Below are positions 1-64,000 of a stretch of 64,000 nt of DNA, in pieces. Each line of letters opens with the position of its first letter. The stretch's first letter is position 1. Made by a program: the position numbers and the translations under genes. The DNA is taken from the NCBI RefSeq assembly GCF_039542905.1, contig NZ_BAABIS010000001.1, positions 5,704,001-5,768,000 of the forward strand. The letters run 5' to 3'. Below the pieces are notes generated by a model. It had not been told where the DNA came from. It was given only the letters and a program-made list of their open reading frames with translations, and did not search any database. The stretch is from Kitasatospora terrestris. GTDB taxonomy: Bacteria; Actinomycetota; Actinomycetes; Streptomycetales; Streptomycetaceae.

Positions 1-246
1 GACCAGCGACCCGCGTTCGCGGATCTTGCGGATCTTCGCGCCGACGTTCTTGGCCGGCGGCAGGCTGGCCGCCAGGTCGCAGTTGTCGTCGGCCTGCAGC
101 GCCCCCTCGGCGGCCTGCTCCACCACGGCGGCGGGCCGCGTGCCCCCGGCACCCTGCGAGGTGCCGGCGCCCAGCACCCCGGCCCCCAGCACCGCGGCCG
201 CGACCAGCGCGCGGGCCCCGACCGTCCGCATCCTCGTACGCCTCAT
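1..246 (-). CDS. glnH: Glutamine/glutamate-binding lipoprotein GlnH, N-terminal part (runs off the left edge)
   Basis: Only the first 82 codons are inside the window. The ATG at 246 follows an AGGGGGA ribosome site. The protein opens with an arginine-rich stretch and an Ala/Val/Gly-rich hydrophobic segment (about residues 10-30) typical of an export signal. Then come NCDLAASLPP and a KIRKIRERGSLV segment, which matches the start of periplasmic-type binding proteins for Glu/Gln (the part before the usual GVD motif). It lies 14 bp after glnX on the same strand, the order seen in the mycobacterial glnX-glnH-pknG operon. There GlnH binds the amino acid outside the cell and signals through GlnX to the kinase PknG. 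PknG would lie beyond the window edge, so the assignment rests on order and a short N-terminus. Confidence 0.65.
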   Translation of the reverse strand, partial: MRRTRMRTVGARALVAAAVLGAGVLGAGTSQGAGGTRPAAVVEQAAEGALQADDNCDLAASLPPAKNVGAKIRKIRERGSLV

Positions 247-260
247 CGTTCCCGTCCCCC

Positions 261-1640
261 TCACCGGTACTCCGCCAGCCGGCGGCCCACGCCCCGGACC
301 ACGCCGATCGCGGCGCCCACCGCCAGCACCGCCGCGCCCACGGCCAGCAGCTCCAGCGAGCCCCCCACCCCGGACGCCGCCGCCTCGAAGCGGCCCTGCT
401 CGACCGCCGCCGCCTTGCCGAACTGCTCGTCCATCGCCTTGAACGCCGCGTCCGAGGTGTCCCCGCCGGTGGCGCTCAGCGTCGCCCTCAGCGCCGCGTC
501 GTAGTCGCCCGACGCCTGCTGGTCGGCCGCTGCCTGGTGGCGCTTCTGCCAGGCGGCGAACTGCTTGCCGGCCTCGGTCATCGCGGCATTCGCCCCGCTC
601 GGCGCCACCTCGGACGCCCACGCCACCGAACCGGGCTGGCGGGACGGACCGTTCAGCGGGTCGGCGAGGGTCTTCCAGGCCTTGGAGTAGGTGTCCGAGG
701 AACCCCGGTCGACCAGGTTGAGGTTCTCCGCCGCGTGCGCCTGGAGGGCCGAGATCCGGACCCGGTTGAGCTCGGCCAGCGGCCGCGAGCCGGTCTGCCG
801 GCTGTCCGCCAGCGCCGACCCGGCGGCCGCGGACCCGGCGGCCAGCCACACCACGGCGACCAGCACCGCGGCGCTCGCGCCCACCAGACCCACGTTGAAC
901 ACCCGGTTGGTCCGCCGGAACAGCACCACCTGGTAGCGGGCCAGCGCCCCGAGCGCCAGCAGCCCCAGCAGCAGCGCCACCAGCGGGTAGGCGCTCGCCG
1001 TCTCCTGGTCCCGGTCCAGCTGCTCCGCCTCCGCGTCGACCAGCTTCTGCGCGTTCGGCAGCATGGTCTGCTGCATCAGCTTCGAGGCGTACCGCAGGTA
1101 GGCGCCGCCGAGCGGCAGGCCCTGCCGGTCGTTCGCCCGGGCGGTCTCCACCAGGCCCGCGTACCGCGGAAGTTGCTGGTTGAGCTCGGCGACCGAGCGC
1201 TGCGCCTCGGGGGACGACCCGGTGCGCGCCGCGGCCTGCGCCAGCAACCGGGCCGCGGTCGCCAGGTCGTCCTGGTAGCGCTTGCGGATCTCCGGCGGCT
1301 CCGCCCCGGCCAGCAGGAAGCCGCCCGCGGCGGTGGTGTCCGCGTCCGCCAGCGAGCGGTAGATCTCCGCCGCGTCCTGGCTCAGCGGCTGGCTGTGCGA
1401 CACCACCTGCGAGGCCACCACCGCCCGGTCGGCCACCTGCCAGGCCGCGACCGTGCCGAACAGCAGCACCAGCGCGGCCAGCACCCCGCCCGCCAGCCGC
1501 AGCCGGCCCGGCGGGGTCTGCGCCTGCGACCGCAGCCGGCCCAGCGCGCCGCGCGGCCCGCGCGGCACGGGCTGCCGCCCCGCCTGCGCGGGAAGCCCCG
1601 CAACGGCCCCCTGCTTCTGCGTGATTACCGGTGTTCCCAC
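261..1640 (-). CDS. glnX: GlnX-like membrane sensor protein
   Basis: This is a 459-residue membrane protein with four predicted helices, near residues 47-68, 217-240, 249-272 and 430-452, and two large extracytoplasmic segments rich in Ala, Gln and Leu helices. This is the layout of GlnX, which in mycobacteria passes the ligand state of the binding protein GlnH to the cytoplasmic kinase PknG. I chose the GTG at 1640 because GGGGAGGG lies about 7 nt upstream; the frame is open back to an ATG at 1721. The glnH-like gene follows 14 bp downstream. The predicted external domains resemble four-helix-bundle sensor domains of chemoreceptors. No catalytic motif is visible, so the role is inferred from architecture and neighbour. 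Confidence 0.65.
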   Translation of the reverse strand: MGTPVITQKQGAVAGLPAQAGRQPVPRGPRGALGRLRSQAQTPPGRLRLAGGVLAALVLLFGTVAAWQVADRAVVASQVVSHSQPLSQDAAEIYRSLADADTTAAGGFLLAGAEPPEIRKRYQDDLATAARLLAQAAARTGSSPEAQRSVAELNQQLPRYAGLVETARANDRQGLPLGGAYLRYASKLMQQTMLPNAQKLVDAEAEQLDRDQETASAYPLVALLLGLLALGALARYQVVLFRRTNRVFNVGLVGASAAVLVAVVWLAAGSAAAGSALADSRQTGSRPLAELNRVRISALQAHAAENLNLVDRGSSDTYSKAWKTLADPLNGPSRQPGSVAWASEVAPSGANAAMTEAGKQFAAWQKRHQAAADQQASGDYDAALRATLSATGGDTSDAAFKAMDEQFGKAAAVEQGRFEAAASGVGGSLELLAVGAAVLAVGAAIGVVRGVGRRLAEYR

Positions 1641-1757
1641 CGCCCACCCTCCCCTGTGGCCCGCCCCTCGGAGCGGGCCTCGGCCCGCAGCAGCAGTATG
1701 GCGGCGGGCGCTGACGATCACACGTGAGTTGTGCCGGACTTGAGGTTGTTCAGCGTT

Positions 1758-1831
1758 GTTCCGTGTCGGCGTTCCGCGATGTTCCGCAGGCGTTCCGAGA
1801 GCGGCGACGCCCGTCGACGGCGTCCGGTTCC
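1758..1831. repeat. Five GTTCCG direct repeats in a divergent promoter region
   Basis: GTTCCG occurs at 1758, 1771, 1781, 1792 and 1826. The first four are spaced 13, 10 and 11 bp apart, close to one helical turn. They lie between the divergent glnX (minus) and nucleosidase (plus) genes. This spacing suits cooperative binding of a regulator on one DNA face. No known regulator is assigned. Confidence 0.4.
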
Positions 1832-1870
1832 GACCGCGGCGGGCGCCGGACGGATTTGTAGCATGGCGGC

Positions 1871-2446
1871 ATGCGCCTCATCGGAACCGTCTCACCGGAC
1901 CGCCCGCTGCTCGTCGTCGCCGTCCGCGAGGAGGCGGCCCATCTGGACGAGCGGCTGCCCGTGCTGCTCACCGGCATCGGGAAGATCAACGCCACCGCCG
2001 CCCTGGCCACCGTGCTGGCCTGCGGCGAACTGCCGTCCCAGGTCGTCAACCTGGGCACCGCCGGTGCGCTCAAGCCCGGCTGGGAGGGCACCCACGAGGT
2101 GGCGAACGTGCTCCAGCACGACCTCGACACCCCGGTCCTGAAGGCGCTCACCGGCCGCACCTACGGCGCGCCGATCGACCTCGGGGCCGGCGGCGGGCCG
2201 ACCCTCGCCACCGGCGACCTGTTCGTCTCCGACCCGGCCGCCCGCGACCGGCTCGCGCTCAGCGCCGACCTGGTCGACATGGAGGGCTACGCGATCGCCA
2301 CCGTCGCGCGCCGCGCCGAGGTGCCGGTCCGGCTGGTCAAGCACGTCAGCGACGAGGCCGGCGAGGGCGCCGACCTGACCTGGCGGGAGTCGGTCGACGG
2401 CTGTGCGAAGGTCCTCGCCGCCTGGGTCCGCGACCACCTGCACTGA
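1871..2446 (+). CDS. MTA/SAH nucleosidase-like nucleoside phosphorylase family protein
   Basis: The 191-residue protein has the PNP/UDP phosphorylase fold signatures: TGIGKINATAAL near residue 36, VNLGTAGAL near residue 58, the ribose-binding VDMEGYAIA near residue 136, and VKHVSDEAG near residue 156, where the Asp after Ser is the usual base-protonating residue. Members cleave purine nucleosides or S-adenosylhomocysteine/methylthioadenosine in salvage. The exact substrate cannot be read from the sequence. No ribosome site precedes the ATG; instead TAGCAT at 1859-1864 sits 6 nt upstream, so the mRNA is probably leaderless. The last eight codons and stop are tandemly duplicated just downstream (2420-2470). 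Confidence 0.8.
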   Translation: MRLIGTVSPDRPLLVVAVREEAAHLDERLPVLLTGIGKINATAALATVLACGELPSQVVNLGTAGALKPGWEGTHEVANVLQHDLDTPVLKALTGRTYGAPIDLGAGGGPTLATGDLFVSDPAARDRLALSADLVDMEGYAIATVARRAEVPVRLVKHVSDEAGEGADLTWRESVDGCAKVLAAWVRDHLH

Positions 2447-2470
2447 GCCTGGGTCCGCGACCACCTGCAC
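2420..2470. repeat. Tandem duplication of the nucleosidase 3' end
   Basis: The 24 bases that encode AWVRDHLH (2420-2443) are followed by TGA and then repeated exactly at 2447-2470, so a 27-bp unit is present nearly twice. The second copy lies after the stop codon. Exact identity suggests a recent slippage or duplication event. Confidence 0.8.
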
Positions 2471-2572
2471 GGGGCCCCGGGAACGGCGGTCGAGGACGCC
2501 TCGATCGAAAGCCGGCGGCGGCGGCCCGGAATCCACCGGGTCCGCCACCGGGTCCGCCGCCGGGGCGGGGGC

Positions 2573-3169
2573 TCAGGCCTGAGCGGCCTTCAGCACGTCC
2601 CCGGTGGTCACCACCTTGGCGAACCTCATCCGGTGCAGGACGGCCGCGGTCGCCCGGGCCAGCTGTTCGGCCGGGATCGGCACGCCGTCCGGCCCGGCCA
2701 TCGCGAAGGTGTGCATCGCGTCGGTCGGGAAGACCACGTCGTAGCCGAGGTTGCCGCCCATCCGGGCGGTGGTCTCGTTGCAGACGTTGGTCATGATCCC
2801 GGCCACCACCAGCTGGGTGGCACCCCGGGCCTGCAGCCACGCGTGCAGGTCCGGGGTGCCGTAGAACGCGCTGTTGACGGTCTTGGTGATGTGCAGGTCC
2901 GCCGCGGCCCCGGCCACCACCGGCTTCAGCTCGTACCCCGGGGTGCCCGGCTGGAGCGGGCCGCCCGGAGAGCCGTGCTGGACGGTGACGACCGGCCGGC
3001 CGGTCGCCGCCCAGGCGTCCAGCAGCGCGGCCATGTTCGCCTCGGCCTGCGGGTTGTCGCGCTCGCCCCAGAAGGCGGCGTCCTCGAAGCCCTGCTGGAC
3101 GTCGATCATGATCAGGACGGCGTCGGCGGCGAGCTGGAGCGGGGCGTCGAATGCGCTGGTGTTCGTCAT
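2573..3169 (-). CDS. Isochorismatase-family cysteine hydrolase
   Basis: The 198-residue protein carries the family's catalytic triad: Asp in LIMIDVQQGF (about residue 23), Lys in HITKTVNSAF (about residue 97), and Cys in GIMTNVCNETTARM (about residue 129), preceded by a cis-peptide-type turn. Family members hydrolyse isochorismate, nicotinamide, N-carbamoyl amides or related amides. The substrate is not evident here. It is divergent from the GlxA-type regulator at 3241 with a 71-bp gap, so it is a likely target of that regulator. It converges on the nucleosidase gene. Confidence 0.85.
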   Translation of the reverse strand: MTNTSAFDAPLQLAADAVLIMIDVQQGFEDAAFWGERDNPQAEANMAALLDAWAATGRPVVTVQHGSPGGPLQPGTPGYELKPVVAGAAADLHITKTVNSAFYGTPDLHAWLQARGATQLVVAGIMTNVCNETTARMGGNLGYDVVFPTDAMHTFAMAGPDGVPIPAEQLARATAAVLHRMRFAKVVTTGDVLKAAQA

Positions 3170-3240
3170 GGCTCCATCCTGCGAGCCCGCGGCCGGGGCC
3201 GGTGAGAGGCGGAAGAGCCCACCATCGATACATTCCTGCC

Positions 3241-4215
3241 ATGCGCACCGTTGGCTGCCTGATCTTCGACGGCGTCCGCGCCTTCGACTACGCCGTCATC
3301 ACCGAGGTCTGGGCGAACCGGGCCGCCCGGCCCGGCCTGCCCGGCTTCGACCTGCTGGTCTGCGGACCGCCCGGCGCCCGGGTCGCGCTCACCGGCGGCC
3401 TGGAACGCGTCCCCGACGCCGGGCTCGACGCGCTCACCCGCTGCGACCTGGTCGTCGTCCCCGGCATGGCCGACCCGCTGGCCCCGTTCGACCCCGCCCT
3501 GCTCGACGCCGTCCGCGCCGCCCACGCGGCCGGCGCGCAGATCGCCTCGCTGTGCGCCGGCGCCTTCCTGCTCGCCGGCGCCGGACTGCTCGACGGCCGC
3601 ACCGCCACCACCCACTGGTGGCTCGCCGACCGGCTCGCCGAACGCCACCCCGCCGTCCACGTCGACCCGCAGGTCCTGTTCACCGGCGACGGCCGGATCT
3701 GGACCTCGGCCGGGGTCGCCGCCGGCATCGACCTGTGCCTGCACCTGGTGCGCACCGCGCACGGGCAGCAGGCCGCCGCGGAGATCGCCCGCTCCATGGT
3801 CACCGCGCCCTTCCGCACCGGCGGGCAGGCCCAGTTCATCCCCTCGCCCGTCCCCGCCGCCGCCGAGCGCGACGACCCGCTGACCGCCGTCCGCGGCGCC
3901 GTCCTGGCCGCGCTCGACAGCCCGTGGACCGTCGGCCGGATGGCCCGCGAGGCCGTCATGTCCGAACGCACCTTCGCGCGCCGCTTCGCCGAGGCCACCG
4001 GCACCCCGCCGCTGCGCTGGCTCCTCGAACAGCGCGTCCTCGCCGCCCAGCGGCTCCTGGAGGAGACCGACCTGCCGGTCGACGCGATCGCCGTCCGCTG
4101 CGGTTTCGGCTCCGCCGTCTCCCTCCGCCCCGTCTTCACCCGCCGGGTCGGCGTCGCCCCCCGCGAGTACCGCCGCACCTTCCGCGGCCGCACCCCCGAC
4201 ATGGGCACCGCCTAA
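3241..4215 (+). CDS. GlxA-family transcriptional regulator (DJ-1/PfpI domain plus AraC HTH)
   Basis: The 324-residue protein has an N-terminal DJ-1/PfpI-like domain (about 1-175) with the nucleophile-elbow sequence IASLCAGAFLLA. A C-terminal AraC/XylS double helix-turn-helix (about 220-320) ends in the typical RCGFGSAVSLRPVFTRRVGVAPREYR. Such proteins are cytoplasmic activators or repressors that usually control a neighbouring catabolic gene. The divergent isochorismatase-like gene is the obvious candidate. The ATG at 3241 follows TACATT (3229-3234) by 6 nt and has no Shine-Dalgarno, which points to leaderless transcription. Its stop overlaps the stop of the convergent membrane-protein gene (shared CTAA). 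Confidence 0.85.
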   Translation: MRTVGCLIFDGVRAFDYAVITEVWANRAARPGLPGFDLLVCGPPGARVALTGGLERVPDAGLDALTRCDLVVVPGMADPLAPFDPALLDAVRAAHAAGAQIASLCAGAFLLAGAGLLDGRTATTHWWLADRLAERHPAVHVDPQVLFTGDGRIWTSAGVAAGIDLCLHLVRTAHGQQAAAEIARSMVTAPFRTGGQAQFIPSPVPAAAERDDPLTAVRGAVLAALDSPWTVGRMAREAVMSERTFARRFAEATGTPPLRWLLEQRVLAAQRLLEETDLPVDAIAVRCGFGSAVSLRPVFTRRVGVAPREYRRTFRGRTPDMGTA

Positions 4216-4796
4216 CGAGGCACCCGTCGCGGCTCCCCGGGCCGCCCCGTGGCCGGGTCCAGGGGGTAGACGAGGAGCGACCGCCAACCGGTGACCGTGA
4301 CCTCGTTCGGACCGGTCCAGGCCACACCCTCCAGGGCCTCCTCGTCCCACTCGGTGCCCAGGGCCCAGTGCCGGGCGGACCAGCCGTCGCCGGTCCGCAC
4401 CTCCACCAGGTACCGCGGGCCGAGGACGTGGGAGACGTCCGTCACGGTCACCGTCCGGCCGGAGCGGTCGGCGGCGGAGTGCTGCTCGACGGGCGCCCGG
4501 TGGCCGCCGATCAGCAGGGTCAGGCCCCAGAGCGTGACCGTCGAGGCGACGGCGACCGAGACGACGATCGAGCCCTGCTCGAACCCCCAGCCGGGCCGAC
4601 GACGCACTTCCAGCAACATCGCGGCGGCCGCCACCACCGGTGCCGCCATCAGCACGGCCGCATGGTGGAACCAGGCATCGACCCGCACCAGCCCGCCGTC
4701 GGCGCAGGCCAGCAGCCCCGCCCCGTAGGCGAGCACCGGAACCAGTGCCAGCCCTCCGAGCGCCCGGACGAGCCACGTGCCGCGACGCCCGGTCAC
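4212..4796 (-). CDS. Tandem membrane-protein paralogue, third copy
   Basis: The protein has 194 residues: three or four hydrophobic helices in the first half, then a soluble C-terminal domain with RHWALGTEWDEE, AWTGPNEVTVT and a final PLDPATGRPGEPRRVPR. The GTG start at 4796 overlaps the TGA of the preceding paralogue as GTGA, so translation is probably coupled. The C-terminal domain is clearly related to those of the two upstream genes (RHWDLGV, WTGPNE, YTLDPATGRPDEG). I do not recognise a named family. The soluble half may lie outside the membrane and may be a small beta-rich domain; that is inference. Confidence 0.65.
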   Translation of the reverse strand: MTGRRGTWLVRALGGLALVPVLAYGAGLLACADGGLVRVDAWFHHAAVLMAAPVVAAAAMLLEVRRRPGWGFEQGSIVVSVAVASTVTLWGLTLLIGGHRAPVEQHSAADRSGRTVTVTDVSHVLGPRYLVEVRTGDGWSARHWALGTEWDEEALEGVAWTGPNEVTVTGWRSLLVYPLDPATGRPGEPRRVPR

Positions 4797-5386
4797 CGCC
4801 GCACCTTCCGGCCCTCGTCCGGGCGGCCGGTGGCCGGGTCCAGGGTGTAGACCAGCAGGAAGTCGTAGAAGGTCAGCGTGAGCTCGTCGGGGCCGGTCCA
4901 GGCGGCGCTCTCGAAGCCCAGGTCGTCGTGCCAGACGCCGAGGTCCCAGTGCCGGGATGACCACCCGGCACCGGTGTGGAGCACGATGTGGTGCTTCGGG
5001 TCGGGGGTGAGGCCGACGTTGCCCACCTCCACCCCCCGGTCGTTCCGGCCGGGGGCGCTCTCCCGGCCGAGGGGATCCCCGTCGCGGACGAAGAACGCCA
5101 GCACCAGGGCGGCGGGCAGGGCCAGGCCGCAGAGGGTCGCCAGGATCCCCGCCGGGACGGTCGCCCGCGTGGTCCGGTCCTTCGCCCCCACCGAGAGCGC
5201 GGCGATGGCGGCCGCCATCGCGACCGAGGGCAGGACCACCGGGTGGAAGAACAGGAGCTTCACCAGGTCCAGGCCGCCCTGACGGCAGGCCAGGGCGCCC
5301 ACCAGCAGGAGCAGGAGCGACAGCAGCGCCGCACCCTGGAGGACCCAGGGGAGCCGGCGGCGTCGTTCGGCCGTCGTCACGGTCAC
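4793..5386 (-). CDS. Tandem membrane-protein paralogue, second copy
   Basis: A 197-residue protein starting at GTG 5386, which overlaps the upstream paralogue's stop as GTGA. Hydrophobic segments are visible at about residues 12-32 (VLQGAALLSLLLLLVGALAC), 40-65 and 75-100. They are followed by a C-terminal domain with SSRHWDLGVWHDD, AWTGPDELTLT and VYTLDPATGRPDEGRKVRR. The last 17 residues are nearly identical to those of the first copy, at both protein and DNA level. Function is unknown. The three-gene array looks like local duplication followed by divergence of the membrane half. Confidence 0.65.
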   Translation of the reverse strand: MTVTTAERRRRLPWVLQGAALLSLLLLLVGALACRQGGLDLVKLLFFHPVVLPSVAMAAAIAALSVGAKDRTTRATVPAGILATLCGLALPAALVLAFFVRDGDPLGRESAPGRNDRGVEVGNVGLTPDPKHHIVLHTGAGWSSRHWDLGVWHDDLGFESAAWTGPDELTLTFYDFLLVYTLDPATGRPDEGRKVRR

Positions 5387-5964
5387 CGCGACACCTTCCG
5401 TCCCTCGTCGGGGCGGCCGGTGGCCGGGTCGAGGGTGTAGACGGTGCGGGAATCCTCGCGGACGACGGTGATCTCGTTGGGGCCGGTCCACTCGGTGCGG
5501 CTGTAGCCGTAACCGGCGAACACGCCCAGGTCCCAGTGGCGTTCGGACCAGCCGGTGCCGGCCCGGAGTTCGATCTGGTAGACGGGGTCGATGAAGTCGA
5601 TGTTGGTGACGGTCACCAGCCGGTCGGGGCGCGCCGGGGAGGTGAGCCGCTCCAGCTGGTCGGTGCCGCCGGACAGGGCGAGCGCCAGGAAGACCACCAG
5701 TGCGCCCGCGAGGACCAGGGGGGCCAGGAGCGCCGCGCAGCCGATCTGGGACCACTTGGTGCGGAACTCCAGTTCGACCACCAGCGAGACCACGACCAGC
5801 GCTGTCGCGCCGCCGACCAGCAGTAGCGGATGGTTGAACCAGGCCTCGACCCGGACGCGTCCGCCGTCCGACGCGGCCCGCCCGCCCGGCAGGTAGGCCA
5901 GCACGGCCAGCAGCGCCACCCCCCGCAGGCTCCAAGCCAGTTGGCGGCGCTGCCGCTTGGTCAT
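5383..5964 (-). CDS. Tandem membrane-protein paralogue, first copy
   Basis: A 193-residue protein whose start is set at ATG 5964, with GGGGGAAG 4-5 nt upstream; an in-frame ATG at 5985 has a poorer site. It has a basic N-terminus (MTKRQRRQ), helices near residues 9-28, 40-60 and 72-98, then a soluble domain with SERHWDLGVFAGYG, EWTGPNEITVV and VYTLDPATGRPDEGRKVSR. It is the first gene of an array of three joined by 4-nt overlaps. No catalytic or binding motif is recognised. Membrane localisation is well supported; the biological role is unknown. Confidence 0.65.
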   Translation of the reverse strand: MTKRQRRQLAWSLRGVALLAVLAYLPGGRAASDGGRVRVEAWFNHPLLLVGGATALVVVSLVVELEFRTKWSQIGCAALLAPLVLAGALVVFLALALSGGTDQLERLTSPARPDRLVTVTNIDFIDPVYQIELRAGTGWSERHWDLGVFAGYGYSRTEWTGPNEITVVREDSRTVYTLDPATGRPDEGRKVSR

Positions 5965-6080
5965 CCACTTCCCCCGGGTGATCATTCCGGGGACTCTACT
6001 ATGTGGGCCCGCCGCCGCGCGGCCGGTCGGGTGTGCGGACCCGGTGCGGACGCGCGGCGGCGGGGGATCGGGGGTCGGCG

Positions 6081-7097
6081 TCAGGCGGCTACCGGGTGGA
6101 CGCTGGGGTAGGCGTCGCGGAGGCGGTGCTGGGCGGCGGCCCCGGCGCCGAGGTGGTCGAGGCCGAGGAGGGCGGCGCCGAGCACGGGCGGGGCGACGAC
6201 GACGCGGGGTTCGGCGAGCGGGGCCGCGGCGGCGAGCCGGGCCAGCAGGTTGTCCATCAGCAGGGGCTGACGGGACGCCAGGACGCCGCCGCCGAGGACG
6301 ACCGGGACGGGTTCGCCGATCAGGTCGAGCCGGGTGAGGGCGACGGTCACGAAGCGGGTGATCTCGTCGGCCTGGCGGTCGATCAGTTGCAGCGCGGTCG
6401 GGTCGCCGGCCTCGCCGGCGGCGAAGAGCACCCGGGAGACCTCGTGCAGCCGGCCCGGGTCGAGGTCGCCGAGGTGCATGGCCTCGGCGACGGCGACGGC
6501 GCCGGGCAGGCCGAAGTGCGCGCCGATCATGGTGGAGAGCAGGGTGGGCCCGCCGCGGCCGTCCTCGGCGCGGGTGGCGTGCCACATGGCCTCGGAGGCG
6601 AGTCCGCCGCCGCCGCCCCAGTCACCGGTCAGCGTGCCGAGCGCGGGCCAGCGGGCGGTCCGCCCGTCCGGCCGCAGGCCGACGCAGTTGATCCCGGCGC
6701 CGCAGACCACGGCGACGCCGTACGGACCGTCGGTGCCGGCCCGCAGCAGGCCGAAGGTGTCGTTGGCGACGGCGGTGCTGGGGGCCCAGCCGCGGGCGGC
6801 GATCTCGGCGTGCAGGCGCTGCTCCTCGACGGGCAGGTCGGCGTTGGCGAGGCAGGCGCTGACGTGGGCGGCGACGGGGCCGTCGGCCGGCAGGCCGGCC
6901 TGGGCGGCGGCGGCGCGGACGAGCGGGGCGAGTGCGCCGACGGTCGCTTCGACGCCGTTGGCCTGCGGCTGGAAGCCGCCGCCGCGGGCGGTGCCGAGGA
7001 CCCGCCCGTCGGTGGAGACGAGGGCCACGTCGGTCTTGCTGTTGCCGGCGTCGATGGCGAGGACGCCGGGGAGGTGCTCGGGGTGCGGTCTGGTCAT
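6081..7097 (-). CDS. csnK: CsnK-like amino-sugar kinase (BadF/BadG ATPase fold)
   Basis: The 338-residue protein starts with the phosphate-1 motif AIDAGNSKTDVALV (about residue 14) and has the phosphate-2 region VVCGAGINCVG (about residue 130) and the adenosine motif VVLGGGVLAS (about residue 268). This is the N-acetylglucosamine/glucosamine kinase branch of the ASKHA fold. It is the last gene of the csn-type operon, 43 bp after the GH4 glycosidase, with GGGGGGAC upstream of the ATG. In Streptomyces the csnR-K operon takes up chitosan (glucosamine) oligosaccharides. The kinase would phosphorylate the freed sugar for glycolysis or cell-wall use. Preference for GlcN over GlcNAc is inferred from the operon. 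Confidence 0.75.
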   Translation of the reverse strand: MTRPHPEHLPGVLAIDAGNSKTDVALVSTDGRVLGTARGGGFQPQANGVEATVGALAPLVRAAAAQAGLPADGPVAAHVSACLANADLPVEEQRLHAEIAARGWAPSTAVANDTFGLLRAGTDGPYGVAVVCGAGINCVGLRPDGRTARWPALGTLTGDWGGGGGLASEAMWHATRAEDGRGGPTLLSTMIGAHFGLPGAVAVAEAMHLGDLDPGRLHEVSRVLFAAGEAGDPTALQLIDRQADEITRFVTVALTRLDLIGEPVPVVLGGGVLASRQPLLMDNLLARLAAAAPLAEPRVVVAPPVLGAALLGLDHLGAGAAAQHRLRDAYPSVHPVAA

Positions 7098-7140
7098 CGG
7101 TGCGTCCCCCCAGGGTGGTGCGTGGCGGTCATGTGGGTGG

Positions 7141-8430
7141 TCACGCCCAGCCGAGGTGCTGGCGGTTGTGGGCGATCAGCCGGTCGGTGAGCCGGTCGGC
7201 GAGGTCGATCTGGCCGATCAGCGGGTGGGCGAGCAGGGCGTCGAAGACCCGGTCGCGGCCGCCCTCGAGCGCGGCCTCCAGGGCGAGGTGCTCGTACGCG
7301 GTGACGTTCGCGATCAGTCCGGCGTAGAGCGGTTCGACGGGGCGCTGCGGGAGCGGGCGGACGCCGGTGGCGTCGACCTCGGCGGGGACCTCGACGACGG
7401 CGTCGTCGGGGAGGAAGGGCAGGATGCCGTCGTTGCGGGTGTTGACCACCTGGACGCTCTTCTGCCCGCCGGTGCCGAGCAGGGCGGCGATCAGCTGGAC
7501 GGCGGCCTCGGAGTAGAAGGCGCCGCCGCGCTTGCCGAGGAGTTCGGGCTTGGTGTCGAGGGCGGGGTCGGCGTACATCTCCAGCAGCTGCTTCTCGATG
7601 GCGGCGACCTCGGCGGCCCGGGAGCCCTTCTCCTTGAGCTCGGCGACGACCTGGTCGTGCTGGTAGAAGTAGCGCAGGTAGTACGAGGGGACGACGCCGA
7701 GCCGGCGGACGACGGGCAGCGGCAGGTGCAGGTCGGCGGCGATCTCCTCGCCGTGGCCGGCGAGCAGGTCGGGCAGCACCTCGCGGCCGGTGGCGGCGCC
7801 GGGGGCGTCGAGCAGGGTGACCCCGCGCTCCCAGGTGAGGTGGTTGAGGCCGACGTGGTCGAGGCGGATCAGCTCGGGGTCGACGCCGAGGTGGGCGGCG
7901 AACTTGCGCTGGAAGCCGATCGCCACGTTGCACAGGCCGACGGCCTTGTGCCCGGCGGTCTGCAGGGCGCGGGTGACGATGCCGACCGGGTTGGTGAAGT
8001 CGACGATCCAGGCGTCGGGGTTGGCCCGGCGGACCTGCTCGGCGATGTCCAGGACGACCGGGACGGTGCGCAGCGCCTTGGCGAGGCCGCCGGCGCCGGT
8101 GGTCTCCTGGCCGACGCAGCCGCAGTCCAGCGGCCAGGTCTCGTCCTCGTTGCGCGCGGCCTGGCCGCCGACCCGCAGCTGGAGCAGGACGGCGTCGGCG
8201 CCCTGGACGCCGGCGGTGACGTCCACCGAGGTGGTGACGGTCGCGGTGTGGCCCTGCTTGGCGAAGATCCGGCGGGCCAGGCCGGCGATCAGCTCCAGCC
8301 GGTCGGCGGCCGGGTCGATCAGGACGAGTTCGCCGATCGGCAGGGTGTCCCGCAGCCGCGCGAAGCCGTCGATCAGTTCGGGGGTGTAGGTGGATCCACC
8401 GCCGACGATGGCCAACTTCAGTGCAGACAT
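7141..8430 (-). CDS. csnH: CsnH-like GH4 family glycosidase (6-phospho-beta-glucosidase type)
   Basis: The 429-residue cytoplasmic enzyme opens with the NAD-binding motif KLAIVGGGSTYTPELI and has the GH4 hallmarks VDFTNPVGIVTRAL, GLCNVAIGF (metal-binding Cys-Asn) and DHVGLNHLTWERG (metal-binding His). GH4 enzymes use NAD+ and a divalent metal for a redox-elimination mechanism. In the csn operon it would split imported glucosamine oligosaccharides. Its ATG shares one base with the permease stop (TGATG), showing tight coupling. GH4 members annotated as 6-phospho-beta-glucosidases need phosphorylated substrates. An ABC importer does not supply those, so the true substrate may be unphosphorylated. 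Confidence 0.85.
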   Translation of the reverse strand: MSALKLAIVGGGSTYTPELIDGFARLRDTLPIGELVLIDPAADRLELIAGLARRIFAKQGHTATVTTSVDVTAGVQGADAVLLQLRVGGQAARNEDETWPLDCGCVGQETTGAGGLAKALRTVPVVLDIAEQVRRANPDAWIVDFTNPVGIVTRALQTAGHKAVGLCNVAIGFQRKFAAHLGVDPELIRLDHVGLNHLTWERGVTLLDAPGAATGREVLPDLLAGHGEEIAADLHLPLPVVRRLGVVPSYYLRYFYQHDQVVAELKEKGSRAAEVAAIEKQLLEMYADPALDTKPELLGKRGGAFYSEAAVQLIAALLGTGGQKSVQVVNTRNDGILPFLPDDAVVEVPAEVDATGVRPLPQRPVEPLYAGLIANVTAYEHLALEAALEGGRDRVFDALLAHPLIGQIDLADRLTDRLIAHNRQHLGWA

Positions 8431-9314
8431 CAGCCTTTGACTCCTGTGAGTGTGACGCCTTCGATGAAGGCTTTCTGGGCGAAGAAGAACAGGACGATGA
8501 CCGGCGCCATCACCAGCAGGGTGGCCGCCATGGTGAGGTTCCAGTTGGTGTGGTGGGCGCCCTTGAACGACTCCAGGCCGTAACTGAGCGTCCAGGCGCC
8601 CTCGTTCTCGCTGGAGTAGATCTGCGGGCCGAAGTAGTCGTTCCAGCAGTAGAAGAACTGGAACAGCGCGACCGCGGCGATCGCCGGCCTGGCCATCGGC
8701 AGCACCACCCGCAGCAGGGTGCGCAGTTCGCCGCAGCCGTCGATCCGGGCGGCCTCCACGTACTCCTTGGGGATGGTCAGCAGGAACTGGCGCAGCAGGA
8801 AGACGGTGAACGCGTCGCCGAAGGCCATCGGGATGATCAGCGGCCAGAGCGAGCCGGTCAGGTGCAGCTGCTTGGCCCAGAACAGGTACATCGGGATGAC
8901 GGTGACCTGCGGCGGCAGCATCATCATCGAGATGACCGCCATCAGGGCGAGGTTGCGGCCGCGGAAGCGGAACTTGGCGAGCGCGTACGCCACCGGGACG
9001 CTGGAGACCACGACCAGCAGGGTGCCCAGCCCGGCGTACAGCAGGGTGTTGCGCCACCAGGTGAGGAAGCCGGGGGTCCGCCAGACCTGGGCGTAGTTGC
9101 CCCAGCGCCACTCGTGCGGCCACAGCTCGGAGGTGAGCGCCTGCTGGTCGCTCATCACCGAGGTCAGGAACACGAAGACGAAGGGCAGCAGGAAGAACAG
9201 CGCGGCGGCGACGGCCAGCGAGTGGACGGCCACCCAGTTGAGCAGCGCGCGGCGGCGGATCGCGGGGGCGGCGGTCGCGCGGGCGGCGCGGGCCGGGGCG
9301 GTGATGGTGGTCAT
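8430..9314 (-). CDS. csnG: Sugar ABC transporter permease CsnG (MalG type)
   Basis: The 294-residue inner-membrane protein has six predicted helices and the binding-protein-dependent permease signature EYVEAARIDGCGELRTLLRVVLPMARPAI at about residues 180-208, which contacts the ATPase. I start it at ATG 9314, because GAGGAG lies 8 nt upstream inside the end of the preceding gene; a GTG at 9323 would sit on that site. It forms a heterodimer with the CsnF-type permease. No ATPase gene is present in the cluster. In Streptomyces such importers are usually energised by the shared ATPase MsiK encoded elsewhere. Confidence 0.85.
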   Translation of the reverse strand: MTTITAPARAARATAAPAIRRRALLNWVAVHSLAVAAALFFLLPFVFVFLTSVMSDQQALTSELWPHEWRWGNYAQVWRTPGFLTWWRNTLLYAGLGTLLVVVSSVPVAYALAKFRFRGRNLALMAVISMMMLPPQVTVIPMYLFWAKQLHLTGSLWPLIIPMAFGDAFTVFLLRQFLLTIPKEYVEAARIDGCGELRTLLRVVLPMARPAIAAVALFQFFYCWNDYFGPQIYSSENEGAWTLSYGLESFKGAHHTNWNLTMAATLLVMAPVIVLFFFAQKAFIEGVTLTGVKG

Positions 9315-9319
9315 CGCGC

Positions 9320-10276
9320 TCACTCCTCGTTCAGGAAGCCGGCGCGGCGGCGCAGCAGCAGGGAGGTGAAGGCCATCGAGAGGGCGAACAGGATGACCGC
9401 GACCACGCACGCCGAGCCGGTGTCGAAGCGCTGGAAGCCGAGGCTGTACACCATCTGCGGCAGGGTCCAGGTGGAGCCGTGCGGGTAGCCGGGCTCGAAC
9501 TGCTGGCCGGAGCCGCCGATCACGCCGCTGGCGACCTTCCCGGCGACGATCGCCTGGGTGTAGTACTGCATGGTCTGGATCACGCCGGTGACCACGGCGA
9601 ACAGCACGATCGGGGTGATGTTCGGGAAGGTCACGTAGCGGAACTTCTGCCAGGACCCGGCGCCGTCCAGCTCGGCGGCCTCGTACTGCTCGCGCGGGAC
9701 GTCCAGCAGCGCCGCCATGAAGATCACCATCAGGTCGCCGACGCCCCACATCGCCAGCAGGGTCAGTGCGGGCTTGGACCAGGCCGGGTCGGTGAACCAG
9801 CCGGGCTGCGGCAGGCCGAGCTCGCCGAGCAGGTGGTTGACCGGGCCGGTGCCGGGGTTGAGCAGGAAGGCGAAGGCCATCGTGGCGGCCACCGGCGGGG
9901 CCAGGTAGGGCAGGTAGAAGGCGGTGCGGAAGAAGCCGGCGCCGGTTCTCACCTTGGTGATCAGCAGGCCGATGCCGAGGCCGAAGGCGACCCGCAGGGT
10001 GACCATCACCGCGACCAGCCACAGGGTGTTGCCGAGCCCCTGCCAGAAGAACGGGTACTTGGTGAGGACGTAGTCCCAGTTCTTCAGGCCGGTGAAGGTC
10101 GGCGGGGCGAAGCCGTCGTACCGCATGAAGGAGAAGTAGACGGTGGAGACCAGCGGGTAGGCGAAGAACACGCCGAAGCCGACCAGCCAGGGGGAGAGGA
10201 ACGCGAGGGTGCGGGCCCGCTCCCGCCGGCGCTTGCGGCGCAGCACCGGCGGGAGGGAGGAGCTCAGGACTGCCAT
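9320..10276 (-). CDS. csnF: Sugar ABC transporter permease CsnF (MalF type)
   Basis: The 318-residue membrane protein begins with a basic tail (RRKRRRERARTL), followed by FLSPWLVGFGVFFAYPLVSTVYFSF, typical of MalF-type sugar permeases. It has the cytoplasmic EAA loop QYEAAELDGAGSWQKFRYVTFPNITPI at about residues 205-231. It starts 4 bp after the binding-protein stop and is followed by the second permease with an SD embedded in its own last codons. It would pair with CsnG to import glucosamine or related oligosaccharides. Confidence 0.85.
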   Translation of the reverse strand: MAVLSSSLPPVLRRKRRRERARTLAFLSPWLVGFGVFFAYPLVSTVYFSFMRYDGFAPPTFTGLKNWDYVLTKYPFFWQGLGNTLWLVAVMVTLRVAFGLGIGLLITKVRTGAGFFRTAFYLPYLAPPVAATMAFAFLLNPGTGPVNHLLGELGLPQPGWFTDPAWSKPALTLLAMWGVGDLMVIFMAALLDVPREQYEAAELDGAGSWQKFRYVTFPNITPIVLFAVVTGVIQTMQYYTQAIVAGKVASGVIGGSGQQFEPGYPHGSTWTLPQMVYSLGFQRFDTGSACVVAVILFALSMAFTSLLLRRRAGFLNEE

Positions 10277-10280
10277 GCCG

Positions 10281-11627
10281 TCACTTCGCCTGGTCGATCG
10301 CGTCGTCGATCTCCTTGGCGGTGGCCGCCAGGCCCGCCTTCAGGTCGCTCTGCCGGCCGGCCTCGACCTCGTAGCTGAGGTTCTGCAGCGAGACCTGGTA
10401 GGCGCCGCCGTTGACCGAGGCCGGGGTGGTCGAGGAGTTCGGGTTCTTGGCGATGTCGACGAAGGTGCGGAAGGCGGCGTCGGTGTCCAGCTTCGGCGAG
10501 TCGAGCGCGGCCAGGGTGGACGGCACGTTGTGGATCGCGTTGGCGAAGGAGACCACCGCGTCGGTGTCGGTGGTCAGGAACTTCACCAGCTCCCAGGCGG
10601 CGGTCTGCTTCCTGCTGCCCTTGGCGATGCCGATGATGGTGCCGGTCTGGTAGCCGCGGCCGTAGCTGGCGGCCTGGTCGTCCGGCACCGGGAAGGGCGC
10701 GGTGGCCCACTCGAAGTCGGGCTTGTCCTCGGCGAGCGAGGCGGTGCGCCACTCGCCGTCCAGGGCCATCGCCACCTGCCCGGCGGTGAACGGGTTCTTG
10801 GCGCTGAACTCGTCGCCGAAGCCGGTGCGGAACTTCTCCAGCTTCTCGAACCCGCCGAGCTTCTCCACCAGCGCCTTCTGCCAGGTCAGCGCGGCGGTGA
10901 CGGTCGGGTCGGTGGCCACGTTCGACTTGCCGTCGGCCCCGAAGTACGTGGAGCCGAACTGGCCCAGGTAGTGCGCGATGGAGGTCTCGTAGCCGTGGTA
11001 GTTCGGCATGAAGCCGAGCTGCTTGAACGAGTCGCCGTCGGCGAGGGTCAGCTTGACCGCGGCCGCCTCGAACTCGCTGAAGGTCTTCGGCGGCGCGGTG
11101 ATGCCGGCCGCCGCGAAGGCCGTCTTGTTGTAGTAGAGCCCGTACGCGTCGCCGAGCAGCGGCAGCGCGCACTGGTTGCCCTTGAACTGGCTGTACTTGA
11201 GCATCGCGGCGGGGAAGGTGGCGGCCGGGTCGATGCCGTCCTTCTTCAGCATCGGCGCCAGGTCGGTCCACACGTTGGAGGAGCAGAACTTGCCGACGTT
11301 GTCGGTGGTGAAGGAGGACACCACGTCGGGGGCGTCCGAGCCGCCGGCGCGCAGTGCCTGCTCGCTCTTGTCGTCGGCGATGTTGCCGACCACCTTGACG
11401 TGGATGTTCGGGTGCTTCTTCTCGAACGCGGCGATGTTGTCGTTGATCGCCTTGACCTCGTTCTCCTGGCTCCAGCCGTGCCAGAAGGTGACGGTGACGT
11501 CCTTGCCGGCTGCCGAACCGTCGTCGGCGGAACCGGAGTCCGTACCGGTGCAGGCGGTCGCGAGGACGGCCAGGCAGGTGGTGGAGACGAGGGCGGCGGA
11601 CGCGCGGCGAAGGCTGTTTCTGGCCAT
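10281..11627 (-). CDS. csnE: Sugar-binding lipoprotein CsnE of the ABC importer
   Basis: The 448-residue extracellular solute-binding protein (family 1, MalE-like) has a signal peptide with lipobox LATAC, lipidated at Cys26. It is followed by VTVTFWHGWSQENEVKAINDNI and later FTAGQVAMALDGEW, the usual family-1 signatures. It would capture chitosan-derived oligosaccharides at the cell surface and hand them to CsnFG. It is the first transporter gene, 103 bp after the regulator gene. Substrate is inferred from the whole gene order regulator-binding protein-two permeases-GH4-kinase, which equals the Streptomyces csnR-K operon. Confidence 0.85.
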   Translation of the reverse strand: MARNSLRRASAALVSTTCLAVLATACTGTDSGSADDGSAAGKDVTVTFWHGWSQENEVKAINDNIAAFEKKHPNIHVKVVGNIADDKSEQALRAGGSDAPDVVSSFTTDNVGKFCSSNVWTDLAPMLKKDGIDPAATFPAAMLKYSQFKGNQCALPLLGDAYGLYYNKTAFAAAGITAPPKTFSEFEAAAVKLTLADGDSFKQLGFMPNYHGYETSIAHYLGQFGSTYFGADGKSNVATDPTVTAALTWQKALVEKLGGFEKLEKFRTGFGDEFSAKNPFTAGQVAMALDGEWRTASLAEDKPDFEWATAPFPVPDDQAASYGRGYQTGTIIGIAKGSRKQTAAWELVKFLTTDTDAVVSFANAIHNVPSTLAALDSPKLDTDAAFRTFVDIAKNPNSSTTPASVNGGAYQVSLQNLSYEVEAGRQSDLKAGLAATAKEIDDAIDQAK

Positions 11628-11730
11628 CTGGGGGCTCTCCTGGGAGTACGGGGGCAGGCGGCATGGCCCGTCGGCCCGTGTGCGGGGGACGGGAGCGTGG
11701 TGCGGTGGTGCCGGTGGTGCATCGGTCGGG

Positions 11731-12924
11731 TCAGTGGGTGGAGAAGAGCGCGTCCCGGGCGGTGGCGAGGGCGCGCTGGAGCGCGCCGTGCAGGACGGGT
11801 GAACCGGGCACGGCGGAGCTGCGCACCTCCGGCCGGGGCAGTGAGATCCGGGCCAGCTCCTCGGCGACCATGGCGCGCAGGCGCTCGCCGCCGGCGGTCG
11901 GGGTGGAGCCGGAGAGGACCAGCAGTTCGGGGTCGACCACGGCGACGATCACGGCCAGGCCGACCGCCAGCCGTTCGGCCAGCGCGCGCAGGAAGCCCTC
12001 GCCGGCCGGGCTCGCGGCCGCCCGGGCGACGGCCTGCTCGGCGCTGGCGGCGGTCAGCCCGTGCTCGGCGGCGAGCGCCAGCACGGCGGGCTCGCCGGCC
12101 AGGTCCTGGAAGCCGCCGGAGCCGTCCTTGCGCAGGTCGTCGACGACCGGTGCGCCCGGCACCGGCATGTAGCCGACCTCGCCGGCGCCGCCGGTGAAGC
12201 CGCGGTGCAGCCGCCCGCCGATCACGATCGCCGCGCCGATGCCCTCCTCGGCCCAGAGCAGGACGAAGTCCTCGCAGTCGGCGGCCGCGCCCAGGGCCTG
12301 CTCGGCCACCGCGGCGAGGTTGACGTCGTTCTCGATCGACACCGGGACGCCGAGCGCCGCCTCCAGGTCGGCGACCAGGTCGGGGGACTGCCAGCCCGGC
12401 AGGTGGGAGGCGTACCGGAGCTCGCCGGTGGTCGGGTCGAGCGCGCCGCCGATGCCGATCACCGTCTCGTGCAGGGCGTCCGCGGGCAGCCCGGCCAGCC
12501 GGACGGTGTGCGCGACGGCCTCGGCGATGCCGGCGGCGGTGCCGGTGACCGGCCAGCCGGCAGTGGCGACCCGGTGCTCGGCCAGGGTGGCGCCGGTGAT
12601 GTCGGCGACCGCCACCCGCACGTGGGTGGAGGTCACGTCCAGGCCGGCGACGTACCCGGCCGCCGGGTTGACCTGGTAGAGCTGCGCGTTCGGCCCGGGG
12701 CCGCCGGCCGTGGTGCCGACCGGGACGACCAGGCCGGCCGCCTCCAGCCGGGCCAGCAGCTGCGAGGCGGTGGGCTTGGACAGGCCGGTCAGGCTGCCGA
12801 TCCGGGTGCGGGAGAGCGGCCCGTTGGCGAGCAGCAGCTCCAGCGCGGCGCGGTCGTTGATGGCGCGCAGCAGGCTCGGGGTGCCGGCGAGCGGGGGACG
12901 GGTGGTGCGGCGGTTCTCGGTCAC
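11731..12924 (-). CDS. csnR: CsnR-like ROK-family transcriptional repressor
   Basis: The 397-residue protein has an N-terminal winged HTH (about residues 25-75, PLSRTRIGSLTGLSKPTASQLLARL) and a ROK sugar-kinase-like domain with DVTSTHVRVAV and GIGGALDP. The Cys-rich zinc motif usual in ROK proteins (CxCGxxGCxE, present in the Rok7B7 homologue at 28385) is absent here. The GTG start at 12924 has GAGGAG 9 nt upstream. CsnR represses its own operon and chitosanase genes in Streptomyces until glucosamine oligosaccharides appear. A ROK-type palindrome lies just upstream (12963-12981), fitting autorepression. Confidence 0.8.
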   Translation of the reverse strand: MTENRRTTRPPLAGTPSLLRAINDRAALELLLANGPLSRTRIGSLTGLSKPTASQLLARLEAAGLVVPVGTTAGGPGPNAQLYQVNPAAGYVAGLDVTSTHVRVAVADITGATLAEHRVATAGWPVTGTAAGIAEAVAHTVRLAGLPADALHETVIGIGGALDPTTGELRYASHLPGWQSPDLVADLEAALGVPVSIENDVNLAAVAEQALGAAADCEDFVLLWAEEGIGAAIVIGGRLHRGFTGGAGEVGYMPVPGAPVVDDLRKDGSGGFQDLAGEPAVLALAAEHGLTAASAEQAVARAAASPAGEGFLRALAERLAVGLAVIVAVVDPELLVLSGSTPTAGGERLRAMVAEELARISLPRPEVRSSAVPGSPVLHGALQRALATARDALFSTH

Positions 12925-12962
12925 GGCCAGATACTCCTCTCACCGGTCCGGTTCGGCCAACT

Positions 12963-12981
12963 GTTAGGAAAGTTTCCAATC
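12963..12981. promoter_or_regulatory. ROK-type palindromic operator upstream of csnR
   Basis: GTTAGGAAAGTTTCCAATC is an imperfect 19-bp palindrome centred on G, with 7 of 9 positions paired. The core AGGAAA-TTTCC is the type of site bound by CsnR and related ROK repressors. It lies 39 bp upstream of the csnR start codon and is the only copy I found in the window. Confidence 0.7.
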
Positions 12982-13010
12982 CCGGGAGTGGTGGTGTCAA
13001 GAACGCGAAC

Positions 13011-13035
13011 GGCCCCGCTCGGTGCGAGCGGGGCC
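13011..13035 (-). terminator. Hairpin terminator after the MscS gene
   Basis: A perfect 10-bp stem (GGCCCCGCTC with GAGCGGGGCC) and a 5-nt loop lie 16-40 bp past the stop codon of the MscS gene. There is no clear U tract, as is usual in this GC range. Confidence 0.75.
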
Positions 13036-13050
13036 ATCGTTACGGTGCGG

Positions 13051-14127
13051 TTATTCGGAGGCCTGTGCCGGTATCGGCTTGGCGGCCAGCGAGCGGGCCG
13101 AGGTCGGGTCGGCCAGCACCGAGGGCGGCAGCACCTCCGCGACGGGAGCGGCGGGAGCGGCCGCCGCCGCGGCGGTCTCCTCCTTGAGCTTCACCCCGGC
13201 CTGGTCGAACGCCGCCTTCAGGCGCATCCGCAGCGCCCGCGACACCTGCGGCGCCTTGCCCGGCGTGCAGCGCGCCTCGACCCGCAGCAGCACCGAGTCG
13301 GCCGCCACCGACTCCACGCCGAGCACCTTCACCCGGCCCCACACCAGCTCGTCGTACGGGGTCTCCTTGGACAGCTGGTCGGCGGTCTCCAGGATCAGCG
13401 CCTCGACCTGCGCCAGGTCCTCCTTGTAGCCGACCTGGACGTCCACCGTCGCGGTGCCCCAGCCCTGGCTCATGTTGGCGATCCGCTTCACCTCGCCGTT
13501 GCGGATGTACCAGATCTCGCCGCCGGCGCCGCGCAGCTTGGTGACCCGCAGGCCCACCTCCAGCACCGTGCCGGTGGCCACCCCGGTGTCGATCTCGTCG
13601 CCGACGCCGTACTGGTCCTCCATGATCATGAAGACCCCGGACAGGAAGTCGGTCACCAGGTTGCGCGCGCCGAAACCGATCGCCACACCCGCCACACCGG
13701 CGCTGGCCAGCAGCGGAGCCAGGTTCACCCCGAGCGCCGAGAGCACCATCAGCGCCGCCGTGCCCAGGATGGTGAAGCTGGAGACGCTGCGCAGCACCGA
13801 GCCGATCGCCTCGGAGCGCTGCTGGCGCCGCTCGGTGTTGACCACGCCGCTGTTGGCCAGCAGCCCGCCGATCACGCCGAGCTCGGCCTCGTCCTCGGCG
13901 GGCCGGGCCATCCGCGCGATCAGCTTGTCGATCAGCTTGCGCACCGCGGCGCGCAGCACCAGGGCCAGCACCACGATGAAGACGATCCGCAGACCGCTGG
14001 CCAGCCAGCTCTGCCAGTTGTCGTCCAGCCAGCTCGCCGCCTGCCTGGTCGTGCTGGACACGTCGGCCGCGCTGGTGGGCAGTTCGAAGGCTGGTGGGGT
14101 GCTGTCTGCGGTGGAGTCGGCGAGCAT
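13051..14127 (-). CDS. MscS-family mechanosensitive ion channel
   Basis: The 358-residue protein has helices near residues 45-65, 105-125 and 130-160. The last includes the pore-lining, Gly/Ala-rich LLASAGVAGVAIGFGARNLVTDFLSG, the signature of MscS TM3 and the start of the beta domain. The cytoplasmic part contains YGVGDEIDTGVATGTVLEVGLRVTKLR. Such channels open under membrane tension during hypo-osmotic shock. An acidic/Pro-rich N-terminus precedes the first helix, and an Ala-rich tail follows the beta domain. TAGGCT lies 6 nt before the ATG (14139-14134) without an SD, so the transcript is probably leaderless. Confidence 0.9.
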   Translation of the reverse strand: MLADSTADSTPPAFELPTSAADVSSTTRQAASWLDDNWQSWLASGLRIVFIVVLALVLRAAVRKLIDKLIARMARPAEDEAELGVIGGLLANSGVVNTERRQQRSEAIGSVLRSVSSFTILGTAALMVLSALGVNLAPLLASAGVAGVAIGFGARNLVTDFLSGVFMIMEDQYGVGDEIDTGVATGTVLEVGLRVTKLRGAGGEIWYIRNGEVKRIANMSQGWGTATVDVQVGYKEDLAQVEALILETADQLSKETPYDELVWGRVKVLGVESVAADSVLLRVEARCTPGKAPQVSRALRMRLKAAFDQAGVKLKEETAAAAAAPAAPVAEVLPPSVLADPTSARSLAAKPIPAQASE

Positions 14128-14419
14128 CGCCCCAGCCTAACGGCCCGGCGCCGGACGGCGGACACGCCGTCAGCGGCCCTCCGGCACCGCCGGAAGGGGC
14201 TCCCACCAGCGGCTCCGGGTGCAAGCCGCGCGTCCGCAGGGAATAACGCCTATGACGGAACGCACACCCGGGCCGCCGGGCCGCGCAGTCCGTTCACGGA
14301 GAAATGGTGGCGTCCTACGACGGCGTAAGGCGACACTGGGGGAGATCACGCCGCCAGGGCGTGGTCCACCCGCTCGTCCCGGCGCGAGCCACGCGTCGCA
14401 GGCGTCCAAGGAGGCCACC

Positions 14420-15040
14420 GTGCCGCATGTCCTGGTCCTCAACGCGTCCTACGAGCCACTCGGGGTGGTCTCGATGCGTCGCGCTCTCATCCTGGTCCTC
14501 AACCACAAGGCGGTCAGCCTCGAGGACTCCGAGATCACTCTGCACAGCGCCACCAGCGCCGTCTCGGCGCCGTCCGTCGTCCGCCTGACCCGCTTCGTCC
14601 GGGTCCCCTACCGCGGGCCCGTCCCGCTCACCCGCCGCGCCCTGTTCGCCCGTGACCACGGGCGGTGCGTGTACTGCGGGGCCGCCGCCACCAGCGTCGA
14701 CCACGTCATCCCGCGCAGCAGGGGCGGCCAGCACCGGTGGGACAACGTCGTCGCCGCCTGCCGCCGCTGCAACCACACCAAGGCCGACCGCCACCTCGCC
14801 GACCTCGGCTGGCGGATGAAGCACCCGCCCGCGGCCCCCGCGGGGCTGGCCTGGCGGGTGATCGGCACCGGGATCAAGGACCCGCGCTGGCGGCCCTACC
14901 TGGAGCCGTACGGCGGCCTGGAGCAGTTCCGGGACTTCGAGCACCGGGACCATACCGACCACGGCGGAGCCCTCCCGGCCCCGCTCACCCGCCCGCACCC
15001 CGCCCACCGCGGCGAGCGACCCGAACCGCTCTCCGCCTGA
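14420..15040 (+). CDS. HNH endonuclease
   Basis: The 206-residue protein is of the widespread actinobacterial HNH type. It starts VPHVLVLNASYEPLGVVSMRRAL and has the nuclease core CVYCGAAATSVDHVIPRSRGGQHRWDNVVAACRRCNHTKADR at about residues 84-125, giving two CxxC zinc pairs plus the HNH residues. The GTG start at 14420 is preceded by an excellent AAGGAGG site. The in-frame upstream sequence (from 14219) has no family similarity. The cellular role of this family is not established; it is chromosomal and conserved, not tied to a phage here. The 292 bp between it and the MscS gene holds no other gene that I can see. Confidence 0.85.
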   Translation: MPHVLVLNASYEPLGVVSMRRALILVLNHKAVSLEDSEITLHSATSAVSAPSVVRLTRFVRVPYRGPVPLTRRALFARDHGRCVYCGAAATSVDHVIPRSRGGQHRWDNVVAACRRCNHTKADRHLADLGWRMKHPPAAPAGLAWRVIGTGIKDPRWRPYLEPYGGLEQFRDFEHRDHTDHGGALPAPLTRPHPAHRGERPEPLSA

Positions 15041-15146
15041 CCCCCGGGCCTGCCCGAGACACCTCCGTCCGGTACGCCTCATGGGCCGCCGGCGCCCCCG
15101 CCGCAGGGACGCCGGCGGCCCGCCGTCATCCCCGAACGGAGCGCCC

Positions 15147-15812
15147 GTGCCCCTGACCGTCGCCGCCGTGTCGTTCGACGCCGACGACACCCTGTGGGAC
15201 TTCGACTCCGGGTTCCGGCCCGCGATGGAGCACGCCGTGCGGCGGCTGCGCGAGGCGCTGGGCGTGGCCCGCACGCCGGCGGAGCTGGAGGCGGTGCGCG
15301 AGGAGATGACGCTCGCCATGCCGGGCGCCGGGTACGCGGCGGCCCGCCGGGCCTCCTTCGTCGAGACGGTCCGCCGGGCGGGCGGCGCGCCGGGGCTGGG
15401 CGATGCGGTGTACGAGGAGTTCGTCGGGGTCCGGGCGGAGGCGACCCGGCTGTTCCCGGAGACCCGCGAGGTGCTGGCCGAGCTGGGCGCGCGGCTGCCG
15501 CTCGCGCTGACCACCAACGGCACCGCCGACCTGGCCTGGTTCGGCCTGCAGGACGTCTTCGCCGTGGTCACCCGGGGGGCCGAGTGCGGCGTCCACAAGC
15601 CGGACCCGGGGATCTACCGGGTGACCGCGCAGCGGCTGGCCGTCCCGGTCGGCGCGGTGCTGCACGTCGGCGACCACCCGCTGGAGGACGTCGACGCGGC
15701 CCGGGCGGCCGGGATGCAGGCCGTCCTGCTGGACCGCACCGGCGCCGCGGCCGGTGCGATCGACACCCTGACGGCCCTCCTCGACCTGGTGGGCGGGGCC
15801 GGCCGGCCGTGA
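15147..15812 (+). CDS. HAD-superfamily hydrolase
   Basis: The 221-residue phosphatase-like protein has all four HAD motifs: DADDTLWDF (I, about residue 11), LTTNGT (II), KPDPGIY (III) and HVGDHPLEDVDAARAAGM (IV), with an alpha-helical cap between I and II. It is similar in layout to YjjG/YfnB-type nucleotidases. The substrate is unknown. GTG 15147 is chosen because GGAG lies 7 nt upstream and motif I follows immediately. It converges on the GH84-like gene with a 19-bp gap. Confidence 0.85.
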   Translation: MPLTVAAVSFDADDTLWDFDSGFRPAMEHAVRRLREALGVARTPAELEAVREEMTLAMPGAGYAAARRASFVETVRRAGGAPGLGDAVYEEFVGVRAEATRLFPETREVLAELGARLPLALTTNGTADLAWFGLQDVFAVVTRGAECGVHKPDPGIYRVTAQRLAVPVGAVLHVGDHPLEDVDAARAAGMQAVLLDRTGAAAGAIDTLTALLDLVGGAGRP

Positions 15813-15831
15813 CGGGCCGGCGCCCCACGGG

Positions 15832-18800
15832 TCAGCGCGGGGTGACGGCGTACAGCTCGACGGCGGACAGCGCGTAGCCGTAGGCGGTCGCCCGGGTCAC
15901 GCCCTGGATCCGCAGGTAGCGGGTGTTCGGCGCGTCGAAGCGGATCGTCTCGGCGCCGCCCCGGCCGTCGTCCACGGCGGCGACGGTCGTCCAGCTGAGG
16001 CCGTCGGTCGAGGTCTGGATCCGGTACGCCGAGGCGTACGCCTCCTGCCAGCGCAGCACCGCCGAGCCCAGCCGGACCGCCGAGGGCAGTTCGAACTGCA
16101 CCCAGGCGTCGTCCTTGGCGGGAGCGGTCCAGCGGGTCTTGGGGTCGCCGTCGACCAGCGCCGAGGCGGGGGTGGACGGGCCGGCGTCGCCGGAGGAGGT
16201 GACGGTGGCGCCGCGGGCCTGGTCGGCGCCGCCGGTCGGCGGCACCACGTGGACCTGGAGCACCTGCTGGACGGCGACCGAGCCGACCGTCAGGGTCAGC
16301 GGCACCCGGTAGGTGCCGGTGGGCGTGGTGGCGGCCGCGGTGATCTGCACGGGCGCGCCGAACCGCCCGCCGCGTTCCACGCTGACGGCGGCGGTCGGCG
16401 CCACCGTGAGCCCGGCGGCGACGGCCGGGACCTGGGCGGTCAGCGTGCCGGTGAGCAGGTCGGGGCGGCCGGAGTCGACGACGGCGCGGGTCTGCGCCGG
16501 GGTGGTGGCGCCGGCGACCACGTCGACGGTGGACTCGGTGAGGGTGAGCAGGGCGACCGGCGCGTCGGCGTACCAGGGGATGATCTGGTTGACCACCGGC
16601 GGCTCCCCGCCGGCGGCCCAGACCAGCCGGATCGCGTCGGCGGGCTGGCCGCCGCCGCGCAGCTCGTTCCAGCCGGGCTTGACCTCGCCGATCGGGTCCC
16701 AGTGGCCGTCCGCGCGGCGGACCTGCGCGGTGGCGGTGGCCCGGACGGTCGGGTCGGTCAGCACGGTGACCCGGTCCAGCGGGCGGGCGTTGCCGAGTTC
16801 GACGGTGAGCGGGGTGTCCCCGGCGCCCGGCGCGGTGGCGGCCCGGTACGCGGTGTCGGGGTCGCCGTCGAGCACCGCGGCGGCGGAGGAGCCGGGCGCG
16901 GCGGGCGGGCCGCTGACGGTGGCGGGGGTGTCCTGCGGCGCGGCGACGGTGAACTCGCGGATCGCCACCGCGGTCTTCTGGCCGCCGGTGGCGCGCAGCC
17001 GGACGGCCCGGGCGACGGTGCCCGCGGGGGCGTCGACGCTGACGCTCTTCTGCCCGTGCACCCGGGCGAGCTGCTGCCAGCCGCCGGTGCCGGTGGTGTA
17101 CTCCAGCACCCCGTCGCGGAGGTAGTCGTCCGCGGCGGCGGCCGCGTCGGGGCCGTCGCCCCAGGCGCCCATCAGCACGGTGACCTGGCCGAGCGGGCGG
17201 GCCGCACCGAGGTCGAGCCCTATCGCGTCGCCGGTCTGCGGCGCCGCGGAGGTCCAGTAGAAGGTGCCGGCCGCGCCGTCGGTCATCAGCGCGGGGCCGT
17301 GGCCGTGCGCGGCGGCCATCGTGGTGGTGGGGCTGATCCCGCCCTCGGTGATCCCGGACCAGCTGTCGGCGGCCTGCAGGGCCCGCTCCAGGAAGCGGTC
17401 CAGCACGCCGGCCCCGACGGTGACCGGTGCCTGCTCCAACTGCTCGCGCTGGCGCCGGACGTCGACCCGGGCCTGCCAGGCGGTGGCGCCGTCGCCGCCG
17501 CGCTGGGCGAGCAGCATGTCGACGGCGGAGCGGCCGGCCAGGCCGTAGCCGGAGAGCCGGTCCAGCCACGGGCCGGTCTCGGCGGCGACCGCCGTGCCGG
17601 CCAGGGCCCGCGGCGCGTCGGCCATCGCGGAGAACGCCTCGCGCAGCGGCGCGGCGGCGTCCTTGAGCCGGGCCGGGTCGGGCGCGGCGCCGGAGGCGGG
17701 TTCCAGCGCGCCCCAGAACCGCTCCAGCAGCGGCGCCAGGTACGCCGACTCGGTGCGGTTGAGCGGGGAGGAGGAGCTGTTGCCGGCGAGCGCGGTGAGC
17801 GCGGCCAGCTCGGCCGGGTCGGCGCTGAGGGCGCGCAGCGCGGCCCGCCAGGAGTCCTGCGGCTGGTAGCCCTCGGGCTGCCAGCCGAAGTCGGCGGCGG
17901 TGGCCAGCGGGATCCGCGACACCGACGGCTGGCTCATCGCCGAGGTCAGCAGCACCGCCGAGCGCTTGGCCACGTCCGGCTCCCGCCCGGCGTAGCCGCC
18001 GAGGAACAGCCGGTCCGGCGCCGAGTCGTTCACCGGGTAGTTGTCCCAGGTCACCAGCGAGCGGCCGAACAGGGCCGCGGTGTCCGCGATCTGGCCGCCG
18101 GTCACCTGCTGGGGGATCACCCCGCCGCCGCTCCACACCACCTGGACGCCCTGCGGCAGCGCGGCCGCCAGCGCCGAGCGGTAGGGCGAGGCGCCCTGCT
18201 TCTGGTACTCGGTGGGCACCACCGACAGCGGTGCCAGCTCCGGGTGCCCGGCCGTCAGCCGCTCCTGCACCTTCGCCACCAGCGCGGCCTGCGCCTTCGC
18301 GGCCGCCGCCGGCCCGGTGCCGTACGCCTTGCGGTCGGCGCCGCAGTGCCACTCGTCGTAGCTGACGTCCAGGAACTGCAGCTGGAACGCCCGGAACCCG
18401 GCCTGCCGCAGCGACTCCAGCTTCGCCACCAGCGCGTCCACGTCCTTGCCGGAGGTGAAGCAGAACGACTGCCCCGGCTCGATCGAGTACGCCGCGGTGA
18501 CGTGGTTGTCCCGGGCCCGCGCGGTCAGCCGGCGCAGCTCGTCCAACTGCGCGGCCGGGTAGGCGTCGCGCCACTTCTGCACCCGGTACGGGTCGCCGCC
18601 GGGGGCGTACAGGAACTGGTTCTGCTTGGTCCGGCCGAGGAAGTCGATCAGCTCCAGCCGCTGCTCGACGGTCCACGGGGTGCCGTAGAAAGTCTCCGCG
18701 GTGCCGCGCACCGGGGCGCCGCTCGGCCAGTCCCGCACCGCCACGCCGGGGAAGCCCTTGCCCGCCTCGGCGAGCTGGCCCTGGCCGGCCGGGACGGGGG

Positions 18801-19629
18801 CGAGCAGCTGCCGCAGGCTCTGCGCCGCGTAGAAGGTGCCCGCGCCGTCGGTGCCCGCCAGCACCACCACGCCGTACGAGCCGCCGCCCGCGAGCGGGAG
18901 TTGCCCGGCGCTCAGCACGTACCCGCCGGGCGGCATGCCGTCCAGCGAGGGCGCCGCGTAGTCCTTGCCGCCCGCCGCGGCGGCCAGTTCGCGCAGCGCC
19001 CGGTCGGTGGGGCCGCCGGCGCCCTCGCGCGGGCCGCCCACGTGCACCACCAGCGCGCCGGGGGTCGGCGCCGGGGCCTCCGGCACCGCGGTCACCTCGG
19101 TCGCGCCGGCGTCCGCCAGCAGCTCCCGGACCACCTCGACGGCCGGGCCGTCCGCGCCGTCGGCCAGCACCAGCTGCACGGTGCGCGGTACGGTCACCGG
19201 TCGGCCGGCCCGCTGCAGGTGCTGCGGGCGGGGGAAGACCTGCGGGTCGGCCAGCGTGCCGAGCGGAACCGCCGCGGCCGGGGCGGTGCTCACCGCGCGG
19301 CCGCCCCGGACGGGCGCCGCGTAGCCGGGGGTGCTCGCCAGCAGGCCGCCGACCACGGCGGCCGCCGAGAGCGTCGCCGCCAGCTGCAGGGTGGTGGACC
19401 GCCGTCCGGCGCGGCGCTCGGCGCGCACCGAGGCCAGCAGCGGGGTGGTGCCCTTGATGTCGGCGATGAAGCGGTCCGCCGCGCGCGGGGCAAGCTGCCG
19501 GGCGGTCCGCGCGGCGGTGCGCCGCGCCGCCAGCGCGGCGGGGTGGCCGAGCACGTCGCGCAGGGCTGCGCTGTGCTCGATCTGCTGCCTGAGCCGCCGA
19601 CCGGCAGCCACCGACACCCGAGCCTGCAC
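15832..19629 (-). CDS. Large secreted GH84-like protein (beta-N-acetylglucosaminidase fold) with sugar-binding modules
   Basis: A 1265-residue protein from GTG 19629 (GAGGAGG 4 nt upstream). Residues 1-65 are basic, then comes a hydrophobic export segment near 80-105; a GTG at 19428 would give a normal-length signal peptide. An alpha/beta GH20b-like domain (about 115-300) precedes a GH84 barrel (about 310-590) with FYGTPWTVEQRLELIDFLGR, the conserved VPTEY and TWDNYPVNDS. The tail holds two or three F5/8-type carbohydrate-binding modules. In GH84 the catalytic pair is Asp-Asp. Here the segment reads FLDVSYDEWHC, so the first Asp is Leu420 and only Asp421 remains. The enzyme may be inactive on GlcNAc or act on another amino sugar. 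Confidence 0.85.
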   Translation of the reverse strand: MQARVSVAAGRRLRQQIEHSAALRDVLGHPAALAARRTAARTARQLAPRAADRFIADIKGTTPLLASVRAERRAGRRSTTLQLAATLSAAAVVGGLLASTPGYAAPVRGGRAVSTAPAAAVPLGTLADPQVFPRPQHLQRAGRPVTVPRTVQLVLADGADGPAVEVVRELLADAGATEVTAVPEAPAPTPGALVVHVGGPREGAGGPTDRALRELAAAAGGKDYAAPSLDGMPPGGYVLSAGQLPLAGGGSYGVVVLAGTDGAGTFYAAQSLRQLLAPVPAGQGQLAEAGKGFPGVAVRDWPSGAPVRGTAETFYGTPWTVEQRLELIDFLGRTKQNQFLYAPGGDPYRVQKWRDAYPAAQLDELRRLTARARDNHVTAAYSIEPGQSFCFTSGKDVDALVAKLESLRQAGFRAFQLQFLDVSYDEWHCGADRKAYGTGPAAAAKAQAALVAKVQERLTAGHPELAPLSVVPTEYQKQGASPYRSALAAALPQGVQVVWSGGGVIPQQVTGGQIADTAALFGRSLVTWDNYPVNDSAPDRLFLGGYAGREPDVAKRSAVLLTSAMSQPSVSRIPLATAADFGWQPEGYQPQDSWRAALRALSADPAELAALTALAGNSSSSPLNRTESAYLAPLLERFWGALEPASGAAPDPARLKDAAAPLREAFSAMADAPRALAGTAVAAETGPWLDRLSGYGLAGRSAVDMLLAQRGGDGATAWQARVDVRRQREQLEQAPVTVGAGVLDRFLERALQAADSWSGITEGGISPTTTMAAAHGHGPALMTDGAAGTFYWTSAAPQTGDAIGLDLGAARPLGQVTVLMGAWGDGPDAAAAADDYLRDGVLEYTTGTGGWQQLARVHGQKSVSVDAPAGTVARAVRLRATGGQKTAVAIREFTVAAPQDTPATVSGPPAAPGSSAAAVLDGDPDTAYRAATAPGAGDTPLTVELGNARPLDRVTVLTDPTVRATATAQVRRADGHWDPIGEVKPGWNELRGGGQPADAIRLVWAAGGEPPVVNQIIPWYADAPVALLTLTESTVDVVAGATTPAQTRAVVDSGRPDLLTGTLTAQVPAVAAGLTVAPTAAVSVERGGRFGAPVQITAAATTPTGTYRVPLTLTVGSVAVQQVLQVHVVPPTGGADQARGATVTSSGDAGPSTPASALVDGDPKTRWTAPAKDDAWVQFELPSAVRLGSAVLRWQEAYASAYRIQTSTDGLSWTTVAAVDDGRGGAETIRFDAPNTRYLRIQGVTRATAYGYALSAVELYAVTPR

Positions 19630-19884
19630 GGAGCCTCCTCGCACCCGAAAGCCGAGCTCAGCGGCGCCCCTGCCGGCCCCTGCCGACCCACTTCGCTCCA
19701 CGGCCGACCCAGCCCATCAGGTGGCCCGTCCACTGTCAACGCCGGTGACAGCTATGCCCGGTATGTCGGTATCCGATCCCGGTCGAACGCGGCCGTGTCG
19801 GTCGGGGTCGGGCGGGTCGGTGGCGGGTAGGACTGTGCCTGTTCGCACATAGGTGTCTCACGGTGTCTTTGGACGGAGTGCGCA

Positions 19885-22011
19885 GTGGCCGCATACCTCG
19901 ATCCCGACCAGGCCGGCAGCGAGCAGGTGCCGGCGGAGGACAATCCGCCCGCTCCACCGGAGTTGGTGGCGCTGGCCCACGCCCACGGCGTGGACAGCAG
20001 CTACGACCCCGGCAGCGGGCCGGTCCCCGTCGCACCCGCGGTGCTGGTCGCCGTGCTCGCCGCGCTCGGCGTGGACGCGAGCACCCCCGAGGCGGTCCGC
20101 GCCGAGCTCGAGCGCCACCGGGTCGAGGCCGCGGCCCGCCTGCTGCCGCCCACCGTGGTCGTCCGGGCCGGCCGGCGCACCGCCCTCGACGTCCCGGCGG
20201 ACGCCCAGGTCAGCGTCGAGCTGGAGCAGGGCGGCGAGTGGACGCTGCCCAGGAGCCACTCGCACTGGCTGCCCGCCGACCTGCCGCTCGGCCGGCACAC
20301 CCTCACCGCCGCGGTGGGCGGCCGCACCTCGCGGGCCGCCCTGATCGTCGCCCCGCAGCGGCTGCCCGAACCCGAGGGCCGCAGCTGGGGCTTCCTCGCC
20401 CAGCTCTACTCGGTGCTCTCCGAGCGCTCGTGGGGCATGGGAGACCTCGGCGACCTCGCCGAGCTCGCCAGCTGGGCCGGCAACGAGCTCGGCGCCGGCT
20501 TCCTGCAGATCAACCCGCTGCACTCGGGCATGCCGGGCGCCCCCTCGGACCCGTCCCCGTACCGCCCGTCCTCCCGCCGCTTCGCCGACCCGGTGCACCT
20601 GCGGGTCGAGGCCGTCCCCGAGTACGCCTACGCCGATGTCCGCGAACTGACCCGCCGCGGCGCCCAGTTGCGCGACGAGGTGCTCAAGCACGACGGCCTG
20701 ATCGACCGGGACGCGGTCTGGGCGCTCAAGCGCGAGGCCCTGGAGGAGCTGCACCGGGTGCCGCGCGGGGTCGGCCGGGAGGCCGCCTACCGCGCCTTCG
20801 TCGAGCGCGAGGGCGACTGGCTGGAGCAGTACGCCACCTGGTGCGCGCTCGCCGAGCGGCACGGCGCCGACTGGCACGCCTGGCCGAAGGGCCTGCGGCA
20901 CCCCGCCGACCCCCACGTCGCCGCCGCCCGGGCCGAGTCGGCGGACCGCGTGGAGTTCCACCGCTGGCTCGCCTGGCTGGTCGACGAGCAGCTCGGCGGC
21001 GCCCAGCACGCCGCCGAGGACGCCGGCATGCCGGTCGGCCTGATCCACGACCTCGCGGTCGGCGTCCACCCCGCCGGTGCTGATGCCTGGGCCCTGCAGG
21101 ACGTCCTGGCCCGCGGCATCAGCGTCGGCGCCCCGCCGGACGCCTTCAACGCGCACGGCCAGGACTGGGGCCTGCCGCCGTGGCGCCCCGACGCGCTGGC
21201 CGCCGCCGGCTACGCCCCGTACGCCGAGCTGCTGCGCTCGGCCGCCCGGCACGCCGGCGCGCTGCGGATCGACCACGTGATGGGCCTCTTCCGGCTCTGG
21301 TGGGTGCCGGACGGCAACCCGCCCACCCACGGCGCGTACGTCCGCTACGACGCGGAGGCGATGCTCGGCGTGCTCGCGCTGGAGGCCCACCGGGCGTCCG
21401 CGTACGTGATCGGCGAGGACCTCGGCACGGTCGAGAAGGGGGTCCGCGAGCAGCTCACCGAGCGGGGCGTGCTCGGCACCTCGGTGCTCTGGTTCGAGCG
21501 CGACTGGCAGGACGGCGGCGAGATCCTGCCGCCCGAGCGCTGGCGCTCCGGCTGCCTGGCCACCCTGACCACCCACGACCTGCCGTCCACCGCCGCCCGG
21601 CTCTCCGGCGAGCACGTCGAGCTCCGCCACCGGCTCGGCCTGCTCGCCCGCGCGCTCGGCGAGGAACAGGCGGACGCCGCCGCCGAGCTCGCCGAGTGGC
21701 GCACCGAGCTGACCCGGCTCGGCCTGCTGGCCGCCGGCGAGCAGCTCACCCCCGAGGCGCTGTACGCCTTCCTGCGGGCCACCCCGGCGGAGCTGGTCGG
21801 GGTCTGGCTGCCCGACACCGTCGGCGACCCCCGCCCGCAGAACCTCCCCGGCACCTGGGACCAGTACCCGAACTGGCGCCTGCCGGTCGCCGACCGCGGC
21901 GGCACGCCGGTCACCCTGGACCAGCTCGCCGCGGCCCCCGGCACCCGCCGTCTGGTGGAGGTGCTCGCCCAACACGCCGGAAGGCGCACCCCGGCGCGCG
22001 AGGCACGATAA
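19885..22011 (+). CDS. malQ: 4-alpha-glucanotransferase (amylomaltase)
   Basis: The 708-residue GH77 enzyme transfers alpha-1,4-glucan chains in maltodextrin and glycogen metabolism in the cytoplasm. An N-terminal extension of about 165 residues (small helical domain plus beta domain, common in actinobacteria) precedes the barrel. Visible motifs are QINPLHS, SPYRPSSRRF, the nucleophile region LRIDHVMGLFRLWW, the acid/base region VIGEDLGTVEKGV, and TTHDLPSTAARL. The GTG start has GGAG about 7 nt upstream. It is divergent from the GH84-like gene, and a small membrane-protein gene follows 21 bp downstream. Confidence 0.93.
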   Translation: MAAYLDPDQAGSEQVPAEDNPPAPPELVALAHAHGVDSSYDPGSGPVPVAPAVLVAVLAALGVDASTPEAVRAELERHRVEAAARLLPPTVVVRAGRRTALDVPADAQVSVELEQGGEWTLPRSHSHWLPADLPLGRHTLTAAVGGRTSRAALIVAPQRLPEPEGRSWGFLAQLYSVLSERSWGMGDLGDLAELASWAGNELGAGFLQINPLHSGMPGAPSDPSPYRPSSRRFADPVHLRVEAVPEYAYADVRELTRRGAQLRDEVLKHDGLIDRDAVWALKREALEELHRVPRGVGREAAYRAFVEREGDWLEQYATWCALAERHGADWHAWPKGLRHPADPHVAAARAESADRVEFHRWLAWLVDEQLGGAQHAAEDAGMPVGLIHDLAVGVHPAGADAWALQDVLARGISVGAPPDAFNAHGQDWGLPPWRPDALAAAGYAPYAELLRSAARHAGALRIDHVMGLFRLWWVPDGNPPTHGAYVRYDAEAMLGVLALEAHRASAYVIGEDLGTVEKGVREQLTERGVLGTSVLWFERDWQDGGEILPPERWRSGCLATLTTHDLPSTAARLSGEHVELRHRLGLLARALGEEQADAAAELAEWRTELTRLGLLAAGEQLTPEALYAFLRATPAELVGVWLPDTVGDPRPQNLPGTWDQYPNWRLPVADRGGTPVTLDQLAAAPGTRRLVEVLAQHAGRRTPAREAR

Positions 22012-22032
22012 GCGGCCGGTACCTTGGGAAAC

Positions 22033-22254
22033 GTGGACAAGAGGAACGCTTTGCGCGCTGGTGCGGTCTCCGCAGCGGCCACGCTGATGATGCTGATGTC
22101 GTCGCCCGCCATGGCGCTGGTCCGGGACGACGGCGACGACCCGGGCACCGGCCTGAGCGTCGCCCAGACCCTGGGCCTGTTCGTGGTCCTGCCGATCGTC
22201 TCCTTCTTCGTGATCGCCGGCCTGGTCATGCTGCCGACGCTCAAGAAGAAGTAG
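22033..22254 (+). CDS. Small conserved membrane protein
   Basis: A 73-residue protein with a cleavable-looking signal or first helix (ALRAGAVSAAATLMMLMSSPAMA), a short acidic DDGDDPGTG linker, a second helix (TLGLFVVLPIVSFFVIAGLVML), and a lysine tail ending TLKKK. The GTG at 22033 is preceded by GGGAA; a TTG at 22024 is also in frame. It lies 21 bp after malQ and ends at a strong terminator, so it is probably co-transcribed. Short proteins of this shape are conserved in Streptomyces, but I know of no function. Confidence 0.7.
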   Translation: MDKRNALRAGAVSAAATLMMLMSSPAMALVRDDGDDPGTGLSVAQTLGLFVVLPIVSFFVIAGLVMLPTLKKK

Positions 22255-22265
22255 CACCAGCTCCC

Positions 22266-22300
22266 GTCAAGGGCTCGGGGCGCCGCCCCGGGCCCTTGAC
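22266..22300 (+). terminator. Hairpin terminator after malQ and the small membrane protein
   Basis: A GTCAAGGGC stem pairs with GCCCTTGAC and continues inward with CGGGGC/GCCCCG, beginning 12 bp after the stop. It is one of the strongest hairpins in the window. Confidence 0.8.
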
Positions 22301-22370
22301 GTGCTTCTCGGCTGCTGGTCGGGTACCCCCGGCCGGGGTGAGCGAGGCGAGGCCGGTCCCCGGCCCCGGA

Positions 22371-22799
22371 TCACCGGCCGGCGCCCGCCTTGTCGAGGGC
22401 GCTCTGCAGCGACTCGGTGTAGCCGTCGCTGGTGTAGGTGGCGCCGGAGACGACGTCGATGTCGGCGCTCTGCGCGGCGATCGCCTCCTGGTTGAGCAGC
22501 GGCAGCGCGTAGCTGTTGATCTCCTGGTCCCTGCGGTCGTGCGAGGGGTACTGGACCACGTCGATCCCGGTGATCCGGGTGCCGTCCAGGGTGACCTTCA
22601 CCTGGACAGGCCCGTACCGGGTGTTCGCCGCGTCCCCGGTGACGGACCGTCCGGTGGAGGCGGGGGCGGCCGACCCGCCGTTCTCCGGCCCGGTGCCGAC
22701 CGCCTGGACGGGGCCGCTGCCGCCGTCGTGCGGCTTGAGCGAGAGCAGCAGGACGACTCCCGCGGCGGTGGCGGTGGTGGTGACGACGGCTCGGCGCAT
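22371..22799 (-). CDS. Exported FMN-binding domain protein with covalent-flavin motif
   Basis: The 142-residue protein has an N-terminal hydrophobic anchor (about residues 4-21), a Gly/Ser/Pro linker, and an FMN-binding domain related to NqrC/RnfG. The motif DVVSGATYTS near residue 117 is the flavinylation site, where ApbE attaches FMN to the Thr. It acts outside the membrane in electron transfer. It follows the ferric-reductase-like gene by 12 bp; its SD, GAGGAG, covers that gene's end. The pair probably carries electrons from cytoplasmic NAD(P)H through a membrane haem protein to the surface. No apbE is in the window. Confidence 0.85.
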   Translation of the reverse strand: MRRAVVTTTATAAGVVLLLSLKPHDGGSGPVQAVGTGPENGGSAAPASTGRSVTGDAANTRYGPVQVKVTLDGTRITGIDVVQYPSHDRRDQEINSYALPLLNQEAIAAQSADIDVVSGATYTSDGYTESLQSALDKAGAGR

Positions 22800-22811
22800 G
22801 CCGGTGACTCC

Positions 22812-24128
22812 TCAGAACGCGAACGACTCGTGGTGGATGCGCGAGCGCCGGACCCCGGCGGCCCGCAGGGCCCGCTCGGCCTCGGCGGCGAAGGCGTCCG
22901 GCCCGCAGAGGTAGACCTCGTGCCCGGGCAGGTCGGGGACCAGCCGGGCGAGCGCCGCGCCCAGGTCGCCGACGTCCGCGCGCGGGCCGAGCAGCTCGTG
23001 CACCCGGGCCCCGCGCTGCCGGGCGACCACCGCCAGCTCCTCGCGGAACAGCACGTCGGACGGCCGGTGGGCGCGCTGCACCAGCGTCAGTTCGCCCTCC
23101 AGCGACTCCAGGAGGGCCCGCAGCGGGGTGATCCCGACGCCCGCGCCCAGCAGCAGCACCTTGCGTCCGCGCTGCCGCCGCGCGGTGAACGCGCCGTACG
23201 GGCCCTCCGCGCGGACCGGGGTGCCGGGGGCGAGCGAGGCGACGGCGGCGCTGTGCGCGCCGAGGTCCTTCACGGTGAAGCGCAGGAAGCGCGGGTGCGG
23301 GGGAGCGGACAGCGAGTACGGGTTGGCGGCCCAGCGCAGGCCGGGCGCCTGGAACTGCAGCCGGAAGAACTGGCCGGGTTCGGCGCGCAGCGACTCCAGC
23401 CGCTGCCCGGTGAGGAAGAGCGAGACCACCCCGGGGGCCTCCTCGCGCACCTCGGCGACGCGCAGCCGGTGCCGGCGGTCGCGCAGCCAGGGCAGCAGCA
23501 GCCGGTACCGGCCGACGGCCCCCGCGGTGCCGAAGTACAGCGCGTACCAGCCGGCCCGGGCGGGGCCGGTGCCGAGGTCGGCGCCGGTGGAGAGCTGGTG
23601 GGCGAAGCCGAGCGCGACCGCGAGGTAGCCGCCCAGGTGCAGGTGGTACCAGGTCTCGTAGCCGAGCCGGCGGCGGGCGGCCCGCGCCGAGAGCGCGCCG
23701 GTGGCCAGGAGCAGCAGCGTCCCCAGCGCGGCCTTGATCATGTCGGGCCAGTCGAGCACGATCTCGACCGCCTCCCCGACGACGCCCTTCCCCCCGGTCA
23801 GCGCGTGGCCCCAGACGATCGTGAGCACGTGGACGGTCACCAGCCCGACCAGGTAGCGCCCGCCGTAGGCGTGCCAGCGGGCCAGCCGGTCGGCGCCCAC
23901 GGAGCGCTCCAGCGGCGGGATCCGGGCCATCAGGAGCAGCAGCACCGGTGCGGCGTAGCCGGCCAGCAGGCCGGTGATCCGGCCGGCGCCGGTGAGCCAG
24001 CCGGCCGGGCCGGCCACCGCGGTGGTCCGCAGCCACCAGGGGAGCAGCGCGGCCAGGGCGCCGGCGGCGATCAGGGCGAGCACCGCGCGGGGCACGGTCT
24101 CGGGGGACGGTGCGCGACGAGCCGTCAT
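22812..24128 (-). CDS. Ferric-reductase-like transmembrane flavocytochrome
   Basis: The 438-residue protein has an N-terminal membrane domain of about six helices (about 12-230) with paired histidines (WHAYGG, TVHVLTIVWGH, WYHLHLGGYLAVALGFAHQL) suited to bis-His haem ligation. A cytoplasmic ferredoxin-reductase-type domain follows, with FAD motif NPYSLSAPP, NAD(P) motif LLLGAGVGITPLRALLE, and a C-terminal VYLCGPDAFAAE. It would move electrons from NAD(P)H across the membrane to its FMN-binding neighbour. The SD (AAGGAGGAC) lies inside one arm of a perfect 11-bp inverted repeat (24135-24164), which could mask the ribosome site. Confidence 0.85.
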   Translation of the reverse strand: MTARRAPSPETVPRAVLALIAAGALAALLPWWLRTTAVAGPAGWLTGAGRITGLLAGYAAPVLLLLMARIPPLERSVGADRLARWHAYGGRYLVGLVTVHVLTIVWGHALTGGKGVVGEAVEIVLDWPDMIKAALGTLLLLATGALSARAARRRLGYETWYHLHLGGYLAVALGFAHQLSTGADLGTGPARAGWYALYFGTAGAVGRYRLLLPWLRDRRHRLRVAEVREEAPGVVSLFLTGQRLESLRAEPGQFFRLQFQAPGLRWAANPYSLSAPPHPRFLRFTVKDLGAHSAAVASLAPGTPVRAEGPYGAFTARRQRGRKVLLLGAGVGITPLRALLESLEGELTLVQRAHRPSDVLFREELAVVARQRGARVHELLGPRADVGDLGAALARLVPDLPGHEVYLCGPDAFAAEAERALRAAGVRRSRIHHESFAF

Positions 24129-24134
24129 CGGGTG

Positions 24135-24164
24135 GTCCTCCTTCCGGACGGCGGGAAGGAGGAC
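24135..24164 (-). promoter_or_regulatory. Inverted repeat masking the ribosome site of the ferric-reductase gene
   Basis: GTCCTCCTTCC and GGAAGGAGGAC form a perfect 11-bp stem with an 8-nt loop. On the transcript the downstream arm contains the AAGGAGG ribosome site 7 nt before the ATG at 24128, and the upstream arm is an anti-Shine-Dalgarno. It may act as an RNA switch or as an operator. Confidence 0.65.
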
Positions 24165-24287
24165 ACCGTGTCAGCCGCGGATGTCCGCCGGCTGAGGGGA
24201 TCGCGCGAATCCGCCGCCGCTCACCGTCCGACCGTGCGTTTTCGCAGGTCAGAGGCGTAGGGTGGCGGCGGATTTCTCATCGCTTTC

Positions 24288-25460
24288 TCACAGGCCGCCG
24301 GTGTACAGCAGCCGGTTGGGGGTGCCGGAGCCGACCCCGGAGAGGACGTTCCGGGTGGACTGGTCGGTCAGCCAGCGGGCCACCGCGGCGGCGTCGTCGG
24401 TGGGCCGGCCCTCCAGGTGGAGGGCGGCCGTGCCAGCGGCGTGCGGGGAGGCCATCGAGGTGCCGCTGAGCGACAGGCTGCCGCCGCCGAGGCGGGCCGA
24501 GAGGATGTCCGCGCCGGGGGCGTACAGGCCGATGCAGCGGCCGCGGTTGGACCAGGAGGTCTGCTTGTCGTTCCGGTCGCTGGCCCCGACGGCGAACGCC
24601 CGGCTCGCCCCGGCCGGGGAGGTGGAGCAGGCGTTGGCGCCCTCGTTGCCGGCCGCGACCACGGGGAGCACGCCGTGCGCGGCGACGTTGTCGGCGGCCC
24701 GGTTCATCGCGGCGGAGTAGGGGCCGCCGAGCGAGGCGTTGAGCACCGCGGGCCGGACGGCGTGGGTGGCGACCCAGTCGAAGCCGGCGATGATCGCCGC
24801 CCAGGTGCCGGTGGCCTCGCAGCCGAAGACCCGGACGGAGACCAGGGCGGCCTCGCGCGCCACGCCGTAGGTGGCGCCGCCGACGGTGCCGGCCACGTGG
24901 GTGCCGTGGCCCATGCAGTCCTGGCCGTCCTGCCCGTCGCCGATGGCGTCGAAGCCGCGCCGGGCCCGGTCGCCGAACTCGGGGTTGGCGAAGTCGATGC
25001 CGGTGTCCACCAGGTAGGCGGTGACGCCCCTGCCGGTGGCGGTGGCGGCGTACGCGCCGTCCAGCGGGAGCTTGCGCTGGTCGATCCGGTCCAGGCCCCA
25101 GGAGGCGGCCGGTGCCCGCAGCGGGGTCGGCGCGGTGACCGGTTCGTCCAGGGTGACCTGGCCGTTCTCCTCGACGGCGGTCACGCCGGGCAGCCGGCGG
25201 GCGGCGGCGAGCTGGGCGGGGGTGAGCGAGGCGGCGAAGCCGTGCAGCGCGTCGCGGTAGCTGTACAGCGGGCGGACGCCGAGGCGGGCGGCCAGCTGTC
25301 CGGGGTCGGTGCCCGGTGCGAGGGTGACGATGTACTGGCCCGAGACCGGGCGGGCGGAGCGCTGCAGCGGCGCGGGCGCGGGGTCCGCGGCGGCCGCGGG
25401 GACGGCGGCCAGCGGGACGAGCAGCAGGGCGACGGACGCGCAGCGGGCGAGCAGGCGCAT
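24288..25460 (-). CDS. Secreted subtilisin-family serine protease (S8, proteinase K-like)
   Basis: A 390-residue preproprotein. The signal peptide (residues 1-25, [15 protein letters not shown]) is followed by an inhibitor-I9 propeptide (about 38-105, [13 protein letters not shown] to [12 protein letters not shown]). The mature domain carries the triad Asp in [10 protein letters not shown], His in [11 protein letters not shown] and Ser in [14 protein letters not shown], plus the oxyanion Asn in [12 protein letters not shown]. Two pairs of cysteines are likely disulfides, as in proteinase K. The ATG at 25460 has GAGGAG 9 nt upstream. It would degrade extracellular protein after self-processing. 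Confidence 0.92.
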
Positions 25461-25545
25461 GCGGGGACTCCTCGGGACGAAGGATCGTATGACAATCACT
25501 TCGGCCGGGCCGTGCCCGGTCTTGAGGAGCGCCGGGAACGCGTCA

Positions 25546-25581
25546 GCCGCTCGGAGCAGGGCGGTTCCTGCTCCGAGCGGC
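25546..25581 (-). terminator. Hairpin terminator after pepN
   Basis: A perfect 15-bp stem (GCCGCTCGGAGCAGG with its complement) and a GCGGTT loop begin 14 bp past the pepN stop codon. Confidence 0.85.
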
Positions 25582-25594
25582 CGACGGGTCCGTG

Positions 25595-28174
25595 CTACTT
25601 GCCGCCGAGCGTGCGGTCGGCCACCTGGGCCTTCAGCGCCCGCTCGATGCCCGCCCGCGCCTCGACCACCTGGCGGCGCAGCGCCGGCGCCGGGTCGGCC
25701 TCGGCCAGCCAGGCGTCGGTGGCGTCCAGGGTGGCCTGCGAGACCTGGTACGCCGGGTACAGGCCGCCGATGATCTGCTGCGAGATCTCGTGGCTGCGGG
25801 ACTCCCAGACGCCCTTCACCGCCGCGAAGTACTTCGCGGTGTACTCGGCCAGCAGCTCGCGCTGGTCGGCCTGCAGGAAGCCGGAGATCACGGCCTCCTG
25901 GACGTAGTTGGTGAGCTCGTCGGACTCCACCACCGAGGCCCAGGCCGCGGCCTTCGCCTCGGCGGTCGGCCGGGCGGCCCGGCAGTGGGCCGCGCGCTCC
26001 GCGCCGCTGGAGGTGTTGTCCCGGGCCAGCTCGGCCTCGATCGCCGCCTCGTCGGCGCGCCCGGTGGCGGCCAGACGGGCCAGCAGCGACCAGCGCAGCT
26101 CGGTGTCGACCGCCAGGCCGGCCACCTCGACGGAGCCGTCCAGCAGGCCGGCCAGCAGCGCGAGCTGCCCGTCGGTGCGGGCGGCGCCGGCCAGCGCGCG
26201 GGCCCAGGCGAGCTGGTGGTCGCTGCCCGGCTCGGCGGCCCGCAGGCTCTCCTCGCAGGCGGCGGCCCAGCGCTGCAGGCCCTGCTCGCGCCACGCCGGG
26301 TCGGTGTAGAGCTCCAGGGCCAGCTTGACCTGGCGGTGCACCGACTGGACCACGCCGATGTCGGTCTCCCGCTGCAGCCCGGAGAGCGCCAGCGACAGGT
26401 AGTCGCGGGTGGCCAGCTCGCCGTCCCGGGTCATGTCCCAGGTGGCCGCCCAGCACAGCGCGCGCGGCAGCGAGTGCTCGAAGTCGCCGAGGTGCGCGGT
26501 GACCACGGCCAGCGAGTCCTCGTCGAGCCGGATCTTGGCGTACGACAGGTCGTCGTCGTTGAGCAGCAGCACCGCCGGGCGGTGCCGGCCGACCAGCTCG
26601 GGCACCTCGGTGCGCGGGCCGTCCACGTCCAGCTCGATCCGGTCGGTGCGCACCAGCGCGCCGTCGACCAGCTCGTACAGGCCGACGGCGATCCGGTGCG
26701 GGCGCAGCACGGCCTCGCCGCGGGCGCCGGCGGGCAGCGCCGGGGCCTCCTGGAGGACCGCGAAGGACTCGATGTCGCCGTCGGTGTTGATCCGCAGCTC
26801 CGGGCGGAGCAGGTTGATCCCGGCGGTCTCCAGCCACGCCTTCGACCAGGTCTTCAGGTCGCGGCCGCTGGCCTCCTCCAGGGCGCCCAGCAGGTCGGCG
26901 AGCCGGGTGTTGCCCCAGGCGTGGCGCTTGAAGTACGCCCGCACGCCGGCGAAGAAGGCGTCCTGGCCGACGTAGGCCACCAGCTGCTTGAGCACCGAGG
27001 CGCCCTTGGCGTAGGTGATGCCGTCGAAGTTGACCTGGACGTCCTCCAGGTCGTTGATCTCGGCCATGATCGGGTGGGTGGACGGCAGCTGGTCCTGCCG
27101 GTACGCCCAGGTCTTCATCTGGTTGGCGAAGGTGGTCCAGGAGTGCGGCCACTTCGACCCCGGGGCCTCGGCCTGGCAGACCACCTCGGCGAAGGTGGCG
27201 AACGACTCGTTCAGCCAGAGGTCGTTCCACCACTCCATGGTGACCAGGTCGCCGAACCACATGTGGGCCAGCTCGTGCAGGATCGTCGCGGCCCGCGCCT
27301 CGTACGCCGCGTCGGTGACCTTGGAACGGAAGACGTACTGGTCACGGAAGGTGACGCAGCCCGCGTTCTCCATCGCGCCGGCGTTGAACTCCGGCACGAA
27401 GAGCTGGTCGTACTTGGCGAACGGGTAGTCGAAGTCGAACTTCTCCTGGAAGTAGTCGAAGCCCTGCTTGGTCACCGCGAAGATGTCGTCGGCGTCCAGG
27501 TACTCCTTGAGCGAGGGGCGGCAGTAGACGCCCAGCGGCACCCGCTGCTCGCCGGCCGCGTACTCGTCGAAGACGCCCACGTACGGGCCGGCCACCAGCG
27601 CGGTGATGTACGAGGACATCCGCGGGGTGGGCTCGAAGGACCACACCTGGGTGTCGCCCTCGCCCACCGGCTCCGGGGTGGGGGAGTTGGAGACCACCAC
27701 CCACCCGGTCGGCGCGGTGACGGTGAAGCGGAAGGCCGCCTTCAGGTCGGGCTGCTCGAAGACCGCGAACACCCGGCGGGCGTCCGGCACCTCGAACTGG
27801 GTGTACAGGTAGGTCTCGCCGTCGACCGGGTCGACGAAGCGGTGCAGGCCCTCGCCGGTGTTGGTGTAGGCACAGTCGGCGACCACCCGCAGCTCGTTCT
27901 CGGCGCGCAGGCCGGGCAGGGCGATCCGGCTGTCGGCGAAGCCGCTCAGCGGCAGCGCCTCACCGTTCAGCACGATCTCGGTGACCGCCGGGGCGATCAG
28001 GTCGATGAAGCTCGAGGCGCCCGGGGTGGTGGCGGAGAACCGGACCACGGTGGTGGACCGGAACGTGCCGCCCTCGCGGGCCGAGCTCAGGTCGAGCTCG
28101 ACGTCGTACGCCTCCACGTTCAGGAGCTCGGCCCGGGTACGGGCCTCCGCACGGGTCAAGTTGGTGCCAGGCAC
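25595..28174 (-). CDS. pepN: Aminopeptidase N (M1 zinc metallopeptidase)
   Basis: The 859-residue cytoplasmic enzyme removes N-terminal residues from peptides. The exopeptidase motif GAMENAG is followed by the zinc site [27 protein letters not shown] (about residues 292-318) and the usual C-terminal helical domain (ERAP1_C-like). The start is placed at GTG 28174, since AAGGAG lies 9 nt upstream and the family begins [17 protein letters not shown]; an upstream ATG (28210) is in frame. The length matches the streptomycete PepN. The gene ends at a strong hairpin terminator. Confidence 0.95.
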
Positions 28175-28384
28175 TCGCAGGACTCCTTCGTCGGTGTGAA
28201 TACGGGGCATCCTCCCATGCAGGGCCTGGCATACACCCGCCCAATACCGGGTGGACCACAGGTTTCCCAGGAATCGGCGTCCCGGCTTGACGCGCCCTTA
28301 CGTCGGTGACGGACCATAGAGTTCACAAGTTGAAGCTGAACGTGGACCAGCCGCAACGGCGCGGCGCCCAGGAGGGTTGAACAC

Positions 28385-29578
28385 ATGGCGATGGACACAC
28401 CGGGTTCGCAGTCGTCACTGCACCGGGCGAATCTCGAGCGGGTCCTGCGGGCGGTGCGGATGGCCGGCTCGCTGACCCAGGCGGAGATCGCGCGGGGGAC
28501 CGGTCTGTCGGCCGCCACGGTCTCCAACATCGTCCGCGAGCTCAAGGAGAGCGGCACCGTGGTGGTGGCCGACACCTCCTCGGGCGGCCGCCGGGCGCGC
28601 TCGGTCTCGCTCAGCGGGGACGCGGGCATCGTGGTGGGCGTGGACTTCGGCCACACCCACCTGAGAGTCGCGGTCGGCAACCTGGCGCACCGGGTGCTGG
28701 CCGAGGAGAGCGAGCCGATCGACACCGACGTCTCCGCCCAGCAGGGCTTCGACCGGGCCGAGCAGATGGTCGAGCGGCTGCTCGGCCAGGCCGGCTTCCG
28801 GCCGGACAAGGTGATCGGCGTGGGCCTGGGCGTACCCGGCCCGATCGACGTGGAGACCGGGGCGCTGGGCTCCACCGCGATCCTGCCGGGCTGGACCGGC
28901 GTGATGCCCCGCCAGGAGCTCTCGCAGCGCCTGGGCATGGAGGTGCACGTGGACAACGACGCCAACCTGGGCGCGCTCGGCGAGCTGGTCTGGGGCGCCG
29001 GCCGGGGCCTGGGCGACCTCGCGTACATCAAGGTGGCCAGCGGTGTCGGCTCCGGACTGGTGATCAACGGGCAGATCTACCGGGGCCCCGGCGGCACCGC
29101 CGGCGAGATCGGGCACATCACCCTGGACGAGGCCGGGCCGGTCTGCCGCTGCGGCAACCGCGGCTGCCTGGAGACCTTCGTCGGCTCCCGCTACCTGCTC
29201 AACCTCTTGAACGCCAACCACCCGGGTGAGCTCACCCTGTCCAAGGTGGTGCAGCTCGCCCAGCAGGGGGACCTCGGCTGCCGCCGGGTGATCGCCGACG
29301 CGGGCCGCCAGATCGGCATGGGCGCGGCCACCCTGTGCAACCTGCTCAACCCCCGCCGGATCATCCTCGGCGGAGACCTCGCCGAGGCCGGTGAGCTGGT
29401 GCTTTCCCCGATCCGGGACTCCGTCTCGCGGTACGCGATCCCGAGCGCCGCACGGCAGCTCTCGGTCGTTCCCGGCACCCTCGGCGGGCGCGCGGAGGTG
29501 CTCGGCGCGCTGGCCCTGGTGATGAGCGAGATGGGCGAGTCCGGGGCGATCCGGCAGACCGCCGCGGCGGGTGCCTGA
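28385..29578 (+). CDS. rok7B7: ROK-family regulator Rok7B7
   Basis: The 397-residue protein has an N-terminal winged HTH (about residues 22-65, SLTQAEIARGTGLSAATVSNIVREL) and a full ROK domain with VGVDFGHTHLRVAV, the DNDANLGALGE loop, and the zinc motif CRCGNRGCLE near residue 257. AGGAGG lies 9 nt before the ATG. It stands directly upstream of xylFGH, the same order as rok7B7 in S. coelicolor, where it controls xylose transport, development and antibiotic production pleiotropically. The zinc motif and sugar-binding residues are intact, so it can probably sense a sugar or its phosphate. Confidence 0.85.
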   Translation: MAMDTPGSQSSLHRANLERVLRAVRMAGSLTQAEIARGTGLSAATVSNIVRELKESGTVVVADTSSGGRRARSVSLSGDAGIVVGVDFGHTHLRVAVGNLAHRVLAEESEPIDTDVSAQQGFDRAEQMVERLLGQAGFRPDKVIGVGLGVPGPIDVETGALGSTAILPGWTGVMPRQELSQRLGMEVHVDNDANLGALGELVWGAGRGLGDLAYIKVASGVGSGLVINGQIYRGPGGTAGEIGHITLDEAGPVCRCGNRGCLETFVGSRYLLNLLNANHPGELTLSKVVQLAQQGDLGCRRVIADAGRQIGMGAATLCNLLNPRRIILGGDLAEAGELVLSPIRDSVSRYAIPSAARQLSVVPGTLGGRAEVLGALALVMSEMGESGAIRQTAAAGA

Positions 29579-29644
29579 GCTGGGCTGATCTCGGGCAGGT
29601 CTTCAGGAAGATAACGAAAGGGTCTGAATCCTTCAGGGCTTGGC

Positions 29645-29657
29645 TTTACTTATTGAC
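29645..29657 (+). promoter_or_regulatory. Candidate Rok7B7 box upstream of xylF
   Basis: TTTACTTATTGAC, 78 bp before the xylF ATG, matches the published Rok7B7 consensus as I recall it (TTKAMKHSTTSAV) at 12 of 13 positions. It sits in an unusually AT-rich stretch between rok7B7 and xylF and overlaps a TTGACG that could be a -35 element. Confidence 0.5.
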
Positions 29658-29734
29658 GGCAAGCTTGGTGACCGGGTTGACTCCTGCCCACCTCGCCGCA
29701 ACGCTGCGGCTCTGTCAGGGAGGCACCCCCCACC

Positions 29735-30829
29735 ATGAACGCTCTGATGCGTCGCGCCGTCATCGGTACCGCTGCTGTCTCGATGGCTCTCACCATGGCC
29801 GCCTGTGGCAAGGCCGGCGACGACAAGAAGGACGCCAAGGGTTCCGGCGACACCAAGTCGATCGGCCTGCTGCTTCCGGAGAACGCGTCCTCGACCCGCT
29901 ACGAGTCCTTCGACAAGCCGTTCATCGAGGCGAAGGTCAAGGCGCTCTGCGGCGACTGCACCGTCAAGTACTCCAACGCCGAGGGTTCCGCTGCCAAGCA
30001 GAAGCAGCAGTTCGACACCCTGATCGCCCAGGGCGTCAAGGTGATCATCCTCGACGCGTTCGACGCCAAGTCGACCCAGGCCTGGGTCAAGGAGGCGGCC
30101 GACAAGGGCGTCAAGGTCATCGCGTACGACCGCCTGGCCACCGGCCCGGTCTCCGCCTACGTCTCGTTCGACAACGAGAAGGTCGGCGAGCTCCAGGGCC
30201 AGGCCCTGGTCGACGCCCTCGGCGCCAAGGCCGCCGACGCCAACATCGTCATGATCAACGGTGACGACGCGGACCCGAACGCCGGCAAGTTCAAGGCCGG
30301 TGCCCACAAGGTCCTGGACAGCAAGGTCAAGAAGGTCGTCTACGAGCAGTCCGGTGAGTGGAAGCCCACCGTGGCCGGCCAGAAGATGGGCGCCGCGATC
30401 ACCCAGCTGACCAAGGACGGCTTCCAGGCCGTCTACTCGGCCAACGACGGCATGGCCGCCGCGATCATCACCCAGCTGAAGTCCCAGGGCATCAACGTCC
30501 CGGTCGGCGGCCAGGACGCGGGCCTCGACGCCATCCAGCGCATCGTCGCCGGCGACCAGGCCTACACCATCTACAAGGCGTACAAGCCGCTGGCCGACTC
30601 GGCCGCCGAGCTCGCCGTCAACCTGCTGCAGGGCAAGGACATCAAGTCCGTCGCCTCCTCCAGCATCGACAGCGACACCGACAAGGGCATCCCGGCCAAG
30701 CTGCTGGAGCCGAAGGTCGTCACCAAGGCGAACATCAACGACACCGTGATCGCCGACGGCCTCTACAAGGCCGCCGACATCTGCACCGGCGACTACGCCG
30801 CCGCCTGCGCCGCCGCGGGTCTGAAGTAG
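29735..30829 (+). CDS. xylF: D-xylose-binding lipoprotein XylF
   Basis: The 364-residue periplasmic-binding-type protein (family 4, XylF/RbsB) has a signal peptide with lipobox TMAAC, lipidated at Cys24. It is followed by SIGLLLPENASSTRYESFDKP and the typical VIILDAFDAKSTQAWVKEAADKGVKVIAYDRL. It captures xylose for the XylGH importer. GGGAGG lies 11 nt before the ATG. It is followed by a hairpin and T-rich tract before xylG, a common way to make more binding protein than transporter. The gene uses more Lys codons than its neighbours, as expected for an abundant exported protein. Confidence 0.9.
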   Translation: MNALMRRAVIGTAAVSMALTMAACGKAGDDKKDAKGSGDTKSIGLLLPENASSTRYESFDKPFIEAKVKALCGDCTVKYSNAEGSAAKQKQQFDTLIAQGVKVIILDAFDAKSTQAWVKEAADKGVKVIAYDRLATGPVSAYVSFDNEKVGELQGQALVDALGAKAADANIVMINGDDADPNAGKFKAGAHKVLDSKVKKVVYEQSGEWKPTVAGQKMGAAITQLTKDGFQAVYSANDGMAAAIITQLKSQGINVPVGGQDAGLDAIQRIVAGDQAYTIYKAYKPLADSAAELAVNLLQGKDIKSVASSSIDSDTDKGIPAKLLEPKVVTKANINDTVIADGLYKAADICTGDYAAACAAAGLK

Positions 30830-30837
30830 CACCGTCC

Positions 30838-30875
30838 GGGCGGCGCTGCCCGACCCCCACCGGGGAGCGCCGCCC
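30838..30875 (+). terminator. Attenuating hairpin between xylF and xylG
   Basis: A perfect 10-bp stem (GGGCGGCGCT with AGCGCCGCCC) begins 9 bp after the xylF stop and is followed by a T/C-rich tract (CTTCTTTTCTCTCTTCTC). A second GC-rich hairpin lies at 30905-30928. Partial termination here would lower xylGH relative to xylF. Confidence 0.7.
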
Positions 30876-30983
30876 ACCCTTCTTTTCTCTCTTCTCGCAC
30901 TACCCCGCGCGCCCGGGCCGGCGCGCGGCAGGCCGTGCCCGGGCAACTGTCAGGACGGGCGCGGGACTAAGGAGATGGTTCAC

Positions 30984-31759
<776 letters not shown>

Positions 31760-31763
<4 letters not shown>

Positions 31764-33019
31764 CCACCGACCAGACCACCAGCACCACCCCGGCCCCGGC
31801 GGTCGACCCGCGCCTGCTGGTCCGCCAGGCGGGCTTCGCCGGCTACCTGGCCGAGTTCAAGCAGAAGATGAAGAGCGGCGACCTGGGCTCCGTCCCGGTC
31901 GTCATCGGCCTGATCCTGATCGCGGCCATCTTCCAGGGCATCACCGGCGACTTCCTGAACGCCGACAACATCACCAACATCACCAAGTGGATCGCCGGCC
32001 CCGGCCTCATCGCCGTCGGCATCGTCTTCGTGCTGCTGCTCGGTGAGATCGACCTCTCGCTCGGCTCGGTGGCCGGTGTCTCCGCCGCCATCGCCGCGGT
32101 CCTCTCGGTCCGCTCCGGCCTCAACGAGTGGCTGGCGATCCTGATCGCCATCGGCGCCGCGGTCGCCATCGGCGCGCTGCACGGCTTCTTCTTCGCCAAG
32201 ATCGGCGTCCCCGCCTTCGTCGTCACCCTGGCCGGCCTGCTGGCCTGGTCCGGTCTGCAGATGTTCGTCCTCGGCGACAAGGGCACCGTCAACGTCATCA
32301 ACGACGGTGTGCTCGCCAACCTGGACACCTACTTCCTCGGCGACGGCGACGTCTTCTTCACCTGGGCCTTCGCGATCCTGGGCATCGCCCTGTTCGGTGC
32401 CGGCCAGCTGCTCGACGCCCGCCGCCGCGGCGCGGCCGGCCTGGCCGCCCGCCCGATGAGCGAGATCGCCCTGCGCACCGGCGTGCTCGCGGTGATCGGC
32501 CTGGTCTCCGCCTACATGCTCAACCAGGACAGCGGCCTGCCGCTGCCGCTGGTGATCTTCCTCTCGATCGTGGTCCTCACCGACTTCGTGCTGCGCCGCA
32601 CCGCCTACGGCCGCCAGATCTTCGCCGTCGGCGGTGGCGTCGAGGCCGCCCGCCGGGCCGGCATCAACGTGGCCTGGGTGCGGATCTCGGTCTTCATGAT
32701 CTCCGCCGGCATGGCGGCCCTCGGCGGCCTGTTCATCGCCTCCCAGCAGGGCTCCGCCGACAAGCTGCTCGGCAGCGGCAACGTCCTGATGAACTCCATC
32801 GCGGCGGCCGTCATCGGCGGCACCAGCCTCTTCGGCGGCCGCGGCAAGACCTGGTCGGCGCTGCTCGGCATCCTGGTCATCCAGTCGATCATCACCGGCC
32901 TCGACCTGGTCCACGTCGACCAGGCCATCCAGTACATGATCACCGGCGCGGTGCTGCTCGCCGCCGTCGTCCTCGACTCCGTGTCGCGCAAGACGCAGAA
33001 GTCCAGCGGACGCGGCTGA
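31760..33019 (+). CDS. xylH: Xylose ABC transporter permease XylH
   Basis: The 419-residue inner-membrane permease of the ribose/xylose (BPD_transp_2) family has about ten helices. Recognisable segments are FVLLLGEIDLSLGSVAGVSAAIAAVLS, IGVPAFVVTLAGLLAWSGLQ, and YGRQIFAVGGGVEAARRAGINV, followed by SIAAAVIGGTSLFGGRGKTWSALLGILVIQSI. The start overlaps the xylG stop by four bases. A soluble N-terminal stretch of about 45 residues (FKQKMKSGDLGS) precedes the first helix. A strong terminator follows. Confidence 0.9.
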
Positions 33020-33034
33020 TCAGCGACAACGCGG

Positions 33035-33087
33035 GCGCGAGGCCCGATCCACCGGCGGTTCGACCGCCGGGGGGTCGGGCCTCGCGC
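33035..33087 (+). terminator. Two-tier hairpin terminator after xylH
   Basis: GCGCGAGGCCCGA pairs with TCGGGCCTCGCGC, and inside it ACCGGCGGT pairs with ACCGCCGG. The structure begins 16 bp after the stop. It separates the xyl operon from dxs, whose probable -10 (TAGACT, 33109-33114) follows. Confidence 0.85.
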
Positions 33088-33160
33088 TCTTCGGCTTGTT
33101 GCGGACATTAGACTCATCCGGGGCCGCACCGGCCCTGGAACTGTGAACGAGGAGGAACGG

Positions 33161-35047
33161 GTGGCCCTGCTGACCCGCATTCGGGGACCGCGCGATCTCG
33201 ACCGGCTCACCCCGACGCAGCTGGTGGCGCTGGCAGAGGAGATCCGGACCTTCCTGGTCGGCGAGGTCTCCAAGACCGGCGGGCACCTCGGCCCGAACCT
33301 CGGCGTGGTCGAGCTGACCATCGCGCTGCACCGGGTCTTCGACTCCCCGCGCGACCGGATCCTCTTCGACACCGGCCACCAGAGCTACGTCCACAAGCTG
33401 CTCACCGGCCGTCAGGACTTCTCCCGGCTGCGGATGAAGGGCGGCCTGTCCGGCTACCCGTCGCGGACCGAGTCCGAGCACGACGTGATCGAGAACTCGC
33501 ACGCCTCCACCGTCCTCGGCTACGCCGACGGCCTGGCCAAGGCGAACCAGCTGCAGGGCCACGGCAACCGCCCGGTCGTCGCGGTCATCGGCGACGGCGC
33601 GCTCACCGGCGGCATGGCCTGGGAGGCGCTGAACAACATCGCCGAGGCCCAGGACCGCCCGCTGGTCATCGTCGTCAACGACAACGAGCGGTCGTACTCC
33701 CCGACCATCGGCGGCCTCGCCAACCACCTCTCCACGCTGCGCACCACCCAGGGCTACGAGCGCTTCCTGACCTGGGGCAAGGAGGCGCTGCAGCGCACCC
33801 CGGTGGTCGGCAAGCCGATGTTCGACACCCTGCACGGCGCCAAGAAGGGCCTGAAGGACTTCATCGCCCCGCAGGGCATGTTCGAGGACCTGGGCCTGAA
33901 GTACATCGGCCCGATCGACGGCCACGACCTGCAGGCGCTGGAGTCCGCGCTCATCAAGGCGCGCGGCTTCGGCGGCCCGGTGATCGTGCACTGCATCACC
34001 GAGAAGGGCCGCGGCTACCACGCCGCCGAGAACAACGACGAGGACCGCTTCCACGCCGTCCCGGTGATCCACCCGGAGACCGGCCTGCCGATCAAGTCGG
34101 CCGGCAAGGACTGGACCTCGGTCTTCGGCGAGGAGATGGTCGCCCTCGGCCGGGAGCGCAAGGACGTCGTGGCGATCACCGCGGCGATGCTGCACCCGGT
34201 GGGCCTGGCCCCGTTCGCCAAGGCCTACCCGTCCCGGATCTTCGACGTCGGCATCGCCGAGCAGCACGCCGCGGTCTCCGCCGCGGGCCTGGCCACCAAC
34301 GGCCTGCACCCGGTGGTCGCGGTCTACGCGACCTTCCTCAACCGGGCCTACGACCAGGTCCTGATGGACGTCGCCCTGCACAAGCTGGGCGTCACCTTCG
34401 TCCTGGACCGGGCCGGCGTCACCGGCACCGACGGCGCCTCGCACAACGGCATGTGGGACATGTCGATCCTGCAGACCGTCCCGGGCCTGCGCCTCGCCGC
34501 CCCGCGCGACGCCGACCAGCTGCGCGCCCAGCTGCGCGAGGCGGTCGAGGTCGCGGACGCGCCCACCGTGGTCCGCTACTCCAAGGGCACCGTGGGTCCG
34601 GCCGTCCCGGCCGTCGGCAAGGTCGGCGGGATGGACGTGCTGCGCGGCTCCGCCGAGGAGCCGGCCGACGTGCTGATCGTCTCGGTCGGCGCAATGGCCC
34701 CGACCGCGCTGGAGACCGCCGAGCTGCTGGCCGCCGAGGGCGTCAGCGCGACCGTGGTCGACCCGCGCTGGGTCAAGCCGGTCGACCCGGCGCTGCCGGG
34801 CCTCGCGGCCGGCCACCGCCTGGTGGTCACCATCGAGGACAACGGCCGCGCCGGCGGTGTCGGCTCGGCGGTCGCCCAGGCGCTGCGCGACGCCGACGTG
34901 GACGTGCCGCTGCGCGACTTCGGCATCCCGCAGGAGTTCCTGGACCACGCCTCGCGCGACCAGATCCTGGCCGAGATCGGGCTCACCGCCCCGGCGATCG
35001 CCGCCAAGGTGCTGGCCACCGTGGGCGCCCGGGTCGAGGCCCGCTGA
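33161..35047 (+). CDS. dxs: 1-deoxy-D-xylulose-5-phosphate synthase
   Basis: The 628-residue thiamine-diphosphate enzyme condenses pyruvate and glyceraldehyde 3-phosphate, the first step of the MEP isoprenoid pathway. Motifs: [15 protein letters not shown] (His for substrate handling), the TPP/metal motif [32 protein letters not shown], and the transketolase-type catalytic Glu in VGIAEQHAA. The start is GTG 33161, with AGGAGG 5 nt upstream; GTG 33143 is in frame but lacks a site. It stands alone after the xyl terminator. Its xylulose-type product and its place next to xylose import are probably coincidence. Confidence 0.95.
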
Positions 35048-35199
35048 CCGGACCGGCCGGCACCCCCGCCGCGAGGGTGCCGGCCGACCCGGAGGCTGCC
35101 GTTCCGGTACGCACCGTCGAACGGTCCGTGAACGGTCGGCCCCGGCCGACCCCGGTACCGCCGGTGCCCGCGGCCCCCGCGCCCGGTAGGTTGTCATCC

Positions 35200-36714
35200 G
35201 TGCCACTCACCACCGCGACCCGTCGAACCGGCCTCGCCGAGCGCCTCGCCCAGCGCGCCCGGACCGGCTACTGGACCACGCTGGTCCCCGTCTTCGCGGC
35301 CCTCGCGGTGGTCACCCACCTCCCGTCCTTCCTGCGCCCGGTGTGGAGCCCCGACGAGGGCTACCTCGCCACCCAGGCCCGGATGCTGGCCGACGGCGGC
35401 GTCCTCTACGACACCGTGGTGGACCGCAAGCCCCCGCTGCTGCCCTGGCTGTACGAAGCCTGCTTCGCGATCTTCGGTTCCTCCTCGCTGTGGCCGCTGC
35501 GCACCCTGGCGATCGTCGCCCACCTGGTCACCGCCGTGCTGCTCGCCTCGATCGCGCGCGGCCGCTGGGGCAACCGGGCCGGGGCGTACGCCGGGGTGCT
35601 CTACCTGCTGCTGTCCATCGGCCTCTCGCCGGAGGACACCCAGGCGGCCACCTTCGAGGTGTTCATGCTGCCCGCGATGGTCGCCGCGTTCCGGTACGCC
35701 GAGCGGCGGCGCTGGCTGGCGGCCGGCATCGCGGTGGCGATGTGCTCGCTGACCAAGCAGACCGGCGGCGCGGTGCTGCTGCCGGTGCTGTGGATGCTGT
35801 TCCAGGACGCCCGGCAGCGCGGGGTGCGCTGGGTGCCCGCGCTGGCCAAGATCGGCTCCGGCTTCGCGCTGCCGATAGCCCTGGTCGCGGTGATCCTCAC
35901 CAAGCCGAAGGGCTTCCTGTTCTGGGTGGTCACCGGCAGCGGCGACTACGCCTCGCTCGGTTCCAACTGGCTGCAGATGCTCGGCCGGGCGCTCGGCAAC
36001 TCGGCGATCCTGCTGGCCGCCGGCCTCGGCTTCCTCTTCCCGCTGGCGCACCGCCTCTGGCTGCGCCGGCGCGGCCGCCCGCTGCCCGAGCGCGGCCGTT
36101 CCTTCGGCTCCTCGCTGGACCTGTGGGTGTGGCTGTGCTCCTCGGTGGTCGCCGTCTCGATCGGCTTCCACTTCTTCGGCCACTACTACCTGCAGCTGAT
36201 GCCGCCGCTGGTGCTGCTGGGCGTCGGAGCGGTCGCCACCTCGGCGGTCCGCTGGAAGCCCGTCCTGGTGTACACCACCGCCGCGTGCACGGTCTTCTGG
36301 GGCCTCGCGGTGCTCTGGCCCGGCCAGAAGCTCTCCCAGACCACCGAGGTGGCCACCGCGGTCGCCGCCCAGACCACGCCCAAGGACACCGTGCTGGTCT
36401 GGGGCATGCACCCCGAGCTGTACTGGCTGGCCGACCGCCGCCCGGCCACCCGCTACCTGACGGCCGGCTTCCTCACCAACTACAGCGGCGGCAAGGACGG
36501 CCAGAAGGTCGGCGAGGAGTACAGCGTCTCCGAGGCCTGGCAGACCTTCGACGAGGAGCTCGCCGCCAAGGGCCTGCCCGAGGTCGTCGTCGACGACTCC
36601 GGGACCGCCCCCTACCAGCCGGTGCTGATCCCGCGGATCGAGACGCTGCTCGACACCCACTACGAGGTGGTCGGCGTCACCGGGGACACCGTGATCTACC
36701 GCCTCAAGCGCTGA
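35200..36714 (+). CDS. GT39-like membrane glycosyltransferase
   Basis: The 504-residue polytopic protein has about ten helices and the PMT/ArnT-type signature VWSPDEGYLATQARML near residue 46, where acidic residues in the first external loop bind the polyprenyl-phosphate sugar. A later FHFFGHYYLQLMPPLVLLGVG segment is also typical. A soluble C-terminal domain (about 385-504) faces outward. Enzymes of this fold transfer a sugar from a lipid carrier to protein or cell-wall glycan; the acceptor is unknown. TAGGTT (35187-35192) lies 7 nt before the GTG, with no SD, suggesting a leaderless mRNA. Confidence 0.8.
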   Translation: MPLTTATRRTGLAERLAQRARTGYWTTLVPVFAALAVVTHLPSFLRPVWSPDEGYLATQARMLADGGVLYDTVVDRKPPLLPWLYEACFAIFGSSSLWPLRTLAIVAHLVTAVLLASIARGRWGNRAGAYAGVLYLLLSIGLSPEDTQAATFEVFMLPAMVAAFRYAERRRWLAAGIAVAMCSLTKQTGGAVLLPVLWMLFQDARQRGVRWVPALAKIGSGFALPIALVAVILTKPKGFLFWVVTGSGDYASLGSNWLQMLGRALGNSAILLAAGLGFLFPLAHRLWLRRRGRPLPERGRSFGSSLDLWVWLCSSVVAVSIGFHFFGHYYLQLMPPLVLLGVGAVATSAVRWKPVLVYTTAACTVFWGLAVLWPGQKLSQTTEVATAVAAQTTPKDTVLVWGMHPELYWLADRRPATRYLTAGFLTNYSGGKDGQKVGEEYSVSEAWQTFDEELAAKGLPEVVVDDSGTAPYQPVLIPRIETLLDTHYEVVGVTGDTVIYRLKR

Positions 36715-36740
36715 CGTCCACCGCCCCGAGCGCCGGCCCG

Positions 36741-37085
36741 GTGCACGCGGCCACCCCGCGCACCGCCGTCCTGGACGCCGGGCACCAGGACGTCAGCTGG
36801 CACGGCCCCACCTACGCCAAGGGCACCTTCGGCGGCGCCACCGACTGCCCGCCCGCCGCCCAGGACCCGGACGGCGCCGTCTGCGACCGCTTCGACCTCA
36901 CCGTGGACGTCCCCGCCGGGTACTGGGACGACAACCCGGAGGGCGGCGTCCCGGTCGCCGTCCAGTGGCAGACCGGCGACTCGCAGGGCCCGGGCTGGCG
37001 CTACGACCCGACCACGGGAGTCACCGAGATCCGCACCGCCTCGATGCCCACGGACCGCGCCTTCTCGGTCCAGGTCATCCACTAG
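36741..37085 (+). pseudogene. Fragment of a secreted protein (truncated)
   Basis: The frame reads ATPRTAVLDAGHQDVSWHGPTYAKG, then GATDCPPAAQDPDGAVCDRFDLTVDVPAGYWDD, a pattern seen just behind the signal peptide of large secreted streptomycete proteins, with two Cys likely forming a disulfide. No signal peptide or good ribosome site is present (the nearest start is GTG 36741). The frame stops after about 114 codons, overlapping the 3' end of the convergent MFS gene by 11 bp. I take it as a remnant. A small genuine gene or a C-terminal fusion product is possible. Confidence 0.4.
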
Positions 37086-38298
37086 CCGACGCCCCGTCGG
37101 GGGCGCGTGGGGGCACCTCCCGGCCGAAGGCCGGGGAGAACCGCCGCGCGCCCCCGACGGGGCCGAGGGCCAAGGTCACCGCGACCGAAAGGGCCCCCAG
37201 GACGGCCATCGCGGTGGCCGGGGAGGTCCATCCGGCCACGGCCCCCGCCAGGGCCGCGCCGACGCCCTGGAAGGTGAGCATCCCGGAGCTGTGCAGCCCC
37301 AGCGCGTGCCCGCCCAGCTCCTCCGGTGTCAGCTCCATCAGCTGCTCCTGGAGCAGCAGGCTCGCCGCGTACCCGACCGAGGCGAGCGTCACCGCCGTCA
37401 GCGCGAGCGGCAGCGCGGGGCCGAGGGCGAACAGCAGGTACGGCGCGGCCAGCAGCAGCCGCAGCGGCGCACCCAGCCGCCCCCGCCAACGCCGCGGCAG
37501 GAACCGGCCGACCGCGGTGTCCCCGGCCAGCATGCCGAGTGCGGCGCAGGCGAGCAGCAGCCCGGCGTGCTCGGGGGCGTACGGCACGAACAGCGACTCG
37601 CAGCCGACGATCAGCCCGTTCGGCACCCACAGCGCCAGGAACACGGTCCGACGGGCGGGGGAGGACCACAGCAGCGCGTTGCCGCGCCAGGTCTCGCCGA
37701 TCGACGGGCGGCCCGCCGCACGCGGCGCGCGGGCGCGCAGCCCGAACCGGGCGAGGAGGGCGGCCGCCGCGTACAGCCCGGCGGCGACGAGCAGGGTGGT
37801 GCGTGCGGACAGCAGGGCCACCAGCACCCCGCCCAGCGCGAAGCCGCCGACCTGGACCGCGCCCACCGCCATGTTGAGCACCGACCGGCCGAGCAGGTAG
37901 CCGTCCTTGCCGAGCACCTCGTTGAGCAGCCCGTACCGCACCCCGCCGCCCACCGAGGAGACCAGTCCGGCCACCAGCAGCACCGCGAAGGCCACCCCCA
38001 CCGGCAGCCCGGGGAGCGCCTGGACGGCGGTGCCGAGGCCGAGCAGGAGCGCCAGGCCGGCCAACGCGGCGCGCGGCGGCAGCCGGTCGGCCGCCGACAG
38101 CAGCGTGGCCGCGCCGACCACCTGGGCCAGCGCCGGGCCGAACATCGCCAGGGAGGACAGCAGCGGCGATCCGGTCTCGCGGTACACCAGGGTGCCGAGC
38201 GCCGGTCCGGCCACCGTCTGGGCGGCGGTCTGCACCGCGGAGGTCAGGAAGAACGGGGTGAACTCCGCCGTCCGGAAGAGCTCTTGATACGTACGCAT
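37075..38298 (-). CDS. MFS transporter
   Basis: The 407-residue protein has about 12 hydrophobic helices and the loose MFS layout of Streptomyces drug-type exporters (no long central loop; internal LGKDGYLLGRSVLNMAVGAVQVGGFALGG). It is divergent from an ArsR-type regulator at 38358 with a 59-bp gap, so it is probably the efflux pump under that regulator's control. The substrate is unknown. The ATG at 38298 has no clear SD. The last 11 bp overlap the pseudogene fragment on the other strand. Confidence 0.8.
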   Translation of the reverse strand: MRTYQELFRTAEFTPFFLTSAVQTAAQTVAGPALGTLVYRETGSPLLSSLAMFGPALAQVVGAATLLSAADRLPPRAALAGLALLLGLGTAVQALPGLPVGVAFAVLLVAGLVSSVGGGVRYGLLNEVLGKDGYLLGRSVLNMAVGAVQVGGFALGGVLVALLSARTTLLVAAGLYAAAALLARFGLRARAPRAAGRPSIGETWRGNALLWSSPARRTVFLALWVPNGLIVGCESLFVPYAPEHAGLLLACAALGMLAGDTAVGRFLPRRWRGRLGAPLRLLLAAPYLLFALGPALPLALTAVTLASVGYAASLLLQEQLMELTPEELGGHALGLHSSGMLTFQGVGAALAGAVAGWTSPATAMAVLGALSVAVTLALGPVGGARRFSPAFGREVPPRAPDGASASG

Positions 38299-38335
38299 GC
38301 GCCGGAGTCTTCGTCGTCGGCCGGCCAGGGCGTTA

Positions 38336-38359
38336 ATCTTTCGCGGGGAGGCGAAAGAT
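38336..38359. promoter_or_regulatory. Perfect inverted repeat overlapping the regulator's SD and start codon
   Basis: ATCTTTCGC and GCGAAAGAT form a perfect 9-bp inverted repeat around GGGGAG. The ribosome site lies in the loop, and the right arm runs into the ATG of the ArsR-type gene (38358). It sits in the shared regulator/MFS promoter, so it could be the regulator's operator, an RNA hairpin, or both. Confidence 0.6.
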
Positions 38360-39329
38360 GGGCTGGTGGCGGATCAGCACGGACACCCTGGCGGGCAGCC
38401 GCTTCGTGGTGTCGCCGCTGGCCGAGACGGTCGCGAGCCTGAAGGTGCTGCAGGGCGGCCGAGCCGCCGATCCCGGGGGCCGGGCGTGGCTCGACGCCCA
38501 CCTGCCCGCCTACCGGGCCCGGTTGGCGGGCGACCCGGTCACCGCGCTCACCGTCCGGGCCGCACTCGGCCGCACCTGGAACGCCGACTTCCTCACCCCC
38601 ACGCCCACGGGGGCGGAGGAGACGTTCGAGCAGGAGCTGGCGCGGGTCCGCGACACCCCGCCGGCCGCCGCCCGCGAGCACCTGACGGTCTCCCTGGCCG
38701 GGCCGCTCCCGGCCGCCCTCCACCGCGAGGACCTCCCGCGGCTCACCGCCGAGCTGCTGAGCTGGGTGTGGACCGAGACCGTGCTGCCGTCCTGGCCGCG
38801 CCGCCGCCGGATCATCGAGGCCGACGTGCTGGCCCGCACCGCGCAGCTCACCCGCGGCGGCTGGGCCCAGGCCCTGGACGGGCTGCGCCCGGGCACCCGC
38901 TGGCTCGGCGACGGCCGGCTCCAGGTGAACGACCACGCCTATCCGCCGCGCGAGATCTCCGGCGCCCAGCTGCTGTTCGTGCCGATCACGCAGAAGGCCG
39001 GCTGGGTCTCCTGGGACGACAGCGGACAGCGCTTCGCCCTCACCTACCCCTGCGCGGGCACGCTCGCGGACGCCGACCGCACCGCGGCCCCGGACGCGCT
39101 GGCCCGGCTGCTGGGCCCCGGCCGCGCGACCGTCCTGGTCCTGCTCGACACCCCGAAGTCCACCACCCAGCTGACCGCCCTCACCGGGCAGGTGCTCGGC
39201 TCGGCCGGCCGCCACCTCAAGGTACTGCACGACGCGGGCCTGGTCACCCGCCGCCGCTCCGGCCGCTCGGTGCTCTACTACCGCACCGCCGCGGGCGACG
39301 TCCTGGTCACCGCCCAGCGCCCGTCCTGA
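38358..39329 (+). CDS. ArsR-type winged-helix transcriptional regulator
   Basis: The 323-residue protein has a long N-terminal domain of the type found in streptomycete ArsR-like regulators (about 1-230, including VSPLAETVASLKVL) and a C-terminal winged helix (about 245-320: LARLLGPGRATVLVLLDTPKSTTQLTALTGQVLGSAGRHLKVLHDAGLVTRRRSGRSVLYYRT). No metal-binding Cys cluster is visible, so the effector is probably not a metal. It is divergent from the MFS exporter, its likely target. The GGGGAGG ribosome site lies within a perfect inverted repeat. Confidence 0.8.
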   Translation: MGWWRISTDTLAGSRFVVSPLAETVASLKVLQGGRAADPGGRAWLDAHLPAYRARLAGDPVTALTVRAALGRTWNADFLTPTPTGAEETFEQELARVRDTPPAAAREHLTVSLAGPLPAALHREDLPRLTAELLSWVWTETVLPSWPRRRRIIEADVLARTAQLTRGGWAQALDGLRPGTRWLGDGRLQVNDHAYPPREISGAQLLFVPITQKAGWVSWDDSGQRFALTYPCAGTLADADRTAAPDALARLLGPGRATVLVLLDTPKSTTQLTALTGQVLGSAGRHLKVLHDAGLVTRRRSGRSVLYYRTAAGDVLVTAQRPS

Positions 39330-39335
39330 CCCGGC

Positions 39336-39923
39336 TCAGCAGAACACCAGGGCGTGCCCCGTCGCGATGCTCGCCCGGCAGGCCCGGTACAGCCCGTACC
39401 AGGTGAACTTCTCCACCTCGTACGGGTCGTCCGCCGGTATCGCGTCCTGCTCGGGCCCCACCGTGCCGTCGGCCGCCACCGCGATCCCGATCGCGGGCGC
39501 GCACGCCACCAGCTCGGCCAGCAGCCGCTGTGCCGAGCCCACCATCCCGCCACCGGCCACCGCCTGCTCGTCCAGGAACAGCGGCTCGGCGAAGTCCACG
39601 GGCACGTAGAAGCCCGCGCAGTCGGAGTGGCAGAGCAGGTGCGAGGAGAGCATCGTCGTCTCGTCCCGCACCAGTTCGGCGTCCCGGTCGAGCTGCTCCC
39701 GGGCGGTCCCGCCGGCCGGGGGCACGGGCCGGTCGTACAGGTGCAGCACGTACGCCCGCCGCAGGTGGTGCAGGTACCCGTAGGGGAACCCGGCCGAGGC
39801 GCTCGGGCCCGCGCTCCGGGCCGGCTCGCGCCATTCGACGCCCACCGCGGCCAGTGCCCCGGACAGCGCGGCGAGATCCTCGGAGAAGTGGTCGTTCTCC
39901 CCGACCGACAGAGCAAGTCCCAT
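39336..39923 (-). CDS. Conserved hypothetical protein
   Basis: A 195-residue soluble protein beginning MGLALSVGENDHFSEDLAALSGALAAVG, with HLLCHSDCAGFYVPVDF in the middle and FTWYGLYRACRASIATGHALVFC at the end. It resembles small streptomycete proteins of unknown function, and I cannot assign an activity. TAGCGT (39936-39931) lies 7 nt before the ATG with no SD, so transcription is probably leaderless. It converges on the ArsR-type regulator with a 6-bp gap. Confidence 0.65.
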   Translation of the reverse strand: MGLALSVGENDHFSEDLAALSGALAAVGVEWREPARSAGPSASAGFPYGYLHHLRRAYVLHLYDRPVPPAGGTAREQLDRDAELVRDETTMLSSHLLCHSDCAGFYVPVDFAEPLFLDEQAVAGGGMVGSAQRLLAELVACAPAIGIAVAADGTVGPEQDAIPADDPYEVEKFTWYGLYRACRASIATGHALVFC

Positions 39924-39960
39924 GCCCCGCACGCTAGGGCAGCCCGCTGACAACGACGAA

Positions 39961-39992
39961 GGGCGGTACCCCCGGTGCCGGGGGTACCGCCC
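39961..39992 (-). terminator. Hairpin terminator after fadB
   Basis: A perfect 15-bp stem (GGGCGGTACCCCCGG and its complement) with a 2-nt centre begins 16 bp after the fadB stop codon. Confidence 0.85.
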
Positions 39993-40007
39993 TGTCGTAC
40001 GTCGGAC

Positions 40008-42134
40008 TCAGACGGGGACCGAAGCCAGGCCGGGGGCCAGGAACTTCTTGCCGTTGACGCGCTCGGAGACGCCCTCGCGGTCGAGGTACGGGGTGATGCC
40101 GCCGAGGTGGAAGGGCCAGCCGGCGCCGGTGATCATGCACAGGTCGATGTCCTGCGCCTCGCCGACGACGCCCTCGTCGAGCATCAGGCCGATCTCCTGG
40201 GCCACGGCGTCCAGGGCACGGGCGCGCACCTGCTCCTCGGTCAGCACCGAGTCGCCGAAGGTCAGCAGCTCCAGCACCTCGGGGTCGAGGACCTGGGCGC
40301 CGTCCTGCCAGATGTAGAAGCCGCGCTTGCCGGCCTTGACCACCTTGCCGAGGTTCTCGGAGACGGAGAACCGCTCCGGGAAGGCGCCGTGCAGGGTCTC
40401 GGAGACGTGCAGGGCGATCGCCGGGCCGACCAGTTCGAGCAGCGCGATCGGGGACATCGGCAGGCCGAGCGGCTTGACGGCGTTCTCGACGGTCTCGAAC
40501 GGGGTGCCCTCGTCGATGACGCTCTGGATCTCGCCCATGAAGCGGGTGAGGATCCGGTTCACCACGAACGCCGGGGCGTCCTTGGTCAGGACGGCGGTCT
40601 TCTTCAGCTTCTTGGCGACCGCGAAGGCGGTGGCCAGCGAGGCGTCGTCGGTCTTCTCCGCGCGGACGATCTCCAGCAGCGGGAGGATCGCGACCGGGTT
40701 GAAGAAGTGGAAGCCGACCACGCGCTCCGGGTGCTGGAGCTTGGACGCCATCTCGGTGACGGACAGCGAGGAGGTGTTGGTGGCCAGGATGGTGGTCGGC
40801 GAGACCACCGCCTCCAGCTCGGCCAGCACCTTCTGCTTGACGCCCATCTCCTCGAACACGGCCTCGATGACGAAGTCCGCGTCGCCGAAGGCGACGGCCT
40901 TGTCGAGGTGGCCGCGCACCAGGCCCTTGAGCTTGTTGGCCTTGTCGTTGCCGATCCGGCCCTTGGCGAGGAGCTTGTCGATCTCGGCGTGGACGTAGCC
41001 GACGCCCTTGTCGATGCGCTCCTGGTCGATGTCGGTCAGCACGACCGGCACCTCCAGGCGGCGGGCGAACAGCAGCGCCAGCTGCGAGGCCATCAGGCCC
41101 GCGCCGACGACGCCGATCTTGGAGACCGGACGGGCCAGCGACTTGTCCGGCGCGCCGAACGGGCGCTTGGCCCGGCGCTGCACCAGGTTGAAGGCGTACA
41201 GGCCGCTGCGCAGCTCGCCGGTCATGATGAGGTCGGCCAGCGCCGCGTCCTCGGCGTCGAAGCCGGCCTGCAGGTCCTGGTCCTTGACCTGCTGGATGAT
41301 GTCGAGCGCCTTGTACGCGGCCGGAGCGGCCCCGTGCACCTTGGCGTCGGCGACCCAGCGGCCCCAGGTGACGGCGTCGTCCCAGGCCTTGCCGCGGTCG
41401 ATCTCCTCGCGCTCGACGACGACCTCGCCCTTGAGGACCTTGGCGGCCCACAGGATCGACTGCTCCAGGAAGTCGGCCGGCTCGAAGATCGCGTCCGCGA
41501 TGCCGAGCTCGAACACCTCCTTGCCCTTGAGCTGCTTGTTCTGCGCCATCGAGTTCTCGACGATGACCTTGACGGCCTTCGCCGGGCCGATCAGGTTCGG
41601 CAGGATGGTGCAGCCGCCCCAGCCGGGGACGAGGCCGAGGAAGACCTCGGGCAGCGAGAACGCCGGGACGCCGGAGCTGACGGTGCGGTAGGTGGCGTGC
41701 AGGCCGACCTCGACGCCGCCGCCCATCGCCGCGCCGTTGTAGAAGGCGAAGGTGGGGACGGGCAGCGCGGCGATCCGCTTGAAGACGTCGTGGCCGCCCT
41801 TGCCGATGGCCAGCGCGTCGGAGTGCTCCTTGAGCACCTCGACGCCCTTGAGGTCGGCGCCGACCGCGAAGATGAACGGCTTGCCGGTGATGGCGGCGGC
41901 GACGATCTTCCCCTCGGCGGCCTCGGCCTCGACCTGGTCGAGCGCCTCGGAGAGCTTCGCCAGCGAGCCCGGGCCGAAGGTGGTCGGCTTGGTGTGGTCG
42001 AAGCCGTTGTCCAGGGTGATCAGCGCCAGCTTGCCGGCCTGCAGCGGCAGGTCCAGGTGGCGTACGTGCGCGGTGGTGACGACCTCGCCGGGGAACAGCT
42101 CGGCGGCGCGCTTCAGCAGCTCAGTGGTGCTCAT
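40008..42134 (-). CDS. fadB: Fatty acid oxidation complex alpha subunit (enoyl-CoA hydratase / 3-hydroxyacyl-CoA dehydrogenase)
   Basis: A 708-residue bifunctional enzyme. The N-terminal crotonase domain (about 1-290) shows FAVGADLKGVE, NGAAMGGGVEVGLHATYRT and AFSLPEVFLGLVPGWGG, carrying the oxyanion loop and catalytic acid. The dehydrogenase part has the NAD motif KIGVVGAGLMASQLALLFAR (about residue 340), LATNTSSLSVTEMA, and VVGFHFFNPVAILPLLEIV with the catalytic His. It follows the thiolase gene: its ATG is 2 bp past the thiolase stop, and a GTG at 42140 overlaps that stop and is an alternative start. Together they form the beta-oxidation complex. Confidence 0.93.
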   Translation of the reverse strand: MSTTELLKRAAELFPGEVVTTAHVRHLDLPLQAGKLALITLDNGFDHTKPTTFGPGSLAKLSEALDQVEAEAAEGKIVAAAITGKPFIFAVGADLKGVEVLKEHSDALAIGKGGHDVFKRIAALPVPTFAFYNGAAMGGGVEVGLHATYRTVSSGVPAFSLPEVFLGLVPGWGGCTILPNLIGPAKAVKVIVENSMAQNKQLKGKEVFELGIADAIFEPADFLEQSILWAAKVLKGEVVVEREEIDRGKAWDDAVTWGRWVADAKVHGAAPAAYKALDIIQQVKDQDLQAGFDAEDAALADLIMTGELRSGLYAFNLVQRRAKRPFGAPDKSLARPVSKIGVVGAGLMASQLALLFARRLEVPVVLTDIDQERIDKGVGYVHAEIDKLLAKGRIGNDKANKLKGLVRGHLDKAVAFGDADFVIEAVFEEMGVKQKVLAELEAVVSPTTILATNTSSLSVTEMASKLQHPERVVGFHFFNPVAILPLLEIVRAEKTDDASLATAFAVAKKLKKTAVLTKDAPAFVVNRILTRFMGEIQSVIDEGTPFETVENAVKPLGLPMSPIALLELVGPAIALHVSETLHGAFPERFSVSENLGKVVKAGKRGFYIWQDGAQVLDPEVLELLTFGDSVLTEEQVRARALDAVAQEIGLMLDEGVVGEAQDIDLCMITGAGWPFHLGGITPYLDREGVSERVNGKKFLAPGLASVPV

Positions 42135-42136
42135 GG

Positions 42137-43354
42137 TCACTTACCACCCTCGAAGTGCGGGTTCTCCCAGATGACCGTGGCGCCCATGCCGAAGCCGATG
42201 CACATGGAGGTCAGGCCGTAGCGGACGTCGGGGCGCTGCTCGAAGCGGCGGGCCAGCTGGGTCATCAGGCGCACGCCCGAGGAGGCCAGCGGGTGGCCGA
42301 ACGCGATCGCGCCGCCGTACGGGTTGACGCGCTCGTCGTCGTCGGCGATGCCGAAGTGGTCGAGCATGGCCAGCACCTGGACGGCGAAGGCCTCGTTGAT
42401 CTCGAAGGCCTGGATGTCGTCGATGGTCAGACCGGCCTTGGCCAGCGCCTTCTCGGTCGCCGGGACGGGGCCGATGCCCATGACCTCGGGCTCGACGCCG
42501 ACGTAGGCGAAGCTCACCATGCGCATCTTGACCGGGAGGCCGAGCTCCTCGGCGACGTCCTCGGCGGCGAGGATCGAGGCGGTGGCGCCGTCGTTGAGGC
42601 CCGCCGCGTTGCCCGCGGTGATGTTGCCGTGCGGACGGAAGGGGGTCTTCAGACCGGCCAGCGACTCCAGGGTGGTGCCCGGGCGCATCGGCTCGTCGGT
42701 GGTGGACAGGCCCCAGCCCGTCTCGCCGGCGTCCGGGTTGGTGTTGCGGACCGCGATCGGCACCAGGTCGGGCTGGATGTCGCCGTTGGCGTACGCCTTG
42801 GCGGCCTTCTCCTGCGAGCGCACCGCGTACGCGTCGCAGCGCTCCTTGGTGATGTGCGGGAAGCGGTCGTGCAGGTTCTCCGCGGTCATGCCCATGAACA
42901 GGGCGGACTCGTCGACCAGCTTCTCCGAGACGAAGCGCGGGTTCGGGTCCACGCCCTCGCCCATCGGGTGGCGGCCCATGTGCTCGACGCCACCGGCGAC
43001 CACGATGTCGTACGCGCCGAAGGCGATGCCGCCCGCGGTGGTGGTGACGGCGGTCATCGCGCCGGCGCACATGCGGTCGATCGCGTAGCCCGGGGTGGAC
43101 TTCGGCAGACCGGCCAGCAGGCCCGCGGTGCGGCCGATGGTCAGGCCCTGGTCGCCGATCTGCGTGGTCGCGGCGATGGCGACCTCGTCGATGCGCTCGA
43201 CGGGCAGGTTCGGGTTGCGGCGCACGAGCTCCCGGATGCACTTGACGACCAGGTCGTCGGCGCGGGTCTCGGCGTAGATGCCCTTCGGGCCGGCCTTGCC
43301 GAACGGGGTGCGGACGCCGTCGACGAAGACGACGTCCCTCGCGGTACGAGGCAC
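42137..43354 (-). CDS. fadA: Acetyl-CoA acyltransferase (thiolase)
   Basis: The 405-residue thiolase performs the last step of beta-oxidation. It has the nucleophile Cys in IDRMCAGAMTAV (about residue 93), the NEAFAVQVLAMLDHFGI segment, the catalytic His in YGGAIAFGHPLASSG, and the second Cys in TSMCIGFGMGATV near the C-terminus. GTG 43354 is preceded by GGAGGAG at about 8 nt. It is the first gene of the fadA-fadB pair. An inverted repeat overlapping a TAGCAT -10 lies about 85 bp upstream. Confidence 0.93.
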   Translation of the reverse strand: MPRTARDVVFVDGVRTPFGKAGPKGIYAETRADDLVVKCIRELVRRNPNLPVERIDEVAIAATTQIGDQGLTIGRTAGLLAGLPKSTPGYAIDRMCAGAMTAVTTTAGGIAFGAYDIVVAGGVEHMGRHPMGEGVDPNPRFVSEKLVDESALFMGMTAENLHDRFPHITKERCDAYAVRSQEKAAKAYANGDIQPDLVPIAVRNTNPDAGETGWGLSTTDEPMRPGTTLESLAGLKTPFRPHGNITAGNAAGLNDGATASILAAEDVAEELGLPVKMRMVSFAYVGVEPEVMGIGPVPATEKALAKAGLTIDDIQAFEINEAFAVQVLAMLDHFGIADDDERVNPYGGAIAFGHPLASSGVRLMTQLARRFEQRPDVRYGLTSMCIGFGMGATVIWENPHFEGGK

Positions 43355-43438
43355 GGGGGCTCTCCTCCCAAGGGGACATGACGATGACGCGCAGTCCGCA
43401 CGGCCATGGGTGGGGAGCGGCGCTGCAACGCCACCCAT

Positions 43439-43454
43439 GCTACCCGCCGGTAAC
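43439..43454 (-). promoter_or_regulatory. Inverted repeat over the probable fadA promoter
   Basis: GCTACCCGCCGGTAAC is an imperfect palindrome (GYTACC-CGCC-GGTARC). On the minus strand its end forms the TAGCAT that could be the fadA -10, and the other side continues AGTTAGTTACC. The shape suits a TetR-type fatty-acid-degradation repressor. The regulator itself is not in the window. Confidence 0.45.
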
Positions 43455-43504
43455 TAACTTGCCCAGTGTGGGCGACCACACACCGCGGGCGGCCCGGCCG
43501 AAGG

Positions 43505-44737
43505 TCAGGCGGCGGCCTCGCCGAAGGCCTTCGCCATCACCGGGGCGACCAGGTCGACCTGCCACTGGCGGGCGCCGAGGGCGCGCAGCGCCGTCCCGAT
43601 CGCGTCGGCGTCCGGGGTGGCCGGCGGCTCCCAGGAGACCCGGCGGACCAGGTCCGGGGTGATCAGGTTCTCGGCCGGGAGGTTGTGCTGCTCGGCGAGC
43701 GCCGTGACCGCGGCGCGCGCGGCGGAGAGCCGGGCCGCGGCCACCGGGTCCTTGTCGGCCCAGGCGCGCGGCGGGGGCGGCCCGTCGTGCGGCGCGGCGG
43801 CCGGCGGCAGCTCGTTCTCCGGGATCTCCCGGGCCCGCTGCAGCGCGGCCAGCCACTGGTCGACCTGGCGCCGGTTGGTGCGCGGGCCGAAGCCCTGGAC
43901 GGCGATCAGCGCCGGCCCGTTCAGCGGCATGGCCAGCGCGGCGTTGACGATCGAGGCGTCCGGCAGCACGCGGCCGGGGGAGACGTCCCGCTCGCGGGCG
44001 ATCCGGTCGCGGGTCAGCCACATCTCGCGGACCGCGGCGAGCTGCCGGCGGCGGCGGACCTTGTGCAGCTGGGAGGTGCGCCGCCAGGGGTCGACCCGCG
44101 GGCCGGGCCGCGGGGCGTCGACCAGCGCGGCGAACTCCTCCAGCGCCCACGGGAGCTTGCCCTGGCCGTCCAGCTCCCGCTCGAGTGCGTCGCGCAGCTC
44201 GACCAGCACCTCGACGTCCAGGGCGGCGTAGCGGAGCCAGGGCTCGGGCAGCGGGCGGGTCGACCAGTCGACCGCCGAGTGCTCCTTGGCGAGCGAGAGG
44301 CCGAGCACGCTCTCGGTCATCGGGCCGAGGCCCACCCGGGGGAAGCCGGCGAGCCGGCCGGCCAGCTCGGTGTCGAAGAGCCGGGCCGGCCGCATGCCGA
44401 CCTCGGCGAGGCAGGGCAGGTCCTGGGTCGCGGCGTGCACCACCCACTCGGTGTCGGCGAGCGCGGCGCCGAGCCCGGAGAGGTCGGGGCAGGCGATCGG
44501 GTCGATCAGCGCGGTGCCCGCGCCGGCCCGGCGGAGCTGGATCAGGTAGGCCCGCTGACCGTACCGGTAGCCGGAGGCCCGCTCGGCGTCGACCGCGACC
44601 GGGCCGGTGCCGGCGGCGAAGGCGGCCACCGTCCCGGCGAGGGCGGTGTCGTCGGCCACGACCGGTGGCAGCCCCTCCCGCGGCTCGAGGAGCGGGACCG
44701 GGGCTGTCTCTTCAGGGGCTGCTACGGCGTCGGTCAC
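43505..44737 (-). CDS. rnd: Ribonuclease D-like 3'-5' exonuclease
   Basis: The 410-residue protein has the DEDD exonuclease domain: VAVDAERASGYRYGQ (Asp-Glu), WVVHAATQDLPCL (Asp) and RYAALDVEVLVEL (Asp with the preceding Tyr region). An HRDC domain (about 215-290, REMWLTRDRIARERDVSPGRVLPDASIV) and a second helical part follow. It trims RNA 3' ends such as tRNA precursors. The GTG at 44737 follows TACCCT (44749-44744) by 6 nt; GGGGA touches the start codon and is too close to be a normal SD, so a leaderless mRNA is likely. Confidence 0.88.
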   Translation of the reverse strand: MTDAVAAPEETAPVPLLEPREGLPPVVADDTALAGTVAAFAAGTGPVAVDAERASGYRYGQRAYLIQLRRAGAGTALIDPIACPDLSGLGAALADTEWVVHAATQDLPCLAEVGMRPARLFDTELAGRLAGFPRVGLGPMTESVLGLSLAKEHSAVDWSTRPLPEPWLRYAALDVEVLVELRDALERELDGQGKLPWALEEFAALVDAPRPGPRVDPWRRTSQLHKVRRRRQLAAVREMWLTRDRIARERDVSPGRVLPDASIVNAALAMPLNGPALIAVQGFGPRTNRRQVDQWLAALQRAREIPENELPPAAAPHDGPPPPRAWADKDPVAAARLSAARAAVTALAEQHNLPAENLITPDLVRRVSWEPPATPDADAIGTALRALGARQWQVDLVAPVMAKAFGEAAA

Positions 44738-44861
44738 TCCCCAAGGGTACGACGGCCACCGCGGCCGGGAGTGTTGTCTGACTGGTCGGACCATGTTCCG
44801 ACATATGCCACGCCCTGTTTGCGGCTGTTGTCCGGACCGGCGTCCGGGCCGGACACGGCGA

Positions 44862-44890
44862 CGGCCCGGAGGAAACGTTCCTCCGGGCCG
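44862..44890 (-). terminator. Hairpin terminator after the response-regulator gene
   Basis: A perfect 13-bp stem (CGGCCCGGAGGAA and its complement) with an ACG loop starts 23 bp past the stop codon. Confidence 0.85.
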
Positions 44891-44913
44891 CCACCAGCGG
44901 GGTTGCGGAACCG

Positions 44914-45630
44914 TCAGTGGATGATTCCGGTTCGCAGGGCGACCGCCACCATGCCCGCCCGGTCACCGGTTCCGAGCTTCCGGGCGATCCGGGCGAGGTG
45001 GCTCTTCACGGTGAGCGCGGACAGCCCCATCGCGACGCCGATCGCCTTGTTGGACTGGCCCTCCGCCACCAGCCGCAAGACCTCGACCTCACGGCCGGAC
45101 AGCTCCCGGTACGCGGACGGCTGGGCGCCGGGCGCGCCGGGGGCACCCGCCGCGCCGGGCTGGCCGTGCGCACCGGGGTGGCCCGGCATGCCCGGACGGC
45201 GCATCCGCCCGGCCAGCCCGGCCGCGCCCAGCGGCATGCCCGGACGGCCCGGCATCGCGACGTTGGTGCGGGTGCCGGTGACCACGTAGCCCTTGACCCC
45301 GCCGGCCAGGGCCGAGCGGACCGCGCCGATGTCGTCGGCGGCGGACAGCGCCAGGCCGTTCGGCCAGCCCGCGGCGCGGGTCTCGGCCAGGATGGTCAGG
45401 CCGGAGCCGTCGGGCAGGTGGACGTCGGCGATGCAGATGTCGCGCGGCGTGGCGACGCGGGGCCGGGCCTCGGCGATCGAGGAGACCTCGATGACGTCGC
45501 GGACGCCGAGCGCCCACAGGTGCCGGGTGACGGTGTTCCGGACGCGGGGATCAGCGATGACCACCATGGCGGTGGGCTTCGTCGGACGGTAGGCCACCAC
45601 ATTTGCGGGGTGCTCGAGAAGGACCGACAC
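44914..45630 (-). CDS. LuxR/NarL-type response regulator with collagen-like linker
   Basis: A 238-residue protein. The N-terminal receiver-like domain (about 18-120) has IADVHLPDGSGLTIL with a phosphorylatable Asp and the usual KGYVVTG end. The C-terminal LuxR HTH (about 172-238) is LSGREVEVLRLVAEGQSNKAIGVAMGLSALTVKSHLARIARKLG. Between them lies an unusual Gly-Pro-Met/Ala linker (about 125-173, e.g. RRPGMPGHPGAHGQPGAAGA) with collagen-type Gly-X-Y spacing. No histidine kinase is adjacent, so it is an orphan regulator. AGGAGG lies 4 nt before the GTG start. Confidence 0.85.
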   Translation of the reverse strand: MSVLLEHPANVVAYRPTKPTAMVVIADPRVRNTVTRHLWALGVRDVIEVSSIAEARPRVATPRDICIADVHLPDGSGLTILAETRAAGWPNGLALSAADDIGAVRSALAGGVKGYVVTGTRTNVAMPGRPGMPLGAAGLAGRMRRPGMPGHPGAHGQPGAAGAPGAPGAQPSAYRELSGREVEVLRLVAEGQSNKAIGVAMGLSALTVKSHLARIARKLGTGDRAGMVAVALRTGIIH

Positions 45631-45957
45631 CAGGCCTCCTGTAGGGAGTGGCGGACGTCAGCTCCTCGTCACCGCCCTCTGGCCTGGGGGCGCTCGGAGT
45701 GTTCCGCATTTGGAAAGGGTCACTGACACCTTCGGCATCAACCGTGCCCGCCTTTAGCGGGTGATCACGATCTAGTGAGTAACAATACGGACAAATCGCG
45801 CAGATGACCGGTACGACATGCCCGGGATTCGTACGTTTTCGATCGGAACATGACGCGCGACGGTCAGGATCGGGCAGGGAATTGACACGGAGTGCGACAC
45901 AAGTCACACTCCGTCAGTCCTGCGGGTGGCGCGCCGCTGATCGTGGGCGGCTGTCCC
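45631..45957. other. Gene-free region upstream of the response-regulator gene
   Basis: These 327 bp hold no credible gene. The middle (about 45741-45880) is AT-richer than the rest of the window, with TAGTGAGTAACAATACGG and TACGTTTTCGATCGGAAC. It is probably a complex promoter for the minus-strand regulator, and it also contains the 3' end signals of the DUF3000 gene (45887-45914). Confidence 0.5.
45887..45914 (-). terminator. Inverted repeat, possible terminator of the DUF3000 gene
   Basis: ACGGAGTG and CACTCCGT pair perfectly around a 12-nt loop that itself contains GAC/GTC. It lies about 44 bp past the DUF3000 stop codon. It could also be an operator for the divergent side. Confidence 0.45.
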
Positions 45958-46608
45958 TCAGTGGGGGCGCGGCCGGCGACGGGCCGGCATTGGAACCACT
46001 CCGCCGAGTGACGCGGCGTCGGGCAGCGGCAGCGGGCCGGCGGCGGTCGGCGGCAGGCCCGCGCAGGTGCACAGCAGGTCGCCCCAGGCCGCCAGGTGCC
46101 GCTCGAAGCGGCCGTCCGACGGTGTCCAGGACGCCCGCAGCTCGATCTCGGTGGACGCGCCGCGCTCCGCCAGCGCCCCGAAGGACTGCGAGTGGCAGCG
46201 GGTCACCGTGCCGCTCGGCTCGGCGTACCCGGCGCCGTGCGCCTGCAGCGCGTCCAGCAGCCAGGCCCAGCCGACCTCGGAGAGCACCGGGTCGCCGGCC
46301 ATCTCCGGCTCCAGTTCGGCCCGGGCCATGGTGACCACCCGGAAGTCCCCCCGCCAGGGCTCCTGCCCGGCCGGGTCGTGCAGCAGCACCAGCGTGCCGT
46401 CCGCCAGCTCCTCGCCGTCCACCTCGACGGTCGCCGACAGCGCGAAGGCGTACGGGGCGAGCCGGCGCGGTGCCGGGGCGGGCGCGATCACCAGTTCGGG
46501 GCGCAGCCGTGCCGAGCCCAACGCCTCGACGGCCTCCCGGAACTCGATCGGCGCCGCCTCCTTGCCCGTTCCGCCACCCTGTGCGGATTGCCCGCCGACC
46601 GTTGCCAT
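45958..46608 (-). CDS. DUF3000 family protein
   Basis: The 216-residue soluble protein is of the actinobacterial DUF3000 family, recognised by REAVEALGSARLRPELVIAPAPAPRRLAPYAFALSATV near the N-terminus, LVLLHDPAGQEPWRGDFRVVTMARAELEPEMA in the middle, and SWTPSDGRFERHLAAWGDLLCTCAGLPP near the end. No function is known. It stands just upstream of, and divergent from, hemE (155-bp gap), a conserved pairing in Streptomyces. TAGGCT (46621-46616) precedes the ATG by 7 nt without an SD, so transcription is probably leaderless. Confidence 0.85.
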   Translation of the reverse strand: MATVGGQSAQGGGTGKEAAPIEFREAVEALGSARLRPELVIAPAPAPRRLAPYAFALSATVEVDGEELADGTLVLLHDPAGQEPWRGDFRVVTMARAELEPEMAGDPVLSEVGWAWLLDALQAHGAGYAEPSGTVTRCHSQSFGALAERGASTEIELRASWTPSDGRFERHLAAWGDLLCTCAGLPPTAAGPLPLPDAASLGGVVPMPARRRPRPH

Positions 46609-46763
46609 GTCCGGAAGCCTAGGTGCCCGGAGCGCTCATTCCGAGCACTTTCGTGTACGCGGCGTGCCGAAAGGCCGTCCGGAAGCGGTCCGGAGGAACC
46701 CCTGGAGGAACCCACGACCTGCACGAAGCGGGACGGGCGGGCGGTGCGTGCGAAGATTTGCCC

Positions 46764-47858
46764 GTGAGTGAGACTTCCGCAGCCCCCACCGGTCAGCAGC
46801 CCGAGGCCGCCGCGCGTCGCGGCGCCGCCCACGACTCCGTCTTCCTGCGCGCCGCCCGATTCGAGCCGGTGCCGCACACCCCGGTGTGGTTCATGCGCCA
46901 GGCCGGCCGCTCGCTGCCCGAGTACCTGAAGGTGCGCGAGGGCATCCCGATGCTCGAGTCCTGCATGCGGCCGGAGCTGGTCAAGGAGATCACCCTGCAG
47001 CCGGTCCGCCGGCACAAGGTGGACGCCGCGATCTTCTTCTCCGACATCGTCGTCCCGCTCAAGGCGGTCGGCATCGACGTCGACATCAAGCCCGGTGTCG
47101 GCCCGGTCATCGCCGACCCGATCCGCACCGCCGAGGACCTCCGGCGGCTGCGTCCGCTCGAGCCCGACGACATGCCGTACATCACCGAGGCGGTCGGCCT
47201 GCTCGTCGACGAGCTCGGCAGCACCCCGCTGATCGGCTTCGCCGGCGCCCCCTTCACCCTGGCCAGCTACCTGGTCGAGGGCGGGCCCTCGCGGACGTAC
47301 GAGAACACCAAGGCCATGATGTACGGCGAGCCCGAGCTGTGGGCCGCCCTGGTCGACCGGCTGGCGGAGATCACCGCCGCCTTCCTGAAGATCCAGATCG
47401 AGGCCGGTGCCTCGGCCGTCCAGCTCTTCGACTCCTGGGCCGGCGCGCTCGCCCCCGACGAGTACCGCCGCTCGGTGCTGCCCGCCTCCACCAAGGTCTT
47501 CGACGCGGTCACCCCGTACGGCGTGCCGAAGATCCACTTCGGTGTCAACACCGGCGAACTGCTCGGCCTAATGGGCCAGGCCGGCGCCGACATCGTCGGC
47601 GTCGACTGGCGGGTCCCGCTCAACGTCGCCGCCGACCGGGTCGGCCCCGGCAAGGGCCTGCAGGGCAACCTCGACCCCGCCGTCCTCTACGCCCCCACCC
47701 ACGTCGTGGAGACCAAGGCCCGCGAGGTGCTGCACGCCGCCCAGGCGATCGGCGACAGCGGCCACATCTTCAACCTCGGCCACGGCGTCATGCCGAGCAT
47801 GGACCCGGACGCGCTGACCCGCCTGGTCGCCTTCGTCCACGAGGCCAGCGCCCGCTGA
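46764..47858 (+). CDS. hemE: Uroporphyrinogen decarboxylase
   Basis: The 364-residue enzyme converts uroporphyrinogen III to coproporphyrinogen III in haem synthesis. It has the N-terminal signature [16 protein letters not shown] and [28 protein letters not shown], with the catalytic Asp in FFSDI. Later come [17 protein letters not shown] and [15 protein letters not shown]. The GTG start lacks a clear SD. hemG and hemQ lie about 1.2 kb downstream on the same strand, separated by the opposite-strand lipoprotein gene. Confidence 0.95.
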
Positions 47859-47865
47859 CCCGGCC

Positions 47866-47895
47866 GCCGGGCGGGGGCGTCGGCCCCCACCCGGC
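47866..47895. terminator. Bidirectional terminator between hemE and the DUF4349 gene
   Basis: GCCGGGCGGGGGC pairs with GCCCCCACCCGGC (one mismatch) around GTCG. It fills the gap between the two convergent stop codons. Confidence 0.75.
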
Positions 47896-47900
47896 GCGGC

Positions 47901-48896
47901 TCACCGCCGCTCGGCCGCGTCCGGCTGCCCGGCCGGCTCCTCCTGCGGCTGCTCCGGCCCCGGCTCCGGGTGCTCCGACCGCTGGGCCGGCAGCGCCGGC
48001 CGCCGACGGGCACCGCGCCGCAGCCACCACACCAGGCCCAGCAGCGGCGCCGCCACCAGCAGGAACGGCGCGATCGCCGCCAGCGCCATCAGCAGCACCT
48101 TCACCACGGTCACCAGCGCGTCCCAGCCGCCCGACAGCGCACCGCCCACCGATGCCCAGAAGCCCTTCTCGGGCTCGGCCGCCGGCAGCGACGGCTTCGC
48201 GCGCTCCGCCACCAGCCGCAGCGTCACCGTCGACAGCGAGGTCCGCGCCGCCAGCTCCTGCTGCTGCCGCTGCAGGCTCTCCAGGTCCGCCTCACGGCGG
48301 GTCAGCTCGCCCTCCAGCGAGACCACCTCGGCCAGCGACTTCGCCTCCGCCATCAGCGCCCGCACCCGGTCCACGCTGGCGCGCTGCGACTTCAGCCGGC
48401 TCTCCACGTCCGCCACCTGCTGGGTGACGTCGTCCGCCTGGCTGTTCAGGTCCAGCGTGGCGCCGAGCGCCGCCAGCGCGTCCAGCGTCCTGCGGTGCTC
48501 CGCGGACGGCACCTTCAGGGTCAGCGTGGTGCCGTCCACCGCGCCGTCCCCGCGGCCGTTCGAACTCTCGCCCGACACGTAGCCGCCCGCCGCCTCCAGC
48601 AGCGCCAGCGCCTTGCCGCGCGCCGTCGCCACGTTCTCCACCCGGACGGTCAGCTGCGCCTTGTACGCGATCACCCGCGGCGCCGCGGGGGCGACCGTCC
48701 CGGCGTCCTTCGCCGCCGGTCCGCCGCTCGCCGCGGCCTTCTCCCCGCCCGCCGCCTGCGGCGCCGCCGCGCCGTTCGCCACCGCGGGCTTCGCGGCGTC
48801 GCTGGAGCTCGTCCCGCCCCCGGCGCTGCAGCCGCCCGCCAGCACCACCGCCGCGACCGCCGCCGCCACCGCAACTCTCCGGCCCCGCACGTCCAT
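47901..48896 (-). CDS. DUF4349 lipoprotein
   Basis: The 331-residue lipoprotein has lipobox VLAGGC, lipidated at Cys23, a long Ala/Gly/Ser linker, and a DUF4349 domain (about 75-300). That domain includes KAQLTVRVENVATARGKALALLEAAGGYVSGES and a central coiled coil (about 165-225, VADVESRLKSQRASVDRVRALMAEAKSLAEVVSLEGEL). One transmembrane helix follows near residue 275, then a basic patch and a Pro/Glu-rich cytoplasmic tail. It is therefore tethered at both ends. Its role is unknown; a link to envelope stress or transport is only a guess. Confidence 0.85.
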   Translation of the reverse strand: MDVRGRRVAVAAAVAAVVLAGGCSAGGGTSSSDAAKPAVANGAAAPQAAGGEKAAASGGPAAKDAGTVAPAAPRVIAYKAQLTVRVENVATARGKALALLEAAGGYVSGESSNGRGDGAVDGTTLTLKVPSAEHRRTLDALAALGATLDLNSQADDVTQQVADVESRLKSQRASVDRVRALMAEAKSLAEVVSLEGELTRREADLESLQRQQQELAARTSLSTVTLRLVAERAKPSLPAAEPEKGFWASVGGALSGGWDALVTVVKVLLMALAAIAPFLLVAAPLLGLVWWLRRGARRRPALPAQRSEHPEPGPEQPQEEPAGQPDAAERR

Positions 48897-49089
48897 TCGC
48901 TCTCCCCCTCGCCTCGGCGCACGCCCCTCGCGCACCCCGTCCACCCTTGGACGGCCCGACCCCCGCACCGGATCCCACCCGCCCGGTACCGGCTCGATCA
49001 CATCCCGGCCACACCCCGGTCTCGGGCTCGTGGTCGAGCTCGACGCGCTGGTGCAGGGGAAGCGGGTAAAGGCTGAGAGACTGCCGGGC

Positions 49090-50499
49090 ATGGCAGAACC
49101 TCATGTCGTGGTGGTCGGTGGCGGGATCGCGGGGCTCGCGGCGGCGGTGTTCCTGAGCGCGGGGCCCCGCCGGGTGACGCTGCTGGAGGCGTCCGGGCGG
49201 GTCGGCGGGAAGCTGCGGGCCGGGGAGGTCGGCGGGGTCCGGGTGGACCTCGGGGCCGAGTCGGTGCTGGCCCGGCGGCCCGAGGCGGTGGAGCTCGCCC
49301 GGCTGGTGGGCCTGGGGGAGGAGCTGGAGCCGCCGAGCACCGCCAGGGCGGCGATCTGGACCGGCGGGGGGCTGCGGCCCATCCCCACCGGCCAGGTGAT
49401 GGGTGTCCCCGGCGACCTGGAGGCGCTGGCCGCGTCCGGGGTGCTCTCGGCGGAGGGCCTGGAGCGGGCCCGGCACGAGCGCCCGACCGGACCGGTCGCC
49501 GACGACGTCCCGCTCGGCGCGTACGTCGGCGCCGCGCTCGGCCCCGAGGTGGTGCAGCGGCTGGTCGAGCCGCTGCTCGGCGGCGTGTACGCGGGCCGGA
49601 CCGACCAGCTGTCGCTGCGCGCGGCCGTGCCGCAGCTGCTGGCGATCGCCCGCGCGGGCGGCTCGCTGGTGGCCGGGGTCCGTGAGCTGACCTCCCGGGC
49701 GGCGGCGGCCGGCCCGGTCTTCCAGGGTCTGCGCGGCGGCCTGGGCACCCTGCCCGAGGCGGCCGAGGCCCATCTGCGCAAGGCCGGGGTGGACCTGCGC
49801 ACCGACCACCCGGTCGACGAGCTGCGCCGGACGCCGACGGGCTGGCGGGTGGCCTCCGGCGGCTCGGTGCTGGAGGCGGACGCCGTGGTGCTGGCGGTGC
49901 CGGCGCCGCAGGCCGCCCGGCTGGTCGAGGCCGAGCTGCCGGGCGCGGCGGCCGAGCTGCGGCAGGTCGAGTACGCGGGGATGGCGCTGGTGACGATGGC
50001 GTTCCGCCGCGCGGACCTGGCCGACAGCCCGCTGACCGGCAGCGGCTTCCTGGTCCCGCCGGTGGACGGCCGGCAGATCAAGGCCTCCACCTTCTCCTCC
50101 AACAAGTGGGGCTGGCTGGCGCGTTCCGCGCCGGACGCCTTCCTGCTGCGCACCTCGCTCGGCCGGCACCGCGAGGAGGCCGCGCTGGACCTCCCGGACG
50201 AGGAGCTGGTGGCCCGCTCGCTGGCGGACCTCGGCGCGGCGGTCGGCCTGCGGGCCACCCCGTACGCGACCGCGGTGACCCGGTGGCGCGGCGGGCTGCC
50301 GCAGTACCCGGTGGGCCACCTGGAGCGGGTCGAGCGGATCCGCGCCCAGGTCGCGGGCGTCGGCGGACTGGCCGTCTGCGGCGCCGCGTACGACGGCGTG
50401 GGCATCCCCGCCGTGATCGCCAGTGCCCGGCGCGCGGTCGACGGGTTGTCGACCCCGACGGCGGGCGGACCCGTCGCAGAAGGGACAATGGGCGCATGA
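49090..50499 (+). CDS. hemG: Coproporphyrinogen III / protoporphyrinogen oxidase
   Basis: The 469-residue FAD enzyme begins [21 protein letters not shown] (dinucleotide-binding motif) followed by [28 protein letters not shown]. It ends [26 protein letters not shown], typical of HemY/CgoX. In actinobacteria this enzyme oxidises coproporphyrinogen III to coproporphyrin III. HemQ follows, and its start overlaps this stop as ATGA, so the two are translationally coupled. It is cytoplasmic or membrane-associated. It is also called hemY or cgoX. Confidence 0.92.
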
Positions 50500-51206
50500 C
50501 CGATAGCACTGAGCAGCCCGTGAAGAAGAAGGCCCGCGACCTCAACCAGGTCATCCGCTACACCATGTGGTCGGTGTTCAAGCTCAAGGGTGACCTCCCC
50601 GAGGACCGCGCCGCCCTGGCCGCCGAGGTCGACGAGCTGTTCGAGCAGCTGGCCGCGAAGGACGTCACCGTCCGCGGCACCTACGACGTGTCCGGCCTGC
50701 GCGCCGACGCGGACGTCATGGTCTGGTGGCACGCGGAGAACTCCGACGACCTGCAGGAGGCGTACAACCGCTTCCGCCGCACCGCCGTCGGCCGCCTGCT
50801 GGAGCCGGTCTGGTCGAACATGGCGCTGCACCGCCCCGCCGAGTTCAACAAGTCGCACATCCCCGCGTTCCTCGCCGACGAGCGGGCCCGCGACTACGTG
50901 TGCGTGTACCCCTTCGTGCGTTCCTACGAGTGGTACCTGCTGCCGGACGAGGAGCGCCGGGCGATGCTCGCCGAGCACGGCATGATGGCCCGCGGCTACC
51001 CGGACGTCCGCGCCAACACCGTCGCCTCCTTCGCGCTCGGCGACTACGAGTGGCTGCTCGCCTTCGAGGCGGACGAGCTGCACCGGATCGTCGACCTGAT
51101 GCGCGACCTGCGCCCCTCCCGGGCCCGCCTGCACGTCCGCGAAGAGGTCCCGTTCTTCACCGGCCGCCGCAAGCCGGTCGCCGAGCTGCTCAACGGCCTG
51201 GCGTAA
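50496..51206 (+). CDS. hemQ: Coproheme decarboxylase HemQ (chlorite-dismutase fold)
   Basis: The 236-residue protein turns coproheme III into haem b by two oxidative decarboxylations, the last step of the coproporphyrin-dependent pathway. Recognisable parts are [16 protein letters not shown] at the N-terminus, [64 protein letters not shown] (with the likely haem-ligand His in AEHG), and [27 protein letters not shown]. It overlaps hemG by four bases. A bidirectional terminator follows. Confidence 0.95.
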
Positions 51207-51238
51207 CGGCCCTCACGGCCTCGCGCGCGGAGCGCCGA

Positions 51239-51264
51239 CGGTCGGGGGCAGCGGCCCCCGACCG
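51239..51264. terminator. Bidirectional terminator between hemQ and the TIGR04222 operon
   Basis: A perfect 11-bp stem (CGGTCGGGGGC and its complement) with an AGCG loop lies between two convergent stop codons. Confidence 0.85.
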
Positions 51265-51265
51265 C

Positions 51266-52039
51266 TCAGCCGCGGAGCGCGGCGCGCAGCCTCGCGTCGG
51301 GAACGGCGTCGGGGCCGACCATCGCGACGGCGGTGAGGAGCTCGCGCTCGGCGTCGTCCGCCGGCCCGTACTGGCGGGGGATCCGGGCCGTCCGCAGCAC
51401 CTCCTGGCCGGCGGGGGCGGCCCACGCGGTGTAGGCGTGCACGTCGACCCGGGCCATCAGCAGCGTCCCGCCGGTGAGCACCAGCGGCAGCGCGAACCAG
51501 GCGACGGTCGCCCCGGCCTGCCCGCTGCCGGGGGCGGCCAGCACCAGCGCCGCGACCAGCAGCCCGGTGGCCAGCAGCAGCGCGTGCCGGACCTGACGGA
51601 TGGCCAGCAGCGCACTCTCCCGGACGGTCGCCGGAGTGGCGAGACCGGCCATGGTCAGCCGCTCGCCGATGTCGCGGACGGTGGGGTGGGCGGCGAGCGC
51701 GGCCCGCAGCGCGGCCGTCCGGCACTGCCCTTCGGGGCCGATCTCGCCGATCAGCGCGCGTTCCAGCCGGCTACGCCCCTGCGGGTCGACGACGGTGGTC
51801 CAACCGGTGTGGGCGAGGTGCAGGCGCCCCCGCCCGGCCATCCGGACGAGGGCGAGGTCGACCACCCGGGTGGGGCCGCCGGCCAGGTAGGCGGTCTCGA
51901 ACAGACCGACGCCGACGGCCTCCTCCGGCCGGGCCGGACCGATCGCGGACAGCGAGTCTGCCGTGGCGGCGACCCGGACCAGCCGCAGGCAGGAGAACAC
52001 TGCGGCGGCACAGGCCGGAATCAGGAGGATCACCCACAT
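51266..52039 (-). CDS. TIGR04222 domain membrane protein, tail-less paralogue
   Basis: The 257-residue protein has an N-terminal helix (MWVILLIPACAAAVFSCL) and the TIGR04222 domain (FETAYLAGGPTRVVDLALVRMAGRGRLHLA). Two further helices lie near residues 133-180, followed by a soluble part ending DARLRAALRG. It is the paralogue of the gene at 52119-53159 and ends exactly where that protein's Cys-rich tail begins. It is the last gene of the DUF692 operon. The ATG has no good ribosome site within the 79-bp gap. It may hold or chaperone the tailed paralogue, but that is conjecture. Confidence 0.75.
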   Translation of the reverse strand: MWVILLIPACAAAVFSCLRLVRVAATADSLSAIGPARPEEAVGVGLFETAYLAGGPTRVVDLALVRMAGRGRLHLAHTGWTTVVDPQGRSRLERALIGEIGPEGQCRTAALRAALAAHPTVRDIGERLTMAGLATPATVRESALLAIRQVRHALLLATGLLVAALVLAAPGSGQAGATVAWFALPLVLTGGTLLMARVDVHAYTAWAAPAGQEVLRTARIPRQYGPADDAERELLTAVAMVGPDAVPDARLRAALRG

Positions 52040-52118
52040 GGGATTTTTCTAGACCCGTCCGGCTCCCCGGGAAACGGAACCCCGGGTCGCGATACCGAAC
52101 TGTGACCGCCGGCCGCGG

Positions 52119-53159
52119 TCACGAACTGCCGCATCCGCCGCCGCCGCAGCTCGACCCGCAGGAGCTGGACGACCCGCAGGAGCTGCTCGACGAGGACCCG
52201 CAGGAGCTGGACGAGGAGCCGCAGGAGCTGCTCGACGAGGACCCGCACGAGCTCGACGACGAACCGCAGCTCGACGAGGACCCGCAGCTGGTGGTCGACC
52301 CGCAGGAGCTGCTCGACGAGGAGCCGCACCAGTACCCGGAGTCGGAGGACGAGCCGGAGCCGCCGCCCGTGTTCGTGCCGCCGACCAGCGGCCGGGGCAG
52401 CAGGGCGGCCCGCAGTTCGGCGTCCTCCAGGACGGCCACCCCGCCGAGGGCGAGCGCGCCCAGCAGCAGGGCGTCCTCGGGGCCGGCGTCGCGCGGCCGC
52501 CACGAGCCGCCGTCGCGGACCATGCCGAGCTGGCGGGCGCCCGCGGGGGTGACCCGCGAGCGGGGCAGCCGGGTGACCCGCAGCACGACCGCCAGGAACA
52601 CCACCAGCGCGCCGAAGACGAACAGCGGGGGAGTGGTGGCGTCCCGCTCGGCGATCGGCTGGACCATCCAGCCGATCATGGTCACCAGCCCGAGCACGAC
52701 CGTCAGCAGCAGCGCCAGCCACATCAGCCGGCGGGCCCAGGCGGCAGCCCGCAGCCGGTCCGGGCGGCGCATCAGGCCGCGGTCGGCGAGCCGGTCGCCG
52801 ATCCGCTGCACCTCGGGGTCGCGCATCACGGCGCGGCGCAGCGCGTTCAGGTCGCGGCTGCCCCGGCCGGCCGCGGTGACCACCACCGCCTCGATCGCGT
52901 CCCGGGGCACCGGATCGGTGACGGTGACCCTGCGGTCGCGCGAGATGACCACCCGGCCCTCGCGCTCCATCCGGACCAGCGCGACCTCGACCACCCGGCC
53001 CGGGCCACCGGCCAGGAACGCGGTCTCCAGGAGCGGCAGCCCGATGCCGACCAGCCCCTGCGGGGCGGGCGCCCGCAGCGCCCGGGCCCTGGTGACGCCG
53101 ACGGCGACCAGGGCGATCAGCGCCACCGCGCAGGCGATGGCGAACTCAACGTGCCACAT
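52119..53159 (-). CDS. TIGR04222 domain membrane protein with Cys-Gly-Ser repeat tail (putative DUF692 substrate)
   Basis: A 346-residue protein with an N-terminal helix (about 5-24), the TIGR04222 domain (LLETAFLAGGPGRVVEVALVRMEREGRVVI), two helices near 147-195, and a soluble segment. The last 69 residues (278-346) are only Cys, Gly, Ser and two Thr. Eleven Cys occur as Cys-Gly followed mostly by 4-6 Ser, ending CGSSCGGGGCGSS. The DNA is correspondingly repetitive. TIGR04222 proteins with such tails are known to sit near DUF692 genes. The tail is a plausible site for cysteine modification by the DUF692 enzyme two genes upstream. GGGGGA lies 7 nt before the ATG. Confidence 0.85.
   Translation of the reverse strand: MWHVEFAIACAVALIALVAVGVTRARALRAPAPQGLVGIGLPLLETAFLAGGPGRVVEVALVRMEREGRVVISRDRRVTVTDPVPRDAIEAVVVTAAGRGSRDLNALRRAVMRDPEVQRIGDRLADRGLMRRPDRLRAAAWARRLMWLALLLTVVLGLVTMIGWMVQPIAERDATTPPLFVFGALVVFLAVVLRVTRLPRSRVTPAGARQLGMVRDGGSWRPRDAGPEDALLLGALALGGVAVLEDAELRAALLPRPLVGGTNTGGGSGSSSDSGYWCGSSSSSSCGSTTSCGSSSSCGSSSSSCGSSSSSSCGSSSSSCGSSSSSSCGSSSSCGSSCGGGGCGSS
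52122..52328 (-). repeat. Degenerate in-frame repeats encoding the Cys-Gly-Ser tail
   Basis: On the minus strand, units of TGC-GGG (or GGC) followed by 4-6 serine codons, alternating AGC, TCG, TCC and TCG, run for 69 codons. Unit lengths are 8, 6, 6, 7, 8, 7, 8, 6, 4, 5 and 4 codons. Mixed Ser codon use shows selection on the protein rather than simple slippage. Confidence 0.85.
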
Positions 53160-53260
53160 CGTCAGTCCCCCGTGTCGTTCAGTGGTGCACAGTGCTCGTA
53201 GGTGCGTTCAGGCGGGTATCCGGCGGTTCCGGAGCCCCGCCGGGTACGGGCGCGGCGAGG

Positions 53261-53710
53261 TCAGTGACGGCGGCCGGCCAGCAGCCGGTTCCAGCGGCTG
53301 CCGCCGGGCCGCAGCCAGTGCCGCAGCGCCCGGCGCCGGTCGGCGGCCGGGTCGGTGCCCAGCGCCCACTCGGCGAAGGCCCGGGCGTCGGCCCGGTAAC
53401 CGCCGGTCTGCGGGTGGCCCGCCGCGTACCGCAGGAACAGCGGGCCGTAGTCCGCGCCCAGGATCGCGGCGAGCTCCGGCGCGAGGTGCGCGACGGTGTC
53501 CCGGCGCTTGGCGGCAAGGCCCTCCGTCTGGACGCGCACCTGCTCCGCGTCGAAGCCGGCCGGCACCGGGCCGCCGGCGGTCAGCGCCGCCAGCAGCTCG
53601 GTCTGCCGACGGGCCAGCGAGGCCCGGGCCAGCAGCAGCTCGGCGTCCTCCCGCTCGCGCACCAGGTACTCGAAGCGTCCGTCGTGCTGGGACGCGATGT
53701 GATCAGACAT
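53261..53710 (-). CDS. Small partner protein of the DUF692 enzyme (DUF2063-like)
   Basis: A 149-residue soluble protein. The central part (about 30-115: [32 protein letters not shown], then [44 protein letters not shown]) has the layout of the N-terminal half of DUF2063/BufC-type partners, which dock precursor peptides to MNIO enzymes. The C-terminal DUF2063 half is missing, replaced by a basic tail ([24 protein letters not shown]). Its ATG overlaps the end of the DUF692 gene by 8 bp, so the two are surely co-translated. The similarity is by eye. Confidence 0.7.
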
Positions 53711-54539
53711 GCTGGGGCACCCCCTGCCCTTCGTAGACCCGTCGGACGGCGGCCAGTTCGCCGGCCAGCTCGGCCGGCGGCGGGAAGCGGTCGTCCCGCT
53801 CCAGCAGCACCCCGGCCGGGGTGGTCCGCCGGCACAGCTCGGCGAGCACCTCCAGCACCGGCTCGGTCACCGGGTGGGCGTGCGTGTCGTGCCACACCCC
53901 GTCCCGCTCCACCCCGCCCGCCACGTGCACGTACGCGATCGCCTCCAGCGGCAGCCGGTCCAGCTCGGCGGCGACGTCCACCCCCAGGTTGACCCGGTTG
54001 GTGTGCAGGTTGGCGACGTCGACCAGCAGCTTCACCCCGGTCCGCTCGACCAGCTCGGCGAGGAACTGGGCCTCGGTCAGCTCGTCGTCCGGCCAGGCCA
54101 GGTGGGCGGCGATGTTCTCCAGCGCCAGCGGCACCGGCAGCTCACGCTGCGCGATCCGGACGTTCGCCGCCACCACCGCCAGCGACTCCCGGGTCCGCGG
54201 CACCGGCAGCAGGTGACCCGCCTCCAGCCCGCCCGCCCGGACGAACGCCAGGTGCTCGGTGACCAGCGGCGCCCCCAGCGCCAGCGCGGTCTCCGCGAGT
54301 CGCGCCAGCCGCCCCGCGTCCGGCACCTCGGCGCCGCCGAGACCGAGCGAGACCCCGTGCGGGACGACCGTGACGCCCCGCTCCCGCAACAGCCCCAGCG
54401 ACTCCGGCAGGTGGCCGGCGCAGACGTTCTCCGCCACCACCTCGACCCAGTCCACACCGTTCAGCCGCTCGACCACGGTGTCGATCTCGGCTCGCCATCC
54501 GAGACCGACACCGAGTCGGAACGCCGGCGGTACGTCCAT
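53703..54539 (-). CDS. DUF692 family multinuclear iron oxidative enzyme (MNIO)
   Basis: The 278-residue TIM-barrel protein has the family's metal-ligand motifs in order: [67 protein letters not shown] and [15 protein letters not shown]692/MNIO enzymes bind two or three iron ions and oxidise cysteines (or other residues) in precursor peptides. Products include oxazolone-thioamides, thiooxazoles and excised beta-carbons. ATG 54539 has GGGGGAG 7 nt upstream. It is the first gene of a four-gene operon with a partner protein and a Cys-tailed membrane protein. It is divergent from a GNAT gene. Confidence 0.9.
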
Positions 54540-54716
54540 CGGAAACTCCCCCTCTCCAGTGGGCCCCGCCGTACGCTCCTGCCCCCCCGTTGCCGAGAGT
54601 GGCGCCCCGGCGCCCCGGTGCCAAGCCGTCACGGCGAAACTCAGAGCTGAACTTGAGCTTTCCGTGCAGAGAACCCAAATTCAGAGGCGATTCAGTGCGC
54701 CGCTGGTTAACGTGAC

Positions 54717-55625
54717 ATGCCTATGTCTCTGACGATTCGTGAATTCCGCCCCGCAGATGCCGCCGGAGCCGCCGCAGCCTACAGCGCCGGCCGCCCCTAC
54801 CTCGTGATCACCCCCGAGGTCGTCGCCTGGCAGGTCCTCCACACGCCCGACTACGGCATCCTGGTCGCCGAGGTCGACGGCGAGATCGTCGGCACCGCCC
54901 GGCACGCCCTCGTGCCCGAAGCCGCCACCCCCGGCGAGGCCGTCCTCAACGTCTCCGTGCTCCCCGCGCACCGCCGCCGCGGCGTCGGCGGCCGCCTGGT
55001 CGCCGCCGGCGAGGAACTCCTCGCCACCGCCGGCGCCACCCGGATCAGCTGCTGGGCCGACGACGAACCCGACGCCCTCGCCTTCGCCGCCGCCCGCGGC
55101 TACACGGCCGGCCGGCAGGGCCACTTCTCCGCGCGCGACCTCACCACCGGGCTGCCGCCCGTCCCCGCGCTCCCCGCCGGCACCGAACTGCGCACCGCCG
55201 CGGACTACCTCGACGACCCGTACCCGATCTACCTGGTCGACATCGACGGCACCCGCGCCGAGCCCGGCGACCTGGAGACCGGGGACCAGCCCTACGAGGA
55301 GTGGCTCGCCACCATCTGGCGGCGCCCCGACCTCTCCCACGAGCTCACCACCGTCGTCCTCGCCGACGGCGAACCGGTCGCGTTCAGCGCCGCCCAGACC
55401 GACGGCGGCCGCTACTGGTCCGCCTTCACCGCCACCTGCGAGTCGCACCGCGGCCGAGGCCTCGCCAAGATCGCCAAGACCGACTCCCTCCACCGCGCCC
55501 GCGCGGCCGGCCTCACCGCGGCCTACACCGCCAACGACGCCACCAACGCCCCGATGCTCGCCATCAACGCCTGGCTCGGCTACCACATCTGCGCCGGCGA
55601 ACGCCGCCACGCCCGCGAGCTGTAG
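54717..55625 (+). CDS. Double-domain GNAT acetyltransferase
   Basis: The 302-residue protein consists of two GNAT folds. The first (about 5-145) has the acetyl-CoA motif LPAHRRRGVGGRLVAAGEELLA. The second (about 155-300) has a more degenerate CESHRGRGLAKIAKTDSLHRARAAGLTAAYTANDATNAPMLAINAWLGYH. The layout resembles mycothiol synthase-like and resistance-type GNATs, but the substrate is unknown. A second ATG two codons in is also a possible start. It is divergent from the DUF692 operon with a 177-bp shared upstream region, so a link to that system is possible but unproven. Confidence 0.8.
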   Translation: MPMSLTIREFRPADAAGAAAAYSAGRPYLVITPEVVAWQVLHTPDYGILVAEVDGEIVGTARHALVPEAATPGEAVLNVSVLPAHRRRGVGGRLVAAGEELLATAGATRISCWADDEPDALAFAAARGYTAGRQGHFSARDLTTGLPPVPALPAGTELRTAADYLDDPYPIYLVDIDGTRAEPGDLETGDQPYEEWLATIWRRPDLSHELTTVVLADGEPVAFSAAQTDGGRYWSAFTATCESHRGRGLAKIAKTDSLHRARAAGLTAAYTANDATNAPMLAINAWLGYHICAGERRHAREL

Positions 55626-55645
55626 CCCCCGCCGAGCCACCCCCC

Positions 55646-55898
55646 CGCCCCCGGCGGGAACCCCGCCGAGCCGCACCCACCTGGCCGTAGACCCGGGAAC
55701 AGCTCCCCCACCTCCGGCGGCTGCCCTGCGGGCCGGTTCCCCCGCCTGCGGCGGGAAGCCGGCCGAGCCGTGGCCGTTGCTCGCGTCGCCGAGGTGCCTC
55801 CGGCGGTGCGTCGCGCCTTCGGCGGGAGGCCGGCCGAGGTGCGCCGATGGCGGTTGCCTTGCGGGCGGGTTGCACGCCTTCGCGGGAAGCCGGCCCGG
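55646..55898. repeat. Four degenerate ~25-bp repeats in an intergenic region
   Basis: Copies of a CGCCTTCGGCGGGAAGCCGG-type unit, ending CCGAG, begin at 55646, 55743, 55814 and 55875. Each contains complementary GC runs. The 322-bp gap between the GNAT stop and the Mrr-TerD stop holds no gene. The units are spaced 97, 71 and 61 bp apart. Confidence 0.55.
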
Positions 55899-55947
55899 GT
55901 GCCTTCGGCGGGGGGTGGGTCGGTGTTCGGTGGGCCCGGTGCGAGGC

Positions 55948-58086
55948 TCAGGCCACGTCCACGCCGTGGGTGCGGGCGAGGCCGGCGAGGCCGTCGGACC
56001 AGCCCTGGCCGACGGCGCGGAGCTTCCAGGTGCCGTTGTGCCGGTAGAGCTCGGCGACGAGCATCGCGGAGATCGCAGGGTCGGCCGGGGGCCGGAAGCG
56101 CCAGGCGGCGGGGCCGGACTGGATCTCCAGCTCGGCGTCGCCGAGGTCGGCGCAGGTCAGCCCGGTGTCGGTGTCCATGTTGACGGAGACGGCGACCCGC
56201 CGGACGGCGTCCGGGAGGTCGCCGAGGCGGACGTTCGCGGTGCCGTCCAGCGGACGCAGCCGCACCGCACCGTCCGCCGCGGTCGGCTGGTGGTAGAAGA
56301 CGAAGTCGCCGTCGTCGCGGACCACGCCGTCGGCGGTGAGCAGGAGCAGGGTGAGGTCGGCCTCCGCGCCGGTGGTGCGGAAGGCGACGGCGACCTCCTC
56401 GGCGGGCAGCGGCGCGTTCTCGCCGGGGGAGAGGACGGCCGGTTCGGCCCGGCGCTCCGCGGGCGGGACGGGGGAGCCCAGCCGGCCGCGCAGGCCGTGT
56501 TCCTGCAGCAGGGCGACCAGCATCGGCCCGTCGACGAGGGTGAGCGGCTTGCCGTCGACCCAGCGTCGGGAGCCGGGTCCGAAGCCCGAGGTGGTGACCA
56601 GGATGCCGCGGTTGGCGCCCTGCCGGGACATGGTCGCGTCCAGGTCGCGGACGGCGGTCGGCGGCACGGTCTTGCGGTAGCGCTTGGCCTGGATGACGAT
56701 CCGCCCGCCGGTGATCGGGTCGGGGTCCTCGGCGAGGACGTCGACGCCCTCGTCGCCGCTGCGCGCGGTGGTGCGGGTGACCAGGCCGCGCCGCCGGAAG
56801 AGTTCGGCGATCAGTTCCTCGAAGGCGATCGGGTCCATGGTGAACAGGTCCGGCTCGTCCGAGCCGTCCGCGGTGCCGGGGGATCCGGCGGGCGCGGCCG
56901 CGGGGGCCGGGGCGACGGAGCCGACGGAGGCGGTGGAGCGTTCGACCTTGACCGGCTCGGCCTTCTCGGGGCGGGCGGAGAGCCGCCCGCGGAGCCCGTC
57001 GACCAGGCAGTCCACCGGCTCGACCCGGTCCAGCGCGACGGCGAGCAGCTCGGCCCGCTCCACGGCGACCGACACCAGGCAGCGCCGCTGTTCCCGGCCG
57101 GTCGCCGGGTCGACCGCGGTGAGTACGCCGTTGAGGGCGACGGAGTCGAGCAGCCCGGTCTCGTCGGCCCGGAACAGCACGTCCAGCACCCGCAGCGCGC
57201 ACTGCGCGAGCACCGCGCGGTACAGCGCCTTGCGTTCGGTGGCCGGGCGGGCCACTTCGGCCTCGCTGTCGTCGGTCTTCACGTAGCGGTAGCGGGCGAC
57301 GGCCGGCACCACCTCGTACGGCGGCAGCTCCCATTCGACGACCAGCTGGCGGGCGCCGGCGTCCCAGGCCAGTTCGCATTCGACGGGGAAGCCCTCGGGC
57401 CAGTCGTCGCGCCAGCGCAGCGCGGCCTCGAACAGCTCGACGACGGCCTCGGCGGCGCCGGCCCGGACCTGTTCGGCGAGTTGCGCGGCCTGCCCGACCT
57501 GTCCGGCCGCGAGCTGCCGGCGTTCGGCGGCCCAGGCCTCGTAGCCGGCCCGGTACTCGGCGAGCCGCCGTTGCCGGTCCTGCTCGGCGGCCTGGGCCGC
57601 GTACCAGTCGTGCTCGAAGCGGGCCCGGGCCTGTGCGGCCTGCTCGTCCCACCAGCGGCGGGCCGCGGGGTCGTAGGCCTGGGCGCCGGTGAGCGGCGGG
57701 ACGAGGTACCGGTTCTGGTCCGGCATCGGGACGGGCGTGCCGAGCGGGCCGGGGTCGAAGGGCGGCACCTCGACCCGTCCGGAGGTCTCGGAGAGCCGGA
57801 AGGCGGGGCCGGACAGCCCGGCGGCGAGGACGCCGCGCAGTTCGGCGACGCGGGCGTCCAGCTCGGCGGTGCGCGCGGCGAGGTCGGCCTCGCGCCCCTG
57901 CTGGTACGCCCGCAGCGCCTCCTTCTCGCCGCGCGCGGCGGCGCGCTGCGCCTCGCGCTGGGCCCGCTCGTACTGGCGGCGCTGTTCGGCGGCCGCCCGG
58001 CGCTGTTCCTCCTCGCGCCGGTGCTGCTGCCGCTGCGCCTCCGCGAGCATGCCCAGCAACCCCGCCGAACCCTGACGCCGCGCCAC
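55948..58086 (-). CDS. Mrr-type restriction endonuclease fused to a TerD domain
   Basis: A 712-residue cytoplasmic protein. Residues 1-90 are a charged coiled coil, and about 90-400 form a uncharacterised middle region. About 418-530 is an Mrr-like nuclease domain (FEELIAELFRRRGLVTRTTARSGDEGVDVLAE, then GGRIVIQAKRYRKTVPPTAVRDLDATM). This has the catalytic Asp, Gln-Ala-Lys and supporting residues of the PD-(D/E)xK fold. About 550-712 is a TerD domain (VRDDGDFVFYHQPTAADGAVRL, then VSVNMDTDTGLTCADLGDAELEI). GTG 58086 is chosen because AGGAGG lies 6 nt upstream; the ATG at 58101 contains that site. A DNA-damage or phage-response role is inferred from the domains. Confidence 0.85.
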   Translation of the reverse strand: MARRQGSAGLLGMLAEAQRQQHRREEEQRRAAAEQRRQYERAQREAQRAAARGEKEALRAYQQGREADLAARTAELDARVAELRGVLAAGLSGPAFRLSETSGRVEVPPFDPGPLGTPVPMPDQNRYLVPPLTGAQAYDPAARRWWDEQAAQARARFEHDWYAAQAAEQDRQRRLAEYRAGYEAWAAERRQLAAGQVGQAAQLAEQVRAGAAEAVVELFEAALRWRDDWPEGFPVECELAWDAGARQLVVEWELPPYEVVPAVARYRYVKTDDSEAEVARPATERKALYRAVLAQCALRVLDVLFRADETGLLDSVALNGVLTAVDPATGREQRRCLVSVAVERAELLAVALDRVEPVDCLVDGLRGRLSARPEKAEPVKVERSTASVGSVAPAPAAAPAGSPGTADGSDEPDLFTMDPIAFEELIAELFRRRGLVTRTTARSGDEGVDVLAEDPDPITGGRIVIQAKRYRKTVPPTAVRDLDATMSRQGANRGILVTTSGFGPGSRRWVDGKPLTLVDGPMLVALLQEHGLRGRLGSPVPPAERRAEPAVLSPGENAPLPAEEVAVAFRTTGAEADLTLLLLTADGVVRDDGDFVFYHQPTAADGAVRLRPLDGTANVRLGDLPDAVRRVAVSVNMDTDTGLTCADLGDAELEIQSGPAAWRFRPPADPAISAMLVAELYRHNGTWKLRAVGQGWSDGLAGLARTHGVDVA

Positions 58087-58097
58087 CCCGGTCCTCC

Positions 58098-58122
58098 TCA
58101 TACGGTCAGATGATCAGTATGA
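58098..58122 (-). promoter_or_regulatory. Inverted repeat upstream of the Mrr-TerD gene
   Basis: TCATAC and GTATGA are separated by 13 bp, just upstream of the AGGAGG ribosome site. The position between promoter and start suits an operator. No regulator is assigned. Confidence 0.4.
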
Positions 58123-58137
58123 GGCGAAGTCGGGGGT

Positions 58138-58542
58138 TCAGGGAGCGGGCTTCAGGGTGAGCGAGATCGAGTTGATGCAGTACCGCTGGTCGGTGGGCGT
58201 CCCGTAGCCCTCGCCCTCGAAGACGTGCCCGAGGTGGCTGCCGCAGGTGGCGCAGCGCACCTCGACCCGTCGCATGCCCAGCGAGGTGTCCTGGATGTAC
58301 TCCACCCGGTCCTCCGCCAGCGGGGCGTAGTACGACGGCCACCCGCAGTGGCTGTCGAACTTGGTCTCGCTGCTGAACAGCTCGGCCCCGCACGCCCGGC
58401 AGCTGTACACCCCGACCGTCTTGGTGTCGGTGTACTCGCCGACGAAGGGCCGCTCCGTCCCCGCCTCGCGCAGGACGTGGTACTCCTCCGGCGACAGCTC
58501 GGACCGCCACTCGGCGTCCGTCTTCTCGATCTCGTAGGTCAC
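58138..58542 (-). CDS. msrB: Peptide-methionine (R)-S-oxide reductase
   Basis: The 134-residue enzyme repairs methionine-R-sulfoxide in proteins. It has the zinc-binding pairs CRACG and CATCG, HCGWPSYYAPL, and the catalytic Cys in QRYCINSISL near the C-terminus. The GTG start at 58542 lies 13 bp after the murC stop on the same strand, so it is probably co-transcribed with murC. The length is normal for the single-domain form. Confidence 0.95.
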   Translation of the reverse strand: MTYEIEKTDAEWRSELSPEEYHVLREAGTERPFVGEYTDTKTVGVYSCRACGAELFSSETKFDSHCGWPSYYAPLAEDRVEYIQDTSLGMRRVEVRCATCGSHLGHVFEGEGYGTPTDQRYCINSISLTLKPAP

Positions 58543-58555
58543 GACACCGCTCCCG

Positions 58556-59947
58556 TCAGCTCAGTTCGTCCAGGATGGCCGGCCCCAGGTTGGTGACGTC
58601 GCCGGCGCCCATGGTGAGCAGCAGATCGCCGGGCTTGGCCATTCCCGCGAGCACCGCGGGGGCGGCGGCGAAGGAGTGCTCGGCCCGGACGTCGGCGCCG
58701 GCCCGGCGGGCGGCGTCGATGATCAGCTCGCTGGTGACGCCGGGGATCGGGTCCTCGCGGGCCGGGTAGATGTCGAGCACGACGGAGGCGTCGGCCATCG
58801 CGAGGGCCCGGCCCATCTCCTCGGCGAGCTGCTGGGTGCGGCTGAACAGGTGGGGCTGGAAGACCACCAGGACCCGGCCGTCGTCGCCGACCGCCTCGCG
58901 GATCGCCTCCAGGTCGGCGGCCATCTCGGTCGGGTGGTGGGCGTAGGAGTCGATCACCTGGACGCCGGCCGCCTCGCCCTTGAGCTGCAGCCGCCGCCGG
59001 ACGCCGGTGTAGGAGCCGAGCGCCTTGGCCAGGCCGTCGGCGGGCACGCCGAGCGCGACGCCGGCGGCCAGCGCGGCGACCGCGTTGTGGGCGTAGTGCC
59101 GGCCGGGCACCGAGACGGTGAAGGTGAGCTCCGAGCCGCCGATCGCGACCGTGACCTCGCTGGTCATGCCGCGCGGCACCACGGAGAGCACCCGCACGTC
59201 GGCGTCGTCGGCGGCGCCGACGGTGACGATGTCCAGCCCCTCGCGGCCGGCCACCCGCCGGGTCAGCTCGCGGGCGCCCTCGTGGTCGGCGGAGACGACC
59301 AGGGTGCCGCCGGGGACGATCCGCCCGACGAAGGTCTCGAAGGACTCGTAGATCTCGTCCATCGACGCGTAGTTGGCGTGGTGGTCGAGCTCCACGTTGA
59401 GCACGATCGCCACCTCGGGCGCGTACTTGTGGAAGCTGCGGTCGCTCTCGTCGGCCTCGGCGACGAAGATCTCGCCGGTGCCGTGGTGGGCGTTGGAGCC
59501 GGGGGCGTCGAGGTCGCCGCCGATCGCGTACGAGGGCTCCAGGCCGAGCTCGCCGAGCGAGACGGCCAGCATCGAGGTGGTGGTGGTCTTGCCGTGGGTG
59601 CCGGCGACGGCCAGGGCCCGGCGGCCGCCCATCAGGGCGGCGAGCGCGTCGGAGCGGTGGACCACCGGGATGCCGCGCTCGCGGGCGGCGGTCAGCTCGG
59701 GGTTGTCGGCGCGGATCGCGCTGGAGACGACCACGCTGCTGGTGCCGGCGGGGACGTTCTCGGCCGCGTGGCCGACGTGCACCTCGGCGCCGAGGGCGCG
59801 CAGCGCGAGGACGGTCTCCGACTCCTTGGCGTCGCTGCCGGACACCTTGGCGCCGCGCACCGCGAGGATCTTCGCCAGGCCGGACATGCCGGCGCCACCG
59901 ATGCCGATGAAGTGCGGGGCGTGCAGGTCGTGCGCGGCGTCGTTCAA
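58556..59947 (-). CDS. murC: UDP-N-acetylmuramate--L-alanine ligase
   Basis: The 463-residue ligase adds L-alanine to UDP-MurNAc, the first amino-acid step of peptidoglycan precursor synthesis. Motifs: HFIGIGGAGMSGLAKILA (nucleotide binding), AVAGTHGKTTTTSMLAVSL (ATP P-loop), FVAEADESDRSFHKYAPEVAIVLNVELDHHANY, and VIDSYAHHPTEM. The start is TTG 59947, with GGAG 7 nt upstream. Unlike many bacteria, murC here lies outside the division/cell-wall cluster, as in other Streptomyces, and next to msrB. Confidence 0.95.
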   Translation of the reverse strand: MNDAAHDLHAPHFIGIGGAGMSGLAKILAVRGAKVSGSDAKESETVLALRALGAEVHVGHAAENVPAGTSSVVVSSAIRADNPELTAARERGIPVVHRSDALAALMGGRRALAVAGTHGKTTTTSMLAVSLGELGLEPSYAIGGDLDAPGSNAHHGTGEIFVAEADESDRSFHKYAPEVAIVLNVELDHHANYASMDEIYESFETFVGRIVPGGTLVVSADHEGARELTRRVAGREGLDIVTVGAADDADVRVLSVVPRGMTSEVTVAIGGSELTFTVSVPGRHYAHNAVAALAAGVALGVPADGLAKALGSYTGVRRRLQLKGEAAGVQVIDSYAHHPTEMAADLEAIREAVGDDGRVLVVFQPHLFSRTQQLAEEMGRALAMADASVVLDIYPAREDPIPGVTSELIIDAARRAGADVRAEHSFAAAPAVLAGMAKPGDLLLTMGAGDVTNLGPAILDELS

Positions 59948-60018
59948 GGCGGGGCTCCGTCGGTGCGGGGGCGGGCAGGGCAGGATCCGTGTGGCACGGC
60001 ACTACGAATTCTGCCCTA

Positions 60019-60036
60019 CCGGCCCCGCCGGGCCGG
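60019..60036 (-). terminator. Small hairpin after the conserved small protein gene
   Basis: A 7-bp stem (CCGGCCC/GGGCCGG) with a CGCC loop lies immediately after the stop codon of the gene at 60038. Confidence 0.5.
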
Positions 60037-60037
60037 G

Positions 60038-60499
60038 CTACGAGTCGCTGGCGAACAGCTTCAGCACCGGGACGCCGACCTTGTGCCGGGCCTTGGAGGC
60101 CCAGTCCCGGTGGAAGAACTCCTCGACGAAGTGCGGGGAGGTGAGCACCAGCACCTCGTCGGCCCGGCTGGTCTCCACGATCTCCTTGAGGCGGTCCAGC
60201 GGGCCGTCCTGGACGACCTCGCCGGTCGCCTCGGCGCCGGCCTGCCGCAGGTGGCGCAGGCTGTGTTCCAGGGACTCGGTCGCGACGGCGGCCGGATCGC
60301 CCTGGTCCTCGTGCTCGTGCACCGCCTTGTCCAGATGGCCGAGGGCCACGTCGTCGAGGGCGCGCAGCAGCTCGTCCTGCTTCCCGCGCGGTTGCATCAG
60401 GACGACGAAGGAGACCTTCTCCTCGCCGTGGAGCGTGGTGACCAGCTCCACGTCGGCGTCGGAGAGCGCCTTTTCGATCATCAGTACGGTCTTGAACAC
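60038..60499 (-). CDS. Conserved actinobacterial protein (often mislabelled indole-3-glycerol phosphate synthase)
   Basis: The 153-residue alpha/beta protein begins FKTVLMIEKALSDADVELVTTLHGEEKVSFVVLMQPRG and ends DRLKEIVETSRADEVLVLTSPHFVEEFFHRDWASKARHKVGVPVLKLFA, a Rossmann-like, universal-stress-protein-like layout. Streptomyces homologues are often annotated as indole-3-glycerol phosphate synthase, but the TIM-barrel motifs of that enzyme are absent here. I know of no experimental function. The GTG start at 60499 has only a weak ribosome site. Confidence 0.75.
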   Translation of the reverse strand: MFKTVLMIEKALSDADVELVTTLHGEEKVSFVVLMQPRGKQDELLRALDDVALGHLDKAVHEHEDQGDPAAVATESLEHSLRHLRQAGAEATGEVVQDGPLDRLKEIVETSRADEVLVLTSPHFVEEFFHRDWASKARHKVGVPVLKLFASDS

Positions 60500-60616
60500 G
60501 TGAGTCCCTTCGCTGGTGCAGGCCCCCGGGTCCGGTGTCCCTTCCCGTACTCATAGTGCCCGGAGGAAGCTTTCCTCACGCTGCACACGCGCCACACGGG
60601 CCACGCGGGGGCAGGG

Positions 60617-61399
60617 TCACTCGGAGACGGGCGCCGGGTGGGCCGGGCGCAGGTAGCGGGTGAAGAGGAAACCTTTCTGCTCGATCAATGAGACCAGCCG
60701 CATACGGTGCGTGTCCGGCATTTGCGGACCTTTCACGATCCGTGGTGAATCACCGCCGGTGACCAGCGGGGCCAGCGACAGGCACAGCTCGTCCAGCAGC
60801 CCGTCCGCCGCGACCTGCCCGAGCAGCCGCGGGCCGCCCTCGGTCAGCTGCCGGTTCCAGCCCCGGCCGGCCAGCTCCGCCACCGCCCGCGGCAGGTCGA
60901 CCGACCCCTCACCCGCGGTGATCACGTCCGCCGTCCGGGCGACCGCCGCCAGCCGCTCCGCCGGGGCGTCCTCGGTGGTGATCACCACCGTCCGCACCAG
61001 CGGCTCGGTGAACAGCGCGGAGTCCAGGTCCAGCGCGAGGCTGCGGGTGACCACCGCGATCACGGGCGCCGGGGGCTGCCCCGCCGCCCGGCGGGCCTCG
61101 GCGAACTCGGCCCGCGCCCGGCCCGGCCGGTACCCCTCGGCCCGGACCGTCTCCGCGCCCACCAGCACCACGTCCGCCAGCGCCCGCAGCACACCGAAGA
61201 TCCGCTTGTCCGCCGCGCCGGACAGGCCCTCGGACAGGCCCGCCAGGTTGGCCGCGCCGTCCAGACCGGACACCATGTTGGCCCGCAGCCAGGACCGGCC
61301 CTCCCGGACCTCGTCCGGGTACGCGTACAGCCGCGCCAGCGACTCCAGCGCCCACGGGTCGTTCACCGGCACGTCCAAGGGGTTGATCAAGAGCTGCAT
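60617..61399 (-). CDS. RibD C-terminal domain (pyrimidine reductase-like) protein
   Basis: The 260-residue protein has the dihydrofolate-reductase-like fold of Rib[58 protein letters not shown] near the N-terminus (NADPH site), and [40 protein letters not shown] near the C-terminus. No deaminase domain is attached and no rib genes are near, so a role in riboflavin synthesis is uncertain. Such orphan reductases occur in most actinobacteria. It is divergent from zapE with an 85-bp gap. Confidence 0.85.
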
Positions 61400-61484
61400 G
61401 GAACCGAGTCTTCCACGCGCGCGCGGTGTGCTCCTGGTCTCACGGCGGCCCGGGGGCCCCGCCCGGCGGCGTACCCTCTACTGC

Positions 61485-62537
61485 GTGCCTGCTGCCTCCT
61501 CCTCCGACGCCATGACCGCGATAGCCCTGACCCAGCGCCACCCCTCGGTGACCGCGGACCGGCTGGTGGCCGAGATGGTGCCGCCGCCCCGCTTCGCGGG
61601 CGTCAGCTTCGGCAGCTACCTCCCGGACCCCACCCAGCCGAGCCAGGCCGACGCGGTCCGGATCCTGGAGGAGTTCGCGGCCGGCCTCAACGGGAGCTCC
61701 GCCGGCACCGCCAAGCGCGGCTGGTTCCGCCGCTCCGCCCCCGCCCCGACCGGCCCGGCCGGGATCTACCTGGACGGCGGCTACGGCGTCGGCAAGACCC
61801 ACCTGCTCGCCTCGCTCTGGCACGCCACCCCCGGCCCCAAGGCCTTCGGCACCTTCGTCGAGCTGACCAACCTGGTCGGCGCCCTCACCTTCAAGGGCGC
61901 GGTCGACACCCTCTCCTCGCACCGCCTGCTGTGCATCGACGAGTTCGAGCTCGACGACCCGGGCGACACCGTCCTGGTCTCCACCCTGCTCGGCCGGCTG
62001 GTCGAGAACGGCGTCAAGCTCTGCGCCACCTCCAACACGCTGCCCGAGAAGCTCGGCGAGGGCCGGTTCGCCGCCGCCGACTTCCTCCGCGAGATCCAGG
62101 GCCTGTCCGGGCACTTCCGGCCGGTCCGGATCGACGGCCAGGACTACCGGCACCGCGGCCTGCCCGCCGCCCCGCCGCCGTACGCCGACGCCGACGTCGA
62201 CGCCCGCGCGGGCCGGACCGCCGGCGCCTCGCTGGACGACTTCGACGGCCTGCTGGAGCACCTGAAGTCCGTCCACCCGAGCCGCTACGGCGCGCTGCTC
62301 GACGACGTCCAGGCGGTCTTCCTGCGCGGCGTCCGCCAGGTCGACGACCAGTCCACCGCGCTGCGCCTGGTGGTCCTCGCCGACCGCATGTACGACCGCG
62401 AGCTGCCGATCACCGCCTCCGGCGTCCCGTTCGACCAGGTCTTCACCGAGGAGATGCTGCGCGGCGGCTACCGCAAGAAGTACCTGCGGGCGGTCTCCCG
62501 GCTGGTCGCCCTGGCCCGGGACAGCGCGAAGCCCTGA
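61485..62537 (+). CDS. zapE: ZapE/AFG1-family ATPase
   Basis: The 350-residue AAA+ ATPase has Walker A in [17 protein letters not shown] (about residue 100) and Walker B in [17 protein letters not shown]. Other family segments are [41 protein letters not shown], and the C-terminal [29 protein letters not shown]. ZapE destabilises FtsZ rings in proteobacteria; the role in Streptomyces is not known. GTG 61485 follows TACCCT (61472-61477) by 7 nt with no SD (probable leaderless mRNA); ATG 61512 is an alternative start. Confidence 0.88.
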
Positions 62538-62540
62538 TCG

Positions 62541-62563
62541 TTGTCAGTGACGGGACGTACGGT
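62541..62563 (+). promoter_or_regulatory. RecA-independent DNA-damage promoter (PafBC/RecA-NDp type) of uvrB
   Basis: TTGTCAGTG (62541-62549), then 8 nt, then TACGGT (62558-62563) matches the actinobacterial RecA-NDp motif (TTGTCRGTG-N8-TAnnnT) at every defined position. PafBC drives this class of promoter after DNA damage. The uvrB GTG lies 6 nt downstream, so the mRNA is probably leaderless. Confidence 0.85.
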
Positions 62564-62569
62564 GGAGTC

Positions 62570-64000
62570 GTGCGTCCCATCACGAGCATTGAGCGGTCCG
62601 TGGCGCCCTTCGAGGTCGTCAGCCCCTACCAGCCCAACGGCGACCAGCCGGCGGCCATCGCCGAGCTGGACCGCCGCATCCGTGCCGGCGAGAAGGACGT
62701 CGTCCTGCTCGGTGCCACCGGTACCGGCAAGTCGGCGACCACGGCCTGGATGATCGAGAAGCTCCAGCGCCCCACCCTGGTGATGGCGCCGAACAAGACG
62801 CTGGCCGCCCAGCTGGCCAACGAGTTCCGCGAGCTGCTGCCGAACAACGCGGTCGAGTACTTCGTCTCGTACTACGACTACTACCAGCCCGAGGCGTACG
62901 TCCCGCAGACGGACACCTACATCGAGAAGGACTCCTCGATCAACGAGGAGGTCGAGCGGCTGCGCCACTCCGCCACCAACTCGCTGCTCACCCGCCGCGA
63001 CGTGGTGGTGGTCGCCTCCGTCTCCTGCATCTACGGCCTCGGCACCCCGCAGGAGTACGTGGACCGGATGGTCCCGCTCAAGGTCGGCGAGGAGATCGAC
63101 CGGGACGCCCTGCTCCGCCGCTTCGTCGACATCCAGTACACCCGCAACGACCTGGCCTTCAGCCGCGGCACCTTCCGGGTCCGCGGCGACACCGTCGAGA
63201 TCTTCCCGGTGTACGAGGAGCTGGCCGTCCGGATCGAGTTCTTCGGCGACGAGATCGAGGCGCTCTACACCCTGCACCCGCTCACCGGCGAGGTGATCAG
63301 CCAGGACGACTCGGTCTACGTCTTCCCCGCCTCGCACTACGTCGCCGGCCCCGAGCGCATGGAGCGCGCGGTCAACGACATCGAGAAGGAGCTGGAGGGG
63401 TCCCTCGCCCGGATGGAGAAGCAGGGCAAGCTCCTGGAGGCCCAGCGCCTGCGGATGCGCACCACGTACGACATCGAGATGCTCCGCCAGATCGGCACCT
63501 GCTCCGGCGTGGAGAACTACTCGATGCACTTCGACGGCCGCGAGCCCGGCTCCCCGCCGAACACGCTGCTCGACTACTTCCCGGAGGACTTCCTCCTGGT
63601 CATCGACGAGTCGCACGTGACGGTCCCGCAGATCGGCGCGATGTACGAGGGCGACGCGTCCCGCAAGCGCACCCTGGTCGAGCACGGCTTCCGCCTCCCC
63701 TCCGCGATGGACAACCGCCCGCTGAAGTGGGAGGAGTTCCTGGAGCGGATCGGCCAGACCGTCTACCTCTCGGCGACCCCGGGCAAGTACGAGCTCTCCC
63801 GCTGCGAGGAGCCGGTGGAGCAGATCATCCGCCCGACCGGCCTGATCGACCCCGAGGTGATCGTCAAGCCGACCGAGGGCCAGATCGACGACCTGGTGCA
63901 CGAGATCCGGCAGCGGGTCGAGAAGGACGAGCGCGTCCTGGTCACCACGCTGACCAAGAAGATGTCGGAGGACCTCACCGACTACCTGATCGGCCTCGAC
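62570..64000 (+). CDS. uvrB: Excinuclease ABC subunit B, N-terminal part (runs off the right edge)
   Basis: 477 codons of UvrB are inside the window. They show [21 protein letters not shown], Walker [21 protein letters not shown], the beta-hairpin motif [31 protein letters not shown] that clamps DNA, Walker B-like [21 protein letters not shown], and [28 protein letters not shown]. UvrB verifies damage and loads UvrC in nucleotide excision repair. The C-terminal helicase end and UvrC-binding domain lie beyond the edge. The GTG at 62570 has no SD and directly follows a RecA-NDp promoter. Confidence 0.97.

Follow-up and report, generated by a model that had tools for sequence, protein, structure and literature searches.

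What does an MNIO (DUF692) iron enzyme act on when its neighbour is a membrane protein ending in cysteines, and where would the product stay? The window, by which we mean the whole stretch of 64,000 nucleotides that was analysed, comes from the soil bacterium Kitasatospora terrestris. Reading of the sequence and its open reading frames gave a minus-strand set of four genes at positions 51266-54539, with these features:

53703..54539, minus strand: MNIO (DUF692, PF05114) enzyme, 278 aa, start ATG; Pfam 270 bits
53261..53710, minus strand: small MNIO partner, PME-type 2 like, predicted all-helical, 149 aa; AF2 model and structural matches
52119..53159, minus strand: TIGR04222 membrane protein with Cys-Gly-Ser tail, putative substrate, 346 aa; NCBIfam 112.9 bits
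52122..52328, minus strand: Cys-Gly-Ser tail, residues 278-346; 11 Cys, Gly after each
51266..52039, minus strand: tail-less TIGR04222 paralogue, 257 aa; 115.4 bits
51239..51264, no strand assigned: 11-bp G+C hairpin without U-run, between convergent hemQ and the tail-less gene
54640..54658, minus strand: 19-bp upstream element GCTCAAGT-N3-GCTCTGAG, conserved; likely regulator site

The partner gene overlaps the MNIO gene by 8 bp, and the next two gaps along the set are 101 and 79 bp. The first-pass annotation had described a DUF692 gene, a small gene overlapping it by 8 bp, a tailed TIGR04222 protein and a tail-less paralogue on one strand, and all of this was confirmed. It had also let the set end at a terminator. 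A perfect 11-bp G+C hairpin (51239-51264) does abut the last stop codon and precede the convergent hemQ, and the 61-nt stretch containing it folds at -41.3 kcal/mol (z -2.1, equalled by 5 of 200 shuffles), but the hairpin has no U-run and a terminator scan gave no site. In Pfam and NCBIfam searches none of the four genes was identified as encoding a protease or an exporter.

The MNIO enzyme and its partner

The enzyme belongs to the MNIO family, scoring 270 bits with PF05114 against a cut-off of 25. BufB was its best NCBIfam model, yet at 195 bits it stayed below the equivalog cut-off of 310, and the cut-offs of HvfB (155 against 360 bits), MbnB (34.5 against 325), ApyH (121 against 400) and ChrH (53.8 against 600) were likewise missed. 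By sequence, the TglH chain 8hci_D matched it with an E value of 1.9e-24. Residues H61, H96, E141, D174, N177, H205, D218, H220 and E247 are kept in 131 or 132 of the 132 aligned MNIO rows, where some genomes stand twice with short and long loci, and we take these His, Glu, Asp and Asn residues to be of the metal-binding type.

The window partner (149 aa) had no Pfam or NCBIfam match. Its AF2 model is all-helical with a pLDDT of 90, and the two best of 129 chains compared with it were TglI (8hci_A; Z 6.1, 117 residues aligned, 3.6 A) and MbnC (7dz9_C; Z 5.7, 82 aligned, 3.2 A), followed by a chain at 4.3, all Z values being under 8. Foldseek alone gave a best E of 1.8 and placed MbnC second (E 2.5). 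A partner-like fold is predicted for the small gene from this model, and it may be kin to that of NGO1945 and TglI. Searches with 35 partner members matched 10 families at E up to 10, and DUF2063 was not one of them; the gene follows the MNIO gene and carries no DUF2063 signature, and in this it is PME-type 2 like. Enzyme and partner share one open reading frame in 49 of the 132 rows, in 36 of the 67 named loci longer than 12 kb (the named loci being the best 80 of 262, biased to the window's relatives) and in 21 of 23 genomes of the sister genus g2, which, judged by likeness, is probably Streptomyces.

In the BufABC, HvfABC and FonABC systems (captophorins, bufferins, oxazolin) an MNIO and a partner oxidise Cys, as would be the case here, and in FonA and HvfA they do so at repeated Cys-Gly sites. 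Their precursors carry Sec signal peptides and their partners are of the DUF2063 type (PME-type 1), whereas in the window the putative substrate is an integral membrane protein and the partner is short and helical. MbnABC (methanobactin) and TglHI (3-thiaglutamate) also join an MNIO to a small partner, and the predicted fold of the window partner may resemble those of MbnC and TglI; their substrates, however, are small peptides, and the window enzyme is far from MbnB in score.

The TIGR04222 proteins and the cysteine tail

Both the tailed protein (112.9 bits) and its paralogue (115.4 bits) are members of TIGR04222, with a cut-off of 43. The Cys tail is found on the product of 52119-53159 only; it makes up the final 69 residues, with 42 Ser, 14 Gly, 11 Cys and 2 Thr. 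Its serines are encoded by a mixture of four codons, so that it is no simple DNA repeat. Over 102 tails, Gly follows Cys in 657 of 757 cases (87%) against 29% expected from composition, which shows that the pattern is not due to chance, and 87 of the 102 end in C-[GS]2-6-CG. After the first Cys the tails consist of 42 percent S, 34 percent G, 14 percent C and 2.7 percent H, with charged residues almost nil. Length varies, as does the number of Cys (3 to 13 over 90 tails), and at least three His occur in 22 of the 90.

In the AF2 model of the tailed protein, helices 2-28, 133-166 and 178-195 fit membrane helices, a soluble domain lies behind the N-terminal helix, and confidence is low from about residue 263. 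There was no DUF2282 match and no EGKCG motif in the sequence, and the protein is thus not a bufferin or captophorin precursor by these marks. Inspection by eye of the junction of the helical part with the tail revealed no conserved site for cleavage. A Foldseek search with the membrane protein returned nothing with an E under 1.6. A kinship of the soluble part with GOLPH3/GPP34 was considered and is suggestive only. VIA matched residues 39-258 with four GOLPH3/Vps74 entries at Z 6.3-6.6, with many unrelated helical chains scoring higher; comparison of the TIGR04222 and GPP34 profiles gave a probability of 71.6 (E 3.5e-5, 76 columns; baseline of TIGR04222 with the partner family, 0.2); and Pfam GPP34 matched 2 of 40 members, at best with E 0.0028. 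The comparison of DUF2207 with GPP34 (probability 0.2) speaks against the kinship.

Co-occurrence of enzyme, partner and tail

Among 69 Kitasatospora genomes, the enzyme, the partner and the Cys tail at the locus occurred together in 55 and were jointly missing from 14, a linkage that represents two independent events. The tail-less paralogue was kept in all 69, including the 14 without the other three genes. The four genes had been taken for one unit; this stands for enzyme, partner and tail, which come and go together, but not for the fourth gene, which stays alone.

In a class sample of 246 genomes, with TIGR04222 scored on up to 11 first-look candidates per genome, a Cys tail occurred with MNIO in 39 and was found without it in 3, MNIO and TIGR04222 occurred without a tail in 13, and TIGR04222 had neither in 17. 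One genome (G112), whose protein the profile had missed, was first counted as tail-less and corrected after its Cys-Gly end was seen; the Fisher p of 1.0e-5 was computed on the uncorrected 38/3/14/17. The first-pass annotation had stated that its reading would be refuted if Cys tails were common where DUF692 is missing; there were only 3 in 42, each with an innocent explanation. Nine genomes that lack MNIO and have a Gly- or Asp-rich end showed no Cys in the last 45 residues.

Proposed modification of the tail

Following these analyses, we propose that the MNIO and its small helical partner would oxidise the Cys-Gly sites in the C-terminal tail of the neighbouring TIGR04222 protein. As judged from sequence, the tail is the best candidate substrate, given the joint presence and absence, the Cys-Gly pattern and a partner adjoining or fused to the enzyme, and we regard its modification by the MNIO as likely, although no Cys-rich tail was found in 15 of 23 g2 genomes with the enzyme. 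The most likely product would be 5-thiooxazoles, formed by four-electron oxidation with the loss of 4 H per site; whether this is the chemistry on the tail is an evenly balanced matter. The oxazolone-thioamide offered earlier as an example gives way here, the nearest characterised products now being 5-thiooxazoles as far as the available text of PMC13097082 and PMC13419390 goes.

The tail would be modified without being cut off, on the cytoplasmic side and in place, within reach of the cytosolic enzyme. Since the four genes include no protease or exporter, it is simplest to assume that the product remains attached, and on this point the earlier view that it is not a free peptide is supported. 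The end product would be a membrane-tethered polymer binding soft metals, most likely copper; metal binding by the modified tail is plausible, though by no means assured. A polymer bearing up to roughly a dozen 5-thiooxazoles at the cytoplasmic face, acting as an intracellular tethered sponge or sensor for copper or soft metals, is a tentative and rather doubtful extension. Taken as a whole, Cys-Gly oxidation of an uncut, cytoplasmic tail giving a tethered metal binder is our best explanation, and it is evenly poised. To our knowledge, MNIO products have so far been free or exported peptides. If true, the proposal would extend MNIO chemistry beyond peptide products to the permanent modification of cellular proteins, and thiooxazole metal buffering would not be confined to the periplasm or the outside. 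Natural controls are available in the Kitasatospora species without the cassette and in those loci of the sister genus that have no tail.

This kind of gene set is already known. In the available text of Antoine et al. 2025 (PMC12452194), clusters with the same enzyme family, TIGR04222 proteins with a C-terminal Cys/Gly/Ser tail and PME-type 2 partners are described, mostly from Actinomycetota, and the Cys tails are proposed as MNIO substrates. The linked presence and absence beside a retained tail-less paralogue and the enzyme-partner fusions were not found in that part of the account. The statement that the architecture has no characterised product holds, none having been found in the literature, with the association itself published (PMC12452194, available text).

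Position of the tail and alternative readings

That same account places the tail in the periplasm from topology prediction and AF2 models (PMC12452194, available text), and our placement conflicts with it. In 43 of 45 three-helix proteins the side that follows helices 1 and 3 had more K+R residues than the opposite side; when the stretch after helix 3 was compared with the helix 2-3 loop, it had more of them in 36 proteins, as many in 8 and fewer in 1. These 45 were taken from 86 non-redundant proteins, the other 41 having different numbers of hydrophobic segments, four in 24 of them. If the fourth segment were a genuine membrane helix, the tail would lie outside, but this segment is weak (mean 1.30 against 2.09-2.31), reaching 1.8 in 5 of 39 members. 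TIGR04222 also matches the DUF2207 profile (probability 96.7, E 4.6e-10) over 122 columns including the helix hairpin. DUF2207 members have a Gly/Ser-rich C-terminal tail, a signal-peptide-like start and the same charge pattern; they differ in a large N-terminal domain behind the signal-peptide-like segment and in their Cys content, with none or one within the final 60 residues (nine aligned members). The charge bias and the DUF2207 likeness make a cytoplasmic tail reasonably probable, and the modified "surface" polymer of the first-pass annotation loses ground. In the alternative, the same chemistry would take place in the cytoplasm before or during insertion and the tail would then be exposed on the outer face, much as a bufferin that remains tethered. 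Both the published topology and the Sec signal peptides of bufferin precursors (PMC12452194, available text) favour this, the charge count, the DUF2207 likeness and the weak fourth segment oppose it, and we consider it possible but rather unlikely.

Perhaps the MNIO and partner use another substrate, or use the tail in some lineages only, and the Cys tail, travelling with them in one operon, is an unmodified thiol element that serves metal binding or redox. This is suggested by the 15 of 23 MNIO-bearing g2 genomes in which no Cys-rich TIGR04222 tail was found; one of them (G374) has its locus split over two contig ends, so that a gene may be missing, and the 14 tail-less g2 loci checked have kept the conserved residues of the enzyme. 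Several of these loci keep the upstream element described below. Two loci (L074 and L080) gave no profile match, and on hand reading a Cys-rich tail is absent. In G329 (f59), MNIO and partner adjoin a TIGR04222 protein whose tail has no Cys. A tail acting in trans was sought in these 16 genomes by a TIGR04222 rescan, which found no Cys-rich tail: beyond the tail-less locus copies, four more proteins exceeded the cut-off (G200, G214, G294 and G303), each with a Gly-rich end that has a single Cys, and five matches below it were inspected (L365, L366, L371, L377 and L380, the first being the known gene of G329). A further scan covered 23 genomes with a distant relative as query. A weakly similar tail carrier may lie elsewhere in the tail-less genomes. 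Another candidate substrate, a small gene with 6 Cys in the vicinity of g2 loci, was dropped because it is present both with and without tails. Against another substrate stand the rarity of Cys tails without MNIO and the nine Cys-free ends reported above, and a mere thiol tail leaves the Cys-Gly rule unexplained; we judge this reading unlikely.

Release of the tail as a bufferin-like RiPP, with the membrane protein as leader, would agree with the characterised MNIO products known to us (bufferins, captophorins, methanobactins), which are peptides, but with neither a protease or exporter among the four genes nor a cleavage site seen by eye it is improbable. That the tail is a neutral, functionless low-complexity repeat, as its varying length and Cys number might suggest, is scarcely credible in view of the Cys-Gly excess, the common C-[GS]2-6-CG end, the mixed Ser codons and its absence in Kitasatospora only together with the enzyme.

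Upstream element

The full element GCTCAAGT-N3-GCTCTGAG had a single exact match in its own genome. At up to 3 mismatches the own-genome search gave 34 matches, fewer than the 45 of the reversed control, and thus no sign of a regulon. An RNA element was considered and rejected, Rfam giving a single chance-level match (17.3 bits against a gathering value of 50). Among the plasmids searched there were 2 partial matches. The element reads as a DNA site and is likely that of a regulator. The pattern CTCAARTNNNGCTCTGAG was exact in 52 of the 55 Kitasatospora cassette loci, the window included, and in 0 of the 14 cassette-less loci.

The MNIO operon in the window

The first-pass annotation had described a four-gene MNIO (DUF692) operon in which the Cys-Gly-Ser tail of a TIGR04222 membrane protein would be a membrane-attached enzyme substrate. 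The gene order, the overlap and the tail were all present between about 51266 and 54539, which confirms the observation itself, and the interpretation as a whole is supported in part. The features are:

54640-54658, 19-bp element upstream of the MNIO gene, highly conserved in Kitasatospora, GCTCAAGT-N3-GCTCTGAG (search form CTCAARTNNNGCTCTGAG)
53703-54539, minus strand, MNIO gene, 278 aa, PF05114 270 bits
minus strand, overlapping the MNIO gene end by 8 bp, partner gene, 149 aa, no family match
minus strand, Cys-tailed TIGR04222 protein, 346 aa, 112.9 bits (cut-off 43)
minus strand, last operon gene, tail-less TIGR04222 paralogue, 257 aa, 115.4 bits (cut-off 43)

The tail (residues 278-346, read from the sequence) consists of 42 Ser, 14 Gly, 11 Cys and 2 Thr. 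The operon had also been said to end at a terminator, and a perfect 11-bp hairpin does lie 3' of the last stop codon, but it has no U-run. Adjoining this hairpin is hemQ (372 bits), which with hemE and a protoporphyrinogen oxidase gene (46767-51203) is convergent to the operon. On the other side, between the operon and msrB, a gene at 55948-58101 encodes a protein of 717 aa that combines an Mrr restriction endonuclease domain with a TerD domain at its C-terminus; it is present in 27 of 82 loci examined.

Sets of TIGR04222, MNIO and partner genes were published in 2025, and the window operon therefore adds to an already described kind. Antoine et al. 2025 (PMC12452194) gathered more than 3,500 TIGR04222 proteins, reported Ser/Gly regions with interspersed Cys, found the proteins often linked to MNIO genes and to PME-type 2 partners, and judged a subset likely to be modified; MNIO genes were missing from 490 of 1,372 TIGR04222 genomes. 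In the literature searched, the only other paper to name the family is one of 2016 on Pseudonocardia, and no characterised product of these gene sets was found. As far as the accessible text of PMC12452194 extends, five points are new: enzyme, partner and Cys-tailed gene are present or absent together, the tail-less gene is kept independently of them, enzyme and partner are often fused, an upstream element is conserved, and the topology is probably the reverse of the published one.

Presence and absence in Kitasatospora

We read the hemQ-side locus in 69 Kitasatospora genomes of at least 95% completeness (68 loci and the window). hemQ adjoined the locus in all 69, and beside the operon it was found in 61 of the 67 named loci longer than 12 kb (from the best 80 of 262 MNIO loci with organism titles, leaning to the window's relatives). 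The cassette of MNIO, partner and Cys-tailed TIGR04222 was complete in 55 genomes and entirely missing from 14. On a HemQ/HemG/HemE tree these absences map to two changes, one in a clade of 13 and one in a single genome, and the linkage of the three genes therefore counts as two events, not fourteen. The tail-less paralogue was kept in 69/69 genomes although the cassette is in 55, and is therefore independent of the enzyme. Some of the 14 cassette-less genomes have other MNIO genes elsewhere, and three cassette genomes (L016, at a contig end, L071 and L078) carry, at a distance from the cassette, an extra TIGR04222 protein whose end contains 5 to 7 Cys; L081 has two such proteins.

The upstream element CTCAARTNNNGCTCTGAG was exact in 52/55 cassette loci and 0/14 cassette-less loci, with a single exact copy in the host's own genome. 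A counterpart occurs in named non-Kitasatospora loci, mostly Streptomyces: of 61 upstream stretches (best 80 of 262), 36 contained CCTCAAAT and 44 contained CTCTGAAC, and a counterpart precedes several tail-less loci too. The element or its variant was noted in the upstream regions of the window, L017-L070 and L288-L336.

Co-occurrence across the class

The genomic co-occurrence of tail and MNIO, proposed as a check by the first-pass annotation, was examined in a class sample of 246 genomes (72 with TIGR04222 above cut-off, 62 with MNIO; tails scored in a 30-residue window), where 39 of the 72 TIGR04222 genomes had tail and MNIO versus 3 with a tail and no MNIO. As scored, the counts were 38 with both, 3 tail only, 14 MNIO only and 17 neither (Fisher p 1.0e-5, from these uncorrected counts); G112, scored tail-less, does have a Cys tail, which leaves 13 with MNIO and no tail. 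In the three tail-only genomes, G264 has an MNIO start beside the tail, truncated by the contig end, the reading frame of G349 continues across N's, and in G445 the scored window contains 2 Cys, the last 45 residues being free of Cys. The Gly- or Asp-rich TIGR04222 ends of nine MNIO-less genomes (G228, G242, G252, G277, G286, G331, G363, G390 and G445) had no Cys in the last 45 residues. In G276, G284, G338, G391 and G416 the Cys-tailed gene is distant from MNIO or on a different contig, and the association there is therefore in trans. At L180 (5520-6536), with MNIO elsewhere in the genome, the Cys tail of a TIGR04222 frame continues directly into an apparent partner-protein remnant, as judged by eye.

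A Cys-rich tail was not found in 15 of 23 MNIO-bearing genomes of one genus, most likely Streptomyces from the likeness of its loci to named loci. One of these (G374) has its locus divided between two contig ends, and therefore 14 of the 15 are firm at the locus; the conserved enzyme residues were intact in all 14 loci examined, which are those of the 15 other than L199. A rescan for TIGR04222 that scored every or almost every candidate added four proteins above cut-off in tail-less genomes of this genus (L110, L368, L369 and L370), which are short and distant TIGR04222-like, with a lone Cys in a Gly-rich C-terminus. G329 retains enzyme and partner with a TIGR04222 tail devoid of Cys. For the tail-less loci there are two readings: the enzymes act on a different substrate, or the tail was the first part to be lost.

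Partner protein and fusions

The partner is predicted to be all-helical (pLDDT 90). Foldseek on its own gave no significant match for it, and structure alignment with 129 chains placed TglI (8hci_A, from an entry whose chain D is TglH) first at Z 6.1 and MbnC (7dz9_C) second at Z 5.7, the next row being 4.3. Both are MNIO partners; with all Z below 8, the ranking does not prove kinship. A single reading frame encodes both MNIO and partner in 49/132 MNIO rows, 36 of the 67 named loci longer than 12 kb (best 80 of 262), 21 of the 23 probable Streptomyces genomes and 3/55 Kitasatospora loci. These are the natural counterpart of the artificial HvfB-HvfC fusion (PMC13419390). Such fusions occur at L208-L222 and named Streptomyces loci, many of those in the probable Streptomyces genus having no Cys tail nearby.

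Tail chemistry and topology

Gly followed Cys in 657 of 757 cases over 102 tails, versus 29% expected, and in 453/579 in named loci (best 80 of 262, many of them the same genomes); 87 of the 102 tails end in C-[GS]2-6-CG. From the first Cys onward, the residues of 90 distinct tails were 42% Ser, 34% Gly, 14% Cys and 2.7% His; Lys, Arg, Glu and bulky hydrophobic residues were nearly absent, 22 tails had at least 3 His, and Cys-Cys spacings of 7 and 6 were most frequent. The MNIO pair FonBC, which prefers a Cys-Gly dyad, produces 5-thiooxazoles and its product binds copper (PMC13097082); the HvfBC product was also reassigned to 5-thiooxazole (PMC13419390). Because BufB is the closest NCBIfam model to the window's MNIO, 5-thiooxazole would be the likeliest product.

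For topology, 224 TIGR04222 proteins were reduced to 86 at 60% identity, and the 45 with exactly three hydrophobic segments were counted, leaving out 41 with other numbers (24 with four). Lys and Arg after helices 1 and 3 exceeded those of the N-terminus and the helix 2-3 loop in 43/45 (equal in one, fewer in one). The fourth segment is probably not a membrane helix, because its mean hydropathy is low (1.30 versus 2.09-2.31 for the others; at least 1.8 in 5/39). By profile, TIGR04222 matched DUF2207 (probability 96.7, E 4.6e-10, 122 columns; one DUF2207 member, L091, confirmed by Pfam), whose proteins have a signal-peptide-like start and the same charge pattern. Together, the charge bias and this likeness suggest that the tail is probably on the cytoplasmic side, in contrast to the periplasm proposed by Antoine et al. 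(PMC12452194). The soluble part may also resemble GOLPH3/GPP34, which would fit a cytoplasmic tail, but the resemblance is weak.
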